Source: Candidatus Binatia bacterium
Lineage (GTDB): Bacteria > Desulfobacterota > Binatia > HRBIN30 > BPIQ01
Direction: 5' to 3'
Length of the DNA stretch: 64,000 nucleotides
Assembly (NCBI GenBank): GCA_026004195.1
Contig: BPIQ01000002.1
Coordinates: forward strand, 124,001 to 188,000
Part shown: positions 1 to 64,000 of the stretch, in pieces
How positions within the stretch are numbered: position 1 is the stretch's first letter
How the letters are laid out: every line of letters begins with the position of its first letter
The notes under the pieces: generated by a model
The model's database searches: none
Told to the model about the DNA's origin: nothing
The model's input: the letters and a program-made list of their open reading frames with translations, nothing else
Made by a program: the position numbers and the translations under genes

Positions 1-1363
1 CCGGTTGCCGTCGTCGCACTCCTCGTGTTTCTGGACGACGAGGTCCCCGCACTTGCTCGGCAGGCACTTGAGGCGCAGCGAGTCCGTGTCCACCTTGCCG
101 AAGGCATCCGTCACACGGATGCGCAGTGTCTTGGACCCCCGCCGCAGGCGACCCGACGCGCTCACCTTGAGCGGAACCACGACCTCCCGGAAGTTCGTGC
201 ATTGATCGGGCGTCGTCCTGGGAGCTCCGCTGGAGACCACCGTATCCCTGCGCACCACCGTGACGCCGAGTCCTGCGGGAAACGGGTCGGCCCCGAGCCC
301 TTCCAGAGTCGAGAGAATCGCCGAATCTTCGGGGCCCAGGAGCTTTGCCGGATTCGGCCGCCTCACCTCGAGCGTCGAGACGTCGGAGGGTTCGCACGTA
401 GGAAGGCGGGGGTCGTGGTTGTTGGCGCAAAGGCCCACGAGGAACGTACACGCCCCGTCGCCGACGACGGGTTCCGCGTCGCAGCGGGGATCGCCTTCGA
501 AGCAGAGGATTCGCTGTTTGGGAAAGCCGTTCCGACGTTTTTCGGGCTCGACTGCCGTGATCCACTCGAGAAAGCAGTCCGTGCTCTTCCTTCCTCCACC
601 CGGAATGCAGCGGTTATCGGTAAACCCGCCCGTGCATTCTGGCGGGATGGGCGTGGGCGTCGCGGTGGGCGTGGGCGTGAGCGTCGGCGTCGCGGTCGGA
701 GGAGCCACGACGAGAACGAGCCTGGGCCTCTGCCCGGCAGGTCCCTCGCGCGAGGTGTAGTCCACGCGGCCGCTGGCACCCTCGTCCGTCTTTTTCACGA
801 TCCATCCGAAGTTCGGAGTGCCGGTGAGAAAAGCCACCACGTCGGCCGTCACGTCGAACTGGACGTAACCGGAGGTGGAATTCGTGTGGAGAACGCTGTC
901 CGTGGCCGCAGCGGCGAAAATGCCGCCATCCCACTGCGAGGGACAGTCGGCCGAACCGTTCGCGGTGTTCGTGTCGTCGGGGCAATTCCACGTGACCCCG
1001 GATTCGGTCCAATCGACTCCGAGCCTGTGGACGTCGACCGTCCTGCCGCTTCCCCAGTTCGTCGCGGACTCGACGAAAAGTTCGAGCGTGGCGGAGACGA
1101 GCGCGAGCGAGCCCACGGCCGCTGCGATCTGTCGCCTGATCGAAACGGACGAGCGCGCGGTTCACGCTCGCGCTGCGGACGACGAGCGGCGAGGTCGCGC
1201 CTTCGTTGACGTTGGGCGAGCCTTTACGGAGGTAAGAATCCGCGACGGGCGAAAGCGTCGTCGTCTGCGCCGGAGCGGAAGCCGCCGCGAAGAGCAAACC
1301 CAGGACGAGCCCGAGCTTCGTCGCCCTCCGGATCTTCGTCTCTCCCCCCTCTTCCGTGGTCAC
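1..1363 (-). CDS. Secreted DNRLRE / CGD-EECDDG repeat protein, partial and frameshifted
   Basis: The gene runs off the left edge. After a signal peptide (core LGLVLGLLFAAASAPAQ) comes a DNRLRE-type beta-sandwich (VADSYLRKGSPNVNEG, then ALVRFD). A TPT-rich linker follows, and at the edge a Cys-rich motif CGDLVVQKHEECDDGN of the DUF4215/Myxococcus cysteine-rich type. The reading frame breaks near 1130: the first frame stays sensible to ALVRFD, and the next frame continues with IAAAVGSLALVSATLEL, as the family requires, so one extra base is likely. The start is uncertain. GTG at 1363 is chosen, with a purine-rich stretch nearby, and an in-frame upstream start at 1396 is possible. DNRLRE modules occur in secreted and cell-wall proteins of many bacteria. 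The function here is unknown. Confidence 0.7.
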
Positions 1364-1445
1364 GGTACCCCGTCCCTTCGCCTTATACCCCGGCACCGGA
1401 CGGGGTCGTCAAGAGACGAAAAACGAGCGCGCGAGCCGCTGGCCT

Positions 1446-1946
1446 TCAGGTCCTTTCCGAATCCAGGGAACTCTCCCCGGGTTCGCCGGCCGGCTCGGAT
1501 TCCTCCTCGGGCTCCTGGGCGTCGACGAGAAGCTGGTCCGTTCCGGATTTCCCCGTGGCCTCGTCGCGGATCTCGACGGTAACGGTGTAGAGGCCCGGTG
1601 TCCGGTAGACGTGCACGGGGCTCGCCTCTTCGGAGACGGGGCTGCCGTCGCCGAAATCCCAGCGGTAGCGAGGGCGGACGAGCTCTTCGTCCGCTTCCAC
1701 CGTGAACTTCACCTCGAGCGGCACGGAGCCTTCCTCCGGATGCGCTTCGGCAACCAGCACGAGCGTGAAGAGCAGCTTCCGGTCTTCCGGAGACAGGGTG
1801 GCCACGACCGTGGGGTCGAAAGTGGGCGTCGCGGTCGACGAGCTCGCTTTTCGGACTTCCTGTTTGTCGCGGCTCTTGCAGGCCGCCGCGGACAGGACGG
1901 CTACGAGCACCAACGCACAAGTTCCTCGTTTTGTCCTGCTCTTCAT
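1446..1946 (-). CDS. PKD-domain lipoprotein
   Basis: A 166-residue protein with a lipoprotein signal (hydrophobic stretch ending SAAAC at about residue 23) and a short S/T-rich spacer. One PKD domain follows at about residues 65-145, recognisable from RYRWDFGDGSPV and HVYRTPGLYTVTVEI. The tail is acidic. PKD domains are Ig-like folds that mediate protein or glycan contacts at the cell surface. A strong ribosome site AAGGAGG lies 10 bases before the ATG. It starts 6 bases after the stop of the FG-GAP gene, so the two are probably co-transcribed. The reading frame is intact, unlike several neighbours. Confidence 0.85.
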   Translation of the reverse strand: MKSRTKRGTCALVLVAVLSAAACKSRDKQEVRKASSSTATPTFDPTVVATLSPEDRKLLFTLVLVAEAHPEEGSVPLEVKFTVEADEELVRPRYRWDFGDGSPVSEEASPVHVYRTPGLYTVTVEIRDEATGKSGTDQLLVDAQEPEEESEPAGEPGESSLDSERT

Positions 1947-1951
1947 GGGCC

Positions 1952-3193
1952 CTACCTCCTTCCGAGCTCGGGGTTCCTCTTCTCCGGGGCGACTTTTTCG
2001 CCGTCGCCCGACCGAGGTGTGGGTGCGCCGCGCTTTCCTTCGTCTCCGGCCTCCCGTCCCGCAGCGCCCTCGGAACTTCGATTCCAGAGAAGCGAGAGGT
2101 CGCCGCTTCCCAGGTTGGCGACGACGAGGTCGGTCGGGCCGTCGCCGTCGAGATCGGCAAGGGCGACCGTGCGGGGACGCTCGCCGACGGCGAGCGGGAC
2201 CGAAGGAGCGAACCCGCCCTTTCCGTCACCGCGAAGGAGGCTCACGCTGTTCGCGCTGGTGTTCGCCGTCGCCACGTCCGGAAGACCGTCGCCGTCGAGA
2301 TCCGCCACGGCAACCGAGCGCAGCCCCACCCCCGCTCTACCCCAGGGGCCGGGCTCGAACACGAAGGGACGGACCTGGAGAAAAGCGCGCACCCCACCGC
2401 CCGCGTGCCCCGCGACGATATCCCCGTCGCCGTCACCGTCGAGGTCGGCGGTGGCGACGGCGTAGACCGGAGCGGGCTCGCCCGGACGAAGTCGCAATTC
2501 TTCTCCGAACCGGCCGCCGAGATTCCGAAAAACGCTGAGATCGGCCGAAGCCCAGTTGGCGGAAACCAGGTCGGGACGGCCGTCGCGGTCGAGGTCGGCC
2601 ACGCGGACGTCCGAAGGATTGTCGCCCGCAAGGAGCGCGAGGAGACGGCGGACACCCCCTTTTCCGTCGCCGAAGAGCACGGTCACTTCGTCGCGCTCCC
2701 AGGGCATCGTGTTGGCTTCGTTGGCGACAGCCAGGTCCGCATGGCCGTCCCCGTCGAGGTCGGCCGTGGCCACGGAAAACGGAACGAAGCCGGCCTCGTG
2801 GAACCGGGTTTCGAAGCCACCCTTGCCGTCGGCGAGAAAGACCGCCACGCCGTCCCTCACCGTCACGGCGACGTCGAGCCGCCCGTTCTCGTCGAAGTCG
2901 GCCGTGGCGAGACCTCGCGGGAGGTCGAGGTCGAAGGAATAGCTCGGGGCGAATTCGCGCGGGCCTTTTCGCGTAAGAAGACGCACCCCCTGGTCGACCG
3001 AAACGAAGAGATCCTCGAGGCCGTCACCGGTGAAGTCGCCCACCACGGCCGCGTACGGACCCGAAGCACCCACGGGAACCCGCTGCTCCTCGAACCGGAA
3101 GTGCTCGGCCCGGGCCGGAGCCGAGGCGGCGGAAGACAACGCCAGGAAAGAAAGGACCGGAGCAGCGAGAAGACGGGCGGACGCCGCGAGCAT
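1952..3193 (-). CDS. FG-GAP/VCBS repeat secreted protein
   Basis: A 413-residue exported protein with a signal peptide ending near APARAEH. At least six FG-GAP/VCBS repeats follow, each with a calcium-binding loop such as DFTGDGLEDL, DLDGDGHADL, DLDRDGRPDL, DLDGDGDGDI or DLDGDGLPDV. Together they should form a beta-propeller like the integrin alpha-chain head. The last ~40 residues are charged and disordered. Such proteins act in adhesion or as calcium-stabilised surface scaffolds, but no catalytic domain is visible. The frame is intact. It is followed directly by the PKD lipoprotein gene, so the pair may work together at the surface. Confidence 0.88.
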   Translation of the reverse strand: MLAASARLLAAPVLSFLALSSAASAPARAEHFRFEEQRVPVGASGPYAAVVGDFTGDGLEDLFVSVDQGVRLLTRKGPREFAPSYSFDLDLPRGLATADFDENGRLDVAVTVRDGVAVFLADGKGGFETRFHEAGFVPFSVATADLDGDGHADLAVANEANTMPWERDEVTVLFGDGKGGVRRLLALLAGDNPSDVRVADLDRDGRPDLVSANWASADLSVFRNLGGRFGEELRLRPGEPAPVYAVATADLDGDGDGDIVAGHAGGGVRAFLQVRPFVFEPGPWGRAGVGLRSVAVADLDGDGLPDVATANTSANSVSLLRGDGKGGFAPSVPLAVGERPRTVALADLDGDGPTDLVVANLGSGDLSLLWNRSSEGAAGREAGDEGKRGAPTPRSGDGEKVAPEKRNPELGRR

Positions 3194-3228
3194 CGGAAGC
3201 GAGGGGAGAGCCGAACGCCGCGGCCGAC

Positions 3229-3798
3229 CTACGGAGCGGCTGGTTCCTTTTTTTCGCCGGGGCTGCCCGCACGCCCCTGGAGGATCTCGGCAAGAAGCTG
3301 GTTCGTGACGGCCGTCCCCAACTCGCGGTCGACGAACGCGAACGTGTAGCTCCGGGGGTTGAGCGAAACGACCGTCTTCTCCCCGTACCAGTACTCGCCC
3401 ATGCCTTGCCGCTTCCGGATCTTGCCGAAGCGATTCTCCAGGTAGGCGAGAATCCCGGGGTCCCGGCCGCAGTCGAAGTCGATCTCGTAGAGCTGATTCC
3501 AGGCAAAGCGGAACTGGAGGTCACAGGGAGAAAGCTCGTCGAGAGACTGGCCCTCGAGGCCGTAGACGACGAGCCCCAGCTCCCCTTCGTGGTCGTGACC
3601 CTCCGCCGACTCCTTCCGAGGAGGTGGTGCCGTGAGCCGCCGGGCTTCGGGATAGGCCTTTTCGAACTCCTGGATCGACATGCGGAAGCGCGCCTTTCCG
3701 TATCCCTCGGGCCACTCGGCGGCTAGCAAAGTCGGAGCCACAAGAACGGAGAGAAAGAGGGAGAGTAACGCAATCATGCGGGTCCATTTCGAGGTCAT
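3229..3798 (-). CDS. Small secreted protein with GKARFxMS motif (paralogue 1)
   Basis: About 189 residues with a signal peptide (IALLSLFLSVLVAPTLLAAEW). The mature part begins WPEGYGKARFRMSIQEFEKAYPEA. This pattern matches a second gene at 9686-10282 (PDGWGKARFGMSREEVGRLFPHA), so the two are paralogues. A later region, FDCGRDPGILAYLENRFGK, resembles compact alpha/beta secreted domains that open with an FGMS-E-V motif. Function is unknown. The ATG at 3798 is chosen because the signal peptide starts there. An in-frame TTG at 3834 and an ATG at 3777 are alternatives. It lies 35 bases upstream of the FG-GAP gene start and may share its transcript. Confidence 0.72.
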   Translation of the reverse strand: MTSKWTRMIALLSLFLSVLVAPTLLAAEWPEGYGKARFRMSIQEFEKAYPEARRLTAPPPRKESAEGHDHEGELGLVVYGLEGQSLDELSPCDLQFRFAWNQLYEIDFDCGRDPGILAYLENRFGKIRKRQGMGEYWYGEKTVVSLNPRSYTFAFVDRELGTAVTNQLLAEILQGRAGSPGEKKEPAAP

Positions 3799-3848
3799 GC
3801 GATCGCTTTTAGAGAAGAGCGAGCAAAGAGACAACTCGCCCAGGGCGC

Positions 3849-3877
3849 AAAAAAAGAGGGGGGCCGAAGCCCCCCTC
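3849..3877 (-). terminator. Rho-independent terminator
   Basis: A 9-bp perfect stem (GAGGGGGGC / GCCCCCCTC) with a CGAA loop is followed on the minus strand by seven T residues. It lies about 35 bases past the stop of the gene ending at 3913, as a factor-independent terminator should. A second GC-rich inverted repeat (GAGGCGC/GCGCCTC) sits just before it at about 3884-3907. Confidence 0.88.
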
Positions 3878-3912
3878 CGAACAGAGGCGCGCTCGAACGA
3901 GCGCCTCGAACC

Positions 3913-5396
3913 TCACTGGCACTCGAGGTTGAAAGCAGTGACGGAGTCGAGGCCGGGGGTTGTAGGCGGCGTGCTCAAAAGGGCGTGGAGCGCAGGGAAT
4001 GCACCCGAGAGGCGCCCGCCGCTCAGAATGCTGCGCTCGACGTCGAGGAGGTTGCCGAAAGCCTGACCCGTGGCGCTACCGCCGAAGCTGGCACCGATGC
4101 ACTGCGTCGTCGTGCCGAGGGTCGTGCCGACAGCACCGTTGTCGGGCTGGACGACGAGCGCGTTGCCCGTACCCGTGGTGAGCGGAATGGTGCCGGGGAT
4201 CCCCGGGGGTGCCACGTCGTCGGTCGTGCAGGGTTGGCCATCCAACCCTTTCTGATCAGCCGGGCTGTCCAGGACCACGGTGATTTGCGTCGTGTTCATG
4301 ACGAACGCGTCTCCTGGCCCGGACGCCGACGGTGCTGAGCTCGATGCAGGCTCCGCCGTTCTGGGCTCCGGAGTGCGCCGTCATGGGATCCGGCTGACTG
4401 GGCTGGCAGGTGGCAGCTGGGTGTGAACACGTCGAGGCAGTCGTTGCCCGTGGCGCCGACACCGGTGTTGATGTCGTGGTCCTGGCAGATCGTGTAGTCG
4501 ACTTTCGGGTTCGCGGAGCCCGACCTGGTCACGTACCCCTCGGCTCCCACGGCAAGAACGCAGGCCGTACCCACGCCCGTGAGAGGCACGGGGAGAAGGC
4601 CCTTCGAAGGCGAGCCGATGACGGCGAAGTCGTCGGGAAGAACCGACGGGACGTCACAGAACTGAAGAATGGAAAAGCCCTGGAGGGTCAGGGAAAGGTC
4701 CAGAGCCGGGTTCGTCGTGTCGACGCAAACCTTGGACCCCGAGCCGAGAGCACAGGCGTGCGCCGCGCAGGGAGGCTTCGTGAGCTGGGCACAGAGGCCG
4801 CCCGCAAAAGCGTCGCAGTCCGCCTCTTCCTGGTCGTTGATCGTCGGGTGGCCGCCCGCGAGCCTCTGGAAGATGTTCATGACGTCACGGACGAGCCAGA
4901 TCTGCTGGTAGTAGGCGCCCTTCTGCTTCATGATCAGGATGAGGCGGGCGAACTTGTCGCCGAAGGTGTCCACCGGCAGGTGGCCGAGGGCAATCAGGTC
5001 GGCATCCGTGCACTTCTCCTTACCCGGGGTAGCGGTTCCGGTTGGAGTCGGGACGAGTTTCAAGAGACCCGTCAAGCGCCTTTGCCATGGCGGATTTTCC
5101 GTCGGGGTCGGGGAAACCCAGGTCTTGACGAGCTGCTTGGCGCACTTCTCACCGACACCGCCGGCACCGGTCATCTTGTCGCCCGGGGTGCCTTTGGCCT
5201 GGTTCGTGAGAAGCTGCTTCCGGTAGAAGTCCTTGCACTTCTGCAGGGCCTTGATGAGCTTCGATTCGAGCTTGATACCCTCCTTTTCGATGGCGCGCCT
5301 GACACTTGTCGAGTGCCGCTTGCGCAGGCCCTGCGTCCACGCAAGCAGGACTCCCCCGGCAAGTGCCGTCACCAGAAGCCAACGTGTTCGCTTCAT
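3913..5396 (-). CDS. Secreted protein with C-terminal TIPLTTG domain; two frameshifts
   Basis: Removing one base near 4420 and one near 4320 joins three open segments into a 493-codon gene. The N-terminus is a signal anchor (RWLLVTALAGGVLLAW) followed by a Lys-rich helical region. The middle is Cys-rich (CAAHACALGSGSKVCVD). The C-terminal ~100 residues (QPCTTDDVAPPGIPG then TIPLTTGTGNALVV) match the ends of the genes at 5393-8152 and 14443-15897. The ATG at 5396 has a good site, GGGGGAGGTAACGT. A strong terminator follows at 3849-3877. The intact termini and single +1 errors suggest assembly indels more than old decay. No enzymatic family is recognised. Confidence 0.65.
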
Positions 5397-8152
5397 ACGT
5401 TACCTCCCCCCTTTTGGTTTACCTTGGTTTTGCCCTCGCCAGGCAGCAGCCCACTTCGTGACCGCGCCCGTCGTGTGGATACCCCCGCTCGGGCTTTCGT
5501 GCCAAAGACTACTCCACTCGCAAAACCACAGTCAACGCTTTTTTTCGACTCTCCCGGCCGTGCCTTGAGCGACGTGATGACGGCCGAATCCCCCACTTGC
5601 TGGTCGAGAGCAGGGAAGGATGCGGCAATCCTCAAGTTGCCCACGCTCGGCGGGTCGGCCGAGCAGCGCTGCGCAGTCGTAAGGGCTTCCGAGAAGCGAT
5701 CGCCGCGCAAGTGTCCGCGGGACGGCGGCACCCCGCTACAGCTTCCGTGGAGGATCATTCGACCCGCAACCAGGTCGACATCCGCTATGAACGTGGAGGC
5801 AAGGCCCGTGGTCTGCGGAATCGTGTTCGCCACGCCGCGCGAGGTCTCGGGATCGTCGTCGGTGCAGGGCATCGCCGTCGAGGCCCTTGGCCGGGTTCGA
5901 CGGCCACGCACTCGCCGCCGGGACACTCCGCCCTCGGCTCGCGCACGGCCTGGCCGTTTCTGCGAGCCGCCCATGACAGGTGGCCGAAGCACACGTTCCG
6001 CCGGGACAGTCCCGCAGGAACGAGGCAAGCCTGACCATTCTGCGAACCCCCGACGCACTCTCTTCGCCGACGCTGCACGAATCCACCGTCCGAGATGGTG
6101 CCGATGGCCGTCGTGGAGAGCACGACGGCCGAGCCCGGGCCACGGGACGGACCACCGACCTCGAGGTGCGTGGGGCTGCGGCAGACCCCCGCGTGACGCG
6201 GCTAGTACGATCGGCGCGCAGTCGTTGGCGCAAACCCCGTCCGCCCGCAGTCGGCTCGTTCGCGCGAGCAGGGCTCGCCCGTACGTTGGGCCCCGCAATG
6301 CAGACCTCGAGGGTCTCCCTGCAGGCCTCGCCGCCGCTCCCCTCCGGGGGCGGCGGGTCCTGCGCCGTGCAGTCCGCGTCGTCGGGGCTGTTGCAGAGCG
6401 AGCCGGGGCAGTCGGCGTGACTGTCGAGCAGAAAGCCAGGAAGTTTCCCTCCCCGGGGCAGCGCGCCGCCGGGGCCGCACTCGGCGTCGTTGTAGCAGGC
6501 GCGACCGGGCGCGCGTGCCGCCCGACGCAGACCTTGAGCGGGGCCCATGCAGAAGCCGCCGCCCTGGCCCCGGCCGGTCGCACGTACCCGCCGCCGATGC
6601 ACTCCGCGTCGTTGCGGCAAGCACGCTCGCCCTTCGACGTCGACCGCCCACGCACCGGCCGGGACCGTTCGAGGGACCCGATCGCTGCCCCACGCCGGCC
6701 CCGGGTGGGTCGGCGTTGCACTCGTGGTTCACGGTACACTGCTGGTTTTCCGTGCAGACGAGCCCATTTTGGGCCCGGAAATGCACGTACCGCCCTGGCA
6801 CACACCCGCGTCCTGGCAGTCCTCACGGCGGACACACGGTTGTCCCTGTCTCGGACCCGTAAGGCAGACGCCCGGGCGGCGTCGTGTTGTGGTCCTGCGC
6901 GAGGGTGACGTCGCACGGGAGGCACGCGTCGCCCCGCAGGAGACCATGCCGGAGGCCGAGTTACCGGGCCCGTGGAGCTCCGGGATCGGGAGCCCACGCA
7001 CGCAGGCACAGAGAATCCCGGGGACCTTCACGGGCTCGAACTGCCCTTCGGCCGCCGGGACGGCAATGTGGATCGTCCCGTCCGGGTCGGGCTTGCTTAC
7101 GTGCAGGTTCTGAAAGCCGATGAGAGGTCCGACCCGCACGGGCTCGAGCCCGAAGAGGCTACCAGGGCTGCGCGCGGCTCTTCGGCTCGCAGACACCCTC
7201 CCGTGACCGCACGGGCTGACCCCGCAGCTTCCCGCCCGGAGCACTGGATATCACCGAACGGACACGCCTGCCCGTCCTTGGTGCCTCCGATACACCTCTG
7301 AGTGCACGCCCCGCCGGGACACTCTTTGCGTCGATAGCAGCTCTGGCCGTCTCGCGTGCCGCCGACGCAGGTGTGGACCTTTACCGTCTGTAGGTTTTCG
7401 GTGAGGAGGCAATCGGCGCCCACGTTTTGGCCTGCCGTGCATTCGCGCGTCGGCAAAGCACCCGACGCTGTCCGCACCGCACTCCGAGACGCACGTGCCG
7501 CCGGTACCGCAATCCTGAAGTCCGTGGAGCAGGGCCGTCCGGGCTTGGGACCGCCCTGACACGCTTGCGCGGAACGTGCAGGGCTCGCCGTCCTTGGCGC
7601 CGCCCACGCAGAACGCGCCGCTGTACTGGAAGAGCGCACGGTCTCTCCGTCGGTGCAGTTGAGAGCGCAGCCGTCACCGCCGAAGCCCCGGCATTCACCA
7701 CCGGGGCACTCCGCCTGCGACGTGCAGAGGTTCCCTGATTCGGGCCGCCGAAGCACGAGCCCCCGTCGTCGCACTCCTCGTCGCCCTGCACCACGCCGTC
7801 GCCGCAGAAGCCTTCGGCCACGGGCGTCGTCGGCGTGGGGGTGGGGGTAGGCGAGCCCGGAGTCGGCGTGCGGGTGGGCTGGACCATGGGGGCAGTTGGT
7901 AGGACGCAGGATGCTCAACACTGCGGCCTGAAGCTCGTCGGGTGTCACGACCCCGTTGCCGTTGCGGTCGCACGCAGTGCAGGCCGTTACCGCCGTCTTG
8001 CGCAGGATGATATTCACGCAGAGCTGCAGCTCGTTGGGAAAGACCCGGCCGCTACTGTCGCAGTCTCCCACGCAAACCGCATCGCCGCGACTCGGCGAGA
8101 ACGCGAGAAGCAACGTTCCCAAAAGAGCCGACACGAGGCCCTTCGATGCCAT
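5393..8152 (-). pseudogene. Secreted EF-hand-pair / Cys-rich repeat protein, heavily frameshifted
   Basis: From ATG 8152 (site GGGGG, 9 bases upstream) it encodes a signal peptide. Next comes a Cys-framed EF-hand pair: CVGDCDSSGRVFPNE, then CDRNGNGVVTPDE, both with complete 12-residue calcium loops. A TPT linker, CGDGVVQGDEECDDGG and several repeats of the form C-GG--DGQ-C---CPGG-C follow. It then matches the intact paralogue at 14443-15897 (CACVRG, GPGNSASGMVSC, STTAIGTISDG) and ends in PCTDDD..TIPQTTG. At least a dozen frame switches are needed to read through, at roughly 7885, 7740, 7620, 7560, 7515, 7455, 7200, 6935, 6890, 6785, 6640, 6520 and 6240. It is either a decayed gene or a badly assembled one. 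The end near 5393 is uncertain. Confidence 0.6.
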
Positions 8153-8276
8153 CGGTATAACCCCCTTTACGGACATTCCCCGCAGACCGAGGCGCCCTTG
8201 ACGGTTCGTAGCTCGGAAGTCCGACACAACGGTCACGCTGTCCCTTTCTGGAAGATCCGTTCTTTCACTCGCAGCC

Positions 8277-9574
8277 TTAACTCACGCTCACCGTGCCCGG
8301 AACGAGTCCCATCGGGACGGACTCCGCCTCCGGAGTCGACCCGTCGGCCGTCCCGCCTACCTGCGTCTCTCCCGCTCCCGCTCCCTCCACGATCCGGAAA
8401 TCGCACTCCATCAATACCCCGTCCGCAATCACGTTGTCGTTGAGCCCGAAAACCACGAAGATCAGCTCCCCGGGACCACCCTCCGACGTGCTCACGTCCT
8501 TCTGCGCCGCCTGCGCCGCAGCCCCGGCCCGGCACTCCACCGCCTCGAGCACCGCCGGGTCGAACGTGAGAGTCCCCGACACGATCGAAATGCTCGCCCC
8601 TCGCCCCACGAGCGACACCTCCACCGTCACCACCTCCCCGGGCGCTCCCGCCGCATCCCCCACCACGAGCTCGGGGAGCGGTATCGCCACGGTTACGGTC
8701 CCCGGAACGAGCCCCATCGGCACCGACTCCGCCTCCGGGGTCGACCCGTCGGCCGTCCCGCCTACCTGCGTCTCTCCCGCTCCCGCTCCCTCCACGATCC
8801 GGAAATCGCACTCCATCAACACCCCGTCCGCAATCACGTTGTCGTTGAGCCCGAAAACCACGAAGATCAGCTCCCCGGGACCACCCTCCGACGTGCTCAC
8901 GTCCTTCTGCGCCGCCTGCGCCGCAGCCCCCGCCCGGCACTCCACCGCCTCGAGCACCGCCGGGTCGAACGTGAGAGTCCCCGACACGATCGAAATGCTC
9001 GCCCCTCGCCCCACGAGCGACACGTCCACCGTCACCACCTCCCCGGGCGCCCCCGCGCATCCCCCACCACGAGCTCGGGGCCGGGCGTGGGAGTTGCCGT
9101 GAGAGTCGGCGTTTCGGAAGGCGTTGCCGTGGCCGTGACCGTAGGTGTGAACGTGGGTGTATTCGTGAACGTCGGGGTGGACGTGACCGTCGGGGTGAGT
9201 GTGACTGTCGGAGTCGTCGTGGGGGCAGGCGTTTCCGTGGGTGTGCCCGTCGGCGTCCCCGTTGGCGTCGAGGTCGCCGTATCGGTGGGAGTACCCGTGG
9301 GCGTTTCCGTAGGAGGAACCGTCGGGGTCGGCGTCCTGCTGGGCGTATCGGTGGGAGCTACGGTGGGAGTGCGCGTCGCCGTCGGCGGTGGAATCGTGTG
9401 TGTGCTCGTGGCGCTCGCGGTGGGCGTCGCAGCTTCGGTCGGCGTAGCGGTCGCTTCTTCCGGCGTGGGAGAGCCGCGCACGACGGACGCCTCGTCGTCG
9501 CCGTTGCACGCGACGAGGTACGAGAAAGCCAGGCAAAGAAGAAAGACTCGACCGATCGTTTTCGCCGACATCAT
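8277..9574 (-). CDS. Surface lipoprotein with two cohesin-like domains (one frameshift)
   Basis: Start ATG-ATG at 9574, with GGAGGGAGG upstream. A lipoprotein signal ends FSYLVAC. A ~110-residue TPT-rich linker follows, then two cohesin-like modules of ~130 residues ([53 protein letters not shown]). Comparison with three sister repeats shows a missing C near 9055 (CCCCGCGCAT against CCCCGCCGCAT). Restoring it gives an intact 432-residue protein ending VSVS. Cohesins are beta-sandwich modules that bind dockerins. The lipid anchor, spacer and tandem cohesins would give an outer-membrane scaffold. Cohesin-like folds also occur outside cellulosomes, so the partner is inferred. Confidence 0.8.
8290..8676 (-). 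repeat. Cohesin-encoding repeat copy R1
   Basis: A 387-bp unit almost identical to the copies starting at 8695, 10373 and 10780, including at synonymous positions. R1 and R2 start 405 bp apart (135 codons). Confidence 0.9.
8695..9080 (-). repeat. Cohesin-encoding repeat copy R2
   Basis: 386 bp, one base shorter than R1 and R4. The missing C near 9055 is the cause of the frameshift in the 8277-9574 gene. Confidence 0.9.
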
Positions 9575-9609
9575 ACGCGCAACGCCTCCCTCCACACGAA
9601 GCCGCGACT

Positions 9610-9638
9610 CGGTAGCACCAACGGCGACGCGCAGTCAA
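9610..9638 (-). promoter_or_regulatory. Candidate promoter for the 8277-9574 lipoprotein
   Basis: On the minus strand TTGACT is followed after 16 bp by GCTACC, about 40 bases before the ATG. This resembles other TTGACA/GCTA promoters in the window. Sequence match only. Confidence 0.4.
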
Positions 9639-9685
9639 GAACCCCGCTGCCCATTTTTCTTCCCAACCGCGCTGCACATCGACTT

Positions 9686-10282
9686 TTACGGTCCCTCGCC
9701 GGTCGGAACGGCTTTCGGGGAAGGCCGGGGCTCGAGAGAAGACGGAGCTGAGCGACCGGAGAGCCTCTCCGTGAAAACTCGAGCGGCCTCTTGACTCAAT
9801 CGATTGTCCCAGAAAGCGTGCCACCGACCTCGGACGTCCGTTGCAATCGTGACTTTCTCGCCTTTCCAAGTAGGCTCCGGGCCCGGCGCCGGACCGTAAC
9901 GGCGACGCAAGACGTCGAGCACCCTTTCCGCAGGGTTCGCCCCCCAGTAGACCACGACGGCGTAGAGCCGATCGCGGAAGTATCGGAGCTCCACGGACAC
10001 CGGAAGCTCGAGGCCCGGAAACTTTTCCTCCGGCAACAACTGCCTCGCGAACTCCGGGCCCAGTGGCGCTGCGGCACCGAGATGCTCCTTGGACAAAGGC
10101 TGCGCGTGCGGGAAGAGTCGGCCCACCTCCTCGCGAGACATTCCGAAGCGAGCTTTGCCCCATCCGTCGGGCTCCCTTTCGGGCGTGGGGCCCGACCACG
10201 CCGGAGAAAAGAGGCAGGAAAGCAGCACAGCAAGCACTGCCGTGACGCGGGAAAAGCGTACGAGGCGGCGGTTACTACGCAT
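9686..10282 (-). CDS. Small secreted protein with GKARFGMS motif (paralogue 2)
   Basis: 198 residues with an N-terminal signal (TAVLAVLLSCLFSPAWSG). The mature start, PDGWGKARFGMSREEVGRLFPHA, matches the protein encoded at 3229-3798. The middle has LRYFRDRLYAVVVYWG, and the end is a helical segment plus a Pro/Ser-rich tail. It sits between the two cohesin lipoprotein genes and has an intact frame. The shared motif and signal peptide point to one periplasmic or secreted family. Its role is not known. The ATG at 10282 is chosen because the signal peptide begins there. Confidence 0.75.
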   Translation of the reverse strand: MRSNRRLVRFSRVTAVLAVLLSCLFSPAWSGPTPEREPDGWGKARFGMSREEVGRLFPHAQPLSKEHLGAAAPLGPEFARQLLPEEKFPGLELPVSVELRYFRDRLYAVVVYWGANPAERVLDVLRRRYGPAPGPEPTWKGEKVTIATDVRGRWHAFWDNRLSQEAARVFTERLSGRSAPSSLEPRPSPKAVPTGEGP

Positions 10283-10359
10283 CGCTGGATTTCCGCGTTA
10301 GAACCGGAAGATCACGAACGCGGCAAGGCTCCGCCTTCCGCGATCGCCCCGGAAAAACG

Positions 10360-12885
10360 CTAGCTCACGCTCACCGCGCCCGGAACGAGTCCCATCTCCA
10401 CGGACTCCGCCTCCGGGGTCGACCCGTCGGCCGTCCCGCCTACCTGCGTCTCTCCCGCTCCCGCTCCCTCCACGATCCGGAAAATCGCACTCCATCAATA
10501 CCCCGTCCGCAATCACGTTGTCGTTGAGCCCGAAAACCACGAAGATCAGCTCCCCGGGACCACCCTCCGACGTGCTCACGTCCTTCTGCGCCGCCTGCGC
10601 CGCAGCCCCCGCCCGAGCACTCCACCGCCTCGAGCACCGCCGGGTCGAACGTGAGAGTCCCCGACACGATCGAAATGCTCGCCCCTCGCCCCACGAGCGA
10701 CACGTCCACCGTCACCACCTCCCCGGGCGCCCCCGCCGCATCCCCCACCACGAGCTCGGGAAGAGAGATTGCCACGCTCACCGTCCCCGCAACCAGCCCC
10801 ATCTCCACGGACTCCGCCTCCGGGGTCGACCCGTCGGCCGTCCCGCCTACCTGCGTCTCTCCCGCTCCCGCTCCCTCCACGATCCGGAAATCGCACTCCA
10901 TCAATACCCCGTCCGCAATCACGTTGTCGTTGAGCCCGAAAACCACGAAGATCAGCTCCCCGGGACCACCCTCCGACGTGCTCACGTCCTTCTGCGCCGC
11001 CTGCGCCGCAGCCCCCGCCCGACACTCCACCGCCTCGAGCACCGCCGGGTCGAACGTGAGAGTCCCCGACACGATCGAAATGCTCGCCCCTCGCCCCACG
11101 AGCGACACGTCCACCGTCACCACCTCCCCGGGCGCCCCCGCCGCGTCCCCCACCACGAGCTCGGGCAGGAGCCCGCCGACCGTGGGCGTTGCCGTCGCCG
11201 TCGGCGAAGGCGTAGGTGTGGGGGGCGCCGGCGTGAAGCTGGGTGTCGCCGTAGGCGGTGGGATCGGTCGGAGTGGGTGTGAGTGGCGGGGCCGTGAAGC
11301 TCGGCGTTGCCGTGGGCGGCACAAGAGTGGCCGTAGCCGTAGGCGGTAACGTCGGCGTGTCTGTCGGCGGAGGCGGCGGGGTGGGAGTCGCTGTCGGAGG
11401 TACGGGCGTGAACGTTCGCGTTGCCGTGGGTGTGGACGTCGGAGCAGCGACGACAATGGCCCCGTCGATCGCCCCGAGGCTCACGGGATTTCCGTTCGCA
11501 TCCGACGCATCGGGCGCGTTCCGGAGCGGCTTCTCGCCGGGCGCGGCGGACGGGGAAATCACGAAACGGCAGGTCGCGAGGCGGCCGTTCGGTATCGGGT
11601 TCGCGTTGGGGGTGGAGACGCCCGCAATGCCGATGCGCAGGAGGCCGGAGGCCGGCTTGCTGGCGAAAAGGTCCTTGTCGGCCGAGGTTCCCGGGCCGAT
11701 CGCCGGGTCGATCTCGCAATCCGGCTCCCCGCCGACCGTCGCCACGTCGACCTGAGAGTCGTCGAATGCGACGTCCGTGGCCACGGCCACGACACCCGCC
11801 GCGTTCTCGAGCGAGATGTCGATCGAGACCGTCGAGCCGGGCGCACCGGTCGCGGTGCCGAGGCGGAGCGCGGGTGTGCCGGGCACCGGTGTTCCGGTCG
11901 CGCTCGGCGTAGGAGTGGCGGTGGGCGTGGCCGTCACGGCAACGGTGGTGGGCGTGAACGTCGGGGTCACCGGCGGGCTCGGCTCGGTAGGCGTACGGGT
12001 CGGTGTGAGGGTAGGAGGCGGCACCTCCGTCGGCGTGCGCGTGACGGTGCGAGTCGGCGTAAGGCTAGGAGGAACGACTTCCGTGGGCGTACGCGTGAAG
12101 GTGCGCGTCGGCGTCGCTGTCCGCAAAGGCGTCTCCGTGGGGGTGTGCGTGCGGGTGCGCGTCGGGGACGGCACGCGTGCCAGCGCGTCCTGGATCGCTC
12201 TCCGCACGCCCTCGTCGGCGTTTGCCATCACGAAAGCGTTCTGGTTGATGGCTTCGGGGGAGTCACCGATCGCGACTCCGGGGGCCTCGCTCACGGCCTG
12301 GAGAATCCGGTCGATCTCGGCGTTCGAAAAATCGCAGAGGTTCGCGCCCCGCGCGACCTCCGCGTAGACGAGACGGACGACCGCTTCGCTCCGGAAGTCG
12401 ATGTTCACGTCCTCCGTCGTGCTGAAAGCAAAAGCGCGGGTGAGCGAACCGCCCGCGTTCGTGTGCACGAGAACCTTGCCTTCCGTCTCGCAGTTCGCGT
12501 CGGCCACGCTGTGACCGTCGAGCGGAATCACGTAGCGGCCTTCGGCATCCGTGGTGGCACTTCCGATCTCGACGCTCCCCACGGCCCTGGCAGGCACGTC
12601 CTCCGGTCGCAAGAGCGTGGCGCGGACGGTCACGCCGGGCGCGGGAGCTACCTGGCCCGTGAGCGCCTTGGCGGTCGAGACGGCCCAGGAAGCGAAGCGA
12701 TTCCAGAGCCCCGTTTCCGCAGCGAAACTGCCCTCCGGCAAGAACACGTTGCCGTCGACGGTCTCGGAGGGCGGGAGCTCGCGAACCACGGTGATTTCCG
12801 CGTCGCCGCCGCAACCGGGCGCCAGAAACACGAGGGCAAGGCAAAAAAGGGCCCGCCGGACAGCGACGGGGAATCGCAGGCTCAT
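10360..12885 (-). CDS. Large lipoprotein with three cohesin-like domains (three +1 frameshifts)
   Basis: ATG 12885 follows GGAGG at good spacing. The lipobox is LAPGC. Residues ~60-170 look like a carboxypeptidase-regulatory-like beta domain (GVTVRATLLRP, TTDAEGRYVIPLDG). A long TPT linker leads to a divergent cohesin (GAPGSTVSIDISLENAAG), a second TPT linker, and two cohesins nearly identical to those of the 8277-9574 gene. Three single-base insertions break the frame: a G in GGG at 11260-11262, a G near 10615 and an A in AAAA near 10482. Removing them gives 840 codons plus a stop (TAG at 10360). The sister repeats prove the last two. It is probably a second outer-membrane scaffold. Confidence 0.78.
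10373..10761 (-). repeat. Cohesin-encoding repeat copy R3
   Basis: 389 bp. It is two bases longer than R1 and R4 because of an extra A (GGAAAATC near 10482) and an extra G (CCCGAGCACT near 10615). Both break the reading frame. Confidence 0.9.
10780..11166 (-). repeat. Cohesin-encoding repeat copy R4
   Basis: 387 bp, in frame throughout and the same length as R1. It starts 407 bp from R3, which is the 405-bp period plus the two inserted bases of R3. Confidence 0.9.
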
Positions 12886-12999
12886 TTGCTTTCCTCCACA
12901 CATGGTCGACCGAAACGCGCCCGGAAACCGCGGTGAGACGCCGCTTGCGACGCAGGGCTTTCTCGCATTTCTACAACGCCGTCTTCAGGAGACGCAACG

Positions 13000-13027
13000 A
13001 AAAAACAGCCGGCACCACGGTGTTTTT
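13000..13027 (-). terminator. Probable terminator hairpin
   Basis: AAAAACA-g-CCG, loop GCACCA, then CGG-TGTTTTT, with one bulged G. A-rich and T-rich arms could make it work in both directions. It lies ~75 bases past the stop at 13101. The rest of 12886-13100 shows no gene. Confidence 0.55.
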
Positions 13028-13100
13028 ACTAGACGATGCCGCGAACCTCGGGGGCGCCCGACGCCGTGACTCCTTCGCAGCCCTGCCCGAGCTCGCTCCG

Positions 13101-13968
13101 CTACGGAGCGCCGACGAGCGGGCAGCGGTTCGCGTCCTGGAAGCTTCGGGCGGAAGCCAGGACCTCGGCGATGGACACGCCGCCGTCGCCATCCCGGTCG
13201 CACGCGTGACAAGTCTCGACGGGACCCGAGCCCCGAGAAAATTCGCGCGCACCGCACGACTTCCTCGATCCCCACCCTCCCGTCTTCGCTGCAATCCCCC
13301 ACGCACGGGAGGACGACCACTTCGCCGTCTTCGACGATCACCTGGCTCGTCCCCGACGTGCGGTCGGCGGTCCGGTCGACCGCTTCTCGGTCGGCGACCG
13401 AAAGGAGAGCGGTGAAAGGCGGCGGGGGAAATGCCTCCGGGTCGTCGAGTTCGGAGTAAATGTGGAGCGGCAACGTGCCGGTTCCCGCAATGCGAAGGTC
13501 GAAGGCCACGAGTTCACCTTCGGGCAAAAGTGGAATTTCGGCCGGTGGCCCGGCCGGGAAGTCTTTCGGACCGAAAACGACCACGTTGACGAAGGGCTCC
13601 CTCACCTCGCCCTCTCCCGGGCAAAGGCAACTCTGCCTCGTCTCGCAGAAAAGATTTTCGACGAAGACCTGCAAGTTCTCGGCCACGGCCGGTGGAACGA
13701 TCACGGCCGGGGTCAGACCGTCCGCGTTCGGACCCGTACAGTCCGCGAGCTCGAGTCCCGGAATGGACAGCGAGAATGCGATCGCCGCGATCTCGTCGGG
13801 GCCGCCGAGCTGGCCGTCGTCCCCGGCTTGCTCGAAGCGCACGCTCACGCGAACGACACCTCCGAGCTTCCCCCTCCCTCCCGACACGGAAACCCGCGCG
13901 CAGCGGTCGGGCTCGGGGCAGGGAACGAGCTGCGCGGCGGCGGCACGGGGAGAAAACGCAGCATGCAA
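13101..13968 (-). CDS. Secreted cohesin-like protein with C-terminal Cys-framed EF-hand pair; frameshifted
   Basis: The first ~190 residues resemble a cohesin-type beta-sandwich (GGVVRVSVRFEQAG, IAAIAFSLSIPGLELADC, NVVVFGPKD, LVAFDLRIAG). The end is a Cys-framed EF-hand pair like that at 8152: CVGDCSEDGRVGIEE, then after a +1 shift near 13230, CHACDRDGDGGVSIAE and a stop at 13101. Upstream, the signal peptide (VSLSGLLLGLACCVFSP) is in another frame. A second inserted base near 13940 is therefore likely, with the true start near 14027 (TTG). The combination suggests a bifunctional cohesin-dockerin-like connector. The domain labels are by pattern only. Confidence 0.6.
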
Positions 13969-14027
13969 GTCCCAAGAGAAGGCCGGAGAGCGAGACCCCG
14001 ACGCGACGTCCGGAGGTACCGGAGCAA

Positions 14028-14442
14028 GCGGGGGGCGTGTGAAAAAATCCGCCGTGCGCGATCGGGCCCGTCGATTTCATTGGATTTTGGCGAGCATCGT
14101 GCACACAAAGCAAAAGGCGCTGCAAGGACCCGGGATTTGCCGTCGCGGGGTCTGCGCGCCCCCCGTGGAGCCGGAAAAGACGACGACCGGGCGCCCCTTG
14201 ATGCGCCCGGTCCGGGGAGGACGCGGCGGTCCCGGAGGGGACTTGCGAAGGCATCCGAAACCGTCACTTCCCGGCCGCTGGAGCAAGGCGGAGGGCACGG
14301 CGGTCACGGAGGGGACTGCGGAAGCCGCGTTCCGGGCTTCCCGTTCGATCCCCCCGGGAGTCCCGCCGCACCGGCTTCGTCCGGAGGAGGTCCGGGACGC
14401 CTCGTACGGGCTACCCGGACCTCCCCGGTATCGCCTCCGGGA
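14028..14442. other. Intergenic region with a strong inverted repeat
   Basis: No convincing gene is seen. It contains a perfect 10-bp inverted repeat at 14185-14212 (GACCGGGCGC / GCGCCCGGTC, 8-base loop). Four T residues follow shortly after on the minus strand. This may terminate the 14443-15897 transcript. The rest is GC-rich with several imperfect CCGGGA-type repeats. Confidence 0.5.
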
Positions 14443-15897
14443 CTAGGGAACGGACACGAAAAGACTCGAGACCGCGATGTCGTTGAGCGGCGGCGGACCC
14501 TCCGCAGGGAAGGCACCCGCAAGGCCCGCACCGGCCGGGGCATTGCCCTCTCCGCCGACCGGAACGCTCTGGAAGAACGACTCGAGGTCCGGACACGAGA
14601 AGGGAGAACCCGTGACCTCGATGAAAATGTTCACCCCCGGAGCACCGTTGGCGTTCAGCACCACGGCGGTCCCCGTTCCCGTGGTGAGAGGAATCGTGTT
14701 GAGGTCGCCCTTGTCCGGGTCGTCGTCGCTGCAGGGTATGCCGTCCGGTCCCTTGTTCGGGTTCCCTGGCTCTTCCGTGCAGAGGGTACCTACGATCGTA
14801 CCGATCGCCGAGCTACTCAGAATGAGAGCCGAGCCGGGACCCGCAGGACCTCCGGAAAATTCCGTCGTTGTCGGCGACTCCATCGGGCTCACCGAGCTGT
14901 CGAGGGTGCTCACGTAGTCGATGTCCGTGAGACCGTCCTCCGTGCAGCTCAACTTCCCCGAGGCGGAGTTCGTGGGACCGTGGATGAAAGAACAGGGCCG
15001 GTCCGAAGGACAGATGTCGTCCCTCGGCACGCAGCTTCCGCCGGGACACTGAGCGTCGCTCGCGCACGCATCCCCGGCCGCGTCACCGCCCACGCACGTG
15101 GCCGTGCAGTCCTCGTCCGAAAAAGCCCCACCACAGCTCTTCGCGGCGAAGCCCCGCACGCAAGCACAGGCCACACCGGGGCCTACGTCGACGGGCAAAA
15201 GCCCCCCGACGTTCTTGTCGATCCTTTGCGCGACCGGGATTTCGCCCGGCAGGAACTCGTCTCCACCTGCGCTGCGCGACCCGTCCGGACCCGTGGGCTC
15301 CCCGACTTCGAAGACGAGCCTCCCGGCGAGCGGCACCGGAATGTCGAACGCCGGATTCCGGACGATCGCCTGGCTCTGCGTGTTCGCGAAGGAACCGAGG
15401 TTGAAAACGGCCGACCTCTCCTGCGTGCAGTTCGCGGCGCAGCCGTCGCCGCCGAACGGCCGGCAGTAGCCGCCCGGGCAGGGATCGACGCCCGCACCCG
15501 CCGGACCGCCCTGGTTGCACGGAAGCCCGTGATTGTCCCCGCCCTGGCAGAGGCCGCCGTCGTCGCACGTCTCGCTGCCCGAGACGATCCCGTCCCCGCA
15601 GATGGTCTCGACCGCGCCTTCGGTCGGCGTGAAGGTCGCCGTGATCGTCGGCGCCCCCGGCGTCGTGGGTGTCGGCGTCAGCGTGGGACCGGTGGGAGGG
15701 GTTTCCGTGGGCGTCAACGTCGGAGTCCGCGTGGGAGTCCGCGTCGGCGGCACCGGTGTGCGAGTGTGCGTCGGGGTCAGCGTCGGCGTGTTCGTGGGCT
15801 CGGGAGGCGGTGGCTCCGTTCCGTCTCCGCAACCGGAAACCCACAAGAGCCCGCTCAAAAAGGAGATTCCCAGTGCCAGTCGCGCCCCTCGCTTCAT
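14443..15897 (-). CDS. Cys-rich lipoprotein with CGDGIVSGSETCDDGG motif and TIPLTTG C-terminal domain
   Basis: An intact 484-residue protein and the reference for the broken gene at 5393-8152. The lipoprotein signal ends WVSGC. A TPT-rich linker spans ~residues 30-100, then CGDGIVSGSETCDDGG and CPGGYCRPFGGDGCAANC. A central domain carries ACACVRG and GPTNSASGKLSC. Next is SSSAIGTIVGTLC. The C-terminal domain is DGIPCSDDD..LNTIPLTTGTGTAVV. AGGAGG lies 6 bases before the ATG, and a TTGACA/TTAAGG promoter lies upstream. No enzyme motif is visible. Paired cysteines suggest a disulfide-stabilised surface protein. Confidence 0.85.
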   Translation of the reverse strand: MKRGARLALGISFLSGLLWVSGCGDGTEPPPPEPTNTPTLTPTHTRTPVPPTRTPTRTPTLTPTETPPTGPTLTPTPTTPGAPTITATFTPTEGAVETICGDGIVSGSETCDDGGLCQGGDNHGLPCNQGGPAGAGVDPCPGGYCRPFGGDGCAANCTQERSAVFNLGSFANTQSQAIVRNPAFDIPVPLAGRLVFEVGEPTGPDGSRSAGGDEFLPGEIPVAQRIDKNVGGLLPVDVGPGVACACVRGFAAKSCGGAFSDEDCTATCVGGDAAGDACASDAQCPGGSCVPRDDICPSDRPCSFIHGPTNSASGKLSCTEDGLTDIDYVSTLDSSVSPMESPTTTEFSGGPAGPGSALILSSSAIGTIVGTLCTEEPGNPNKGPDGIPCSDDDPDKGDLNTIPLTTGTGTAVVLNANGAPGVNIFIEVTGSPFSCPDLESFFQSVPVGGEGNAPAGAGLAGAFPAEGPPPLNDIAVSSLFVSVP

Positions 15898-15950
15898 GTC
15901 GTCCTCCTCTTCGGATGCTGCCTCACGGCTCTTCCGCCCGAGCGGGCAAC

Positions 15951-15979
15951 CCTTAACCGAGTCTTTCTCTCGTTGTCAA
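15951..15979 (-). promoter_or_regulatory. Promoter of the 14443-15897 lipoprotein gene
   Basis: On the minus strand a perfect TTGACA is followed 17 bp later by TTAAGG, about 54 bases before the ATG at 15897. Confidence 0.6.
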
Positions 15980-15991
15980 GCCAAGAGTGCT

Positions 15992-18385
15992 TCAGTGGAA
16001 CTTTTCGACGATGTCCGTGATCCCGAGCCGCCGGAGCGCCTCGAAGAGGTGTTTTTTCACGTCTTTTACGGTCGGAAGCTCGAGGATTTCCCTGGCGAGC
16101 TTCGCGGCTTCCCGGTACTCGAGGGCCCGGACGACGCGTTTGATGGCGGGCAGGAAGAAAGGCCCCATGCTCAGGTCCGAAAGCCCCATGCCCAGGAGAA
16201 GAACGGTACACTCGGGATCCGCCGCCATCTCGCCGCAGAGCGAGACGGGCTTTCCGGCACGCCTGGCGGCTTCCGCCGTCCGGGCGATGGCCCGGAGCAC
16301 GGCGGGGTGGAGGGGCTCGTAGAGGGGCGAGACCTTGCGGTTGTTGCGGTCGACGGCAAGGAGATACTGGATCAGGTCGTTCGTCCCGATGCTGAAGAAG
16401 TCGACCTCGCGGACGAGCTCTTCGGCGAGGCTCACGGCCGAAGGCACTTCCACCATGATCCCCACGGGCATCCGGGGGTCGAACCTCCTTCCCGCCCGCT
16501 GCAGCTCGAACTTGGCCTCCTCGAGAAGTTCCTTGGCCCTCCGGACCTCGTCCACGGAGGAAATCATGGGAAGGAGGAGTCTCACGGGGCCCTCGGCCGC
16601 GACGCGCAGGATGGCGCGGAGCTGGACCTTGAACACGTCGGCCATCTCGAGCGAGATGCGGATCGAACGCCAGCCGAGAAAAGGGTTCTGCTCGCGCGGC
16701 ACGTCGAGGTAGCGCGGGTACTTGTCGGCGCCGAGGTCGAGCGTGCGGATCGTCACCGGCAGGTTCGGCATGCCCTCGACGACCTTCCGGTAGAGTTCCA
16801 CCTGCTCGTCCTCCGAGAGAAAGTCACGGTGCGAGAGAAAGGGGAACTCGGTGCGGTAGAGGCCCACCCCTTCCGCACCCTGGTGACGGGCGAAGGCGAG
16901 CTCGCTCAAAAGGACGATGTTGGCCCGGAGCGCGAGCCGCCTGCCGTCGAGCGTCTCCGCGGGCAGTTCGCGGAGCGTCTCGAGCTCGCGGCTGAAGGCA
17001 CGGTACTCGCGGTCGAGCCTCTCGTACTCGCGGACGATGTCGGCCGGAGGGTTCACGTACACGACGCCGGCCGTGCCGTCGACGACGAGGTGGTCGTCCT
17101 CGCGCACCGACCCGGACAGGTCCTCCACCCCCACGACGGCCGGAATTTCGAGCGACCGGGCGAGGATGGAGGCGTGGGAGGTCACGCCTCCCACCGAAAG
17201 CACGATGCCCTTGACGACCTCGGGGTCGATCTGCGCGAAGTCGGTGATGGAAAGCTCGTTCGCCACGAGAACCACCGCGCCGCGCGGGCGGCGCCATCCC
17301 CCGGGGCGACCGAGCAGGTGGCGCAGGATCCGGCGCCCGATGTCGCGGATGTCGAGCGCCCGCTCGCGCAAATACGCGTCCCCCATCTCGCGGAAGCGAA
17401 GCTCGTACTCGGCGACGACGACCCGTAACGCCGCTTCGGCCGAGAGCCCGGCCGCGATGCGCTCTTCCACCTTGCGGCGGAAGGAGTGGTCCTCGAGGAT
17501 GAGCCGGTGGGCTTCGAACATCGAGGCGTCCATTTCCGGAAGCGTCGCCTGGACGCGCCGGTACGACTCCGCGGTCTCGCGCACGGCCTCTTCGACCGCC
17601 TTCCGGAACCTCTGGATTTCTTGCCGGATACTGCCTTTTCGCTTTTCTTCGTACGGCAGGTCGAGGGACGGCGTGTCGAGAAAGAGGGCACGGCCGATCG
17701 CAAAGCCCGGCGAGGCACCCGTGCCCGAGAGCCGGGAGCGGGCTCCGGGCCTCTGCCTCTGCTCGTAGACCTCGAGTTCTCGCAGCGCTTCGCCCATCTT
17801 CCTCTGGTAGTCGAGCCGCTCCTCTTCCTTGTCGGCGAGCGTCTCGAGAAGGCGGGCTTGCGCGATGATCCCCGTCACGTGGGCGCCGATGGCCCGGAGA
17901 AGCCGGACCTCGCGGGGGCGGAAGCGCCGGCGGCGTTTGGTCTGGACGACGAGAACCCCGGCCGGATTCTGCCGCTCGAAGACAGGGACGCCGAGAAACG
18001 AGTGGTACTGCTCTTCGCCCGTCTCGGGGAAAAACTTGAAGCGCGGGTGCCCGAGGGCGTCGATGGCGACGACCGGCTGCATCCGCTCGAGCACGTAGCC
18101 GACGAGCCCCTCGTGGAGATCCATGCTCACGCGTCCCACGGAGGAGCGGTCGAGACCGGTGGTCGCCCAGAGCGTGAGCCGTTTTTTCGCGGGATCGTAG
18201 AGGTAGAGGGAACACACCTCCGTGTCCATCCGGCGGGCCACGGCCTCGACGATCCGGTCGAGGGTGGCCCGGAGGTCCTGCGACTGCGTGACGATCGCAC
18301 CGATGTCCTCGAGAAAGGAAAAATCGCTGGGCCCCCGACCCCTGCGCTCCGCCGCTCTCGGCTGCTCCTTGGGCGAAACCGTCAT
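15992..18385 (-). CDS. ptsP: GAF-domain phosphoenolpyruvate-protein phosphotransferase (PtsP, EI-Ntr)
   Basis: 797 residues. A GAF domain (~25-170, LEDIGAIVTQSQDL) is followed by the full Enzyme I fold. The phospho-acceptor His is in GGVTSHASILARS (~398). The PEP-binding barrel contains VGLYRTEFPFL, IRTLDLGADK and the catalytic Cys in SLCGEMAADPE (~716). It transfers phosphate from PEP to an NPr/HPr-like carrier. In proteobacteria the GAF form belongs to the regulatory nitrogen PTS, which senses nitrogen/carbon balance rather than importing sugars. No HPr or EIIA gene is adjacent. ATG 18385 is chosen because the GAF region begins soon after. The 100-base leader holds no other gene. Confidence 0.93.
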   Translation of the reverse strand: MTVSPKEQPRAAERRGRGPSDFSFLEDIGAIVTQSQDLRATLDRIVEAVARRMDTEVCSLYLYDPAKKRLTLWATTGLDRSSVGRVSMDLHEGLVGYVLERMQPVVAIDALGHPRFKFFPETGEEQYHSFLGVPVFERQNPAGVLVVQTKRRRRFRPREVRLLRAIGAHVTGIIAQARLLETLADKEEERLDYQRKMGEALRELEVYEQRQRPGARSRLSGTGASPGFAIGRALFLDTPSLDLPYEEKRKGSIRQEIQRFRKAVEEAVRETAESYRRVQATLPEMDASMFEAHRLILEDHSFRRKVEERIAAGLSAEAALRVVVAEYELRFREMGDAYLRERALDIRDIGRRILRHLLGRPGGWRRPRGAVVLVANELSITDFAQIDPEVVKGIVLSVGGVTSHASILARSLEIPAVVGVEDLSGSVREDDHLVVDGTAGVVYVNPPADIVREYERLDREYRAFSRELETLRELPAETLDGRRLALRANIVLLSELAFARHQGAEGVGLYRTEFPFLSHRDFLSEDEQVELYRKVVEGMPNLPVTIRTLDLGADKYPRYLDVPREQNPFLGWRSIRISLEMADVFKVQLRAILRVAAEGPVRLLLPMISSVDEVRRAKELLEEAKFELQRAGRRFDPRMPVGIMVEVPSAVSLAEELVREVDFFSIGTNDLIQYLLAVDRNNRKVSPLYEPLHPAVLRAIARTAEAARRAGKPVSLCGEMAADPECTVLLLGMGLSDLSMGPFFLPAIKRVVRALEYREAAKLAREILELPTVKDVKKHLFEALRRLGITDIVEKFH

Positions 18386-18487
18386 GCCGCAAACGCTTAT
18401 ACCCGAAGGCTCCCCGGGGATACAGAGTCGCTCCGGGCGCCCCGGAAGCCCTCGCCGTCGCGACGCGGTCCCCGGGAGCCGCGACAC

Positions 18488-19351
18488 TCAGGCAGCGGGC
18501 GGAGGGAACGCAATCGCCGCGTAGCTCACCGAGTGCTCGTAGTCACCGGTCACGTCGAGCGACGTGTAGTAATCGACGAGCACTCCCTCGACCCTGCCCG
18601 CCTCGAGCTCGAGGAGGACTTCGATCGGCCGGCGTCCGCAAACCGTGGCTCCGGTTTCCTCCACGTAGCGGCGGAATCCCGAGGGGTCGGCACGCAAGAC
18701 GAACTCCACGGCACCGCGGTCGAGCCGGGCCAGCTCCTTCCGCACGTAGTCTTCGTCGAGAGGAGGAAACGGCAGGTAGTCGAAGTCGGCGCCGTAGTGC
18801 GTGAAGTCCGAGCTCGCGAGAAAGATCGTGCCCGGCGTGCGCAGCGGAACGAGCGAACTCGCGAGACGCGAGGCGTCGGCCCTCCGGAGCTCGCCGACCA
18901 TCAGCGGAACGACCGGCACCCCGGGGGCCACGACCTGGAGGAACGGAAGCTGGATCTCGAGCGAGTGCTCTCTCTCGTAGGGAAAGTCGTCGGCTGCGAC
19001 GAGCGGGTTTCCGCGCAGCGCCTCGACGGAATCCGTCTCGATGCCGACCTCCCCCAGCGGCGTCTCGAAGACCTCGAAGGTCGGCACCGCCACGCCCAGA
19101 TACGCGCAGTAGTGGCTCGGCGCGAGCAGCACGACCCTCTCGACCGCGGTGTCCCCCACGATCCGGTAGACTCCCGCCGCCGCCTTTCCCGAATACCTGT
19201 AGGCCGCGTGCGGCACGACGGCGGCTTCGAGCGCGGAGAGCTCGGCCTCTTCGGCATCCCGAAGGCAGCGCTCGAGTTCCTCGCGGAGTTTCCGCGGGTC
19301 CGCCGGGTACCAGCGGCCGGCGAGATTCGAGGGCTTTCTCGCCTTCGCCAT
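18488..19351 (-). CDS. amrB: AmmeMemoRadiSam system protein B (MEMO1 family)
   Basis: 287 residues across the Memo fold. Features are LAGRWYPADP at the start, AAVVPHAAYRYSG, VVLLAPSHYC, EREHSLEIQLPFLQ, IFLASSDFTHYG and a closing YAAIAFPP. The conserved His, Asp and Cys residues resemble the metal site of nonheme iron dioxygenases. In bacteria the gene usually accompanies AMMECR1 and a radical SAM protein. Neither is next to it here. It lies between the DUF493 and ptsP genes on the same strand. AGGAG immediately precedes the ATG, which is unusually tight. Confidence 0.9.
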   Translation of the reverse strand: MAKARKPSNLAGRWYPADPRKLREELERCLRDAEEAELSALEAAVVPHAAYRYSGKAAAGVYRIVGDTAVERVVLLAPSHYCAYLGVAVPTFEVFETPLGEVGIETDSVEALRGNPLVAADDFPYEREHSLEIQLPFLQVVAPGVPVVPLMVGELRRADASRLASSLVPLRTPGTIFLASSDFTHYGADFDYLPFPPLDEDYVRKELARLDRGAVEFVLRADPSGFRRYVEETGATVCGRRPIEVLLELEAGRVEGVLVDYYTSLDVTGDYEHSVSYAAIAFPPPAA

Positions 19352-19405
19352 CTCCTACGTCCGTTGCCGGGAGTCCTTCTTGCCTACTTCCCCCGTGCGC
19401 CCGCG

Positions 19406-19663
19406 TCAAATGTACAGCAGGACCTCGCGGTCGGCCCTCAGGTCCGAGTAAGCACGCTCGAGCTGGGCCCGGCTGTGGACGTAGGCGCAAACCGTGACGC
19501 TCATGTACCTGCCGTGCCGGCTCGTCCGTACCTTCACGCTGTCCCTGGGGATGGGCCCGAGGGTCTCCGACAGGATCTCGCGGACGCGATCGGCGAACGC
19601 GTCGGAACTCCGGCCGAAAACCTTGAACGTGTAGACGCAGGGAAACGTCTCGAGTGTCGTCAT
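19406..19663 (-). CDS. DUF493 (YbeD-like) protein
   Basis: 85 residues: TFPCVYTFKVFGRSS, a helical middle, and SRHGRYMSVTVCAYV near the end. This is the compact alpha/beta ACT-like fold of the DUF493/YbeD family, a probable small regulatory domain without known chemistry. An excellent ribosome site (AAAGGAGGT) precedes the ATG, whose first base overlaps the stop of the upstream gene (ATGA), so translation is probably coupled. Confidence 0.85.
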   Translation of the reverse strand: MTTLETFPCVYTFKVFGRSSDAFADRVREILSETLGPIPRDSVKVRTSRHGRYMSVTVCAYVHSRAQLERAYSDLRADREVLLYI

Positions 19664-19959
19664 GGCCGAAGACCTCCTTTCCCCGAAGCCATGCGCTCGC
19701 GGAGGGCTCGGATCTCCGAGCGAACATAGCAGTCGCGGCAGGTCACCCATCGCTCCGCGTCGACGAGCCTCAGGTAGGTCGTCGGTTTCTCTCCGTCCTC
19801 TCCGGCGACGGAGACGGCTTCCACCGCACCGCCCACCAGCACGTAGTAGTCGACGAGCCACGTTTCGCGCGTGTGCATCGTCTCCCGGACCGCCCTACCG
19901 CAGTGCGTGCAGCGCAAACCCGGGGCTGCGCGATCCTGCCCCTGGCTCACGAGCCCCAT
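19660..19959 (-). CDS. Small zinc-ribbon-like protein
   Basis: 99 residues with two CXXC pairs (LRCTHCGRAV and VTCRDCYV) that would bind one zinc. Between them is a conserved-looking DYYVLVGGAVEAVSV stretch. It may be a nucleic-acid or protein-binding adaptor, but no named family is recognised. Stop and start overlap (ATGA) with the DUF493 gene, and it follows the PBP1A gene by 40 bases, so it is part of that operon. ATG 19959 is the first in-frame ATG before the CXXC. Confidence 0.7.
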   Translation of the reverse strand: MGLVSQGQDRAAPGLRCTHCGRAVRETMHTRETWLVDYYVLVGGAVEAVSVAGEDGEKPTTYLRLVDAERWVTCRDCYVRSEIRALRERMASGKGGLRP

Positions 19960-19999
19960 TCTAGCCCAAAAGGGCGGCAGGGCCACGGCCAAGGTGGCC

Positions 20000-22096
20000 T
20001 CAGCGCTCGCCCGTCGAGATCCCACGTCCCGGGACGGGACCGAGCAGCCACTCGAGGAATTCGTCCCGCCGCGGGTCCAAGCTCTCGGGGGGCGGCTCCG
20101 AGCCTCGCCGGAAGACCTCGAGCACGGCACCGGGCGAGCCGGGGAGCACCCGGCGGCCCGTTCTGCGGTCGACGTGCACGAGACTCACGTCCGGCGGGAC
20201 CGGAAAGTCCGAGATGGGCGTGTCCGCGAGCGCCTCTTTCATGAAGCGAGCCCAGATCGGCGCGGCGACGCGCCCGCCCGTTTCTTTCCGTCCGAGCGTC
20301 CGCCGGTCGTCGTAGCCCACCCAGACTCCCGCCACCAGTTCGGGCGTGTAACCCACGAACCAGGCGTCGTAGAAGTCGTTCGTGGTGCCCGTCTTGCCGG
20401 CGGCGATCCGCCCGAGCGAACGCGCGCGGGTACCGGTGCCCCTGCGGATCACGTCCTCGAGGATCGAGGTCACCTGATAGGCCGTCGAAGGGGCGAGTAC
20501 GCGCCGTCTTCGGGGGGAAGCTTCGAAGATGGTGCGCCCCTCGTGGTCGACGATCTTCGTCACGAAAAGCGGCTCCGCCCGAACCCCACCGCTCGCGAAA
20601 ATCCCGTAGGCCGCGACGAGCTCGAGAAGCGTGACCTCGCCCGAGCCGAGTGCCAGGGAAAGGTTCGGCTCGAACCGCCGCCGGAATCCGAGTCGTCGCA
20701 GGTGGGCGAGCAGGGTGCCGATCCCCACCCTGCGGGCGAGCTTCACGGTCGGTACGTTGCGGGAAAAGGTGAGCGCTTCGCGGAGGGTGATCGGGCCGAG
20801 AAACTCCTCGTCGTAGTTCTGCGGCATCCACCAGTGGTCTCCGTCGCGGAACGCGACGGGCTCGTCGACGACGACCGAAGCCGGGCTCGAACCCCGCTCG
20901 AACGCGGCCGAGTACACGAACGGCTTGAAGGCGGAGCCGGGCTGCCGCAGAGCCTGCGTGGCCCGGTCGAAGGGGCTCCTCCGGTAGTCGTACCCCCCGA
21001 CGAGGGCGAGCACCGCGCCGCTACCCACCTCGAGCGCCACGAGAGCCCCTTCCACTTCGGGCTCCGAGCCTTCTTTTCCGCCGTGGCGGCGGTGGAGCTC
21101 TTCGAGACCCGCCCGAAGCGCCTTCTCCGCGGCCTCGACGAGCCGCAGGTCCGCCGCCGTGTAGACCCGCCACCCCCCTTCGTAGAGCCGCTTGCTTCCG
21201 TACCGGGCCTCCAGGATGCGGCGGACCTCGTCCACGTAGTAGGGAGCGGCGAAAAGCCGGCCCCGGGGCGGGGCGAAAACCAGGGGCTTTCGGGCCGCTC
21301 GCGCCGCTTCCTCTTCGGTGACGAAGCCCGCTTCGACCATGCGCCGGAGCACGTACCGCTGTCTCGCCTTGGCACGCGGCCAGTGCGAGAGGGGGGAGTA
21401 GCGACTCGGGGCTTGCGGCAAGCCCGCGAGCAGCGCCGCCTCGGCCAGGCCCAGATCCTCCACCGGCCTACCGAAGTAGCGCAGCGACGCCGCGGCCACT
21501 CCGTACGCCCCCGCGCCGAGGTAGATGTGATTGAGGTAAAGCTCGAGGATCTCGTCCTTCTCGAAAGCCGACTCGAGACGCAGAGCGAGGAGGATTTCCT
21601 TGAGCTTCCGGCGGTAGCTCCGGCGCGGACTCAAGAGGATCGATTTCACCACTTGCTGCGTGATCGTGCTCCCGCCCTGGAGAGAGCCGCCGCTCGTGAG
21701 GTTGTGCCAGGCCGCCCTCAGGATCCCGGCGAGGTCGACTCCCGGGTGCCGGTAGAAGTCTTCGTCCTCGGCGGCGAGGAAAGCCCGGCGGACGACGAGC
21801 GGGATTCGCTCGATCGGAACGTAATACCGCCGCTCGACGAAGAACTCTCCGAGCACCGTGCCGTCCCGAGCCAGGACCTGCGTGGCCAGCGGGGGGCGGT
21901 AGTCGGCCAGACGGCCGAGTTCCGGAAGCTCGACGGAGCGAATCGCGTAGAAGGAGACGGCGGCGAATCCGAAGGCGACGGTCGCGAGCAACGCCGCCGC
22001 GTAGAGGAGGACTCTCGCTACCTCGAGGCCGGCCCGGAAGAGGTCCCGGACGACGTTCGCGGAGGTTTCTCTTCCAGGGTCGGAAGAAGAAGCCAT
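20000..22096 (-). CDS. mrcA: Class A penicillin-binding protein 1A
   Basis: 698 residues with one N-terminal membrane helix (LLYAAALLATVAFGFAAVS). The glycosyltransferase domain (GT51) has the catalytic Glu in AAEDEDFYRHPG (~110) and QGGSTITQQVVK. The transpeptidase domain has the Ser-Lys motif in PGSAFKPFV (~385), SRN in TFSRNVPT and KTGT in AGKTGTTNDFYDAWFVGY (~567). It polymerises and cross-links peptidoglycan in the periplasm. All catalytic motifs are present. It follows an ACT-domain gene by 34 bases on the same strand. The ribosome site before ATG 22096 is weak. Confidence 0.94.
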   Translation of the reverse strand: MASSSDPGRETSANVVRDLFRAGLEVARVLLYAAALLATVAFGFAAVSFYAIRSVELPELGRLADYRPPLATQVLARDGTVLGEFFVERRYYVPIERIPLVVRRAFLAAEDEDFYRHPGVDLAGILRAAWHNLTSGGSLQGGSTITQQVVKSILLSPRRSYRRKLKEILLALRLESAFEKDEILELYLNHIYLGAGAYGVAAASLRYFGRPVEDLGLAEAALLAGLPQAPSRYSPLSHWPRAKARQRYVLRRMVEAGFVTEEEAARAARKPLVFAPPRGRLFAAPYYVDEVRRILEARYGSKRLYEGGWRVYTAADLRLVEAAEKALRAGLEELHRRHGGKEGSEPEVEGALVALEVGSGAVLALVGGYDYRRSPFDRATQALRQPGSAFKPFVYSAAFERGSSPASVVVDEPVAFRDGDHWWMPQNYDEEFLGPITLREALTFSRNVPTVKLARRVGIGTLLAHLRRLGFRRRFEPNLSLALGSGEVTLLELVAAYGIFASGGVRAEPLFVTKIVDHEGRTIFEASPRRRRVLAPSTAYQVTSILEDVIRRGTGTRARSLGRIAAGKTGTTNDFYDAWFVGYTPELVAGVWVGYDDRRTLGRKETGGRVAAPIWARFMKEALADTPISDFPVPPDVSLVHVDRRTGRRVLPGSPGAVLEVFRRGSEPPPESLDPRRDEFLEWLLGPVPGRGISTGER

Positions 22097-22130
22097 GGGA
22101 GCCGTCGGGGGAAAAGCCGTCTCGCGCGCG

Positions 22131-22676
22131 TCAAGCTCCCGCCCTCTGGAGCGAGACGTCGATATGGAGCTCGCGTGCCACTTTTTCGAGCGCTTCCCGG
22201 AGGTCCTCTTCCTTCACCGCTTCCGGAACGGCAATCCGGATCCGCATCCGGTAGATCGGCGTTCCCGTGCCCGGCTCCGGAGTCGACTGCGTGAACATCT
22301 GCTCGATGTTCGCTCCGTGGTCCGCGAGACACCGCGCCACACGGGCCACCAGCCCGGCCTTGTCGACGCCCGTGGCTTCGAGGTCGTAGAGCGCGGCTCC
22401 CGTCTCGGCCGCGTAATCCACCGGAGCGCCTTCGAGCGGTCGGACGAAGACGGTGAGGCGCTTTTCCCACTCGAGCCGCTTGCAAGCGGAGGAAAGTTTG
22501 CGCTCGAACTCCTCGCCCTCGCCCGAGACGAGCATGAGGACGGCGAACTCGCTCCCGAGAATCGTCATGCTCGAGTCCTCGAGATTCCCGTCGCATTCGA
22601 AAACGGTCTCGGCCAGGTCGGCGACGATGCCGGGGCGGTCGCGACCGATCGCGGAAAGGGCGAACCACCGCTTCAT
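22131..22676 (-). CDS. Double ACT-domain protein (GcvR-like)
   Basis: 181 residues made of two ACT domains. The first is WFALSAIGRDRPGIVADLA (residues ~3-80). The second is EATGVDKAGLVARVARCL (~98-175), ending EKVARELHIDVSLQ. The pattern fits the glycine-cleavage repressor-like (GcvR) family, which senses amino acids and affects regulators. It is not a DNA binder by itself. ATG 22676 is favoured by the upstream GGAGGGCGG. It probably shares a transcript with the PBP1A gene, with no obvious functional link. Confidence 0.85.
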   Translation of the reverse strand: MKRWFALSAIGRDRPGIVADLAETVFECDGNLEDSSMTILGSEFAVLMLVSGEGEEFERKLSSACKRLEWEKRLTVFVRPLEGAPVDYAAETGAALYDLEATGVDKAGLVARVARCLADHGANIEQMFTQSTPEPGTGTPIYRMRIRIAVPEAVKEEDLREALEKVARELHIDVSLQRAGA

Positions 22677-22733
22677 GCTACCGCCCTCCATAGCGCGGGA
22701 TTCCCCGGCGCGCAAAAAGAAGGGCAGGGGGAG

Positions 22734-22761
22734 TTGTTTCCGGGGTCGGATGCGTTATAGA
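22734..22761 (+). promoter_or_regulatory. Candidate infC promoter
   Basis: TTGTTT and TATAGA are separated by 16 bp, leaving a ~60-base leader before the infC TTG start. The -10 box is good and the -35 box is weak. Confidence 0.45.
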
Positions 22762-22827
22762 CTCGTGCCGTGTCGAGCTCCATGAGCGGTCAGGCAGGTT
22801 CGAGTCCCGAAAGCCAGGGGAGGAGAC

Positions 22828-23460
22828 TTGGGTTTCCGGCGTAGGCGTTTCGGATTCGTTCCCCCGCCGCAAGACACCCACCGAGTCAACCGCCGCATCC
22901 GGGCCTCGCAGGTTCGACTCGTGGGTCCCGACGGAAAGCAGATCGGGATCGTGAGCCTCGAGGAAGCGTTGCGGCAGGCCGAGGCGGCGCAGCTCGACCT
23001 CGTCGAGGTGGCACCCAACGCGAAGCCGCCGGTTTGCCGGCTTCTCGATTACGGCAAGTTCAAGTACCAGGAGCACAAAAAAGAGGTCGAGGCCCGCAAA
23101 AAGCAGTCGGTCACGAGCGTCAAGGAGCTCCGGCTCGGTTACCGCACCGACACGCACGACCTCGAGCGGCAAATCCAGAAGGCGCGCGAATTCCTCGAGC
23201 AGGGAGATCGCGTGAAGTTCTCGCTCCGGTTTCGCGGCAGGGAGCTCGCCTACCAGGACCTCGGCCGGGAAAAGCTCCTGGCCGTGTGCGAGGCGCTCAA
23301 GGACATCGCCCAGGTCGACGGTACCCCGAAGATGGAGGGACGGATGATGGGCGTCGTCCTCGCACCGCTCAAGAAAAAAGGCGCGGCGAAGCCCAAGCAA
23401 GCCGAACCCGCCGCGGAGAGCGCACCCGGGGAAGCGCGCCCCTCAGGCCCTGGGGGGTAG
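22828..23460 (+). CDS. infC: Translation initiation factor IF-3
   Basis: 210 residues with both IF-3 domains. The N-domain is HRVNRRIRASQVRLVGPDG to LDLVEVAPNAKPPVCRLLDYG. The C-domain is VKELRLGYRTDTHDLERQI to KMEGRMMGVVLAPLK. The tail is Ala/Pro-rich. IF-3 binds the 30S subunit and checks start codons. The start is TTG, preceded by AGGGGAGGAG at correct spacing. A non-ATG start is typical of infC and allows autoregulation. The usual rpmI-rplT partners are absent. Instead its end overlaps the convergent purN end by 18 bases. Confidence 0.95.
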   Translation: MGFRRRRFGFVPPPQDTHRVNRRIRASQVRLVGPDGKQIGIVSLEEALRQAEAAQLDLVEVAPNAKPPVCRLLDYGKFKYQEHKKEVEARKKQSVTSVKELRLGYRTDTHDLERQIQKAREFLEQGDRVKFSLRFRGRELAYQDLGREKLLAVCEALKDIAQVDGTPKMEGRMMGVVLAPLKKKGAAKPKQAEPAAESAPGEARPSGPGG

Positions 23461-24081
23461 GACCTTCACCTTCCTGCCGCGGATCTCCAGTCGCCCCTCG
23501 GCCCAGAGCCGCACGGCCTCGGGGTAGAGTTCCTGCTCGAGGAGACGCACCCGGGCCGCGAGCGTTTCGGGAGTGTCGTCCTCGAGCACCGGGACCGTAC
23601 CCTGGAAGACGATCGGCCCGTGGTCGTACTCCTCGTCGGCGAAGTGCACGGTGCAACCCGTCACCCGCACCCCCGCCTCGAGCACGGCGCGGTGCACGCG
23701 GTCCCCGTAGAAGCCCTTTCCGCTGAAGGCCGGCACGAGCGCGGGGTGTACGTTGAGCACGCGGCCTTCGTAGCGGCGGCGAAGCTGGAACGGAGAAAGG
23801 AATCCGGCCAGGAGCACGAGGTCGAACTCGAATCGGGCGAGTTCCGCGTGGAGCGCGTCGTTGAACTCGTCGACGCCGGCGTACCGCTTGCGCGGGACGA
23901 CCCGCACGGGAATGCCGGCCGCCCGGGCCCGTTCGATCCCGTAGGCGTCTTCTCGAGAGGAAACGACCACGACGACGCGAGCCGCGAGGCGCCCGGCCCG
24001 GATTCGGTCGAGGAAGTTCTGGAGCGTGGTGCCGCTGCCGGAAAGCAACACGGCCAGCCTGACCGCTTCCGAACCCGCCAT
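23443..24081 (-). CDS. purN: Phosphoribosylglycinamide formyltransferase (PurN)
   Basis: 212 residues of the formyltransferase fold. The phosphate-binding start is LAVLLSGSGTTLQNFLD. The catalytic triad region is VLNVHPALVPAFSGKGFYG (Asn, His), with GCTVHFADEEYDHGPIV (Asp). It transfers a formyl group from 10-formyl-THF to GAR, the third step of purine synthesis. The length is normal. The gene stands alone, convergent with infC and divergent from the M28 peptidase gene 84 bases away. Confidence 0.94.
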   Translation of the reverse strand: MAGSEAVRLAVLLSGSGTTLQNFLDRIRAGRLAARVVVVVSSREDAYGIERARAAGIPVRVVPRKRYAGVDEFNDALHAELARFEFDLVLLAGFLSPFQLRRRYEGRVLNVHPALVPAFSGKGFYGDRVHRAVLEAGVRVTGCTVHFADEEYDHGPIVFQGTVPVLEDDTPETLAARVRLLEQELYPEAVRLWAEGRLEIRGRKVKVLPPRA

Positions 24082-24165
24082 GCTGCGAGCCTAAACACGA
24101 GGATCGCCCCGCGGGCAAGAACCCGGGTGGCTCTTGCGGAAGCGTTCTGGTAAACCCGCGCGGCG

Positions 24166-25362
24166 GTGACCTTTTCCGAGATCTTCGACGTCCTCCTCGT
24201 GCCCCGAGAAAACGGGTCGGCAGCGCTGGGCGAGACGGCGCGCTGGCTCTACGAGACAGGGCGCGCTTTCGGGGCGCACGTGGAGCTCCAACCGTTTCTC
24301 TGCCGGCCCTACGTGCACCGCGCCGCGGGCTGGGGTGCGCTGGTCTGCGGGCTCGCCACGCTCGCGGCCGCCTCGAGAAAACGCTTCGGCTGGTCTTTCC
24401 TCCTCGCCTTGCTTCTCCCGCTCTACCTCTTTCTCGAGGTGGAAGCAGGGCTCGGGCCCTCGGCCCTGCTCGGGACGGTGGAGCAGGAGAACGTCGTGCT
24501 GCGCTACGAGGCACCGGAGCCGGAGCAGAAGGTCGTCCTGGGCGCTCACTACGACACGAAGACGGACCTCTTCGACCACGCCGCCCGCGCGCCGGTGCAG
24601 TTCCTGCTCGTACCCGCCTGCGTCCTCGCCCTGCTCGTCGCGGCGAGCGGCTGGCGGCGGGTGCGCAAAGGGCTCTCGGTCCGGGGGCCGCTTGCTCTGT
24701 CCGTGCTGGTGGCCGCGTACGACGTCGCGTTGTTTCTCGTGCTCTCGGGCGGAAGCTTCGTCGCCCGTCGCAGCCCCGGGGCGCTCGACGACGGGAGCTC
24801 GGTGGCTCTGCTCCTGAGACTCGCGGAAAAGCTCGGTCGCGGGGAGATTCCCCTCGAGCGGACGAGCGTGGACATCGTGTTCTTTTCCGGCGAGGAGGTC
24901 GGTCTCCAGGGATCGAAAGCTTACGTCGAACGGCTCCGCGAGCCTCTCCCCTTCGTTTTCGTCAACGCGGAGGCGCTCGGAGCCGGGCCGAGGCTCCGTT
25001 TCTTCACGTCCGACCGATCGGCGCTCCGCCGCTACGACGCCTGGATGCCGCTCGCCCGCAAGCTCGACACCGCCGCGCGGCGTGCGCTCGGAAGACCGCT
25101 CGAACCCGACGCGCTCCCCGTCACGACGGACACCCGGTCTTTTCTCGAGGCCGGCGTGCCCGCCGTCACGATCTCGTCCTACGACGCCGATCGCTGGCTC
25201 CGCGGCCTCCACTCGGCACGGGACGACCGCGAACGCATCCAGCTCGCGAGCCTCGAACGGACGCTGCGGTTCTACGAAGAGGCCCTGCGGGTGCTCGACG
25301 ACACTACTTTTGCTGCATGGGCACACCGCAGCAACAAATCGTCCCGCTGCCACCCTTTGTGA
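24166..25362 (+). CDS. Membrane-bound M28-family zinc peptidase
   Basis: 398 residues from a GTG start. Two membrane regions (~52-95) precede the catalytic part, and a further pair of hydrophobic segments (~145-195) is inserted inside it. The M28 zinc ligands are visible: His and Asp in LGAHYDTK, Asp in SPGALDDGSSVA, catalytic Glu-Glu in FFSGEEVGLQG, Asp in VTTDTRSF and His in RGLHSARDD. The family removes N-terminal amino acids or acts on peptides. The inserted membrane segments suggest an active site close to the membrane. The last 59 bases overlap the antisense microgene at 25304-25420. Confidence 0.85.
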   Translation: MTFSEIFDVLLVPRENGSAALGETARWLYETGRAFGAHVELQPFLCRPYVHRAAGWGALVCGLATLAAASRKRFGWSFLLALLLPLYLFLEVEAGLGPSALLGTVEQENVVLRYEAPEPEQKVVLGAHYDTKTDLFDHAARAPVQFLLVPACVLALLVAASGWRRVRKGLSVRGPLALSVLVAAYDVALFLVLSGGSFVARRSPGALDDGSSVALLLRLAEKLGRGEIPLERTSVDIVFFSGEEVGLQGSKAYVERLREPLPFVFVNAEALGAGPRLRFFTSDRSALRRYDAWMPLARKLDTAARRALGRPLEPDALPVTTDTRSFLEAGVPAVTISSYDADRWLRGLHSARDDRERIQLASLERTLRFYEEALRVLDDTTFAAWAHRSNKSSRCHPL

Positions 25363-25420
25363 CGATCACCTGCGCTCCGCATTTCGTGCAGACGTAGATC
25401 TTGCCGATCTGGTTCGGCAT
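25304..25420 (-). CDS. Desulforedoxin-like microprotein 1
   Basis: Only 38 residues: MPNQIGKIYVCTKCG then a spacer and ICCCGVPMQQK. The spacing CXXCG..CCG-PM matches desulforedoxin or the N-terminal domain of desulfoferrodoxin, which bind one iron through four Cys. An extra Cys makes a CCC run. GGGGAGGTAG lies before the ATG. It follows the crotonase gene (stop 25447) by 26 bases and overlaps the M28 gene antisense. A second copy of the family is at 28844-28987. It may be an electron carrier or metal-binding protein. Confidence 0.78.
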   Translation of the reverse strand: MPNQIGKIYVCTKCGAQVIVTKGGSGTICCCGVPMQQK

Positions 25421-25446
25421 GGCTCGCTACCTCCCCGGCCGCCTCC

Positions 25447-26193
25447 TCAAGCTCCGACGAAGCGCGGGCGGCGGCCGCTCATGAACGAACGAATGCCCTC
25501 TTTCCTGTCGCGGGTGGTCTGGAGGAGAACGTAAAGGTCGTCCTCGAGCCGCAACCCCTGCTCCAGGGTGAGTTCGAGGCCGCGGTAGACGGCTTCCTTG
25601 GCGAGCCGCAGAGCGAGCGGCGCCTTCGCCGAGAGTTCGGACACGAGCCGCCGGACTTCCCCTCGCAGAGCGGAGGCGCGACAGACCCGGCTCACGAGCC
25701 CCGCCCGAAGCGCCTCGGCCGCCCCGACGGGCCGCTCGCGCAGCATCATGCCGAGCGCTCGGCTCGGGCCGACGAGCCGCACGAGCCTCTGGATCGCTCC
25801 GAACCCGAGACCCCCGGCGTCTCCCGGACCGGGAAAGAAAAAGCGTGCATCCGCGGACGCTACGCGCAGGTCGCAAGCCAGCGCGAGCTCGCACCCCCGG
25901 GCCGCGGTCCTGCCTCGCAGCACGGCGAGCACGGGCTGGGGAAGGGAGGCCACGGCACGCACGCAATCCACGAACCGCCTCTCGGACTCCTCGATCCCGA
26001 GGCAAAAATCGCGCGCGGACGGCATCAAGACGACCACGCAGAGCTCCGGGCGAAACCGCAGCTCCTCGGCCTCGTCCGAGAGCCGCTGCGCGTCCGCCTC
26101 GGAAAGCCGCTCGGGGAGTCGCAGCCAGACGGCTTTCCCACGGTCTTCCCTCGCGATCCCCGAAGAACGAGCTCCGCGCCCTCCCCGCTTCAT
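25447..26193 (-). CDS. Divergent enoyl-CoA hydratase/isomerase family protein
   Basis: 248 residues of the crotonase fold: VVLMPSARDFCLGIEESER, LRGRTAARGCELALACDLR, GFGAIQRLVRLVGPSRALG, AAEALRAGLVSRV and an ending KEGIRSFMSGRRPRF. The Glu in GCELA is kept. The second catalytic region, normally PEVxxGxxPGxGGTQ, reads PGPGDAGGLGFGAIQ, so hydratase chemistry is doubtful. It starts inside the stop of the acyl-CoA ligase gene (ATGA), so the two are coupled. It could be a hydrolase, an isomerase or a non-catalytic partner. Confidence 0.82.
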   Translation of the reverse strand: MKRGGRGARSSGIAREDRGKAVWLRLPERLSEADAQRLSDEAEELRFRPELCVVVLMPSARDFCLGIEESERRFVDCVRAVASLPQPVLAVLRGRTAARGCELALACDLRVASADARFFFPGPGDAGGLGFGAIQRLVRLVGPSRALGMMLRERPVGAAEALRAGLVSRVCRASALRGEVRRLVSELSAKAPLALRLAKEAVYRGLELTLEQGLRLEDDLYVLLQTTRDRKEGIRSFMSGRRPRFVGA

Positions 26194-27749
26194 CGGCCGG
26201 CAGCGTTTCGTTCGGCGAGCGCCCGCAACTCCCGGCGCAGGAGCTTGCCGAGAGGACTTTTGGGAAGCTCGGGAACGAGGAAAACGAGCTCGGGCTTCTT
26301 GAAGGACGCGAGCCGAGCCCGACAGAACTCCTGCAGCTCCTCGGGCGTGACGCGGGCACCGGGCTTCGGGACGACGAAGGCCACGACCTTCTGCCCCCAT
26401 TCCACGTCCGGGACGCCGACCACGGCAGCTTCGTCGACGGCGGGGTGGGACCCGAGAACGGCTTCCACCTCCGCGGGGGCGATGTTCTCCCCGCCACGGA
26501 TGATGATGTCGTCCTTCCGTCCCGCGAGGTAGAGGTAGCCCTCGTCGTCCACCCAGGCCATGTCGCGGGTGGGAAGCCATCCCCCTTCTCTCAGGGGAGA
26601 ATCGGCACCCGCGTAGCCTTTCATGACGCGCGGCGTCCGAACCCAGAGCTCCCCCACCGTGCCGGGCGGCACCTCCTTCCCTTCCTCGTCGACGATCCGC
26701 ACCTCCACGTCCGGCAGCGGCCGGCCGATCGAGGAGAGCCGCCGGAGTTTTCTCTCGATTTCTTCGGGCGTTCCCTCGAGCCGATGGTCCTCGGGCCCGA
26801 GAAGCGTGAGCGTCGACGTCGTTTCCGTCTGCCCGAAGGCGTTCACGAACCCCACGGTCTTCGGAAAGCGCTCGATGGCCTCGCGGATCACCGGGAGCGG
26901 CATCGGGGCACCGCCGTACGAGAGGACCTCGAGGCTCCGGAGGTCGGCGCGGTCGAACTCCGGGTGGCCGAGAATCTGCTTGAGCATCGTCGGGACGACG
27001 AAGGCGTGGGTCACGCGAAAGCGCGTCACGGCATCGAGCCAGCTTTTGGGTTCGAACTGCGGGAGAAGGACGAGGCGCCGGCCCGTGAAGAGCGTCGTCA
27101 TGACGTTCGTCATTCCGGCGATGTGGTAGAGGGGGACGCAGAGGAGAGCCGTCCCTCTGGGCGTGCCGTCGGCGAGCTCGACGTTGTTGCAGACGTAGAC
27201 GGTGAAGTCCCCGTAGGTCAGGAGCACGGCCTTGGGCATGGCCGTGGTACCGCTCGTGTACATGAGAACCGTCGTCTCCTCGTCTTCCACGTCCACTTCG
27301 GTGAACTCCGGGGACGCCGCCGCCACCATGTCTTCCAGGCCGGGAAACTCGCCCTCGGGGGATTCCAGGCAGACGATCTTTCGCACGCCAGAAATCTGTT
27401 CGCGGAGAGAGCGCACCACGGGGAGATAACGCGCGCCCACGAGGAGCACGGCCGTGCGGGCCGCCTCGATCATGTAGCGAAGCTCGGGGGGCTTGGCCCG
27501 GTAGTTCAGCGGAAGGAAGACGCCGCCGAGAGCAGCGGTCGCGAAATACGCCTCGACGTACTGGTGGGAGTTCGTCTGGAGGACGGCCACCGTGTCGCCC
27601 CGGCCCACGCCGAGCTCGCGTAGAGCGTTGGCCGTGCGCCGGATGCGCTCCCAGAGTTTTCCGTAAGTCAGGCGTACGGACCCGGAGACCAGGATTTCCT
27701 GGTCGGGAAACATCTGGGCCGGGATGCTGACGAAGTTCGACGTGTTCAC
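26190..27749 (-). CDS. AMP-forming acyl-CoA ligase/synthetase
   Basis: 519 residues of the ANL superfamily. Phosphate loop MYTSGTTAMPKAV (~162), YGGAPMPLPV, FGQTETTSTLT, then GWLPTRDMAWVDDEGYLYL, the hinge GRKDDIIIRGGENI and the C-terminal catalytic Lys in LPKSPLGKLLRREL. It activates a carboxylic acid to the acyl-AMP and then the CoA thioester. The substrate is not visible. The following crotonase and desulforedoxin-like gene suggest a small acyl-CoA degradation or modification unit. Start ATG 27749, with no strong ribosome site (GGAGGAAACC at moderate distance). Confidence 0.93.
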   Translation of the reverse strand: MNTSNFVSIPAQMFPDQEILVSGSVRLTYGKLWERIRRTANALRELGVGRGDTVAVLQTNSHQYVEAYFATAALGGVFLPLNYRAKPPELRYMIEAARTAVLLVGARYLPVVRSLREQISGVRKIVCLESPEGEFPGLEDMVAAASPEFTEVDVEDEETTVLMYTSGTTAMPKAVLLTYGDFTVYVCNNVELADGTPRGTALLCVPLYHIAGMTNVMTTLFTGRRLVLLPQFEPKSWLDAVTRFRVTHAFVVPTMLKQILGHPEFDRADLRSLEVLSYGGAPMPLPVIREAIERFPKTVGFVNAFGQTETTSTLTLLGPEDHRLEGTPEEIERKLRRLSSIGRPLPDVEVRIVDEEGKEVPPGTVGELWVRTPRVMKGYAGADSPLREGGWLPTRDMAWVDDEGYLYLAGRKDDIIIRGGENIAPAEVEAVLGSHPAVDEAAVVGVPDVEWGQKVVAFVVPKPGARVTPEELQEFCRARLASFKKPELVFLVPELPKSPLGKLLRRELRALAERNAAGR

Positions 27750-27776
27750 GAGGGTTTCCTCCGGTCACCAAGGTGC

Positions 27777-28150
27777 GCCGCGTGTTCGGGAACGGCACCG
27801 GCGGTCATCGAGGACGTCCGACCGGCGGGTTCCCGCCCCGCCCCCGGACGCGACGGAGCGCGTCCCTCCGCGTGGACGTGTTCGCGAACGGTCCCGGCGG
27901 TCCTGAACGACATCCGACGGGCGCGTCCCCCCGCCCCTGGACGCGACGGAGCGCGTCCCTCCGCGTGGACGTGTTCGCGAACGGTCCCGGCGGTCCTGAA
28001 CGGCATCCGACGGGCGCGTCCCCCCGCCCCGGACGCGACGGAGCGCGTCCCTCCGCGTGGACGTGTTCGCGAACGGTCCCGGCGGTCGTGAACGGCATCC
28101 GACGGGCGCGTCCCCCCGCCCCGGACGCGACGGAGCGCGTCCCTCCGGAC
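27777..28150. repeat. ~92-93-bp tandem repeat array (about four copies)
   Basis: Units begin with the palindromic core GGACGCGACGGAGCGCGTCC (7-bp arms). The GGA within that core recurs at 27855, 27948, 28040 and 28132, giving periods of 93, 92 and 92 bp. A degenerate part-copy lies at 27777-27850. Each unit also holds GTGTTCGCGAACGGTCCCGG and CATCCGACGGGCGCGTC. Because 92 is not a multiple of 3, the encoded peptide changes from unit to unit. The array lies inside the 3' end of the crotonase gene. Confidence 0.9.
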
Positions 28151-28833
28151 GCGTTTCGCCCGACGAAGTCCTGCGAGGCGCGCAGCGCTTGCTTGAGCCG
28201 ACGCCGAGCCGTGCGATCGAGTCGGGCGAAGGAGCGAGCCATCCCGAGGGCCACCGCGTCGAGTCGCTCGCGGGAAACGACGCGCTCGAGGAGTCCCGCC
28301 CGCCGGAGCTCCTCCGCGGAAAGCCACCGGCCCGTGAGAATCCAGTCGAGCGCGTATCCGAGCCCCGCTTTCCGCGGGAGGGTCTGGGTTCCACCGACCC
28401 CGGGGATCAGACCGAGTCCGGTCTCGGGGAAGCGAAAGCGCGCATCGCGGCTCGCGATACAGACATCGCAGAGAAGGGCCATCTCCCAGCCACCACCCAG
28501 GACGTAGCCGTGCACCGCGGCCACCGTGAGTGCGTCGAGCCCGAGAAGGACCCCCCACACGTCCCGCTCCCGCCGCACGCTCCGCGCCACGAGCGGAGAC
28601 GGGGCCGAACCGAACTCCCGGAGGTCGCCCCCGCTCGAGAACGACGGCCCGTTCCCGCGGAGCACGAGCACGCGCACTTCCGTGTCGTCCCGGACGGCGG
28701 TGAACGCTTCGTAGAGCGCGTCCCTCATCCGGACGTCGTACGCGTTGTGAACCTCGGGCCGGTTCAGGCTCACGACGGCAATCGGCCCCCGTTTCTCGTA
28801 GAGGGCGGCGGCAGGAAACTCTCTTCGCGTCAC
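27805..28833 (-). CDS. Enoyl-CoA hydratase with repeat-encoded C-terminal tail
   Basis: Residues 1-~228 are a good crotonase: SLNRPEVHNAYD, the oxyanion region FSSGGDLREFG, and both catalytic Glu in GGGWEMALLCD and FPETGLGLIPGVGGTQ. After QALRASQDFVG the normal ~30-residue C-terminal helix is lost. The frame instead continues ~114 residues through the tandem repeat array, giving Arg/Gly-rich low-complexity sequence. The repeat probably invaded or expanded into the 3' end. The truncated enzyme may lack its trimer-forming helix. GTG start at 28833, 11 bases after the stop of the desulforedoxin-like gene. Confidence 0.8.
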   Translation of the reverse strand: MTRREFPAAALYEKRGPIAVVSLNRPEVHNAYDVRMRDALYEAFTAVRDDTEVRVLVLRGNGPSFSSGGDLREFGSAPSPLVARSVRRERDVWGVLLGLDALTVAAVHGYVLGGGWEMALLCDVCIASRDARFRFPETGLGLIPGVGGTQTLPRKAGLGYALDWILTGRWLSAEELRRAGLLERVVSRERLDAVALGMARSFARLDRTARRRLKQALRASQDFVGRNASGGTRSVASGAGGRARRMPFTTAGTVREHVHAEGRAPSRPGRGDAPVGCRSGPPGPFANTSTRRDALRRVQGRGDAPVGCRSGPPGPFANTSTRRDALRRVRGRGGNPPVGRPR

Positions 28834-28843
28834 GAAGCGCCGC

Positions 28844-28987
28844 TCAATCCGAGGAGGGAAGCGGCTTGGCTTCTTTGAGCTTCATCTCCTCGTCGCAGCA
28901 CACGAGCGTCCCGGGGCCGGGCTTGTTGCAGAGCGCCTCCGTCCCGCACTTCTCGCAGTAGTACCGCTTACCGAGTTGCGTCGGCAT
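28844..28987 (-). CDS. Desulforedoxin-like microprotein 2
   Basis: 47 residues: MPTQLGKRYYCEKCGTEALC, then GTLVCCDEEMKLKEA. CXXCG and CC are spaced as in desulforedoxin. It clearly relates to the protein at 25304-25420 (MPxQxGKxYxCxKCG). It starts 20 bases inside the end of the YgfZ-like gene, with GGAGGGACGGAAAGACG before the ATG, and is followed by a crotonase gene. Both copies therefore neighbour crotonases. It probably binds iron or zinc. Its partner is unknown. Confidence 0.8.
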   Translation of the reverse strand: MPTQLGKRYYCEKCGTEALCNKPGPGTLVCCDEEMKLKEAKPLPSSD

Positions 28988-30023
28988 CGTCTTTCCGTCC
29001 CTCCGTTGTCGTTTTTCGAAAAGGCGGGGGAACGACCGTCGCCTTCCGCCCTTCGAGGTCGAGCTCCGTACCGGGAGCCGCGAATTCCCGCCGGACGTAT
29101 CCCATGCCGAGCGTGCTCTTCACGAGTGGAGAGAACGCGGAGCTCGTCACGAAACCCACCTCTTTTCCGCCGCACGCGAGCGGTGTCCGGGGTGGCACGG
29201 GCTCCCCGTCGAAAACGAAAAGCACCCGCAGCCGGTTCACGTGCCCCCGGGCCGCGATCCGCTCGACGACCTCCTGTCCCACGTAGCACCCTTTCCGGAA
29301 GCTCACCGCGTCCTCGAGACCCACTTCCATGAGCAGTGTCGTCTCGTCCATGTCGCGTCCGAGAAGCGGCACCCCGGCCTCGAGCCTGAGCACGTCGAGT
29401 GCCAGCGCGCCCACGGGGACCGCTCCCTTTTCGCACAGAACGTCCCAGAGCCCCCGGTCCTCCACCCGGAGGAGCAAACCGGGCTCTCCGGAGAGCGAAG
29501 CCGTGACCCACTCGGCGGGGTACCCCGCGATCCGGCCGCTGCCGAGAACGAGACTCCCGGGCAGCTCGAAACCGAGGGCTTCGAGGAAGCGCGGAAGCTC
29601 CCGCCCCTCGAGGCCCAAAAGCGCCCCCTCGACTTCCTCGAGCTCCACGTCGTCGGCGACGACGTGCCGTTCGAGCGTCTCGCGCCCCCGACCGGCACCC
29701 GAAGCCGGGAAATCGAGCAGGAACGAGTCTTCCCCCGCGTAGATCCGCAGATCCGTCACGACCTTTCCCTGCACGGTGAGGATGGCCGCAGGGAGCCCGC
29801 GGCCCCGCACGAGACCTCGCACGTCGTTCGTCACCATCCCCTGTAGAAAAGCCTCTCGATCGGCGCCGTACACGCGGACCCAGCGGCGGAAAGACGCCGG
29901 GAAGACCCCGACGCCCTCCCGGACCGCACGCCACTCCTCCACGACGCCGGAAAAGCAGGCCGGAAGAGAAGCCCCGAGAAACTCGACGGGTTTTCCGACT
30001 TCCTCCGATCGAACGACTTCCAT
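28968..30023 (-). CDS. ygfZ: YgfZ/GcvT-family folate-binding protein
   Basis: 351 residues of the aminomethyltransferase-like fold. The YgfZ signature is present as FRKGCYVGQEVVERI, followed by ARGHVNRLRVLFVF. Earlier motifs are FLQGMVTNDVRGL and LTVQGKVVTDLRIY. YgfZ binds tetrahydrofolate and helps build or repair Fe-S clusters. The conserved Cys of the signature is present. The gene follows the RND pump gene by 17 bases and overlaps a desulforedoxin-like gene, which fits a link with iron proteins. Confidence 0.9.
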   Translation of the reverse strand: MEVVRSEEVGKPVEFLGASLPACFSGVVEEWRAVREGVGVFPASFRRWVRVYGADREAFLQGMVTNDVRGLVRGRGLPAAILTVQGKVVTDLRIYAGEDSFLLDFPASGAGRGRETLERHVVADDVELEEVEGALLGLEGRELPRFLEALGFELPGSLVLGSGRIAGYPAEWVTASLSGEPGLLLRVEDRGLWDVLCEKGAVPVGALALDVLRLEAGVPLLGRDMDETTLLMEVGLEDAVSFRKGCYVGQEVVERIAARGHVNRLRVLFVFDGEPVPPRTPLACGGKEVGFVTSSAFSPLVKSTLGMGYVRREFAAPGTELDLEGRKATVVPPPFRKTTTEGRKDDADATR

Positions 30024-30040
30024 CGGCTCGGTCCGGGATT

Positions 30041-33000
30041 CTACGCTTCGAGCACCGCTTCGGAAACCTCCCCGAGCCGGACCCGCGCTCGAAGCCTTTC
30101 GACGGCGACGTAAGCCGCGGGCACCACGAAAAGGGTCAGCACCGTCGAGAACAGCATCCCGCCGACCACGGCAATGCCGAGCGGAGCCCGAGCCTCCCCG
30201 CCCTCCCCTCGGCCCAGGGCCACCGGCAAGATGCCCACGATCGTCGAGGCCGCGGTCATCAGGATCGGCCGGAAGCGGGCTCGACTCGCCTCGAAGGTGG
30301 CCTCGAGCACGTCTTTGCCGCGCTCGCGAAGCTGGTTGGCGAACTCGACGATGAGGATCGAGTTCTTCGTGACGAGCCCCACGAGCATGACGAGACCGAT
30401 TTCGCTGAAAAGGTTCAGCGTGCTCCCGCCGAGCCCGAGGAGCAGCAGCGCCCCGGTGAACGAGAAGGCGACGGCGACGAGGATCACCAGAGGGTGGACG
30501 AAGCTCTCGAACTGCGCGGCCAGAACGAGGTAGACGATCGCCACGGCGAGCACGTACGCGAAAAGGAGCGCGTGCCCGGACTCGTAGTAGCGTTCCGAAG
30601 CTCCGGAGAAGGCGAGGCGGTATCCTTCTCCCACGGGCAGGACCTCTTCGGCCACCCGCCGGACGTTCTCGAGAGCCGTGCCCAGGGCCGCCCCCGAGGC
30701 CAGATTGGCGGAGACCGTGGCCGAGCGGAGGCGGTCGAAGTGCGGGATGGCGCGGGGCCCCACCGTCTCTTCCACCCGCACGACCGAGGCGAGCGGAACG
30801 AGCTGCCGGTCCCGGCCGCGCACGTACACCCCCACGATGGAGCTCGGGGTGGATCGCTCGGCCCGTTCGAGCTGAGCGATGACCTTGTAGGTCTCGCCCG
30901 CGAGCTTGAACGTCGTGAGGTCGAGACCGCCGAAGAGAATCTGCAGCGCCGTCGCGATGTCCCTCACCGAAACCCCGAGGTCGCTCGCCCGCTCGCGGTC
31001 GATCCGGACCACCACCTCGGGCTTGTTCACGACGAGGTCGGTCTGGACGTTCACGAGACCCGGGATCCCGCGGGATTTTTCGACCACACGCTCGGCGAAC
31101 TCGACGAGTCTCCGGGTTTCCGGTCCCTGCAGAACGAGCGAGACGGGCGTGAAGTCCGCCGAAAGGGTCGGCAGATTCATCGGGAAAGCCTGGATCCCTC
31201 CGATCGTGTAGAGCTCGGCCCGGAGCGCATCGACGATTTCCATCTGCGTCCGTTCTCTCCGCTCGGGCGGCACGAGCGAGGCGAAGATGGCCCCCTCGTT
31301 CACGACACCCGGAGTCCCGATCCCGAGAGAGACGACGGAAAAGGCCTTCTCCACCTCCGGGAGCGCGAGCACGCGTTTTTCGACCTCCCGCTGGTAGCGG
31401 TCCGTGTACTCCACGGTGCTGCCTTCGGGAGCACGGGTGAAAATTCGCAAAGCACTCCGGTCGGAGACGGGAATGAGCTCGCGCTCGAGGGAGAAAAAGA
31501 GGAAGACACCGAGCGCGACCCACGCGGCACCGAGAGCCAGCACGAAAGCCCGCCGGCGAAGAGCGGAGGAAAGGAGGCCGGAGTAGGCCCGGGTCGACGC
31601 ATCGAGGGCGCGTGCGAGGCTCGCCCGGACCCCGCGTTCGTCGCCCGCCCTGCGCAGGATGCGGGCGCAGAGCGTCGGGGAAAGCGTGAGGGCGACGAAC
31701 CCCGAGAGCGCGACGGCGGCGGCCACGGTCACGCCGAACTCGCGGAAGAGGAGACCGGTCGTGTCCGTGAGAAAGGCGAGGGGCAGGAAAACGACCACGG
31801 TGGAGACGGTGGCGGCCACGACGGCAAAAGAAATTTCCTCCATGCTCCGCCGGGTGGCCTCCATCCTCGGAAGCCCTCGCTCCACCCACCGCGCCGCGTT
31901 CTCGAGAACCACGATCGCATCGTCCACGACGAGCCCGATCGCCAGCGTGAGCCCCATGAGCGTGAGCGTGTTGATCGTGAAACCGAGAAAGTAGAGAACC
32001 GCGAAGGTCCCGACGAGAGACACCGGGATGGCCACCGCCGGAACCACGGTCGCCCGGAGCGAGCGAAGGAAGAGAAAAATCACCACGACCACGAGGCCCA
32101 CCGCCTCGAAAATCGTGCGCGCCAGGTCGCGGAGCGATCGTTCGATGTAGGTGGACACGTCGAAGGCGACGTCCATGTGCAAGCCCGGCGGGAGGATCCG
32201 CCGGATTTCCTCGACCTCGGAACGCACGGCTCGGGCCACGTCGAGCGTGTTCGCCTTCGACTGCTTCACGACGCCGAGGCCGACGGCCGGCTGGCCGTCG
32301 AAACGCACGAGCTTGCGCTCGTCCTCGGGCCCGACCTCGACCCGGGCCACGTCGCGGAGCCGCACCGGCCTTCCTCCCGTGTTCGTCACGACGAGCGCCC
32401 CGAATTCCTCCGCGCTCCGGAGCTCGCCCAGCGTGCGGACGGTGTACTCGCGGTCGCGCCCCTCCACGCGCCCGGACGGGAGATCGACGTTCTCGCGACG
32501 CAGCGCCTCGGCCACGTCGGCGACGGTGAGGCCGTGGGCCGTGAGCCGCGCGTTGTCGATCCAAACCCGCATGGAAAAACGCTTCTCACCGGCGACGAGC
32601 ACCTCGGAAACGCCCGGGAGCTTCGCGAGCCGATCCTGAACCAGCGTCTCGGCGAAGGTGGAAATCTCGACCTGGCTGTACCGCTCGCCGTAGAGCGCGA
32701 GCCAGATGACGGGCCACGCGTCGGCGTCGCGTTTGGCCACCACCGGGTCGAGCGCGTCCTCGGGGAGCTCGTCCCGCACCCGGGCCACCCGATCCCGGAC
32801 GTCGTTCGCCGCGGCGTCGACGTCCCGCGAGAGCTCGAATTCCACGCTGATCGCCGAGACCTGTTCGCGGCTCGTCGACGTGACGTGCCGGACACCTTCG
32901 ATGGCGACGAGCTGGTCTTCGAGCGGCTGCGTCACGGAGGTCTCGACCACCTCGGGGGCCGCGCCCGGGTAGACGGTCGTCACCGAAACGACCGGCGGGT

Positions 33001-33121
33001 CCACGTCGGGAAGCTCCCGGTTCGGCAGCCGGACGAGACCCAGAAAACCCACCAGGCACACGAGCAGGGAAAGGACGGTGGAGAGAACGGGCCGCCGAAT
33101 GCAGATTTCGGAAAGTTTCAT
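30041..33121 (-). CDS. RND efflux transporter, HAE1/AcrB type
   Basis: 1026 residues with the usual twelve membrane helices and two large periplasmic loops. N-terminus IRRPVLSTVLSLLVCLVG. Proton-relay Asp pair in LAIGLVVDDAIVVLENA (~405). Conserved Lys in LVTKNSILIVEFANQ near residue 940. Periplasmic motifs include ATDxx-type PGAAPEVVETSVTQPLEDQL. It exports hydrophobic compounds using proton motive force, with the adaptor encoded upstream. Start and stop overlap (ATGA). No TolC-like gene is adjacent. Confidence 0.94.
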   Translation of the reverse strand: MKLSEICIRRPVLSTVLSLLVCLVGFLGLVRLPNRELPDVDPPVVSVTTVYPGAAPEVVETSVTQPLEDQLVAIEGVRHVTSTSREQVSAISVEFELSRDVDAAANDVRDRVARVRDELPEDALDPVVAKRDADAWPVIWLALYGERYSQVEISTFAETLVQDRLAKLPGVSEVLVAGEKRFSMRVWIDNARLTAHGLTVADVAEALRRENVDLPSGRVEGRDREYTVRTLGELRSAEEFGALVVTNTGGRPVRLRDVARVEVGPEDERKLVRFDGQPAVGLGVVKQSKANTLDVARAVRSEVEEIRRILPPGLHMDVAFDVSTYIERSLRDLARTIFEAVGLVVVVIFLFLRSLRATVVPAVAIPVSLVGTFAVLYFLGFTINTLTLMGLTLAIGLVVDDAIVVLENAARWVERGLPRMEATRRSMEEISFAVVAATVSTVVVFLPLAFLTDTTGLLFREFGVTVAAAVALSGFVALTLSPTLCARILRRAGDERGVRASLARALDASTRAYSGLLSSALRRRAFVLALGAAWVALGVFLFFSLERELIPVSDRSALRIFTRAPEGSTVEYTDRYQREVEKRVLALPEVEKAFSVVSLGIGTPGVVNEGAIFASLVPPERRERTQMEIVDALRAELYTIGGIQAFPMNLPTLSADFTPVSLVLQGPETRRLVEFAERVVEKSRGIPGLVNVQTDLVVNKPEVVVRIDRERASDLGVSVRDIATALQILFGGLDLTTFKLAGETYKVIAQLERAERSTPSSIVGVYVRGRDRQLVPLASVVRVEETVGPRAIPHFDRLRSATVSANLASGAALGTALENVRRVAEEVLPVGEGYRLAFSGASERYYESGHALLFAYVLAVAIVYLVLAAQFESFVHPLVILVAVAFSFTGALLLLGLGGSTLNLFSEIGLVMLVGLVTKNSILIVEFANQLRERGKDVLEATFEASRARFRPILMTAASTIVGILPVALGRGEGGEARAPLGIAVVGGMLFSTVLTLFVVPAAYVAVERLRARVRLGEVSEAVLEA

Positions 33122-34185
33122 GCGGGGCCTTTCTCCTCGGGGGGCTCGGCCGCGAGGACCCGGGCCCCGGCCACGACCTTGTGCGTCCCGGCCGCCACGA
33201 TCGTGTCACCGGGAGCGAGGCCCGAGACGATCTCGACGCGCCCCTCTTGCCGCAGGCCGACCTCCACGCCGACCCGCTCCGCCACGCCCTTCTCGGAGAC
33301 CCTCCACACGAAAGGACCGCGCGCGTCGTACGCGAGCGCCGACTCCGGAACGACGAGCACCCCGTCGTGCCGCGCGAGTTCCACGCCGATCTCGGCGAAC
33401 ATCCCGGGCCGGAGCTTCCCGTGCTCGTTGGGAACCCACGCCTTCAGAAGGAGCCTCCGGGTCGCAGGGTCGAGGGCGGGCGCGACGAAAAACACCTCGC
33501 CCGGGAACCGTTCCCCGGGCCAGGCCGCCACCTCGACTTCGACGGGAACTCCCGTGCGGGCCCGCCCGACGGCGGTCTCGGGGATCGTGAAAACGAGCTG
33601 GAGACGCGAGACCGCGTCGATGCGCACGAGCGCCGTCTCGCGGTCGACCCGGTCGCCCGGCGAGACCATGCGTGCCCCGAGAACGCCGTCGAAGGGTGCC
33701 CGGATCCGCGTCCGCTCGAGCTCGACGCGAGCGAGGTCCCTCCGGGCCTTGGCCGCCTCGAATGCCGCGCGCGTTCGGTCGAGTTCCGCGGGCGAGACGG
33801 TCCCTTTGCGGGCGAGCGTGAGGGTTCGCCGGTACTCGTCTTCGGCGAGGACGAGAAGCGCCTCGGCTTCCCGAAGGCGGGCTTTCTGCTCCTCGTCTTC
33901 GAGCCGAAACAGAAGTTCCCCCTTGCGGACGAGCTGGCCTTCCTCGAATTCGACGGACTCCACGACGCCCTCGGTCTCGGGTTTCACGACCACGGATTCT
34001 TCCGCCTCGAGCTGCCCGACGAGCCGGACCACCTCGCGGATCGAGCTCGGCGAAACCTCGAGGAGCTCGACGTAGACCGGCGGTGGCGTCGCGCGTGCCG
34101 GGGCTTCCGCCCTCGGGTCGCCGCATCCCCCCACGAGGCTCCCGAGGAGCAGGAGAAGCGCTGGAGCCTTGAGCTTGCGGGGCAT
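33118..34185 (-). CDS. RND periplasmic adaptor (membrane fusion protein), lipoprotein
   Basis: 355 residues. The lipoprotein signal ends LVGGC. Biotinyl-lipoyl halves flank a hairpin: VKPETEGVVESVEFEEGQLV and TRIRAPFDGVLGARMVSPGD. The coiled-coil hairpin lies at ~95-160. The beta-barrel has LVFTIPETAVGRA, and the membrane-proximal domain has VPESALAY and IVSGLAPGDTIVAAG. It bridges the inner-membrane pump and an outer-membrane channel. Its ATG-stop overlap with the pump gene shows an operon. It is divergent from the crotonase gene at 34264. Confidence 0.93.
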   Translation of the reverse strand: MPRKLKAPALLLLLGSLVGGCGDPRAEAPARATPPPVYVELLEVSPSSIREVVRLVGQLEAEESVVVKPETEGVVESVEFEEGQLVRKGELLFRLEDEEQKARLREAEALLVLAEDEYRRTLTLARKGTVSPAELDRTRAAFEAAKARRDLARVELERTRIRAPFDGVLGARMVSPGDRVDRETALVRIDAVSRLQLVFTIPETAVGRARTGVPVEVEVAAWPGERFPGEVFFVAPALDPATRRLLLKAWVPNEHGKLRPGMFAEIGVELARHDGVLVVPESALAYDARGPFVWRVSEKGVAERVGVEVGLRQEGRVEIVSGLAPGDTIVAAGTHKVVAGARVLAAEPPEEKGPA

Positions 34186-34199
34186 GTCTCGTGTCCGTC

Positions 34200-34228
34200 T
34201 TTACGCCACGGGCCGGCTTCGTGCTAGC
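34200..34228 (+). promoter_or_regulatory. Candidate promoter of the MenB/BadI-like gene
   Basis: TTTACG and GCTAGC are 17 bp apart, 35 bases before the ATG. GCTAGC is self-complementary and could also serve the divergent efflux operon. Confidence 0.45.
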
Positions 34229-34263
34229 CTCGTGGTTACCCGTTCGAACGAAAGGGGGACACG

Positions 34264-35064
34264 ATGGAGTTCCAGGACATTCTCTACGAAAAAAAAGACG
34301 GCGTGGCCTGGATCACGATCAACCGACCGGAAGTGCGCAACGCCTTCCGGGCCCGCACCGTCGACGAGATGATCGAGGCTCTGCGAGACGCGTGGCGGGA
34401 CTCCGACGTGGGCGTCGTCGTGCTGACGGGCGCGGGCGACAAGGCCTTCTGCAGCGGCGGAGACCAGAAAGAAAGGACGGCCGCGGGCTACGCGGGAGGG
34501 GGAACGGGCATCGGACTCGACGTCGCCACGCTGCACTCGCTCATCCGGAACATCCCGAAGCCCGTGATCGCCATGGTGAACGGGTACGCCATCGGGGGCG
34601 GGCACGTTCTCCACGTCGTCTGCGACCTCACGATCGCCGCGGACACGGCCGTCTTCGGCCAGGTCGGCCCCCGCGTGGGCAGCGTCGACCCGGGGTTCGG
34701 CACGGCCTACCTCGCGCGCATCGTGGGCGAGAAAAAGGCCCGCGAGATCTGGTACCTCTGCCGGCAGTACACGGCGAAGGAAGCGCTCGAGATGGGGCTC
34801 GTCAACAAGGTCGTCCCGGCGTCCGAGCTGCGTGCGGAGGTGGAAAAGTGGTGCCGGGAGCTTCTCGAGAGGAGCCCCACGGCACTGAAGCTCGCGAAGT
34901 ACTCGTTCAACGCGGACACGGACCACATCCACGGCATCACGGAAATGGGCTTTTCCGCCCTCGAGCTTTTCTACCGGACGCCCGAGTCGCAGGAGGGACA
35001 GAAGGCGTTCCTCGAAAAACGAAAGCCCGACTTCCGCCGGGCTGCGCGCGAGGGGAAAAGCTAG
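34264..35064 (+). CDS. MenB/BadI-type crotonase (dihydroxynaphthoyl-CoA synthase or ketocyclohexanecarboxyl-CoA hydrolase)
   Basis: 266 residues. The diagnostic stretches [50 protein letters not shown] and [20 protein letters not shown] define the MenB/BadI branch of crotonases. From memory of the families, [11 protein letters not shown] and the ending KRKPDFRR resemble BadI, which opens the ring of 2-ketocyclohexanecarboxyl-CoA in benzoate breakdown. GGHVLH and LCRQY resemble MenB of menaquinone synthesis. No other men or bad gene lies nearby. AAAGGGGGACACG precedes the ATG. It is solitary and convergent with secA. Confidence 0.85.
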
Positions 35065-35209
35065 CCCGTGGCCGGGACGCGCGCCCGAGGGCGGCGCGGC
35101 CGTGGCTTCGCCGGAAGGACGAACGGCGACCCCGTCGCCCCCCGGGAACGAACCCTCCGCCCCGTGCTCTCTTCTCGCGGGCCCCGGAGGACGCGTGCCG
35201 ATCGCACAC

Positions 35210-38200
35210 CTACGCGCCGTGGCATTTCTTGTACTTCTTGCCGCTCCCGCACGGGCAAGGATCGTTCCGTCCCACCTTGCCGCCCGTCCGCCGCACGGTC
35301 TCGGTCTTGGGAGCGGCGGCCGGGCGACCCCCGCCGCTCATCACGAGACGCCGAGGTTCGTGCTCCTCGAGCCGCATCTGCCGCACGCGCTGCCGCTGCT
35401 CTTCGCGGACGATCTGGACGGCGTAGAGCTTTTCGACCACGCCCTCGCGGAACTGCCGCATCATCTCCTGGAAGAGCTCGAACCCTTCCTTCTGGTACTC
35501 CTGGAGGGGATTCCGCTGCCCGTAACCCCGGAGCCCGATCCCTTCCTTGAGGTGATCCATCGCGAGCAGGTGGTCCTTCCAGAGACTGTCGAGGGTCTGG
35601 AGCATCACGAACTTCTCGAAATGCCGCAGGGTCTCCGGGGTGAAGTCCCGCTCCTTCTCCTCGTACGCCGCGTGGAGCGCCTCGCGCAGCTTTTCTTCGA
35701 GCTCGTCGGCTGTGAGGTTCTCCCGCTCGTTCTCGTCGAGCCGCAGGCGGTAGCTGAACTGCTTGAGCAGGTTCTCCTCGAGCACCGTCCAGTCCCACTC
35801 GGCCGGCGGGAGGTCGGGATTCGTCGTCCGGTCGAGAAGCTCGGAGAGCGTCTCGTCGACCATCTCGAGGATCTCGGGCTTCAGGTTCTCCCGCGAGAGA
35901 ATCTCCCGGCGGCGGGCGTAGACGACCTCGCGCTGTTTGTTGAGCACGTCGTCGTACTCGAGGAGGTGCTTTCGGATGTCGAAATTGTGGGCTTCGACCT
36001 TGCTCTGGGCGTTCGCGATGGCGCGAGAAATCATCCGGTGCTCGATGGGTTCCCCTTCTTCCATCCCGAGCCGCTCCATGATGCCCTTGATGCGGTCGGC
36101 GCCGAAAATCCGCAGCAGGTCGTCCTCGAGCGAGAGGTAGAAGCGCGAGCTCCCGGGGTCGCCCTGGCGTCCCGCGCGCCCGCGTAGCTGGTTGTCGATC
36201 CGCCGGCTCTCGTGACGCTCGGTCCCGATGATGTGGAGTCCGCCCGCGGCCACCACCTCCTCGCGCTCCCGGGCGCACTGTTCGCGGTACTTCGCGAGCA
36301 GCTCCTGGTAGCGGTCGCGGAACTCGTCGGGCGAGCGGTCCATCTGCTCGCGCAGCTCCTCGACGACCTGCGTGTACTTCCGGCGCGTCTCCTCGTACTC
36401 GCGCTGCGCGGCCGCGACGGCCTGCTCGTAGGGCTTGCGGTGCCTCAGGAAGGCTTCTTCCGCTTCCTCGAATTCGCGCTGCGCCTCCTCGTAGGCCGCC
36501 CTGGCCTCCTCCAGGGAAAGGTTCCCGTTCCGGAGCGCCTTCTCGACGGCGCGCTCGTAGTCGGACCGCGCGCGCTCGAAGGCCGACCGTGCCGACTCGA
36601 GCCCGTCCGCCGCCCCGCCGTTCGAGACGGCGGCCCGCAACACCTCCGCGAGCTCGAGCTGGGTGTCCCGGAAACGCCGCTCGCCTTCTTCCCCGAGGTG
36701 CGGACCCGTCACGCGGTCGAAGTCCCGGAGCGCCTGGCAGTAGGCTTCCAGCGCCTCGGCGCAGGCCGCGTACGCCTCGGAGCCGGCCCCTTCGCCGAGA
36801 CCGCGCCAGGCGTCCTCGTAACGGCGGCGCGCGTCGACGAGGGCGGCCTCGAGGTAGGCGCGATGCGTCGCCGTGAGCCGCTCGAGCGCTTCGGCCTGTC
36901 GTTCCTCGTAGGGCTTCCACTGCTTCTCGTACTTTTCGCGTGCCTTCTGGACCTTGCGCTCGAACTTCTCGCGCAGCTCGACCAGAGCGTCCTCGTATCG
37001 CGTGTGGCCCGACGGGAGCACCTCGGCCCGCCGGATCCACTCGTTCTCGATCTCGGCCCGTGCGAGGAACTCGGGATTCCCTCCGAGGAGAATGTCCGTC
37101 CCCCGGCCGGCCATGTTCGTGGCGATGGTGACCTGACCCTTGCGGCCGGCCTGCGCGATGACGGAAGCTTCGGCCTCGTGGTTGACGGCGTTGAGCACGT
37201 TGTGCGGGATGCCACGAGCCTTGAGCATCTTCGAGAGACGCTCGGACTTTTCCACGGACACCGTACCGACGAGCACCGGCTGCCCGCGGGCGTGGCACTC
37301 GGCGATTTCTTCGATCACGGCCTGGAACTTCTCGCGCTCGGTCTTGTAGACGACGTCCGGATGGTCCACCCGGATCATGGGCTTGTTCGGCGGGATGACG
37401 ACGACCTGGAGCTTGTAGATCTTGTCGAACTCGACGGCTTCCGTGTCGGCCGTGCCCGTCATGCCCGCGAGCTTGTGGTACATCCGGAAGTAGTTCTGGA
37501 TCGTGATCGTCGCGAGCGTCTGGTTTTCCCGCTGGATCCGGAGCCCTTCCTTGGCTTCCACGGCCTGGTGGAGGCCGTCGGACCAGCGGCGGCCTTCCAT
37601 GAGCCGGCCCGTGAACTCGTCGACGATGATCACCTGCCCGTTCTTCACCACGTAGTCGACGTCGCGCCGGAAGATGGCGTGCGCCTTGAGCGCCTGGTTC
37701 ACGTGGTGGAGGATGTTGATGTTGGCCGGGTCGTAGAGGTTGTCGATGCCGAGAAGCCGCTCGACCTTGGCGACCCCCTGCTCGGTGAGGACCACGGTCT
37801 TCGACTTCTCGTCGACGACGTAGTCCCCGCTCGCCTCGATCTGGGGACGTTCTTCCTGCCGGGCGTCCCCCTGGAGCACGGCCCCGCGCTTGAGGCGGGG
37901 GACGATCTTGTCGATCCGGTAGTAGAGGTCGGTGGAGTCCTCGGCCGGTCCCGAAATGATGAGCGGCGTTCGCGCCTCGTCGATCAGGATGTTGTCGACC
38001 TCGTCGACGATCGCGTAGTAGAGCTCGCGCTGGACGAATTCCTCCTCGGCGAGCTTCATGTTGTCCCGGAGGTAGTCGAACCCGAACTCGTGGTTCGTGC
38101 CGTAGGTGATGTCGGCGTGGTACGCCTCGCGCCGGGAGACGGGCCGGAGGTGCATCATCCGGTAGTCGCTCGTCACGTAGGTCGGGTCGTAGAGGAAGCT

Positions 38201-38809
38201 CTCCTCGTGGACGATCACGGCCACGCTCACGCCCAGGGCGTGGTAGATCGGCCCCATCCACTGCACGTCACGGCGGGCGAGGTAGTCGTTCACCGTGACC
38301 AGGTGGACGCCGCGGCCGAGCAGCGCGTTCAGGTAGAGGGGGCAGGTGGCGACGAGCGTCTTTCCCTCGCCCGTCTTCATTTCCGCGATCTTCCCCTGGT
38401 GGAGCACGATCGCGCCGAGCATCTGCACGTCGTAGTGGCGGAGCCCGATCGTTCGCTTGGAAGCCTCCCGCACGCACGCGAACGCCTCGGGGAGGATCTC
38501 GTCGAGGACCTCCTTCTCGGCCTCGAGAAGCTCCTGTTTTTCCTTCTCCACCGTCTCGTGGAGCTCTTCCCGGTCGACCTCGGCGCCGCCCTCCCGCAGC
38601 TCCTTCTCGTGCTGCTCGAGCCGCTCGCGGATCTCGCGCGTACGCTCGCGGATTTTCGACCGGAACTCCTCGGTCTTCGCCCGAAGTTCCTCGTCGGAGA
38701 GGGCCGCGATCCGTTCCTCGAGGGCGTTGATCTCCCGGACGACGGGCCAGAGCCGTTTGAGCTCCCGGTCGTTCTTCGTCCCGACGATCTTCTTGACCAG
38801 GTTCAGCAT
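35210..38809 (-). CDS. secA: Preprotein translocase ATPase SecA with large coiled-coil insertion
   Basis: 1199 residues against a usual 800-950. All SecA motifs are present: Walker [16 protein letters not shown]-like [32 protein letters not shown] (~566), [20 protein letters not shown] (~850), the helical scaffold [15 protein letters not shown] and a C-terminal zinc motif [15 protein letters not shown]. Between LLGGNPEF and the HIIGTERHE motif lies a Glu/Arg-rich segment of ~270 residues, where E. coli SecA has ~45, predicted to be long coiled coil. The N-terminus also has a short charged insertion. It drives Sec export. It is last in the GT2-murI-secA run. Confidence 0.95.
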
Positions 38810-38857
38810 CCTTCGCGTGTCATGCTGCCCAGAGCTCGGTCGAAGATCAAGCCGACG

Positions 38858-39679
38858 TCAGCGTTCGACACGCACCGCGGAATCGACGGCCGACCCGAGA
38901 AACCTCCGGCCCACCTCGACGAAGCGGTCCGGGGCGTCCGTGACGAAAAAACTCGCGCTGCCTCGCCCCTCGCGCCGCAGCAGGTCCTCGCGCCGCAAAA
39001 GATCCCGCAGAGCCCGGGCGGTGGCTTTCGCGGAATCGACGAGCGCCACCCCTTCGCCCACGACGCGCTGGATGAGACTTCGGAGCAGCGGGTAGTGCGT
39101 GCACCCGAGGATCAACGTGTCGATCCCGCTGCGAGAGAGGCTTTCGAGGTAAACCCGAGCGGCGAGCCGTGCCACGTCGTTGTCCGTCCAGCCTTCTTCG
39201 GCGAGCGGCACGAAGAGAGGGCAAGCGCGGCTGTAGACCTCCACCCGGGGATCGAGCGCCTGGAGTGCCCGCGTGTAAGTTCCGCTCGCGATCGTGGCTT
39301 CCGTCGCGATGACGCCGATCCTCCGGTTTTTCGTCCGCTCGAGTGCCTCCCGCACCCCGGGCTCGATCACGCCCAGCACCGGAACGGGAAGCCGCTCGGC
39401 CAGCTCCTCGAGCGCCACGGCGGAGACCGTGTTGCAAGCCACGACGAGCACCTTGACGCCGCGCTCGAGGAGGAACTCCGCGTTCTCGAAGGCGTAGCGC
39501 CGAACGGTCTCGGCCGACTTCGTGCCGTACGGCGTACGGCCCGTGTCGCCGAAGTAGAGGAGGTTCTCGTTCGGGAGGAGGCGCCGGATTTCGTGGACCA
39601 CCGTGAGCCCCCCGATGCCGGAATCGAAGACGCCGACCGCGGCGTCGCGGGCCGGGGAGGGACGCCGCCGCCTTACCAC
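38858..39679 (-). CDS. murI: Glutamate racemase
   Basis: 273 residues: VGVFDSGIGGLTVVHEI, then YFGDTGRTPYGTKS, catalytic Cys-1 in VVACNTVSAVAL, catalytic Cys-2 in ILGCTHYPLLRSL. It makes D-glutamate for peptidoglycan. The GTG at 39679 overlaps the stop of the radical SAM gene by 7 bases and gives a normal length. It lies 48 bases before secA. The C-terminal ~30 residues (FFVTDAPDRFVEVGRRFLG) are typical. Confidence 0.94.
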   Translation of the reverse strand: MVRRRRPSPARDAAVGVFDSGIGGLTVVHEIRRLLPNENLLYFGDTGRTPYGTKSAETVRRYAFENAEFLLERGVKVLVVACNTVSAVALEELAERLPVPVLGVIEPGVREALERTKNRRIGVIATEATIASGTYTRALQALDPRVEVYSRACPLFVPLAEEGWTDNDVARLAARVYLESLSRSGIDTLILGCTHYPLLRSLIQRVVGEGVALVDSAKATARALRDLLRREDLLRREGRGSASFFVTDAPDRFVEVGRRFLGSAVDSAVRVER

Positions 39680-40773
39680 CGCGCCCCCGCGGCCAGCCTC
39701 CGCCCGAGCTCGCGGTCGGTGGGAACCCCGCCGAACACCTGCTCCCAGACGAGAGGAGTTTCCATGCAAAGATAGAGCGGCAGGTCGTGCCGCCACGAAC
39801 GAAGGGCACCGAGGAGCGTCCGGTACATGCGGACCCGCAGCCCCCGCCACACGCGGAGTTTTCCGTCCCTTTCGGGGACGAGTTCGCCGGCGAGAAGCGA
39901 GCTGCGGTGCCTTTGCCGGACGGCGGCCCGAAGCGCCGGCGTCATCCGCAGAGAGCCGAGACTCACCCAGGCCACGCACGCGGGGTCGATCTCCGACCGC
40001 AGGAGGTCGAGTACGCGGCCGTAGCCCTCTTCCCAGCCCGGGTACTCCACGAGGGGATCGAAGTGAAAAGCGACGCGGTATCCGGCCCGGACCACGCGGC
40101 GGGCAGCCTGCACACGCTCTTCCAAAGATGCCGTGCCGTGCTCTTCTCGGGCGACGATCTCGGGCGGATTGACCGACCACGAGACCACGACGCGCGGCGT
40201 GCCCCCGAGCCGCAAAAGCCCCTCGACGGCGGCGCTCTTCGTCTTGAGCTCGAGCACGGCTCCCTTCCGCTCGGCGAAAAAGGGGACGAGAATCGACGTG
40301 AGTTCCGTCCACGGGTCGAGCGCGAGGCTGTCCACGAGCTCGCCGGTGCCGATTCGGAACTCCCGGTCCGGCTGCCGCCGCAGGACCGCTTCGACTTCTG
40401 CGAGGGCGTCTTCGGGGTTCGTGTAGACCTTGAGCGCGGGGTTGTTGCGCAAGTAAGCCTGGAGAAAACAGTAGCTGCAGTCCATCGGGCAGTTCGACCC
40501 GAGGTGGAGGACGAGGTAGTTGCAGCACACGAGCCCGCCGGTACCCGCGGGGCAGTGCTCGAGAAACGAGCCGCGGTGACGCAAGAGCACGAGCCGGCGC
40601 TTCCCGCGGCCGAAGGCGTCGGGCCCGGGGGTGGGCTCGGCCTCCGAGGGGTCGTCGAAAACCCTGGGCTCGAGCCAGGGGAGATGGCGCCGGACGGCGC
40701 GGGCGATCCGGGTGCCTTCTTCGCCGCGCTGGACCCAGAGCTCCTCGATCGCCGGTCGGACGTGGCCGCTCAT
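39673..40773 (-). CDS. SPL-like radical SAM protein
   Basis: 366 residues. The radical SAM cluster site is NCPMDCSYCFLQAYLRNN (C-X3-C-X2-C, ~100). It is followed by FRIGTGELVDSLALD, a Lys-rich ELKTKSAAVEGLL and VVSWSVNPPEIVAREEHGTASLEER. These features fit the spore-photoproduct-lyase family, which has many members in non-sporulating bacteria with unknown substrates. The start and stop overlaps on both sides (ATGA with the upstream gene, 7 bases with murI) place it in one operon. Repair of DNA lesions is possible but unproven. Confidence 0.87.
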   Translation of the reverse strand: MSGHVRPAIEELWVQRGEEGTRIARAVRRHLPWLEPRVFDDPSEAEPTPGPDAFGRGKRRLVLLRHRGSFLEHCPAGTGGLVCCNYLVLHLGSNCPMDCSYCFLQAYLRNNPALKVYTNPEDALAEVEAVLRRQPDREFRIGTGELVDSLALDPWTELTSILVPFFAERKGAVLELKTKSAAVEGLLRLGGTPRVVVSWSVNPPEIVAREEHGTASLEERVQAARRVVRAGYRVAFHFDPLVEYPGWEEGYGRVLDLLRSEIDPACVAWVSLGSLRMTPALRAAVRQRHRSSLLAGELVPERDGKLRVWRGLRVRMYRTLLGALRSWRHDLPLYLCMETPLVWEQVFGGVPTDRELGRRLAAGARW

Positions 40774-41339
40774 TCGGGAAGCTCCCGCAAAGACTCGAAA
40801 ACCTTCGACCACCGGCCGTCCGCGAGCGCAGCTTCGAGCGAGCGCACCGCACGGGAAAGAGCCGCGGCGTCGCTCGCCCGGATTTCCAGCGTCAGCTCGG
40901 CGTCCCGCAGGTACTCGGGCAACCGGACGCGCACGTGGGGAGGAAGGCCCAGGTCGCGCAGGGCCGCCCGGATCCTTTCCTCGCACGCCGCGAGCCGCGG
41001 GAACCGGAGCTTGCGCAGGACCGCCCGCAGCGACCGAAGGGCCTCGTTTCTCGCAGGGCGCCCTTCCCACGCCTCGCGGACCTCGGCCCGCTCGAGAACG
41101 TCGGCCACCGTCCCGCCTTCCCGCAGCGCGATCTCCTCGGCCCACTCGGCCACGTCGCGCCAGTGGTTCGGCCCGAGCCGCAAAGCCGAAGCCACCCGCC
41201 AGAGGGCCCCGGCGTCGCGCGCTTGCATGCCGAGCCAACGCTCGAGGAGCGAGTCCGGGTAGGCCCGCGCCCGAGCGAACTCCCGGATCCTCGCGCCGAG
41301 TTCGGCCGCGCCGTCTTTCTCCGGACGCTCCCGAGTCAT
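40770..41339 (-). CDS. Unknown protein next to SPL-like radical SAM gene
   Basis: 189 residues, mostly helical and charged, with no signal peptide or membrane helix. Notable stretches are ARAYPDSLLERWLGMQ, NHWRDVAEWAEEIALREG, LRKLRFPRLAACEERIRAAL and LPPHVRVRLPEYLRDAELTL. I recognise no family. It starts in the stop of the glycosyltransferase gene and ends in the start of the radical SAM gene (both ATGA). That coupling, and its fixed position beside the radical SAM gene, make it a candidate partner or substrate-recognition protein. Confidence 0.75.
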   Translation of the reverse strand: MTRERPEKDGAAELGARIREFARARAYPDSLLERWLGMQARDAGALWRVASALRLGPNHWRDVAEWAEEIALREGGTVADVLERAEVREAWEGRPARNEALRSLRAVLRKLRFPRLAACEERIRAALRDLGLPPHVRVRLPEYLRDAELTLEIRASDAAALSRAVRSLEAALADGRWSKVFESLRELPE

Positions 41340-42214
41340 CCCGTTCCGGAAAGAAGGGCTTCGCCCGCACCCTCTCCCGCCTCGGAGACACGAGCCGCAC
41401 CGAGCCGTGCCAGTGCGCGGTAGCGCTCGGCTTCCTCCACCCGGCCTCGCTTCTCCGCCCCGGCGGCCAGGATCCCGCACTTCCGTTCCAGGACCTCGCG
41501 GACCGCCCGGCGGTGTGCGGGCGGCAGAGGGGGCTCCCGCAAAAGAAGCTTGAGGAGCGCCACCACCCGAAAACGGTCCATTCCCCAGAAGCGCCGCGAG
41601 AGCTGATCCGGATGGCCCCCGCGCTTCACCACCAGCGGCTCGCGGACGAGCCCGAGACGTTCCTCGCACCCTAGGCGCAGCCAGAGGTCGTAGTCCTCGC
41701 AAGCGGGAAGCGATTCGTCGAACCCGCCGAGCCGCTCGAAGAGCGCGCGATCGAGCAGGACGGCCGACGGACTCACGAGGCAACGGTGAAGGCTCGGAAA
41801 GAAGATGTCGCCGTCCGGCTTCGCGTGGTACTTCCGGGGCTCGACGCGCACCCCGTTCCGGTACCAGATCTCCTCGGTCTGGCAGGCCCGCAGCTCCGGG
41901 TGGCGATCGAGATACTCGAGCTGGCGTTCGAGCTTGCGGGGAAGCCAGAGGTCGTCCGAGTCGAGAAACGCGACCCAGCGGCTTCGCACCGAGCGGACAC
42001 CGAGGTTGCGGGCCGCGGCCACGCCCCGGGGCGGCGTGGAAACGACGCGAATCGCGTCGCCGAACTCCCGCCGCAGATGCTCCGCGGTGCCGTCGGCCGA
42101 CCCGTCGTCCACGACCACGATTTCGTCGGGCTTCCGGGTCTGACGGAGGACCGAGACGACCGCTTCCGCGACCATCTCGCGCCGATCTCGAGTGGGGATC
42201 ACCACGCCTACCAT
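41336..42214 (-). CDS. Family 2 glycosyltransferase
   Basis: 292 residues with the GT-A fold: VVIPTRDRREMVAEAV, IVVVDDGSADGTAEHL, GVAAARNLGVRSVRSRWVAFLDSDD (metal-binding DSD), then SPSAVLLDRALFERLGGFDESLPACEDYDLWLRL (acceptor/base region, ED). It transfers a sugar from a nucleotide donor in the cytoplasm. The acceptor is unknown. A ~60-residue helical C-terminus follows. It heads the operon leading to murI and secA. GGAG lies before the ATG. Confidence 0.9.
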   Translation of the reverse strand: MVGVVIPTRDRREMVAEAVVSVLRQTRKPDEIVVVDDGSADGTAEHLRREFGDAIRVVSTPPRGVAAARNLGVRSVRSRWVAFLDSDDLWLPRKLERQLEYLDRHPELRACQTEEIWYRNGVRVEPRKYHAKPDGDIFFPSLHRCLVSPSAVLLDRALFERLGGFDESLPACEDYDLWLRLGCEERLGLVREPLVVKRGGHPDQLSRRFWGMDRFRVVALLKLLLREPPLPPAHRRAVREVLERKCGILAAGAEKRGRVEEAERYRALARLGAARVSEAGEGAGEALLSGTG

Positions 42215-42225
42215 CGTCTCGGCTC

Positions 42226-42254
42226 CGTTTACCGCCCGCCCCGACCTCCTTCAA
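42226..42254 (-). promoter_or_regulatory. Candidate promoter of the GT2-secA operon
   Basis: TTGAAG and TAAACG are 17 bp apart on the minus strand. The -10 ends 12 bases before the ATG, leaving almost no leader. Confidence 0.45.
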
Positions 42255-42281
42255 CCCGCCCCGGACCGGGAGAACCCTCGG

Positions 42282-42310
42282 TTGACTCCTCCCGCGGAGA
42301 AAGCTAGCAG
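42282..42310 (+). promoter_or_regulatory. Candidate ino1 promoter
   Basis: TTGACT and TAGCAG are 17 bp apart (or GCTAGC at 15), 21 bases before the GTG start. Confidence 0.5.
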
Positions 42311-42331
42311 CCCCGACGAGCGCAGCGAGCC

Positions 42332-43645
42332 GTGACCTCTCCCCCGAACATAAGGCCGGCCGAGGGTCGGCTGGGCGTCCTCCTCCCGGGACTCGGCGCG
42401 GTCGCGACGACGTTCATCGCGGGCGTCTACGCCGTACTCCGGGGGCTCGGACGACCCGTCGGCTCCCTCACCCAGCTCGGCACGATCCGCCTCGGGAAGA
42501 GGACCGAGGGGCGCACGCCCAAGATTTCGGAGTTCGTGCCTCTCGCGAAACTCGAGGATTTCGTGTTCGGGGCCTGGGACATTTTCCCCGACGACGCCTA
42601 CGAAGCCGCGTGCAAGGCCGGGGTCCTCGACCGCTCGCTCCTCGAGAAACTCGAACCGGAATTGAGGCAGATCCGGCCCATGCCGGCGGTCTTCGACCGA
42701 GCGTACGTCCGCCGGCTCGACGGGCCCCACCGGAAACGAGAGACCTCGAAAAAGGCGCTGGCCGAGGCCCTGCTCGAGGACATCGCGGAGTTCCGCCGCC
42801 GCCACGGCGTCGAGCGGGCCGTGATGATCTGGTGCGGCTCGACCGAGGCGTACCTCGAGCCGACCCCGGTGCACGCGTCGCTCGCGGAGTTCGAGAAGGG
42901 GCTCGAGCGCGACGCGCCGGAGATCGCCCCCTCGATGATCTACGCCTACGCGGCGCTACGGTCGGGCATCCCGTTCGCGAACGGCGCCCCGAACCTCACG
43001 GTGGACATCCCCGCCCTCGAAGAGCTCGCGCGCGAGCGGCGGGTGCCGATCGCCGGCAAGGATTTCAAGACGGGCCAGACCCTCCTCAAGACGATCCTCG
43101 CGCCGGGGCTCAAGGCCAGGATGCTGGGACTGCGCGGCTGGTTTTCGACGAACATCCTGGGCAATCGCGACGGCGAGGTGCTCGACGAGCCCGAGTCGTT
43201 CCGTACCAAGGAAGTGAGCAAGAGAAGCGTGCTCGAGTGGATCCTGCAACCCGACCTCTACCCCGAGCTCTACGGCGACTACTGCCACAAGATCGACATC
43301 AACTACTACCCGCCGCGCGGGGACAACAAGGAAGCGTGGGACAACCTCGACATCTTCGGCTGGCTCGGTTACCCGATGCAGATCAAGATCAACTTCCTGT
43401 GCCGCGACTCGATCCTGGCCGCTCCGCTCGTCCTCGACCTCGCGCTCTTCCTCGACCTGGCGCAGCGCTCGGGGCTCGCGGGAATCCAGGAGTGGCTCTC
43501 CTTTTTCTTCAAGAGCCCGATGACCGCCCCCGGGCTCTACCCGGAGCACGACCTCTTCATCCAGCTCATGAAGCTCAAGAACACGCTCCGCTTCCTGCGG
43601 GGCGAGACGCTCATCACGCACCTCGGGCTCGAGTACTACGACTGA
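42332..43645 (+). CDS. ino1: Inositol-3-phosphate synthase
   Basis: 437 residues of the myo-inositol-phosphate synthase family. NAD-binding start [18 protein letters not shown], then [37 protein letters not shown], the catalytic region [62 protein letters not shown] and [12 protein letters not shown]. It converts glucose-6-phosphate to inositol-3-phosphate with bound NAD. Inositol supply in bacteria serves inositol lipids or compatible solutes such as di-inositol phosphate. GTG start. The end overlaps the convergent slipin gene by 10 bases. Confidence 0.93.
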
Positions 43646-44418
43646 CCCGAGTCGCCCTCCCCGCCGGCCCGCGAGCCCGGCGTCACGAGGAAGGGGCGGA
43701 AGAGGTCGATCGGAATCGGGAAGATCGTCGTCGAAGCGTTCTCGGCCGCGACCTCGTTGAGCGTCTGCAGGAAGCGGAGCTGCAGCGCGATCGGATGCGA
43801 CGCGATCATTTCCGAGGCTTCGGCGAGGCGCTGGGCGGCCTGGAACTCCCCCTCGGCGTTGATGATCTTCGCCCGCCGCTCGCGCTCGGCTTCCGCCTGC
43901 CGCGCCATCGCGCGCTGCATTTCCTGCGGGAGGTCGATGTGTTTGACCTCCACGGTGACGACCTTGATCCCCCACGGGTCCGTCTGCTGGTCGAGGATCT
44001 CCTGGAGCCGGGTGTTGATCTTCTCGCGCTCGGCCAGCAGCTCGTCGAGTTCCGCCTGCCCGCAGACGCTGCGCAGCGTCGTCTGCGAGAGCTGCGAAGT
44101 CGCGAAAAGGTAGTCGACGACCTCCACGACGGCCTTGCTCGGGTCCACGACGCGGAAGTACACGACGGCGTTCACCTTCACGGACACGTTGTCCCGCGTG
44201 ATGACGTCCTGGGACGGCACGTCCATCGTCACCGTCCGCAGGTCGACCCTCTGCATTCGTTCGATCAGGGGAATCACGAACACGAGGCCGGGCCCCCGGT
44301 GGCCGACGAGTCGCCCCAGGCGGAAGACGACGCCCCGCTCGAACTCCTTGAGAACCTTGACGCCGCTCAGAACGAGAGCGAGCGCGAAAAGCAACACGAC
44401 CGTTCCGGCACCGAACAT
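43636..44418 (-). CDS. SPFH/slipin (stomatin-like) membrane protein
   Basis: 260 residues. One N-terminal membrane segment ([17 protein letters not shown]), then the band-7 domain: [43 protein letters not shown] and [22 protein letters not shown] helical, oligomer-forming tail closes with [10 protein letters not shown]. Slipins organise membrane microdomains and are typically paired with NfeD proteins, as here (gene 25 bases upstream). GGAGGG precedes ATG 44418. Confidence 0.93.
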
Positions 44419-44443
44419 CGACTTCCCTCCTCTCGCGTCTCCT

Positions 44444-45751
44444 TCAGCCGGCGCGCCGCACCCGCAACCTGAGCCCGTCCACGCCCACGACCTCGACTTT
44501 CTCGCCCGGCTCCACGGCACCTTCGGCTTCGGCGTCCCAGTACTCTCCGTGGACGAAAACCTTGCACTCCCCGCGGGGGCTCACGCTGCGGACTTCGCCG
44601 ACCTCCCCGATCAGGCCTTCGCGGCCGAGGGCCGGCCGCTGCCGGTGGGCCCGCACCACCAGAATCCCGACGATCAGCGTGAAAAGCCCGAGCGTCGTCG
44701 CGGCGGCCGCGATCACGGCGGGATCGACGGCCATCGCGGATTCGGGCGTGTCGAAGAGAAGGAGCGAGCCCAGGACGAAGGCGACCAGCCCTCCCACGCC
44801 GATGATCCCGAACGTGGGCAGGAAAAGCTCCGTGACCAGGAGCGCGATCCCGAGGACGATCAGCGCGAGACCGCTGTAGTTGATCGGCAGCACCTGCAGC
44901 GCCGTGAGGCCGAGGAGCAGGCAGATGCCCCCCGCGATCCCCGGAAAGAAGAGCCCCGGGTTGGTGAATTCCACGTAGAGGCCGAGAACCCCCGCCATCA
45001 TGAGAAGATAGGCGATGTTGGGGTTGGCGAGCACGTCGAGCAGCTTGTGCTTGAAGCGCATCTCGAGCTCGACGACGCGGGCACCGGCCACCTCGATTTT
45101 TTTCGGGCGGCCCAGGACGGAAACCTCCCTGCCGTCGATCTGCCGCAAGAGATCCGAAAGGTTCGCCGCGACGAGGTCGATCACCCCGAGCTCGAGCGCC
45201 TCGCGCTCGGTCGCGGAGACGCTCTCCCGGACGGCCCGCTCGGCCCATTCCACGTTCCGCCCCCGTTGCTCGGCGATCGACCGGCCGAGCGAAGCGGCGA
45301 AGTTCTCGATCTTCTCCCGCATTTCCTTGCTCATCTGCTCGCCGCCCGCGGCCACGGGATGGGCCGCCCCGATGTTCGTACCCGGCGCCATGGCCGCCAC
45401 GTGGGCCGCGATCGTGATGAACACACCGGCCGACGTCGCACCCGCGCCGCTCGGGGCGACGTAGACGACGACGGGCAGGGGAGCCCCGAGGAGGTCTTTC
45501 ACGATCTTTTTCGTCGACTCGAGCAACCCCCCGGGCGTGTCGAGCTGGATCACCAGAGCGCGCCCTCCTCGTTCGAACGCCGTCTCGATGCTCTCGTGGA
45601 GGAAGTCCGCCGTGGCCGGGTTGATCATGCCGTCGACGACGGCGAGGTAGACGACGTCGTCCGAAGGCACTTCGGTCGCGACGGGGGCGGGCGACGGCAC
45701 GGCCGCGGCCGCCGAGAGAAAGCCCGCCAAGACGAACCCGACCGCACTCAT
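44444..45751 (-). CDS. nfeD: NfeD-family membrane protease (long form)
   Basis: 435 residues. After a signal peptide comes a ClpP-like serine protease domain: [38 protein letters not shown] (nucleophile Ser in the S-A-G stretch), [13 protein letters not shown]. Four to five membrane helices follow (~265-365). The C-terminal OB-fold NfeD domain is [25 protein letters not shown]. The long form cuts stomatin-type partners and takes part in membrane quality control. It is encoded between the UDG gene (ATGA overlap) and the slipin gene. Confidence 0.92.
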
Positions 45752-46521
45752 GGTCGCCCGAGTCCCAGCTCTCGCATGACTTGCTTGATGTCTTCCCAGA
45801 CGAGTTTTTTGTCGGCCGGGTTGCGGAGAAGGTAGGCCGGGTGGAGGGTCGGCATGAGCTTCGTCCCGTGGTACTCGTGCCAGACACCGCGGAGCTTCGA
45901 GATCGGTGCCGTCGTGCCGAGAAGCGTCTGGGCGGCGAATTTGCCGAGGGCCACGAGGACCTTGGGCCGGACCAGTTCGATCTGGCGCCGGAGAAAGGGC
46001 TCGCAGCTCGCGATTTCGTCGGGCTCGGGGTTGCGATTTTCCGGCGGCCGGCACTTCACGACGTTGGCGATGTAGACGTCCTCGCGCCGGAGTCCCATGC
46101 CCTTCGTGATGATTTCGGTGAGAAGCTGTCCCGCGCGCCCGACGAAAGGCTCTCCCTGGAGATCTTCGTCCCTGCCCGGAGCTTCGCCCACGAACATGAG
46201 ATCGGCCCGGGGGTTTCCTACCCCGAAGACGATCTGCGTCCGGCTCCGGTGGAGCTTGCAGCGCCGGCAATCTCCGATCTCGGCCCGGAGCTCTTCGAGC
46301 GAGCCGGCACGGCTCCCGAAGAGCGAAGGAGTGCGCGAAGCTCGCGCGACCTCGGGCTCCACGCCCCCTCCGAGCCCGAAGCGCGCCACCCTCGGGAAGC
46401 CTTCCACGCCGGTCCGCCGTAGGTACTCGACGTACTCCGCCAGGCCCAGTAGCCAGTCCCGGATCGTTTCTTGAGCGCCCGCGCTGCGCGGTGTAGCATC
46501 GCTATCGATGTTCGTTTTCAC
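45748..46521 (-). CDS. Type 4 uracil-DNA glycosylase (Fe-S)
   Basis: Up to ~257 residues. Family-4 UDG motifs: the Fe-S Cys pairs [10 protein letters not shown] and [19 protein letters not shown], the active-site loop [23 protein letters not shown] and the C-terminal motif [13 protein letters not shown]. It removes uracil from DNA. The N-terminal extension is poorly conserved, so the start is uncertain. GTG 46521 overlaps the divergent gene start at 46508. It ends in the ATG of the nfeD gene. Confidence 0.88.
46471..46499 (+). promoter_or_regulatory. Promoter of the PLC-family gene, likely leaderless
   Basis: TTGAGC and TAGCAT are 17 bp apart. Transcription would start around 46506, two bases before the ATG at 46508, and no ribosome site is visible. 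Confidence 0.5.
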
Positions 46522-47383
46522 CGCCTGGTTCCTGCTGGCCTTTCTCCTCCTGCCGTCCGAAGCGCACGCCTGGGGGCCGATCACGCACGTCGCCCATGGC
46601 TGGACAGCGCTCGCGGAACTTACCATCGCCTCGGGTGCCCTTCAAGAAATCCTGCGCCGTCACCGGCGGGAATATCTCTACGGGTGCATCGGGGCGGACA
46701 TCACGCAGGCCAAAAAGTACACCCCGGCGATGCAGTACCACTGCCACTCCTGGAAAGTCGGGTGGCAGATCCTCGAGCAAGCCGAAACCGACGCCGAAAA
46801 AGCCTTCGCTTACGGTTACCTGAGCCATCTCGCATCCGACGTCTTCTCGCACAACCACTACGTGCCGACTCAGCTCGTCCTGAGCTACCCCGCTCGTTCG
46901 CTGCGTCACGTGTACTGGGAGGCGCGGTTCGATTCCCTGCAACCCCCGGCCTTCCGGCGCACTCTGGCCGAACTCGCGGGGGCCCGTTTCCCGGAGTGCG
47001 ATGCCCTCGTCGAACGCGTGGTGCGCCGCACGATCTTTTCCTTCCGGACCGACAAGCGAATTTTCCACTCCATGGTGAGCTGGCAACAGCTCGAGCCCTG
47101 GCACGCGCTCCTGCTCCGGCTTTCTTCTCGCTCGCGGTTCGCCCTTCCGCCCGACGTCGTCGACGCCTACAACCGTGCCTGCGTCGAGGCGATCCGGGAC
47201 CTTCTCGCGCGGGGGAAGGAGGCGGCCTGCCAGGAGGCGGACCCCACCGGGACGCGAGCGCTCGCGCTGGCCAAGGAAATCCGGAGAAAACTCCGGCGCC
47301 TCGCCCGCAGGCGCATGCTGACCCCCCGGCTCGAGCGCGAGCTTCGCGACCTCGAGCGCCGCGCCGAACTCTTCGCCGCCTAG
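46508..47383 (+). CDS. Zinc-dependent phospholipase C family protein
   Basis: 291 residues. The signal peptide ends EAHA, and the mature chain begins WGPITH. That terminal Trp and His are zinc ligands in the phospholipase C/S1 nuclease-like family. Further ligands are [10 protein letters not shown] (Asp), [21 protein letters not shown] (His, Asp, His) and likely Glu in WEARFD. It would act in the periplasm or outside, perhaps on phospholipids. The C-terminal ~60 residues are Arg-rich and helical. It may be translated from a leaderless mRNA. It is convergent with the DUF4416 gene, overlapping by 4 bases. Confidence 0.85.
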
Positions 47384-47913
47384 CGAGCTCGCTCCCGGCG
47401 CTGCCGTTTCCAGGCCTCGCGCGCGGTCTCGAAGAACGCCCGGACCTCGGGGCTCGCGTAGTCCGGGTACGTGTGAGGGAAGGGCCGGAAGCGACCGTCC
47501 GCGAAGACGAGCGTCACCTCCGCGTAGATCCCCTTGCCCAGGTAGACGCGGTGCGCCGCATCCTTCGTGGAGGCCAGGACGAGCCTGGCGAGGTCGAGGT
47601 AACCGGGGTCGAGGTTCACCCGCCGCCGCCCGCCGACGGACCAGATCCCCTCGAGCTCGTTCGTTCGGAGCTTGAGCTCGGCGAGGTCGGCGGGATCGAC
47701 GGGGTCCGAGAACACGAAAAACTGCCGGTAGGGCTCCGGGCCGAGTTCTTCCTCGTAATAGCGGGTCGCTCGCCACGGCGCGACTCGACTCTCGAGCTCG
47801 ATCCGCCCGAATTCCTTCTCGGCCACGACGCGGACCTCGCCGAGGAGCTCGGGGCGCGCCGCGAGCACGCCCAGGACGAGCTTGACGGGCGGGGCCGGCC
47901 TCGGGCGACCCAC
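47380..47913 (-). CDS. DUF4416 protein
   Basis: 177 residues with the DUF4416 pattern: VKLVLGVLAARPELL, ATRYYEEELGPEPYRQFFVF, ELKLRTNELEGIW, RRVNLDPGYLDLARLVLAST, HRVYLGKGIYAEVTLVF and PFPHTYPDYASPEV. The family has no known function. It is last in a seven-gene operon, starting 5 bases after the coaBC stop (GTG 47913). A longer GTG start at 47937 is possible. Confidence 0.88.
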   Translation of the reverse strand: MGRPRPAPPVKLVLGVLAARPELLGEVRVVAEKEFGRIELESRVAPWRATRYYEEELGPEPYRQFFVFSDPVDPADLAELKLRTNELEGIWSVGGRRRVNLDPGYLDLARLVLASTKDAAHRVYLGKGIYAEVTLVFADGRFRPFPHTYPDYASPEVRAFFETAREAWKRQRRERAR

Positions 47914-47917
47914 CGCC

Positions 47918-49135
47918 TCAGCCGGCGGCCCGCGCACGGGCCGCCCGGAGCTCCACGACCCTTTCCACGATCCGTTCCGCCACCTCGTCCTTCGGGAGCA
48001 GGGGAAGCGACTCCGAGGCCCCGGAAGCGTCGAGGAGCGTGACCGCGTTCGTGTCGGCGGCGAAGCCCGCGTCCTTGCGGCCGACGTCGTTCGCGACGAC
48101 GAGGTCGAGCTTTTTCTCGCGCAGCTTGCGTTCGGCTCCGGATAGAACGTCCTCCGTTTCGGCGGCGAAGCCGACGACGAAGCGGGCGCCCTTCTCGCGG
48201 CCGAGCTCCTGCAGGATGTCGGGGTTGCGCTCCAGCTCGAGGACGAGCGGTCCCTCGCCCTTGCGGATCTTCTGCGCGGAGGTCCGGGCCGGACGGTAGT
48301 CCGCCACGGCCGCGCACATGAAGACGATCGAGGAGTCGGCCCACTCGCGGCGCATCGCCTCGAGCATCTCGAGCGCCGTCTCCACGTCCACGCGCCGAAC
48401 GCCGTGCGGGGTGGGAAGCTGCGTGGGCCCGCAAACCAACACCACGTCCGCGCCGCGCCGCCAGGCCGCGGCCGCGAGCGCGAAGCCCATCTTTCCCGTG
48501 GAGCGGTTCGAGAGAAAGCGAACCGGGTCGAGGGGTTCCCGGTTCGGTCCCGCGCTCACGAGAACTTTCAGGCCGGCGAAGTCCCGGGGGGTGAGGGCCC
48601 GGCGCACCTCCGCCAGAAGGACCTCGGGGTCGGGAAGCCGGCCCTTGCCTTCGTAGCCGCAGGCGAGAAACCCCGCGTCCGGGTCGATCACCCGGACGCC
48701 GTGGCCGCGCAGTACGGCCAGGTTCGCCTGCACGGCGGGGTTCTCGAACATGTTCACGTTCATGGCGGGCGCGACGAGAATCGGGGCGCGCGTCGCGAGA
48801 AGGACGGTGGTCAGGAGGTCGTCGGCGAGGCCGTGCGCCATTTTGGCCAGCACGTTCGCCGTCGCGGGGGCCACGAGCACGACGTCGGCGGAGTCGGCCA
48901 GACGGATGTGGCCGATCTGCGCCTCCTGCGAGAGATCGAAGGTGTCCCAGGCGACGGGATGACCGGAGAGGGCCTGGAACGTGAGCGGCGAGACGAACTC
49001 CGCGGCGTTCCGCGTCATCACGACGCGGACCGTCGCACCCGCCTCGACGAGCCGGCGCGTGACCTCGGCACTCTTGTACGCGGCGATCCCGCCGCTCACC
49101 CCGAGGAGCACCGTCTTGCCGTCAAGCCGCCACAT
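47918..49135 (-). CDS. coaBC: Bifunctional phosphopantothenoylcysteine decarboxylase/synthetase
   Basis: 405 residues. The N-terminal flavoprotein decarboxylase has VLLGVSGGIAAYKSAEVTR, APATANVLAKMAHGLADDLL, APAMNVNM and the catalytic Cys loop LACGYEGKGRLPDPEV. The C-terminal synthetase has VLVSAGPNREPLDPVRFLSN, MCAAVADYRP and IVFMCAAVADYRPARTS. It carries out two steps of coenzyme A synthesis. The start overlaps the UPF0104 gene by 14 bases. Confidence 0.95.
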   Translation of the reverse strand: MWRLDGKTVLLGVSGGIAAYKSAEVTRRLVEAGATVRVVMTRNAAEFVSPLTFQALSGHPVAWDTFDLSQEAQIGHIRLADSADVVLVAPATANVLAKMAHGLADDLLTTVLLATRAPILVAPAMNVNMFENPAVQANLAVLRGHGVRVIDPDAGFLACGYEGKGRLPDPEVLLAEVRRALTPRDFAGLKVLVSAGPNREPLDPVRFLSNRSTGKMGFALAAAAWRRGADVVLVCGPTQLPTPHGVRRVDVETALEMLEAMRREWADSSIVFMCAAVADYRPARTSAQKIRKGEGPLVLELERNPDILQELGREKGARFVVGFAAETEDVLSGAERKLREKKLDLVVANDVGRKDAGFAADTNAVTLLDASGASESLPLLPKDEVAERIVERVVELRAARARAAG

Positions 49136-50123
49136 CGCTCGTCTCCGAAACGCGCTCGACCTCCCGGAACGTCATACCCTCGGACCAGAGCGAGTATAAC
49201 CCGGCCCCGACGACTCCCACAAACTGCGAGAGGTGCACGACGATCGAGTAGGCCATCGCCCGGCTCTCGTCGACGCCGAAGAGGGCGAGCGCGAGCACGC
49301 AGCCGAGCTGGAACGCCCCGACGTAGCCCGGCGCGGAAGGGACGGAAACCGCGATCGCGATGACCGTCGCGACGGTAACCGAGCCCTGGAGCGCGGGGAC
49401 CGGCAGGGAAAACGTGTAGAAGCCGAACACGTAGGTCGAAGCGATCACGAGCCAGAGGTAGAGGGACCAGAGAAAGACCCGCACGAACGCCCGAGGGCTC
49501 TGCAGCACTTCGAGCGCCTGGAGAAAGCCACGGAAAAACCGCTCCGCTCGCCGCCCGGCCGCCGGGGGGAGGAGCCTCGCGACCCCGGCCACGACCGCGA
49601 TCGAGCGCTCCTCCTGCCACCGGACCAGACCCATGACCGCACCCACGACCAGGGCCAGGACGAGAAACGTCCAACCCCAGGCGCGAAGCTGCGCGGAAAC
49701 CGGCACCCCGAGCGTGGCGACACCGAAAAGGAACAGGATGGTGAACATGTCGAAGACACGCTCGAGGACCACGGTGGCGAGCACACCGGAGAGCGGGAGG
49801 TCTTCCCTGCGGCTCGCGAGAACGGGGCGAAGGACCTCGCCCACGCGCAGCGGCAGCACCATGTTGGCCAGGAAACCGATGTTCGTCGCGGCGACGAGAG
49901 TGCGCATCGGCGGCCGCCCCACGGGCTCGAGCAGTCGCCGCCACCTCTGGGCGCGGATGTAGAGCGTCCATACGGTGACGGCGAGCATCGGAAGAACACC
50001 CACGTAGCGGGCCGAAGCCAGCGCGCGGCCCGCCTCTTGCCAGTCGACGTCGCGGACCGCGAACCAGAGAAAAAGGGCCGAGATCGCGACGCTCGAGAGA
50101 ACCCGTACCGTGCGGCCCTTCAT
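49122..50123 (-). CDS. UPF0104/LPG-synthase-like integral membrane protein
   Basis: 333 residues with about eight membrane helices. Signature stretches: TNIGFLANMVLPLRVGEVLRP, VLATVVLERVFDMFTILF and SAPGYVGAFQLGCVLALALFG (Pro-Gly in a late helix). The family resembles the flippase part of lysylphosphatidylglycerol synthase (MprF), but the synthase domain is absent. Members may move lipids across the inner membrane. Its neighbour is a CDP-alcohol phosphatidyltransferase, which fits a lipid role. Confidence 0.87.
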   Translation of the reverse strand: MKGRTVRVLSSVAISALFLWFAVRDVDWQEAGRALASARYVGVLPMLAVTVWTLYIRAQRWRRLLEPVGRPPMRTLVAATNIGFLANMVLPLRVGEVLRPVLASRREDLPLSGVLATVVLERVFDMFTILFLFGVATLGVPVSAQLRAWGWTFLVLALVVGAVMGLVRWQEERSIAVVAGVARLLPPAAGRRAERFFRGFLQALEVLQSPRAFVRVFLWSLYLWLVIASTYVFGFYTFSLPVPALQGSVTVATVIAIAVSVPSAPGYVGAFQLGCVLALALFGVDESRAMAYSIVVHLSQFVGVVGAGLYSLWSEGMTFREVERVSETSDVAA

Positions 50124-50296
50124 TCCCGCTTCCGTCCCGCGGCGGAAGCCCAGAGACCGAGCGCGAAACACCCGAGTCCCAGAGCCGCCAGCACCGCGCC
50201 GACCCGCCAGAAGCGGCTCTCGAGCCAGAGGCCGGCCCCGACCATGAGAACGAACATCCCCGCGATCCGCCAACCCTTCGCGCGCAGGTCGGTCAT
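50120..50296 (-). CDS. Small two-helix membrane protein
   Basis: 58 residues: an N-terminal MTDLRAKGWR, helix IAGMFVLMVGAGLWLE, a short charged loop, helix VGAVLAALGLGCFALGLWA and a basic tail. Both ends overlap neighbours through ATGA, which supports a real gene. It may be an accessory subunit of the lipid enzymes around it. No family is recognised. Confidence 0.75.
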   Translation of the reverse strand: MTDLRAKGWRIAGMFVLMVGAGLWLESRFWRVGAVLAALGLGCFALGLWASAAGRKRE

Positions 50297-51054
50297 GGCT
50301 TCGGGTTCTCCTCGGCGAGCGCTCGCAGAACGTGGGCGATCCGCTGGAGGGCGGTGGTGTTCGAAAGAACCGCGAGCACGCAGAGGACGATCACGAGGAG
50401 GCCGTAGGGAGCCCCCCCGACGTGCCAGCCCGTCGCGTGTTCGCAGAGCGAACCGAAGATCGCCCCGAAACCGAGGAGCACGTAACGCTCGGCTCGTTGC
50501 AGGAGCCCGACTTCGCAGCGTACCCCGAGCCCCTCGGCTCGGGCTCGCGCGTAGCTCACGAGCATCCCGCCGACGAGCGCGAAAAGAACGACCCAGAGGA
50601 CCCAGCTTTCCCGGTAGAAGGCCGCGAGACCCAGGAGCGAGAACGCATCCGCGTACCGGTCGATGACGGAGTCGAGAAAGGCCCCGCGCGCGCTACCCTT
50701 CTGCGTCCGGCGGGCCACACGCCCGTCGAGAATGTCCAGCGACCCCCCGCAGAGGACGAACCAGCCGCCGAGGAACACGAGCCCCCGGGCGAAAGCGAGC
50801 GCTCCCGCGACGGAAACGAAAAACTGCGCCCCGGAAAGCCACGTCGGAGAAACGCGCCAGCGAACGAGCCATTCCTCGAGCGGGCGGAGAGTCTCGAAGT
50901 ACCAGGCGCGCACCGTGGGCCCGAGCACGAGAGACCCCCCGGCGGAGGCGAGCTTTTCCTGCCGGCGCCGGAAGAGGAAGAGGCTCACGAGCCCCACCCC
51001 GAGGATCCACACGAAAAGAGCCACCGAGAGGGCCGCGCGGAAGGTCGGGTCCAC
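50293..51054 (-). CDS. CDP-alcohol phosphatidyltransferase
   Basis: 253 residues. The diagnostic motif D-G-X2-A-R-X8-G-X3-D-X3-D is seen in LDGRVARRTQKGSARGAFLD followed by SVID. Five to six membrane helices. It joins a CDP-linked lipid to an alcohol headgroup at the inner membrane. The acceptor (glycerol phosphate, inositol phosphate or other) cannot be read from sequence. An inositol-phosphate synthase gene 7 kb away makes an inositol lipid plausible. GTG start at 51054, 13 bases after the mrp stop. Confidence 0.9.
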   Translation of the reverse strand: MDPTFRAALSVALFVWILGVGLVSLFLFRRRQEKLASAGGSLVLGPTVRAWYFETLRPLEEWLVRWRVSPTWLSGAQFFVSVAGALAFARGLVFLGGWFVLCGGSLDILDGRVARRTQKGSARGAFLDSVIDRYADAFSLLGLAAFYRESWVLWVVLFALVGGMLVSYARARAEGLGVRCEVGLLQRAERYVLLGFGAIFGSLCEHATGWHVGGAPYGLLVIVLCVLAVLSNTTALQRIAHVLRALAEENPKP

Positions 51055-51067
51055 GGGTGCGCAGGAT

Positions 51068-52120
51068 TCAACCCACGAGGACCGGCGCCGGCTCGCGTGC
51101 CGCCTCCATCCCCTCGAGCACGCGCTCGGCGAGTTCCTCGAAAACCTTGCTCACCGGGTGGTCCGGCCGGTCCACGACGACGGGTTTGCCCGCGTCCCCC
51201 GCTTCCCGGACGGAAGGGTCGAGCGGGATCCGAGCGAGCAGCGGAACCCCGAAACGCTCCGCGACCTTCCGACCCCCGCCCTCCCCGAACAGCGGCTCCC
51301 TCGTCCCGCACCGCGGGCACACGTACTCGCTCATGTTCTCGACGACTCCGATGACGGGAGTCCGGACCTGTTCGAACATGGACACACCTCGTTCGACGTC
51401 GAGAAGGGCCACGTCCTGCGGCGTCGTCACGACGAGACCGCCCGTGACAGGGACCTGCTGGAGGAGCGTGAGGGCGGCGTCGCCCGTCCCCGGAGGCAGG
51501 TCGACGACGAGAATCTCGCAACCGCTCCAGTCGACGTCGCGCAAGAACTGGCGGACGAGACCCATGACGAGAGGCCCCCGCCAGATCACGGGGGAACGGT
51601 CGTCGAGGAAAAATCCCATGGACATCGCGCGCACGCCGTACTTTTCGAGCGGCAGGATTTTCTTCGACTGCGTCACCCTCGGTCTGCCCTCGAGCCCGAA
51701 GAGTACCGGCAAGCTCGGCCCGTACACGTCGGCGTCGAGAAGCCCGACCGTTTTCCCCCGGTGCCGCAAGGCGACGGCCAGGTTCGTGGCCACGGTCGAC
51801 TTGCCCACCCCGCCCTTCGCGCTGGCTACCGCCAGGACGTCCCGCACGCCGGGAACGGGCTCCGGTGCCGGCAGCCCCTTTTCCGGCTCGACGGCGACCG
51901 AGACCCGCGCGACGCCCTCGAGCGCTCCCACGGCCCTTTCCACGTCCGCCACGAGCACGCGGACGAGAGGCTCGGGAAGCCCCTTCGGGTCCAACGCCAC
52001 GACCACTTCGCCTTCCCGCACTTCCACCCGCCGAACCATCCCGGCCGTGACGATGTCTCGATCCGAGCGGGGAGGGCGGATCTCGGTCAGTCGCTCTCGG
52101 ACGTCCTCGGGGCGCGTCAT
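51068..52120 (-). CDS. apbC: Mrp/NBP35-family Fe-S carrier ATPase
   Basis: 350 residues. The N-terminal MIP18-like domain (VRERLTEIRPPRSDRDIVT) is followed by a deviant Walker A, VASAKGGVGKSTVATNLAV (~100), then LLDADVYGPSLP, VVDLPPGTGDAALTL and the cluster-binding CXXC in EYVCPRCGTREPLFG. It carries Fe-S clusters to target proteins. It follows a DUF971 gene (ATGA overlap). DUF971 domains are often fused to Mrp, which supports joint function. Confidence 0.94.
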   Translation of the reverse strand: MTRPEDVRERLTEIRPPRSDRDIVTAGMVRRVEVREGEVVVALDPKGLPEPLVRVLVADVERAVGALEGVARVSVAVEPEKGLPAPEPVPGVRDVLAVASAKGGVGKSTVATNLAVALRHRGKTVGLLDADVYGPSLPVLFGLEGRPRVTQSKKILPLEKYGVRAMSMGFFLDDRSPVIWRGPLVMGLVRQFLRDVDWSGCEILVVDLPPGTGDAALTLLQQVPVTGGLVVTTPQDVALLDVERGVSMFEQVRTPVIGVVENMSEYVCPRCGTREPLFGEGGGRKVAERFGVPLLARIPLDPSVREAGDAGKPVVVDRPDHPVSKVFEELAERVLEGMEAAREPAPVLVG

Positions 52121-52443
52121 GCGCTCGCTGTACCTTGCTCGCCCTCGCTTTGGCAAGCGGGACACGGGCAGAGACGACGGAGCGTCTCGTAGCTGTAGAT
52201 TCCCGTGTCGTGACCGTCGCTCCACTCGATGGCGACCGCATATCGGCCCACGAGTCCCATTTGTTTCGGATGGACGTCCGCGGGCACGTTCTCGGGCTTG
52301 CGCTCGCGACAGAGCGCGCAGGGACAGTGGAGGCGGAGGTAGGCGTTCGGGTAGCAGGAGCGGTGGTCGTCGGCCCAGAGGATTTCGACCGAATGCCTGC
52401 CGAGCCGCCGAATTTCTTTCGGTCGGGGATTGCTCGACGGCAT
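52117..52443 (-). CDS. DUF971 (GBBH-like) protein
   Basis: 108 residues: VEILWADDHRSCYPNAYLRL, HCPCALCRERKPEN, YAVAIEWSDGHDTGIYSYETLRRLCPCPACQ. The domain resembles the N-terminus of gamma-butyrobetaine hydroxylase and has two Cys-rich sites (CPCALC and CPCPAC). It often accompanies Mrp in Fe-S assembly. It heads the seven-gene operon. TAGGAG lies before the ATG. Confidence 0.88.
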   Translation of the reverse strand: MPSSNPRPKEIRRLGRHSVEILWADDHRSCYPNAYLRLHCPCALCRERKPENVPADVHPKQMGLVGRYAVAIEWSDGHDTGIYSYETLRRLCPCPACQSEGEQGTASA

Positions 52444-52454
52444 GACGTCTCCTA

Positions 52455-52482
52455 CCTAGCCGGCCCGCCCGCCCGACGCAAA
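52455..52482 (-). promoter_or_regulatory. Candidate promoter of the DUF971-mrp operon
   Basis: TTTGCG and GCTAGG are 16 bp apart on the minus strand, 12 bases before the ATG. Confidence 0.4.
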
Positions 52483-52501
52483 CGGAGCGGCGTCGCGAAC
52501 C

Positions 52502-52530
52502 TTGACACTTCCGGGGGTTTCCCCTTATCT
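52502..52530 (+). promoter_or_regulatory. Promoter of the polyprenyl synthetase gene
   Basis: A perfect TTGACA and TTATCT at 17-bp spacing. Transcription near 52537 rules out the in-frame TTG at 52502 as the start and supports GTG 52562. Confidence 0.65.
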
Positions 52531-52561
52531 GGCGCCCCGACACTCCGGGACGCAACCCACC

Positions 52562-53551
52562 GTGAAAGCTCTTCCCCGCTCCCCGAAACGGGACCCGGCC
52601 GATTCGCCGGCCGGGCTGGTCGCCGCGCCCCTCGAAGCGGTGGAGCGAAGGATCGGAGAGCTCCTCGGATCCCGCGAACGCCTGCTCACGGAGATCGGGG
52701 CGTACCTGCTGGACTCCGGCGGAAAGAGGATCCGGCCCATGGTCGTGCTCCTCTCCTACGGCGCGGCCGGGGGGCAGAACTTCGAGGAGATCGTCGACGC
52801 GGCGGCGGCGCTCGAGCTCATCCACTCCGCCTCGCTCTTGCACGACGACATCATCGACGAAGCCGAGCTGCGGCGAGGACGGACCTCGCCGCTGCGGAAG
52901 TACGGCGTGGCGAGCACGCTGGTCGCGGGGGATTTTCTCTTCAGCCGCGCCTACCAGGTCTGCGGCCGCTACGACAGGGTCGTCATCGAGTGGGCGGCGC
53001 TCGCGTGCGTCGAGCTCACGGAAGGAGAAATCCTGCAGGCCCGCTTCCGGCGGAATCCTTCGGTCACGGTCGAGGACTACTTCGAGATCGTGGCCCGGAA
53101 AACGGCGTCGCTCTTCTCGACCGGGGCCCGCACCGGCGCCTATCTCGCGGGCTCCGGGCCGAGCACGGTCGAGTCGTTCTCGCGGGTCGGACACCACGTG
53201 GGGATCGCCTTCCAGATCCTCGACGACGTCCTCGACCTGGAAAGCAGCGAGGCGGAATTGGGGAAGCCGGTCGGCCTCGACCTGCGGGAGGGGACGCCGT
53301 CGCTGCCGATCGTCCTCGCGCTGCGCGAGGACGAGGCCGTGCGGAACTTCTTCCTGGAGCCTTCTCCGGCCGAAGACCGCCTCGCCGCCGTCCTCGAGAG
53401 GCTCCGGAGTTCCCGGGCTCTGGAGACGGCCCGCAAGATGGCGTCCGAGGAAGCGGCCAAGGCCCGCCGGATCCTCGCCACGCTCGCGGCCAACGCCTAC
53501 CGCGAGCAGTTCTTCGCTCTCGTCGACCAGCTCGAGCGCCGTCGCTCCTGA
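52562..53551 (+). CDS. ispB: Polyprenyl diphosphate synthase (octaprenyl type)
   Basis: 329 residues. First Asp-rich motif in LIHSASLLHDDIIDEAELRRG, second in IAFQILDDVLDLESS, with GGKRIRPMVVLLSYGA at the start of the fold. It condenses isopentenyl units into a long all-trans chain for quinones. GTG 52562 is chosen because a promoter ends just upstream. The gene is alone on the plus strand. Its end is 7 bases from the repaired end of the M48 gene. Confidence 0.92.
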   Translation: MKALPRSPKRDPADSPAGLVAAPLEAVERRIGELLGSRERLLTEIGAYLLDSGGKRIRPMVVLLSYGAAGGQNFEEIVDAAAALELIHSASLLHDDIIDEAELRRGRTSPLRKYGVASTLVAGDFLFSRAYQVCGRYDRVVIEWAALACVELTEGEILQARFRRNPSVTVEDYFEIVARKTASLFSTGARTGAYLAGSGPSTVESFSRVGHHVGIAFQILDDVLDLESSEAELGKPVGLDLREGTPSLPIVLALREDEAVRNFFLEPSPAEDRLAAVLERLRSSRALETARKMASEEAAKARRILATLAANAYREQFFALVDQLERRRS

Positions 53552-53558
53552 GCGGAGC

Positions 53559-54918
53559 TCAACGCCTGCTTTCGACGAATTCCTGGAGTTCGCGGAGCCG
53601 TTTTTTCCGCCCGCTCCTTCGCCGCGGGGTCGTCGAGCCGCTCGATGGCTCTGCGGTAATGGCCGATGGCCGTGCCGTAGTCTCCCCCGCATCGGGCAGC
53701 TTCCGCGAGATGGAAAAACCCTTCGCCTTCGCGACCCGCCCGGCCGGCCGCGAGCCCGAGTTCTCGGTGCGCTTCTTCGAAGTCCGGCAGGACGCGCAGG
53801 GCGTTCCGGAAGGCCTCGAGCGCGGCGTCCCATCGTCGAGAGCTCACGAGCACCCGCCCGAGTTCGAACCACGCCAGGGCGTCGTCCGGCTCCTCGGCCG
53901 TGACGGACCGGAGAAGCTCCGCCGCACGGTCGGTTTCGCGCAAGCGAAAGAGCGCGCGGCCGAGTTCGCGACGTGCGCGCGCGTCGCGCGGGGCGAGCGG
54001 CTCGAGCACGGCACGCGCCCGCTCGAGGTCTCCGCTCTCGACCAGGGCGGCCCCCAGGATGGAAGCGGAGACCGGATCCCCGGGCTCCGCTTCGTGCGCC
54101 CGGGCGTAGTCGGCGGCCGCCTCCTGGGGGGAGGAGGTCCGAATCCGGGCCCAGAATTTCGCCCAGCGCAACTCCCGACTCGGAGGCCTCCGAGCCGCGC
54201 TCTCCCACTGACGGGTACGCAGCACGGCCTCGAGATTGTTCAACCTCTCCTCGGACAGCGGGTGCGTCAAGAGAAAAGGCGGCAGGAAGGTCGGAGTCGT
54301 ACGCTGCCGTTCCCAGAGCTTGTGGAAGAAGTCGAGAAGGCCGCGCGCGTCGAAGCCCGCCGACTGCATGTAGCGAGCGCCGAGGTAGTCGGCCTCCTGT
54401 TCGAACTCGCGGCTGTACTTGAGCTGCGCCGCGGCTTGCGCCCCGATGGCCGCCGCGCCGATGGCGGGATCGAGAAAGGACCCGAGCAACGCGAGCAAGG
54501 TCGCGTAGTTGACGAGCCGCGTCTTCTCCTGCTGTCGGAGGAGGTGGTGCGCGTGGACGTGCGCCACTTCGTGGGCGAGCACGCCCGCTACCTCGTCGTC
54601 GTTGGCCGCTTCGAGAAGAAGGCCCGTGTGAACGTAGACGTAGCCGCCGGGCACGGCAAAGGCGTTCACCCGCCCGTCCCGGACGACGAAAAACCTGTAC
54701 CGGAAAGGTTGCGGGCCGAGACTCTCGACGATCTTCGCGCCCGTGCGGCGAACGTAGGTGACCAGGTCCGGGTCGCGGACGATGGGAAGTCGCGCAGCCG
54801 CCTCGAGGGCGAATTTCCGCCCGAGCTCGCGTTCGAGCTTCACGGTGTCCGCGGCTCGCGCCTCGGCACCTCCTCCGAGGAGCACGACCGCGGCAAAGAG
54901 AAGCCGGACGAGACCCAT
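53559..54918 (-). CDS. Periplasmic M48 metallopeptidase with TPR repeats (one frameshift)
   Basis: The signal peptide ends AEARAAD. The M48 zinc site HEVAH is in GVLAHEVAHVHAHHLLRQ (~114), with the third ligand in EFEQEADYLG. The substrate region is GYVYVHTGLLLEAAND. From ~265 on there are TPR-type helices (ADYARAHEAEPGDPVSASIL and following). This fits a BepA-like chaperone-protease that cares for outer-membrane proteins. Near 53601 a run of six A (coding strand) puts the end out of frame. With five A the protein closes with LQEFVESRR and TGA at 53559, 452 residues. ATG 54918 is chosen at the signal peptide. Confidence 0.87.
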
Positions 54919-55037
54919 GATGCTTTTCCCGAGCACTAGAGCAGCCGCCATGCGAGAACGCAATCGACCTGCGACGTTCCGGAAAGGGGCGGTGCTTTCC
55001 CCCCTTGCTGGCCCCGAAGTTGCTATGCGCTCTCGCC

Positions 55038-56804
55038 GTGACCGACCGTAGCCTCGTTTCCTATTCCCGCGAGCTCGACGACCTCACCTGTCGGCAAGCA
55101 CCGCTCGTGGCCGAGCTCTTCGCCCTCCTCATGGGTCTCGGGGGAGCCGTACACGGCTACTACCATCCCGAAACGCTCCGGACCTTCGCCGGGTGCTACG
55201 CGGTCGAGCTCACCCTCTGCGCCCTCTGGCTCGCTTCCCGGCACTGGCTTCACCGCCGGGGATGGATCCGGGGAGCTACCATCGCACTCGGCTGCCTTCT
55301 CGCCCTCTGCGTGAACGGCTTCAGCTTTCTTACCGGCACGGACCCCCTCGTCGCCGCGCTCGCGTCCGTGTACCTGGCCTTCGGTCTCGGACTCCTGCTT
55401 CCCTGGGGGCCGGCCGGCCAGTCGGCGCTCGCCGCCACTCTGGTAGCCACTTACGTTCCGGTTCTGCGCGCGGCACCGGCTCCGGTACCCCCTCCCTTCT
55501 ACTCGGCGGCGCTTCTCCTGCTCGGTCTCCTCCTTTCCATCGCGGGAGCCCACAACCTCTACCGGTCGCGTCTCGCTCTTTACCGGCAAGCGAGAAAGGC
55601 CGAGGACGAGGCGTCTCTCAACGCCGCTCTTCTCGCGCTCGCGGAGGCCGCCCTCCAGGACGACTGCGAGGTGCGGCGCCTCGCCGAGCGCTGCCGCTCC
55701 GTTCTCCGCGCACGCTCGTGCGCCGTCTACCTCCGGACGCGGGAAGGGTGGAAACTCGGCGGCCAATCGGGCGACGCTCGCTGGCCGGAGAAACCGGAAG
55801 GCGCTTTCTCGGAACTTTTCGAGCGGCTCGTCCGGAGTCGCGAACCGCTCTGGGGCGAGCTCGCCGGATCGGGCGGCGATCCTTCTCCGACCTTCGGCGC
55901 CTCGCTGCGGTACGCGCGGGAGTGTCTCGGAATCCTCGTGGCAGAGGCGCCTACGCCCGGTGCCGAGTCCGGCAAAAAACTCGGCCGGGCGCTCGTGCAC
56001 CACGCTGCCGCAGCCCTCCACACGGTGCTGCTCGTCCGCGACCTGAGAGAAGCGAACCGCGTGAAAACGGACTTCCTCGCCTCGGTGTCCCACGAGCTTC
56101 GGACTCCGCTGAACGTCGTTCTCGGTTATGCCGCTCTCCTGCGCGAGGGGGCTTTCGGGGAAATCCCTCCGGAGTCCCGCCGGGTGCTCGAACGAATCCA
56201 CCTGAGCGCGGCCCGCCTGCTCGAGCTCATCGAGTGCACGCTCGAGGTCCAACGGCTCGAGACGGGCCGGACCAAGCCCCAGCGCGTGCCCGTCCCACTG
56301 GTGGCCTGGGTGGAACAGCTGCGGTCCGACTTCGAAGACCTCCCTCGGGACGACGCCGTGTCGCTCGTCTGGAGAAGCGACCTGCCGGAGGTCGTGGTGG
56401 AGCTCGACGTTTCCAAAACGCGGATGATCGTGAGGAATCTCGTGAGCAACGCCCTCAAATACAGCGAGAGGGGTACGGTCGAGGTGAGCTTTTCTTACCA
56501 CCGCGAGAACGGCGTCCTCGAGTTCTCCGTCGAAGACACCGGTCTCGGAATCGACCCCGAGGAACTCCCCCGGGTTTTCGAAATGTTCGAAAGGGGAGCC
56601 CGCGCCGTGGCCGGCTCGACGAGTGGTCTCGGTCTCGGTCTTTACCTGGTCCGCCGGTTCGTCGAGCAGTTGGGGGGCACGCTCGAAGTCGATTCTCGCC
56701 CGGGCGAAGGGTCCCTCTTCCGCGTTTTCCTGCCCGCACCCGAACTTCCGATGTGGGATCGCGCCCTCGCACGCAGGCGAAGCGCTACCCGTGCCAGAAG
56801 CTAG
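55038..56804 (+). CDS. Orphan sensor histidine kinase with GAF-like domain
   Basis: About 588 residues. Six or so membrane helices (~20-180), a GAF-like region (~205-330, RARSCAVYLRTREGW), then the phospho-acceptor His in FLASVSHELRTPLNVVLGY (~352). ATPase motifs: N box IVRNLVSNALKYSE, G1 EDTGLGIDPEELP, F box FEMFERG and G2 GLGLGLYLVRRF. It autophosphorylates on His and should pass phosphate to a response regulator, but none is encoded nearby. Start is GTG 55038 or TTG 55005. Confidence 0.9.
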   Translation: MTDRSLVSYSRELDDLTCRQAPLVAELFALLMGLGGAVHGYYHPETLRTFAGCYAVELTLCALWLASRHWLHRRGWIRGATIALGCLLALCVNGFSFLTGTDPLVAALASVYLAFGLGLLLPWGPAGQSALAATLVATYVPVLRAAPAPVPPPFYSAALLLLGLLLSIAGAHNLYRSRLALYRQARKAEDEASLNAALLALAEAALQDDCEVRRLAERCRSVLRARSCAVYLRTREGWKLGGQSGDARWPEKPEGAFSELFERLVRSREPLWGELAGSGGDPSPTFGASLRYARECLGILVAEAPTPGAESGKKLGRALVHHAAAALHTVLLVRDLREANRVKTDFLASVSHELRTPLNVVLGYAALLREGAFGEIPPESRRVLERIHLSAARLLELIECTLEVQRLETGRTKPQRVPVPLVAWVEQLRSDFEDLPRDDAVSLVWRSDLPEVVVELDVSKTRMIVRNLVSNALKYSERGTVEVSFSYHRENGVLEFSVEDTGLGIDPEELPRVFEMFERGARAVAGSTSGLGLGLYLVRRFVEQLGGTLEVDSRPGEGSLFRVFLPAPELPMWDRALARRRSATRARS

Positions 56805-57082
56805 GACCCGCGCCGGGAAGCCGCCCGCTCGTTCGCCCTGCCCCGGCGGGTGCGCGGTCGCAAGAGCTGGTATTTCACGCGACCCGTCAGTTGCCCGAAG
56901 AGCATGGCGAGCCTGTCACGATCCCGGCGCCGGAGCGCTTCCTCGAGGCGCTGACGGTGGTCGTCGAGGTAGATGATCTGGTAGCTCTTGTTACGAACTC
57001 GAACCCGGTCCGGAACTTGTTCGCGTCTCTGAATGACGCGAACGATTTCTTGCAGGATTGCAATGTCCGTCTTCGCCGACAA
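56801..57082 (-). CDS. Hypothetical small helical protein
   Basis: 93 residues from a TTG at 57082: TDIAILQEIVRVIQRREQ, IIYLDDHRQRLEEALRRRD and an Arg-rich tail. No family is recognised. It overlaps the stop of the kinase gene at a CTAG palindrome. A possible promoter and operator lie upstream. It may be a small DNA or RNA binder, but could also be non-coding. Confidence 0.4.
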   Translation of the reverse strand: MSAKTDIAILQEIVRVIQRREQVPDRVRVRNKSYQIIYLDDHRQRLEEALRRRDRDRLAMLFGQLTGRVKYQLLRPRTRRGRANERAASRRGS

Positions 57083-57144
57083 GGGTTGTCTTCCAGGCCT
57101 TCTCCGCTGGCTGCTGCTCTCTTGCCTCCCGCCGAGGGTAGCCT

Positions 57145-57173
57145 CTTTAACACGAACAGGAATGTTCCTGCAA
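57145..57173 (-). promoter_or_regulatory. Candidate promoter with operator-like palindrome
   Basis: TTGCAG and TTAAAG are 17 bp apart on the minus strand. In the spacer lies CAGGAA-TG-TTCCTG (57157-57170). A second perfect palindrome, CAGGTTAACCTG, is at 57185-57196. This short AT-richer stretch stands out from its surroundings and may be bound by a dimeric regulator. Confidence 0.4.
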
Positions 57174-57183
57174 TCGAATTAGC

Positions 57184-58530
57184 TCAGGTTAACCTGCGAA
57201 CGGTAAAACGTCGTTTACTCAAGGGCCGACTCTCTCCGATCTTGTCTTTCGGACCCACGACAACGACGAAGAGGCTTTCGGGGTGCAGGAACTCCCGGGC
57301 GAGTTCGGCGACGAGCTTGCGGTCCACGGCGTTCACCTTTTCCACGAAGCGCGAAACGTAGTCTTCCCCCAATCCGAAAAACTCCGAGCGGGCCAAAAAT
57401 CCGGCCAACTCCGTGTTGCTGTCGAGCCTCAACGCGAAGCTGCCCGTGAGGTACCTGCGGGCGTCCTCGAGCTCTTCCCGGCTCACCCCTTCTCGACGGA
57501 TTTCGAGAAGCTCGTGTTTCGTCGTCCGGATCGCCTCCTCGACCGAGGAAGGCTTCGTCTGGAGCACGACCCGAAAACTCCCGCCGAGTTTGCGCGACAC
57601 GAGCTCGGAGTACACCGCATAGGCAAGCCCCGCCTCGGTGCGGATCGAACGGAAAAGACGGGAAGAGAACGCACCCCCGCCGAGAATCTGATTGAGAACG
57701 AGAAGCGCCTCGAACTCGGGCGCACGCCGGCTCACGCCTCGGTGCCCGATCACGATGTGCGCCTGCTCCGTGGGCTTGTCCACGACGATCGTGCGCGGCT
57801 CCGTGGATTCGGGCTCGCGTACCTCCGCGCCCTCCCCCTCCGCCCTAGGCCACGACCCGAAGTGGCGTTCCACCAGCGCTTCCACGTCCTCTCGCGTGAT
57901 GTCTCCGACGGCGACGACGATGGTGCGTTCGGGCCGGTACCACCTCCGGTAGAACGCTTCCACGTCGTCCCGGTCGAGCGCCGAGACGCTCCCGGGCCAG
58001 CCTTCGACCGGGTGGCCGTAAGGCCCCGCACCGTGCAGCGCATGTTCGAACGTCCGGAGAGCCACGCTGGCCGGGTCGTCTTCCTCCGCCCGGAGAGAAC
58101 CGAGGAGGACCTCCTTGCGCCGCTCGACCTCGGCGCCCGAGAAAGCAGGCTCGAGCATACTCTCGGCCAGAAGCGCGAAGGCCTCCTCCGCGTGGCGGCG
58201 CAGCGTGGTCATCCGGAGCCACGCGTAATCCTTGTCGGCCCCGGTCGAGAACCTGGCTCCCCAGGCGTCCACCGTCCGGGCGACTTCCCTCGCCGACCGC
58301 CGCTTCGTGCCCTCGTTCAGAAGGTCGGCCGTGAGGTTGGCAAGCCCTTCCCGCCCGGGCGGATCGAGCCGGGAGCCCGCCTCGACGAGCACCTGAAAGA
58401 CCACCATGGGGACCGCGTGCGACTCCTCGACCCGCACGCGGATCCCGTTCCCGGTCTCGAAGCGCACCCCTGCGGCGGCGCACACGCCCGCCGAGAAAAG
58501 GACGAGCAGAAAAGCCCGGGCCGTCCTCAC
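57184..58530 (-). CDS. M16-family peptidase, inactive-type subunit
   Basis: 448 residues. A signal peptide (LLVLFSAGVCAAAG) is followed by two M16 halves. The HXXEH zinc motif of active members is missing: the equivalent region reads GREGLANLTADLLNEGT. Conserved parts of the fold include GDITREDVEALV, AHIVIGHRGVSR and LGGGAFSSRLFRSIRTEAGLAYAVYS. Such inactive partners form heterodimers with an active M16 protein, here encoded directly upstream (GTGA overlap). The location is periplasmic. Confidence 0.9.
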   Translation of the reverse strand: MRTARAFLLVLFSAGVCAAAGVRFETGNGIRVRVEESHAVPMVVFQVLVEAGSRLDPPGREGLANLTADLLNEGTKRRSAREVARTVDAWGARFSTGADKDYAWLRMTTLRRHAEEAFALLAESMLEPAFSGAEVERRKEVLLGSLRAEEDDPASVALRTFEHALHGAGPYGHPVEGWPGSVSALDRDDVEAFYRRWYRPERTIVVAVGDITREDVEALVERHFGSWPRAEGEGAEVREPESTEPRTIVVDKPTEQAHIVIGHRGVSRRAPEFEALLVLNQILGGGAFSSRLFRSIRTEAGLAYAVYSELVSRKLGGSFRVVLQTKPSSVEEAIRTTKHELLEIRREGVSREELEDARRYLTGSFALRLDSNTELAGFLARSEFFGLGEDYVSRFVEKVNAVDRKLVAELAREFLHPESLFVVVVGPKDKIGESRPLSKRRFTVRRLT

Positions 58531-59972
58531 CGATCTCGCTCCCGGACGTCGGACCTTCGCACGACCGTGACGGGCCTTTCCGCGCCCGCGCCGTGCGGCT
58601 TCGGGGCCGCCGGTGCCTTCCCGGTCCGCTCCGGCGAGAGGACGCCCACCGTCCGATTCTTTCGGACCAGGTACCGCCTCGCCACTTCTCTCACGTCCTC
58701 GGCGTCGACGGCACGAACCGCCGGAAGGTACCGGTCGAGAAGCCGCCAGTCGCCGAGAAGTTCGTGCTCGCCGAGGAGCATGGCCTGGTAGAACAACGAG
58801 TCCTGCGCGAAGACGAAGTCCGCCTCGAGGGCGGTCTTCGCCCTCTCGAGCTCCTCCTCGCCTACCTGCTCTTCCCGGAGCCGCGCCACCTCGGCGAGAA
58901 GGTGTCTCTCGAGTTCCGCGACCGGGACACCGGGAAGCGGCTGGGCGTGGAGGACGAAAAGCCCCGGGTCGAGCGAGGTCCGGTCGTACGAAGCCGTGGC
59001 GAAAAGGGCCTTGCGCTTACGGTAGACGAGCCTGTCGTAAAGACGGGAACTCTTCCCCTGGGCCAGGATCGCGGCCAGGACTTCGAGAGCAGCGCTGTCT
59101 TCGTGGAGGGCGTTGGGGACGTGGTAGGCGACGGCCACGTAGGGTAGTTCCGCGGGCCGCCCGAGCTCGACGCGCCTTTCGCCTTCCTGGGGCGGTTCGA
59201 CGGCGCGCACGGGCGGAACCTCCTCCGGCCCCTCGAGCCGGCCGAAGAGCCGCCGCACTTTCCGGAAGACGTCGTCGGCGCGGACGTCTCCCACGACGAC
59301 GAGAAACGCGTTGGCCGGCCCGTAGTAGCTCCGGTAGTACTCGCGCAGGTCCTCGACCGTGGCCTTGCCGATGTCGTCGCGCCATCCGATGACGGGCCAC
59401 TGGTAGGGATGCGCGAGGTAGGCCGTGGCGGAAAGGAGCTCGAAAAGCTCGGCAGCCGGACGGTCCTCGTTGCGGAGGCGTCGCTCTTCTTCCACGACGG
59501 AACGTTCGGTCTCGAAGGCTTCCTCCCGCAGCAAGAGGTGACGCATCCGGTCGGCCTCCATCGAAAGAACGACGTCGTAGCGGTCGCTCGCGATGCTCGC
59601 GAAGTAGACGGTCGCGTCCCGCATCGTGAAGGCGTTGTCCTCGCCGCCGTTCCTCCGGACGATCCGGGAGTACTCCTCGGGTCCGAGCTTCTTCGTTCCC
59701 TGGAACATCATGTGTTCGAGAAGGTGCGAGAGCCCGGTGTACCCCGGCCGCTCGTTCCGGGAGCCGACGCGATACCAGAGTTGCAGGACCGCCACCGGAG
59801 CTTTGTGGTCCTCGAGGACCAGGACCCGCAAACCGTTCGGCAGCTCCCTCTCACGGACCCGTTCCGCGTACGTCGCCCCCGCGAAGCTCGGGGACGCACA
59901 GCCCACGAGCAGAGCCGCCGACCACAGCGCGCGGGCGAGCCCGCCACCCCACCGCCGCGCGCTCACGTTCAC
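58527..59972 (-). CDS. M16-family zinc peptidase, active subunit
   Basis: 481 residues with an export signal ending near GCASPSFAGA, possibly a lipoprotein (LLVGC). The inverted zinc motif HLLEH is in GLSHLLEHMMFQGTKK, with a distal Glu in the AAELFELLSATAY helix. The second half carries LPYVAVAYHVPN and SSRLYDRLVYRKRKA. It cleaves peptides inside a closed chamber shared with the inactive subunit encoded next. GTG start, overlapping the topoisomerase gene stop. Confidence 0.92.
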   Translation of the reverse strand: MNVSARRWGGGLARALWSAALLVGCASPSFAGATYAERVRERELPNGLRVLVLEDHKAPVAVLQLWYRVGSRNERPGYTGLSHLLEHMMFQGTKKLGPEEYSRIVRRNGGEDNAFTMRDATVYFASIASDRYDVVLSMEADRMRHLLLREEAFETERSVVEEERRLRNEDRPAAELFELLSATAYLAHPYQWPVIGWRDDIGKATVEDLREYYRSYYGPANAFLVVVGDVRADDVFRKVRRLFGRLEGPEEVPPVRAVEPPQEGERRVELGRPAELPYVAVAYHVPNALHEDSAALEVLAAILAQGKSSRLYDRLVYRKRKALFATASYDRTSLDPGLFVLHAQPLPGVPVAELERHLLAEVARLREEQVGEEELERAKTALEADFVFAQDSLFYQAMLLGEHELLGDWRLLDRYLPAVRAVDAEDVREVARRYLVRKNRTVGVLSPERTGKAPAAPKPHGAGAERPVTVVRRSDVRERDR

Positions 59973-61879
59973 ACGTCCACGTCGTCGACTTTCCCCGCCC
60001 GTTCCATGATGAAACGGAAACGAGGCTCGACGTCCTTTCCCATCAGCGTCTGGATCGTCCGCTCCGTGTCTTCTTCGTCGTCCACGACCACGCGCAAAAG
60101 CGTCCTCTTCCGCGGGTCGAGCGTCGTTTCCTTGAGCGTCCGCGGATTCATCTCCCCGAGCCCCTTGAAGCGCTGGACCGTGACCTTCCTGCCGTTACAG
60201 GCCCGCAGGATCCGATCCTTTTCCGCGTCGTCGAGAGCCCAGTGCACTTCCGATCCCACCTCGATCTTGTAGAGGGGGGGCTGCGCGAGGAAGACGTGGC
60301 CGCGGCGGAGCAGCTCGGGCATGTGGCGGTAGAAAAACGTGAGCAGGAGCGTGCAGATGTGGTGACCGTCGGAATCCGCGTCCATGAGAAGGCAGATCCG
60401 ATGGTAGCGCAGCTTCTCGATCCGGAAGTCTTTTCCCGACCCGCACCCGAGAGCGGAGACGATGTCCCCGAGCTCCCGGTTGGCGAGCACGCGGGAAAGC
60501 GAGGCTTGCTCGGCGTTCAGGACCTTCCCCCGCAGCGGCAGCACGGCCTGGAACTCCCGGTCCCGGGCTTGTTTGGCCGAGCCGCCCGCCGAGTCTCCTT
60601 CCACGATGAAAAGCTCGCTCACCCTCGGGTCCGTGGAGCTGCAGTCCGCGAGCTTGCCCGGCAGGTTGAGGCGATGCGAAACGCTCTTTCTCTGCACCGC
60701 CTCGACGGCGGCCCGCAGCGCCGCTCTCCTGCGGGCGGCTTCGAGAACCCTGCGGGCCACGGCCTGCCCCTGCGAGGGGTGCCCCAGCAGAAAGTTCTCG
60801 AGCTCGGTCCGCACCGCCGTCTCGACGCGCGCCGCCACCTCGGGGTTGTTGAGCCTTTCTTTGGTCTGGCCCTGGAACTGCGGGTCCCGGAGGTAGACGG
60901 AAAGCACGGCCACGAGCCCCTCGCGCGTGTCCTCGGCCGAGAGTGAAAGCCCTTTCGGCACCGCGTTCCGTACGGAAAGGTAGTTGCGAAGGGCCTTGGA
61001 AATCCCCGAACGCAGCCCCGCCTCGTGCGTCCCGCCCGAGGGCGTGGGAATCCCGTTCACGAAGGAGAGCACCTGCTCGCCCGCCTCTTCGGTCCAGGTG
61101 AGAGCGCACTCGATGCGGACGTCGCCCTCCCGCTCGAAGGAAAAGACGTCGGCCACGGCCACCCTGGCTCCCTCGGCCACGAGGCTTTCCACGTACTCCG
61201 GAAGCCCCCGCTCGCGCCGGAACTCTTCCCGCGTCGCCTGCGCCCGGTCCTCGAAAACCAGCGTGAGGCCCCTGTGGAGGTAGGCGCGGGACCGCAACCG
61301 CTCGCGGATCCAGTCGGGCCGGAACTTGGTCACGGGAAAAATTTCCGGGTCGGCCCGGAACGTGATCGTCGTTCCGTGTCCGCGAGCGGGACCGAGCCGC
61401 CGGAGCCTCGTCGTCGCCTTGCCGCGCGCGAAGCGCTGCTCCCAGCGCGATCCGTCTCGCCGGACCTCGGCTACGAGCAGCTCGCTCAGTGCCGTGACGA
61501 CCGACGCCCCCACTCCGTGGAGGCCACCCGAACGGTAGTAGCTCCGGCCACCGAACTTGCCGCCCGCGTGGAGCGTCGTGAGGATGAGCTCGAGCGCCGG
61601 CTTGCGGTAGCGGGGGTGGACGTCCGTGGGAATCCCTCGACCGTTGTCGCTCACCGTGACGGTCTCGCCGTCCTCGTGGAGAACCACCTCGACGCGGTCG
61701 GCGAAACCGTTGATGGCCTCGTCGACGGCGTTGTCGAGAATCTCCCAGAGGAGGTGGTGGAGCCCCACGGCATCCACGCCGCCGATGTACATGCCCGGCC
61801 GTTTCCGGACGGGCTCGAGGCCCTCGAGGACCTCGATTTCCCTGGCCGTGTACCGACCCTTTTCTCTCGCCTTCGCCAC
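59969..61879 (-). CDS. parE: Type II topoisomerase B subunit (ParE/GyrB)
   Basis: 636 residues. GHKL ATPase motifs: LWEILDNAVDEAINGFA, TVSDNGRGIPTD, YRSGGLHGVGASVVTALS and the QTK loop GQTKERLNNPEV. Toprim domain: FIVEGDSAGGSAKQARD, LPLRGKVLNAEQA and the metal-binding ICLLMDADSDGHHICTLLL. The end is RFKGLGEMNPRTLKETTLD. The A subunit is not adjacent. The MDADSDGHHI form and the short length suggest ParE or a second GyrB. Starts with GTG. Confidence 0.9.
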   Translation of the reverse strand: MAKAREKGRYTAREIEVLEGLEPVRKRPGMYIGGVDAVGLHHLLWEILDNAVDEAINGFADRVEVVLHEDGETVTVSDNGRGIPTDVHPRYRKPALELILTTLHAGGKFGGRSYYRSGGLHGVGASVVTALSELLVAEVRRDGSRWEQRFARGKATTRLRRLGPARGHGTTITFRADPEIFPVTKFRPDWIRERLRSRAYLHRGLTLVFEDRAQATREEFRRERGLPEYVESLVAEGARVAVADVFSFEREGDVRIECALTWTEEAGEQVLSFVNGIPTPSGGTHEAGLRSGISKALRNYLSVRNAVPKGLSLSAEDTREGLVAVLSVYLRDPQFQGQTKERLNNPEVAARVETAVRTELENFLLGHPSQGQAVARRVLEAARRRAALRAAVEAVQRKSVSHRLNLPGKLADCSSTDPRVSELFIVEGDSAGGSAKQARDREFQAVLPLRGKVLNAEQASLSRVLANRELGDIVSALGCGSGKDFRIEKLRYHRICLLMDADSDGHHICTLLLTFFYRHMPELLRRGHVFLAQPPLYKIEVGSEVHWALDDAEKDRILRACNGRKVTVQRFKGLGEMNPRTLKETTLDPRKRTLLRVVVDDEEDTERTIQTLMGKDVEPRFRFIMERAGKVDDVDV

Positions 61880-61977
61880 GGCTCTACCGCCTCCTCCGCC
61901 GAGAGAAGGTTAACCGATTTCGCCGCTCGGCGCACCCGGCCGAGCCGGGGTTTTCTCGGAATTCGGCCCCCGCAGCC

Positions 61978-62466
61978 TCACCCCTCGCGTTTCATGGGGG
62001 GGTGGTAGAGAACGATCATCCTGTAGAGAAGTGCGGGCTTTTCGTCGTTGCCGACGACGTGCACGGCGATTTCCTGCGTGACCTGCGTGCCCTTCGGGTG
62101 CGGCTCCACGGCCACGAGCCGCGACCGCGCGCGGATCTTGCTACCGGCGGGCACCGGCGAAATGAAACGCAACTTGTCGGCTCCGTAGTTCGTCGCGTTT
62201 CCGTACCCGACGATGCGGAAGTCCGAACGGCTGCGCAGCGTGGGAAGGAGACTGAGCGTGAGGAAACCGTGGGCGATCGTGGTCCCGAAAGGGCTTTCCC
62301 GCTTCGCCCTCTCGACGTCCACGTGGATCCACTGGTGATCGCCGGTCAGCTCCGCGAACTTGTCGATCATCTCCTGCGTCACCTCCACCTCCGGCCCCCA
62401 GTCGCTCCACTCTTCGCCGATCTTCTTGCGCAGGCCCTCGATGTCGTCGAAACGAATTTCCTCCAT
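61978..62466 (-). CDS. MaoC-family (R)-enoyl-CoA hydratase-like protein
   Basis: 162 residues of the hot-dog fold. The hydratase motif is present: MIDKFAELTGDHQWIHVDVERAK, followed by GTTIAHGFLTLSLLP and GADKLRFISPVPAGSKIRARS. It hydrates trans-2-enoyl-CoA to the (R)-3-hydroxy form, or acts on related thioesters. GGAGG lies before the ATG at 62466. A perfect palindrome lies just upstream. It is not next to other fatty-acid genes, but the window has three crotonases and a ligase. Confidence 0.92.
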   Translation of the reverse strand: MEEIRFDDIEGLRKKIGEEWSDWGPEVEVTQEMIDKFAELTGDHQWIHVDVERAKRESPFGTTIAHGFLTLSLLPTLRSRSDFRIVGYGNATNYGADKLRFISPVPAGSKIRARSRLVAVEPHPKGTQVTQEIAVHVVGNDEKPALLYRMIVLYHPPMKREG

Positions 62467-62485
62467 CGGATTCCTCCACGGGTAG

Positions 62486-62497
62486 CGGAACGTTCCG
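62486..62497. promoter_or_regulatory. Operator-like palindrome upstream of the MaoC gene
   Basis: CGGAACGTTCCG is a perfect 12-bp palindrome, 20 bases before the ATG. It lies between GTGACA and a GCTACC box. It may be a regulator site. Confidence 0.4.
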
Positions 62498-62538
62498 ACG
62501 TTTTCTGTCACGCGCCCGCGCGGGGCGCAAGCTCGCCC

Positions 62539-63394
62539 TCAGGACTCGCGCCCGAAGCGAAGGGCCACGCCGCCCCCGAGTCCCCAGTCGGCGGCGTCGT
62601 CCGTCGCCCCTTTGAAGCCCGGCCACGCGCAACGTGATGTAGTCGAGGACCCAGTCGATCCCCGGGGCCACGGAAAAGATGTGCCGCTCGTCCCCGTCGA
62701 ACTGGTGGAGCCCCACGAGCTCGAGCCGCAAGAAAATGTCGGGAGCCAGAGCCACCATGGGGCTCACGTCCCAGTTGAACACTTCGCCGACGGGCGACTC
62801 GAAAAATTCGTAGCCCACGTGCCCGGCGAGCGCCACGTTGCCCGTGGCATACCGGAAGGAGGCAAAGGGGTTGTAGCCGTGTTCGGGAATTCCCATCCCG
62901 CAGGTCGCGCCCACGCCGTCGCAGGGGACCCGCTGGCTGTCGTCCGCCGTCTCGGCCTGGAACTCGAAACCCACGGTGAGCGCGAGAAAATCGTCGGGAG
63001 CCGCGAGCCCTTCGAGCGTAGCTACGTTGTACTTTCCCCAGATACTGATGTCCCCGACGCCGAGCTCCTGTCCCACGTCACCGCGCGGGTCCAGGTTCAC
63101 GATCGGCACGTCCACGCCCAACTCCGCCCGGGGCCAGACGCCTACCGTGACGAGGAAGTCGTAGTTGTGGATGTCGATGCGCTCGAACTTCCGGAACACC
63201 TGTCCGGAGAACTCGCCCCGCAGCTGCCGGTGTCCGATCACCAGGGCGTCCTTCAGGTAGTTGCCCGAAAAAGCCGGCTCGACGCGAAGGGGAGAAAGTC
63301 GGGCCGACCGGCCGAGAAGCGGCTCGGCGGCCCAAGAGGCCGCCGCCCAAAACACCACCACGAGAACCCAGACCACTCGTTCGCGCGTTTTCAT
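62539..63394 (-). CDS. Outer-membrane beta-barrel protein (one frameshift)
   Basis: The signal peptide ends WAAASWAAE. The body alternates polar and hydrophobic residues like a barrel: YDFLVTVGVWPRAELGVDVP, LGVGDISIWGKYNVATL, FLALTVGFEFQAET, NVALAGHVGYEFFE and DIFLRLELVGLHQF. Near 62615 one extra G (CCGGG for CCGG) breaks the frame. Removing it gives the final strands FKGATDDAADWGLGGG and VALRFGRES with a stop at 62539, 284 residues. The function may be a channel or transport of hydrophobic compounds. GGAGGGGAAG precedes the ATG. Confidence 0.8.
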
Positions 63395-63434
63395 CTTCCC
63401 CTCCCTTCCCGGGCAAGTACGCCGCCCGCACGCC

Positions 63435-63463
63435 ACTAGCACGAGGCACGGTCACTTTGTCAA
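63435..63463 (-). promoter_or_regulatory. Promoter of the outer-membrane protein gene
   Basis: A perfect TTGACA and GCTAGT at 17-bp spacing, about 40 bases before the ATG at 63394. Confidence 0.6.
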
Positions 63464-63527
63464 GCACAACGGGCCATTTTCGGCGGCCCCGGGGAGCCGG
63501 AAGGCCGTCGTGCCTGCGAAATCCCGA

Positions 63528-63557
63528 TTGACATACGCCTGCGGGGGAGAGTATTCG
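63528..63557 (+). promoter_or_regulatory. Promoter of the right-edge secreted protein gene
   Basis: A perfect TTGACA and TATTCG at 18-bp spacing, ~60 bases before the ATG at 63618. No other gene is seen between 63395 and 63617. Confidence 0.6.
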
Positions 63558-63617
63558 CGAAGCTAGGGCCGCTCCCGCCTCTCGGCGGGTTTTTCGGCCC
63601 CAAGGGGGGAACGGACG

Positions 63618-64000
63618 ATGCGCAAAACGGCTCTGGTCATCTCGCTCGTGGCTCTGGTGTGGCCCGCCCCGGGTCACGCCGTGTGCAACCACTGCACGGC
63701 GGAGCAAGTGACGCTCGACACGGCGAAAAAGCTCCTCCCCGGCGGAAGCGACGCCATCGGTGGAGTCGGCGACTGGTACCTGAGCAACGACCGCGTCGAA
63801 GCCGTCATCGACGACATCGCGACGGTGGACATCGACGTCGCGGGCGGCGGGACCGTCTCCGTGGACCGTACGTCGTCCAACGCCGTGGCGACGGGCGGCA
63901 CGCTCATCGATCTCGGGCTCCGCAAGAAGAGAAACGACCAGCTCCCGCAGAGCTTCAACGTCGGAGGGCTGAGCATCGACAACGTATTCTTGTTCCGGCA
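63618..64000 (+). CDS. Partial secreted protein (cut by right edge)
   Basis: At least 127 residues. The signal peptide ends PAPGHAV, then CNHCTAEQVTLDTAKKLLP, GGVGDWYLSNDRVEAVIDDI and VDIDVAGGGTVSVDRTSSNA. AAGGGGGGAACGG precedes the ATG. The CNHC near the mature start may bind metal or form a disulfide. No family can be named from this fragment. It is divergent from the outer-membrane protein gene. Confidence 0.8.
   Translation, partial: MRKTALVISLVALVWPAPGHAVCNHCTAEQVTLDTAKKLLPGGSDAIGGVGDWYLSNDRVEAVIDDIATVDIDVAGGGTVSVDRTSSNAVATGGTLIDLGLRKKRNDQLPQSFNVGGLSIDNVFLFR

Follow-up and report, generated by a model that had tools for sequence, protein, structure and literature searches.

A crotonase reading frame that runs into an array of REP-like hairpins amplified in its genome

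The window analysed here, a stretch of 64,000 nucleotides, contains a crotonase gene whose reading frame ends in tandem repeats, which raises the question of whether this repetitive end is a working part of the protein or sequence that the frame happens to cross. The open reading frame (ORF) encodes 342 amino acids from a GTG start (minus strand, 28833-27805). It had been proposed in an earlier note that the enzyme keeps both catalytic glutamates, loses about 30 family residues at its C-terminus, reads instead through about 114 residues of repeat and, with a repeat period of 92-93 bp, could be a length-switching gene. The gene and its neighbours are arranged as follows:

28968..30026, minus strand: putative folate-binding (YgfZ/GcvT-like) gene; upstream, in the conserved block, start approximate (tblastn, 41-49% identity)
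28156..28833, minus strand: crotonase (enoyl-CoA hydratase/isomerase family) core, residues 1-226, with both catalytic Glu (Pfam, orthologue identity, AlphaFold2)
27805..28155, minus strand: predicted read-through tail, 116 residues from the repeat array (open frame, codon log-odds, pLDDT)
26190..27749, minus strand: AMP-binding acyl-CoA ligase, GTG start, next in the conserved block (Pfam AMP-binding, E=5.5e-89)
25447..26190, minus strand: second crotonase-like gene in the same gene run (Pfam ECH_1, E=2e-31)

The first part of the protein belongs to the crotonase family. Pfam ECH_1 matches residues 15-221 (profile positions 3-209 of 251, E=8.8e-46), and E117 (in GGGWEMALLCD) and E137 (in FRFPETGLG) align with the two catalytic glutamate positions of the family, as the note had it. 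Over residues 15-221 both the fold and the glutamate pair are like those of family PF00378, whereas the C-terminal block is encoded here by repeats.

To place this ending, the protein was compared with 19 orthologues of 235-268 aa, which belong to other genera and families and are 53-64% identical to it. All 19 have a normal C-terminal end, and none carries repeats or stops equally early. A C-terminal block, L..(G)L.LE.RL, is common to nearly all of them; in the window crotonase it is replaced, with the loss of five of the near-invariant positions of the orthologue group, so that the native end has indeed given way to repeat sequence. The size of the loss needs correcting: about 30 residues are missing relative to classical crotonases of 258-260 aa, but only about 17-30 relative to its own orthologues, which are shorter than the classical enzymes, so that part of the supposed loss is family-wide.

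The surrounding genes point to the same event. The crotonase is adjacent to the acyl-CoA ligase in 18 of the 19 relatives and the folate-binding gene lies upstream in 11; repeats between crotonase and ligase are absent in those 18. In the window a small ORF between the folate-binding gene and the crotonase is set aside. The ligase start lies 472 nt from crotonase residue 205 here and 116-219 nt from it in the 18 relatives, among which a 4-nt stop/start overlap of the two genes is frequent. The Shine-Dalgarno-like GGAGG upstream of the ligase GTG is intact. A native end pushed 3' of the array was also considered and was not found, LE.RL being readable in no frame. Since only about 30 nt separate the array edge from the ligase start, the old end would have been removed rather than moved downstream, and the array would have replaced at least about 17 crotonase codons plus the stop. 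The relatives compared belong to other families, and it is from them that the state before insertion is reconstructed; searching genome contigs for related loci with a crotonase returned distant crotonases only. As a separate observation, one of the array frames would stop at a TGA that overlaps the ligase GTG by 4 nt (GTGA, 27746-27749), the same crotonase/ligase overlap as in eight relatives, which could be left over from the old end or be due to chance.

A gene that has lost five near-invariant positions could be a decaying pseudogene broken by the array, and a second gene of this genome shows that arrays can destroy genes: in an MBL-fold gene (L083:6630-7676) the frame enters an array after about 100 residues, the Pfam match covers 76 of 196 profile positions, and the gene appears truncated at roughly half its length. 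The crotonase core, on the other hand, retains 77 of 93 conserved columns (83%), with five of the 16 misses falling in the lost C-terminus, and the orthologues themselves keep 81-98% in a leave-one-out comparison (lowest two 81% and 85%). It also has normal codon log-odds, no internal stop and a good predicted fold. We therefore regard decay of the whole gene as unlikely.

The array itself is regular. Tandem Repeats Finder (TRF) delimits it at 27781-28147 with a period of 92, 3.9 copies and 93% matches, and the steps from core to core are 92, 92 and 93, which bears out the 92-93 bp period given earlier. Its elements are:

27781..28147, minus strand: tandem array with a 92-93 bp unit and four GGAG-hairpin cores (TRF, genome-wide family)
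28123..28146, minus strand: hairpin copy 1, GGAG GGACGCG CTCCGT CGCGTCC (single-stranded DNA fold of -8.5 kcal/mol, 7-bp stem)
28031..28054, minus strand: hairpin copy 2 (core match)
27939..27962, minus strand: hairpin copy 3 (core match)
27846..27869, minus strand: hairpin copy 4 (core match)

All four cores share one orientation, and the 20-nt core occurs four times in the window vs 0.13 expected from dinucleotide shuffles. Only one base distinguishes unit 1 from unit 2, and the lone 93-bp unit owes its length to a one-base difference in a G-run. By eye, no clear target-site duplication was seen at the unit boundaries, and the array has no Rfam match. Two other tandem duplications lie in the window, at 8296-9080 and 10366-11165, each with a 405-bp period, similar units and copies about 97% identical.

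Reading through this array adds 116 residues from residue 227 on, in good agreement with the number first proposed. All three minus-strand frames are stop-free, to 27807, 27767 and 27748. The codon log-odds reach about +90 over the enzyme and then fall by 18.7 over 117 array codons in the ORF frame (-18.7, -36.4 and -25.3 for the three minus frames), the codon bias stopping near the array edge. AlphaFold2, on a shallow alignment of six sequences, gave pLDDT values mostly of 77-98 at residues 11-220, lower (65) around residues 71-80, and below 50 at tail residues 225-288 and 302-342; on this model the tail is probably disordered. Taken together, the open frames, the end of the codon bias and the low AlphaFold confidence make the tail read as non-coding repeat: a translation of a dispersed hairpin repeat that is found mostly between genes elsewhere in the genome.

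With a unit length that is not a multiple of three, the array could still act as a contingency locus, in which gain or loss of units switches the length or frame of a functional tail. The single-base difference between units 1 and 2 makes a recent duplication, and hence a change in copy number, plausible, and in simulated arrays of one to eight cores the tail ranged from 37 to 239 residues. The same simulations left the ORF open at every copy number (263-465 aa), as follows from three stop-free frames; since no array frame contains a stop, the gene is neither cut short nor silenced at any copy number, and the shift into a stop that marks a phase-variable gene does not occur. On/off switching of length or phase is thus ruled out by the copy-number simulation. 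Of the earlier suggestion that unit gain or loss would alter both frame and tail length, a tail of potentially variable length stands, while a frame switch does not. A length-switching gene is further contradicted by the negative codon scores, the low-confidence prediction for the tail and the mostly intergenic position of the same repeats elsewhere, and we consider a contingency locus highly improbable.

G-runs are typical error sites in long-read assemblies. The extra base of the 93-bp unit sits in one, and indels there, or a collapsed array, might have falsified the frame or length reported here. However, with all three frames open, such indels would not close the ORF, and four exact cores, as well as about 75 sampled sites with arrays of this kind, make a sequencing or assembly artefact very unlikely.

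The array is not specific to the crotonase gene but belongs to a genome-wide family. BLAST finds matches to it at 108 or more sites of the 3.63-Mb genome. The underlying 24-nt element consists of a GGAG head, a 7-bp stem and a 6-nt loop, CTCYGT. The type-A 24-nt core occurs 411 times with at most two mismatches (none in the reversed control), and exact copies of three stem types number 553 in this genome, with none in 147 further genomes of its class. In 39 stretches plus the window, CTCYGT is enclosed by a perfect 7-bp stem 343 times, against 0 in shuffled or reversed sequence: GGACGCG 212 times (with both loops), GGCCACG 101, GGACCCG 29 and GGGCGCG once. The GGAG head precedes 322 of these 343.

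A sample of 75 arrays, drawn from stretches chosen by repeat matches, holds 429 hairpins, up to 27 in the largest array. Each array has its own unit length, direct and inverted copies both occur, and inverted neighbours are often 45-60 nt apart. The arrays are mainly intergenic, between genes that are unidirectional (41), convergent (22) or divergent (8), and often begin a few bp past gene stops; 41 of 85 flanking stop codons lie within 60 bp of an array edge vs 11 of 57 starts. These context counts are estimates, as gene ends came from a simple codon-score caller and the arrays from repeat matches. In those sampled arrays that reach 200 bp or more, stops are lacking from 162 of 336 frames, so that a gene invaded by an array stands a reasonable chance of acquiring an open tail. 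The crotonase has company: the frames of an M20 peptidase gene (L081:1479-3518) and an SDH-type serine protease gene (L088:1766-3361), both with strong codon scores, also run through an array for more than 200 codons.

The preference for gene 3' ends, and the RNA roles proposed for REPs (PMC3733652), would suit an array recruited as an RNA element (a terminator, a stabiliser or a ribosome-stalling REP) that tunes crotonase expression relative to the ligase. The whole-array RNA, however, is no more stably folded than its shuffles (z = +1.7), and translation into the array would presumably melt the hairpins, which renders such recruitment distinctly unlikely.

The element also exists in other genomes. 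The hairpin pattern is present in 6 of 395 genomes of the phylum, with 572 copies here and 1-4 elsewhere, a few of the single matches having one unpaired position. Genome G323, from another class of the same phylum, holds four exact 24-nt copies (L093-L096) in stretches of unrelated, unique sequence with 48-49% G+C, which identifies the 24 nt as the unit. The hairpin flanks none of the Y1 genes of that genome.

In IMG/VR, the pattern GGAGGGNNNNGCTCYGTCNNNNCC, in which head, loop and outer pairs are fixed and four stem pairs are left free, retrieved 41 distinct sites. Of these, 27 are fully paired at the four free positions, with 11 different stems in 14 loci, and the other 14 contain between two and four mismatches; a single mismatch was not seen. 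As four free pairs are complementary by chance about once in 256, the paired stem, rather than its sequence, is what is kept. The type-A core alone had no match in IMG/VR, and wider hairpin patterns retrieved 3 and 32 stretches. The 24-nt GGAG-stem-CTCYGT-stem arrangement was seen in unrelated IMG/VR contigs (L097-L099, L101, L103, L105, L107, L113-L116, L124, L127 and L128). At L097 the hairpin lies within the last codons of a DDE transposase ORF (Mu-like, by eye), and at L113 and L124 it occurs in tandem copies spaced by 33 or 62-63 bp.

These properties invite comparison with REPs. The REPs with a GTAG/CGTC tag are stem-loops of 20-40 bp with stems of 6-9 bp, present in hundreds of copies; they form sub-families with alternative complementary stem residues, occur as dimers and groups, and are mainly intergenic and near 3' ends, with a minority inside ORFs, coding ends included (PMC3733652). 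The present element resembles them in stem-loop size (24 nt, -8.5 kcal/mol, covarying stems), in the tag at one end, in copy number, in its stem sub-families, in grouping and in 3'-end location. It differs in its tag, GGAG, which is unlike GTAG, CGTC or the degenerate GYAG, GYRG, GTRG, GTMG and GTGG, and in its 6-nt CTCYGT loop. REPs are defined by a GT(A/G)G head and by their association with a RAYT (PMC2817692); the head here is another, and PF01797 (Y1/RAYT) matched control genomes but nothing in this genome (98.9% complete), even at E<=10, so that no cognate Y1 gene flanked by repeats (a REPtron) was found. With a GGAG tag and no RAYT, the family is best called REP-like, lacking two membership features. 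CGTC REPs are likewise said to be without a dedicated transposase (PMC3733652). As in the BIMEs or REPINs that go with RAYTs (PMC2817692, PMC3116915), many arrays here mix direct and inverted copies, with inverted neighbours about 45-60 nt apart; the crotonase array is of single orientation.

On the protein side, ORFs decorated by REPs have already been described, and in Rickettsia palindromic elements (RPE) are translated within the host protein (PMC3733652). Both situations give repeat sequence read as part of a host protein, as predicted for the crotonase; the RPE is an in-frame internal insert, whereas here a terminal array with open frames has cost the native end. Literature searches on REP insertions in coding sequence yielded nothing beyond background on Rickettsia and MITEs. 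The hairpin sequences themselves were absent from the literature text within reach of the search, to which supplements and most subscription papers were external, and this absence is weak evidence of novelty. We take the GGAG/CTCYGT hairpin for a new family within a known kind of element, and the crotonase looks like a REP-tagged ORF, an accident of a known sort.

The explanation that we find well supported, and hold with considerable confidence, is that the crotonase gene was hit at its 3' end by a REP-like hairpin, which expanded and removed that end, leaving an incidental tail on a core that looks maintained. A 24-nt GGAG/CTCYGT element, multiplied in this genome to over 550 copies, would have inserted at the crotonase 3' end within a tightly packed, conserved gene block; the insertion, with a small deletion, would have taken away the stop together with no fewer than about 17 codons before it, and the element would have expanded into a four-unit tandem array. 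Because the GC-rich repeat is stop-free in all minus-strand frames, the crotonase ORF would then run on until it meets a fortuitous stop at 27805, which leaves 55 nt to the start of the acyl-CoA ligase. That the tail would be translated, that the truncated crotonase would be active and that the hairpin element would be mobile is what we infer from sequence, by which the enzyme core also looks maintained. Beyond this locus, the hairpin may represent an undescribed REP-like mobile family that reaches across distant bacteria and mobile-element contigs, is moved here by something other than a Y1 enzyme and, in being amplified, rewrites the 3' ends of host genes, with an occasional new C-terminus; this wider reading is possible but rather doubtful.

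For the protein, there is little out of the ordinary: an open-frame repeat has overrun the end of a gene. The case is useful in cautioning annotators against the long spurious tails to which high-GC repeats give rise. More promising is the repeat itself, whose head and loop stay constant while its stems change freely and are always paired; it occurs in unrelated bacteria and is massively amplified in one genome without a recognisable Y1 transposase. If confirmed, REP-like elements would extend beyond the GTAG/RAYT model, and this genome would offer a clean case for finding their mobilising enzyme.
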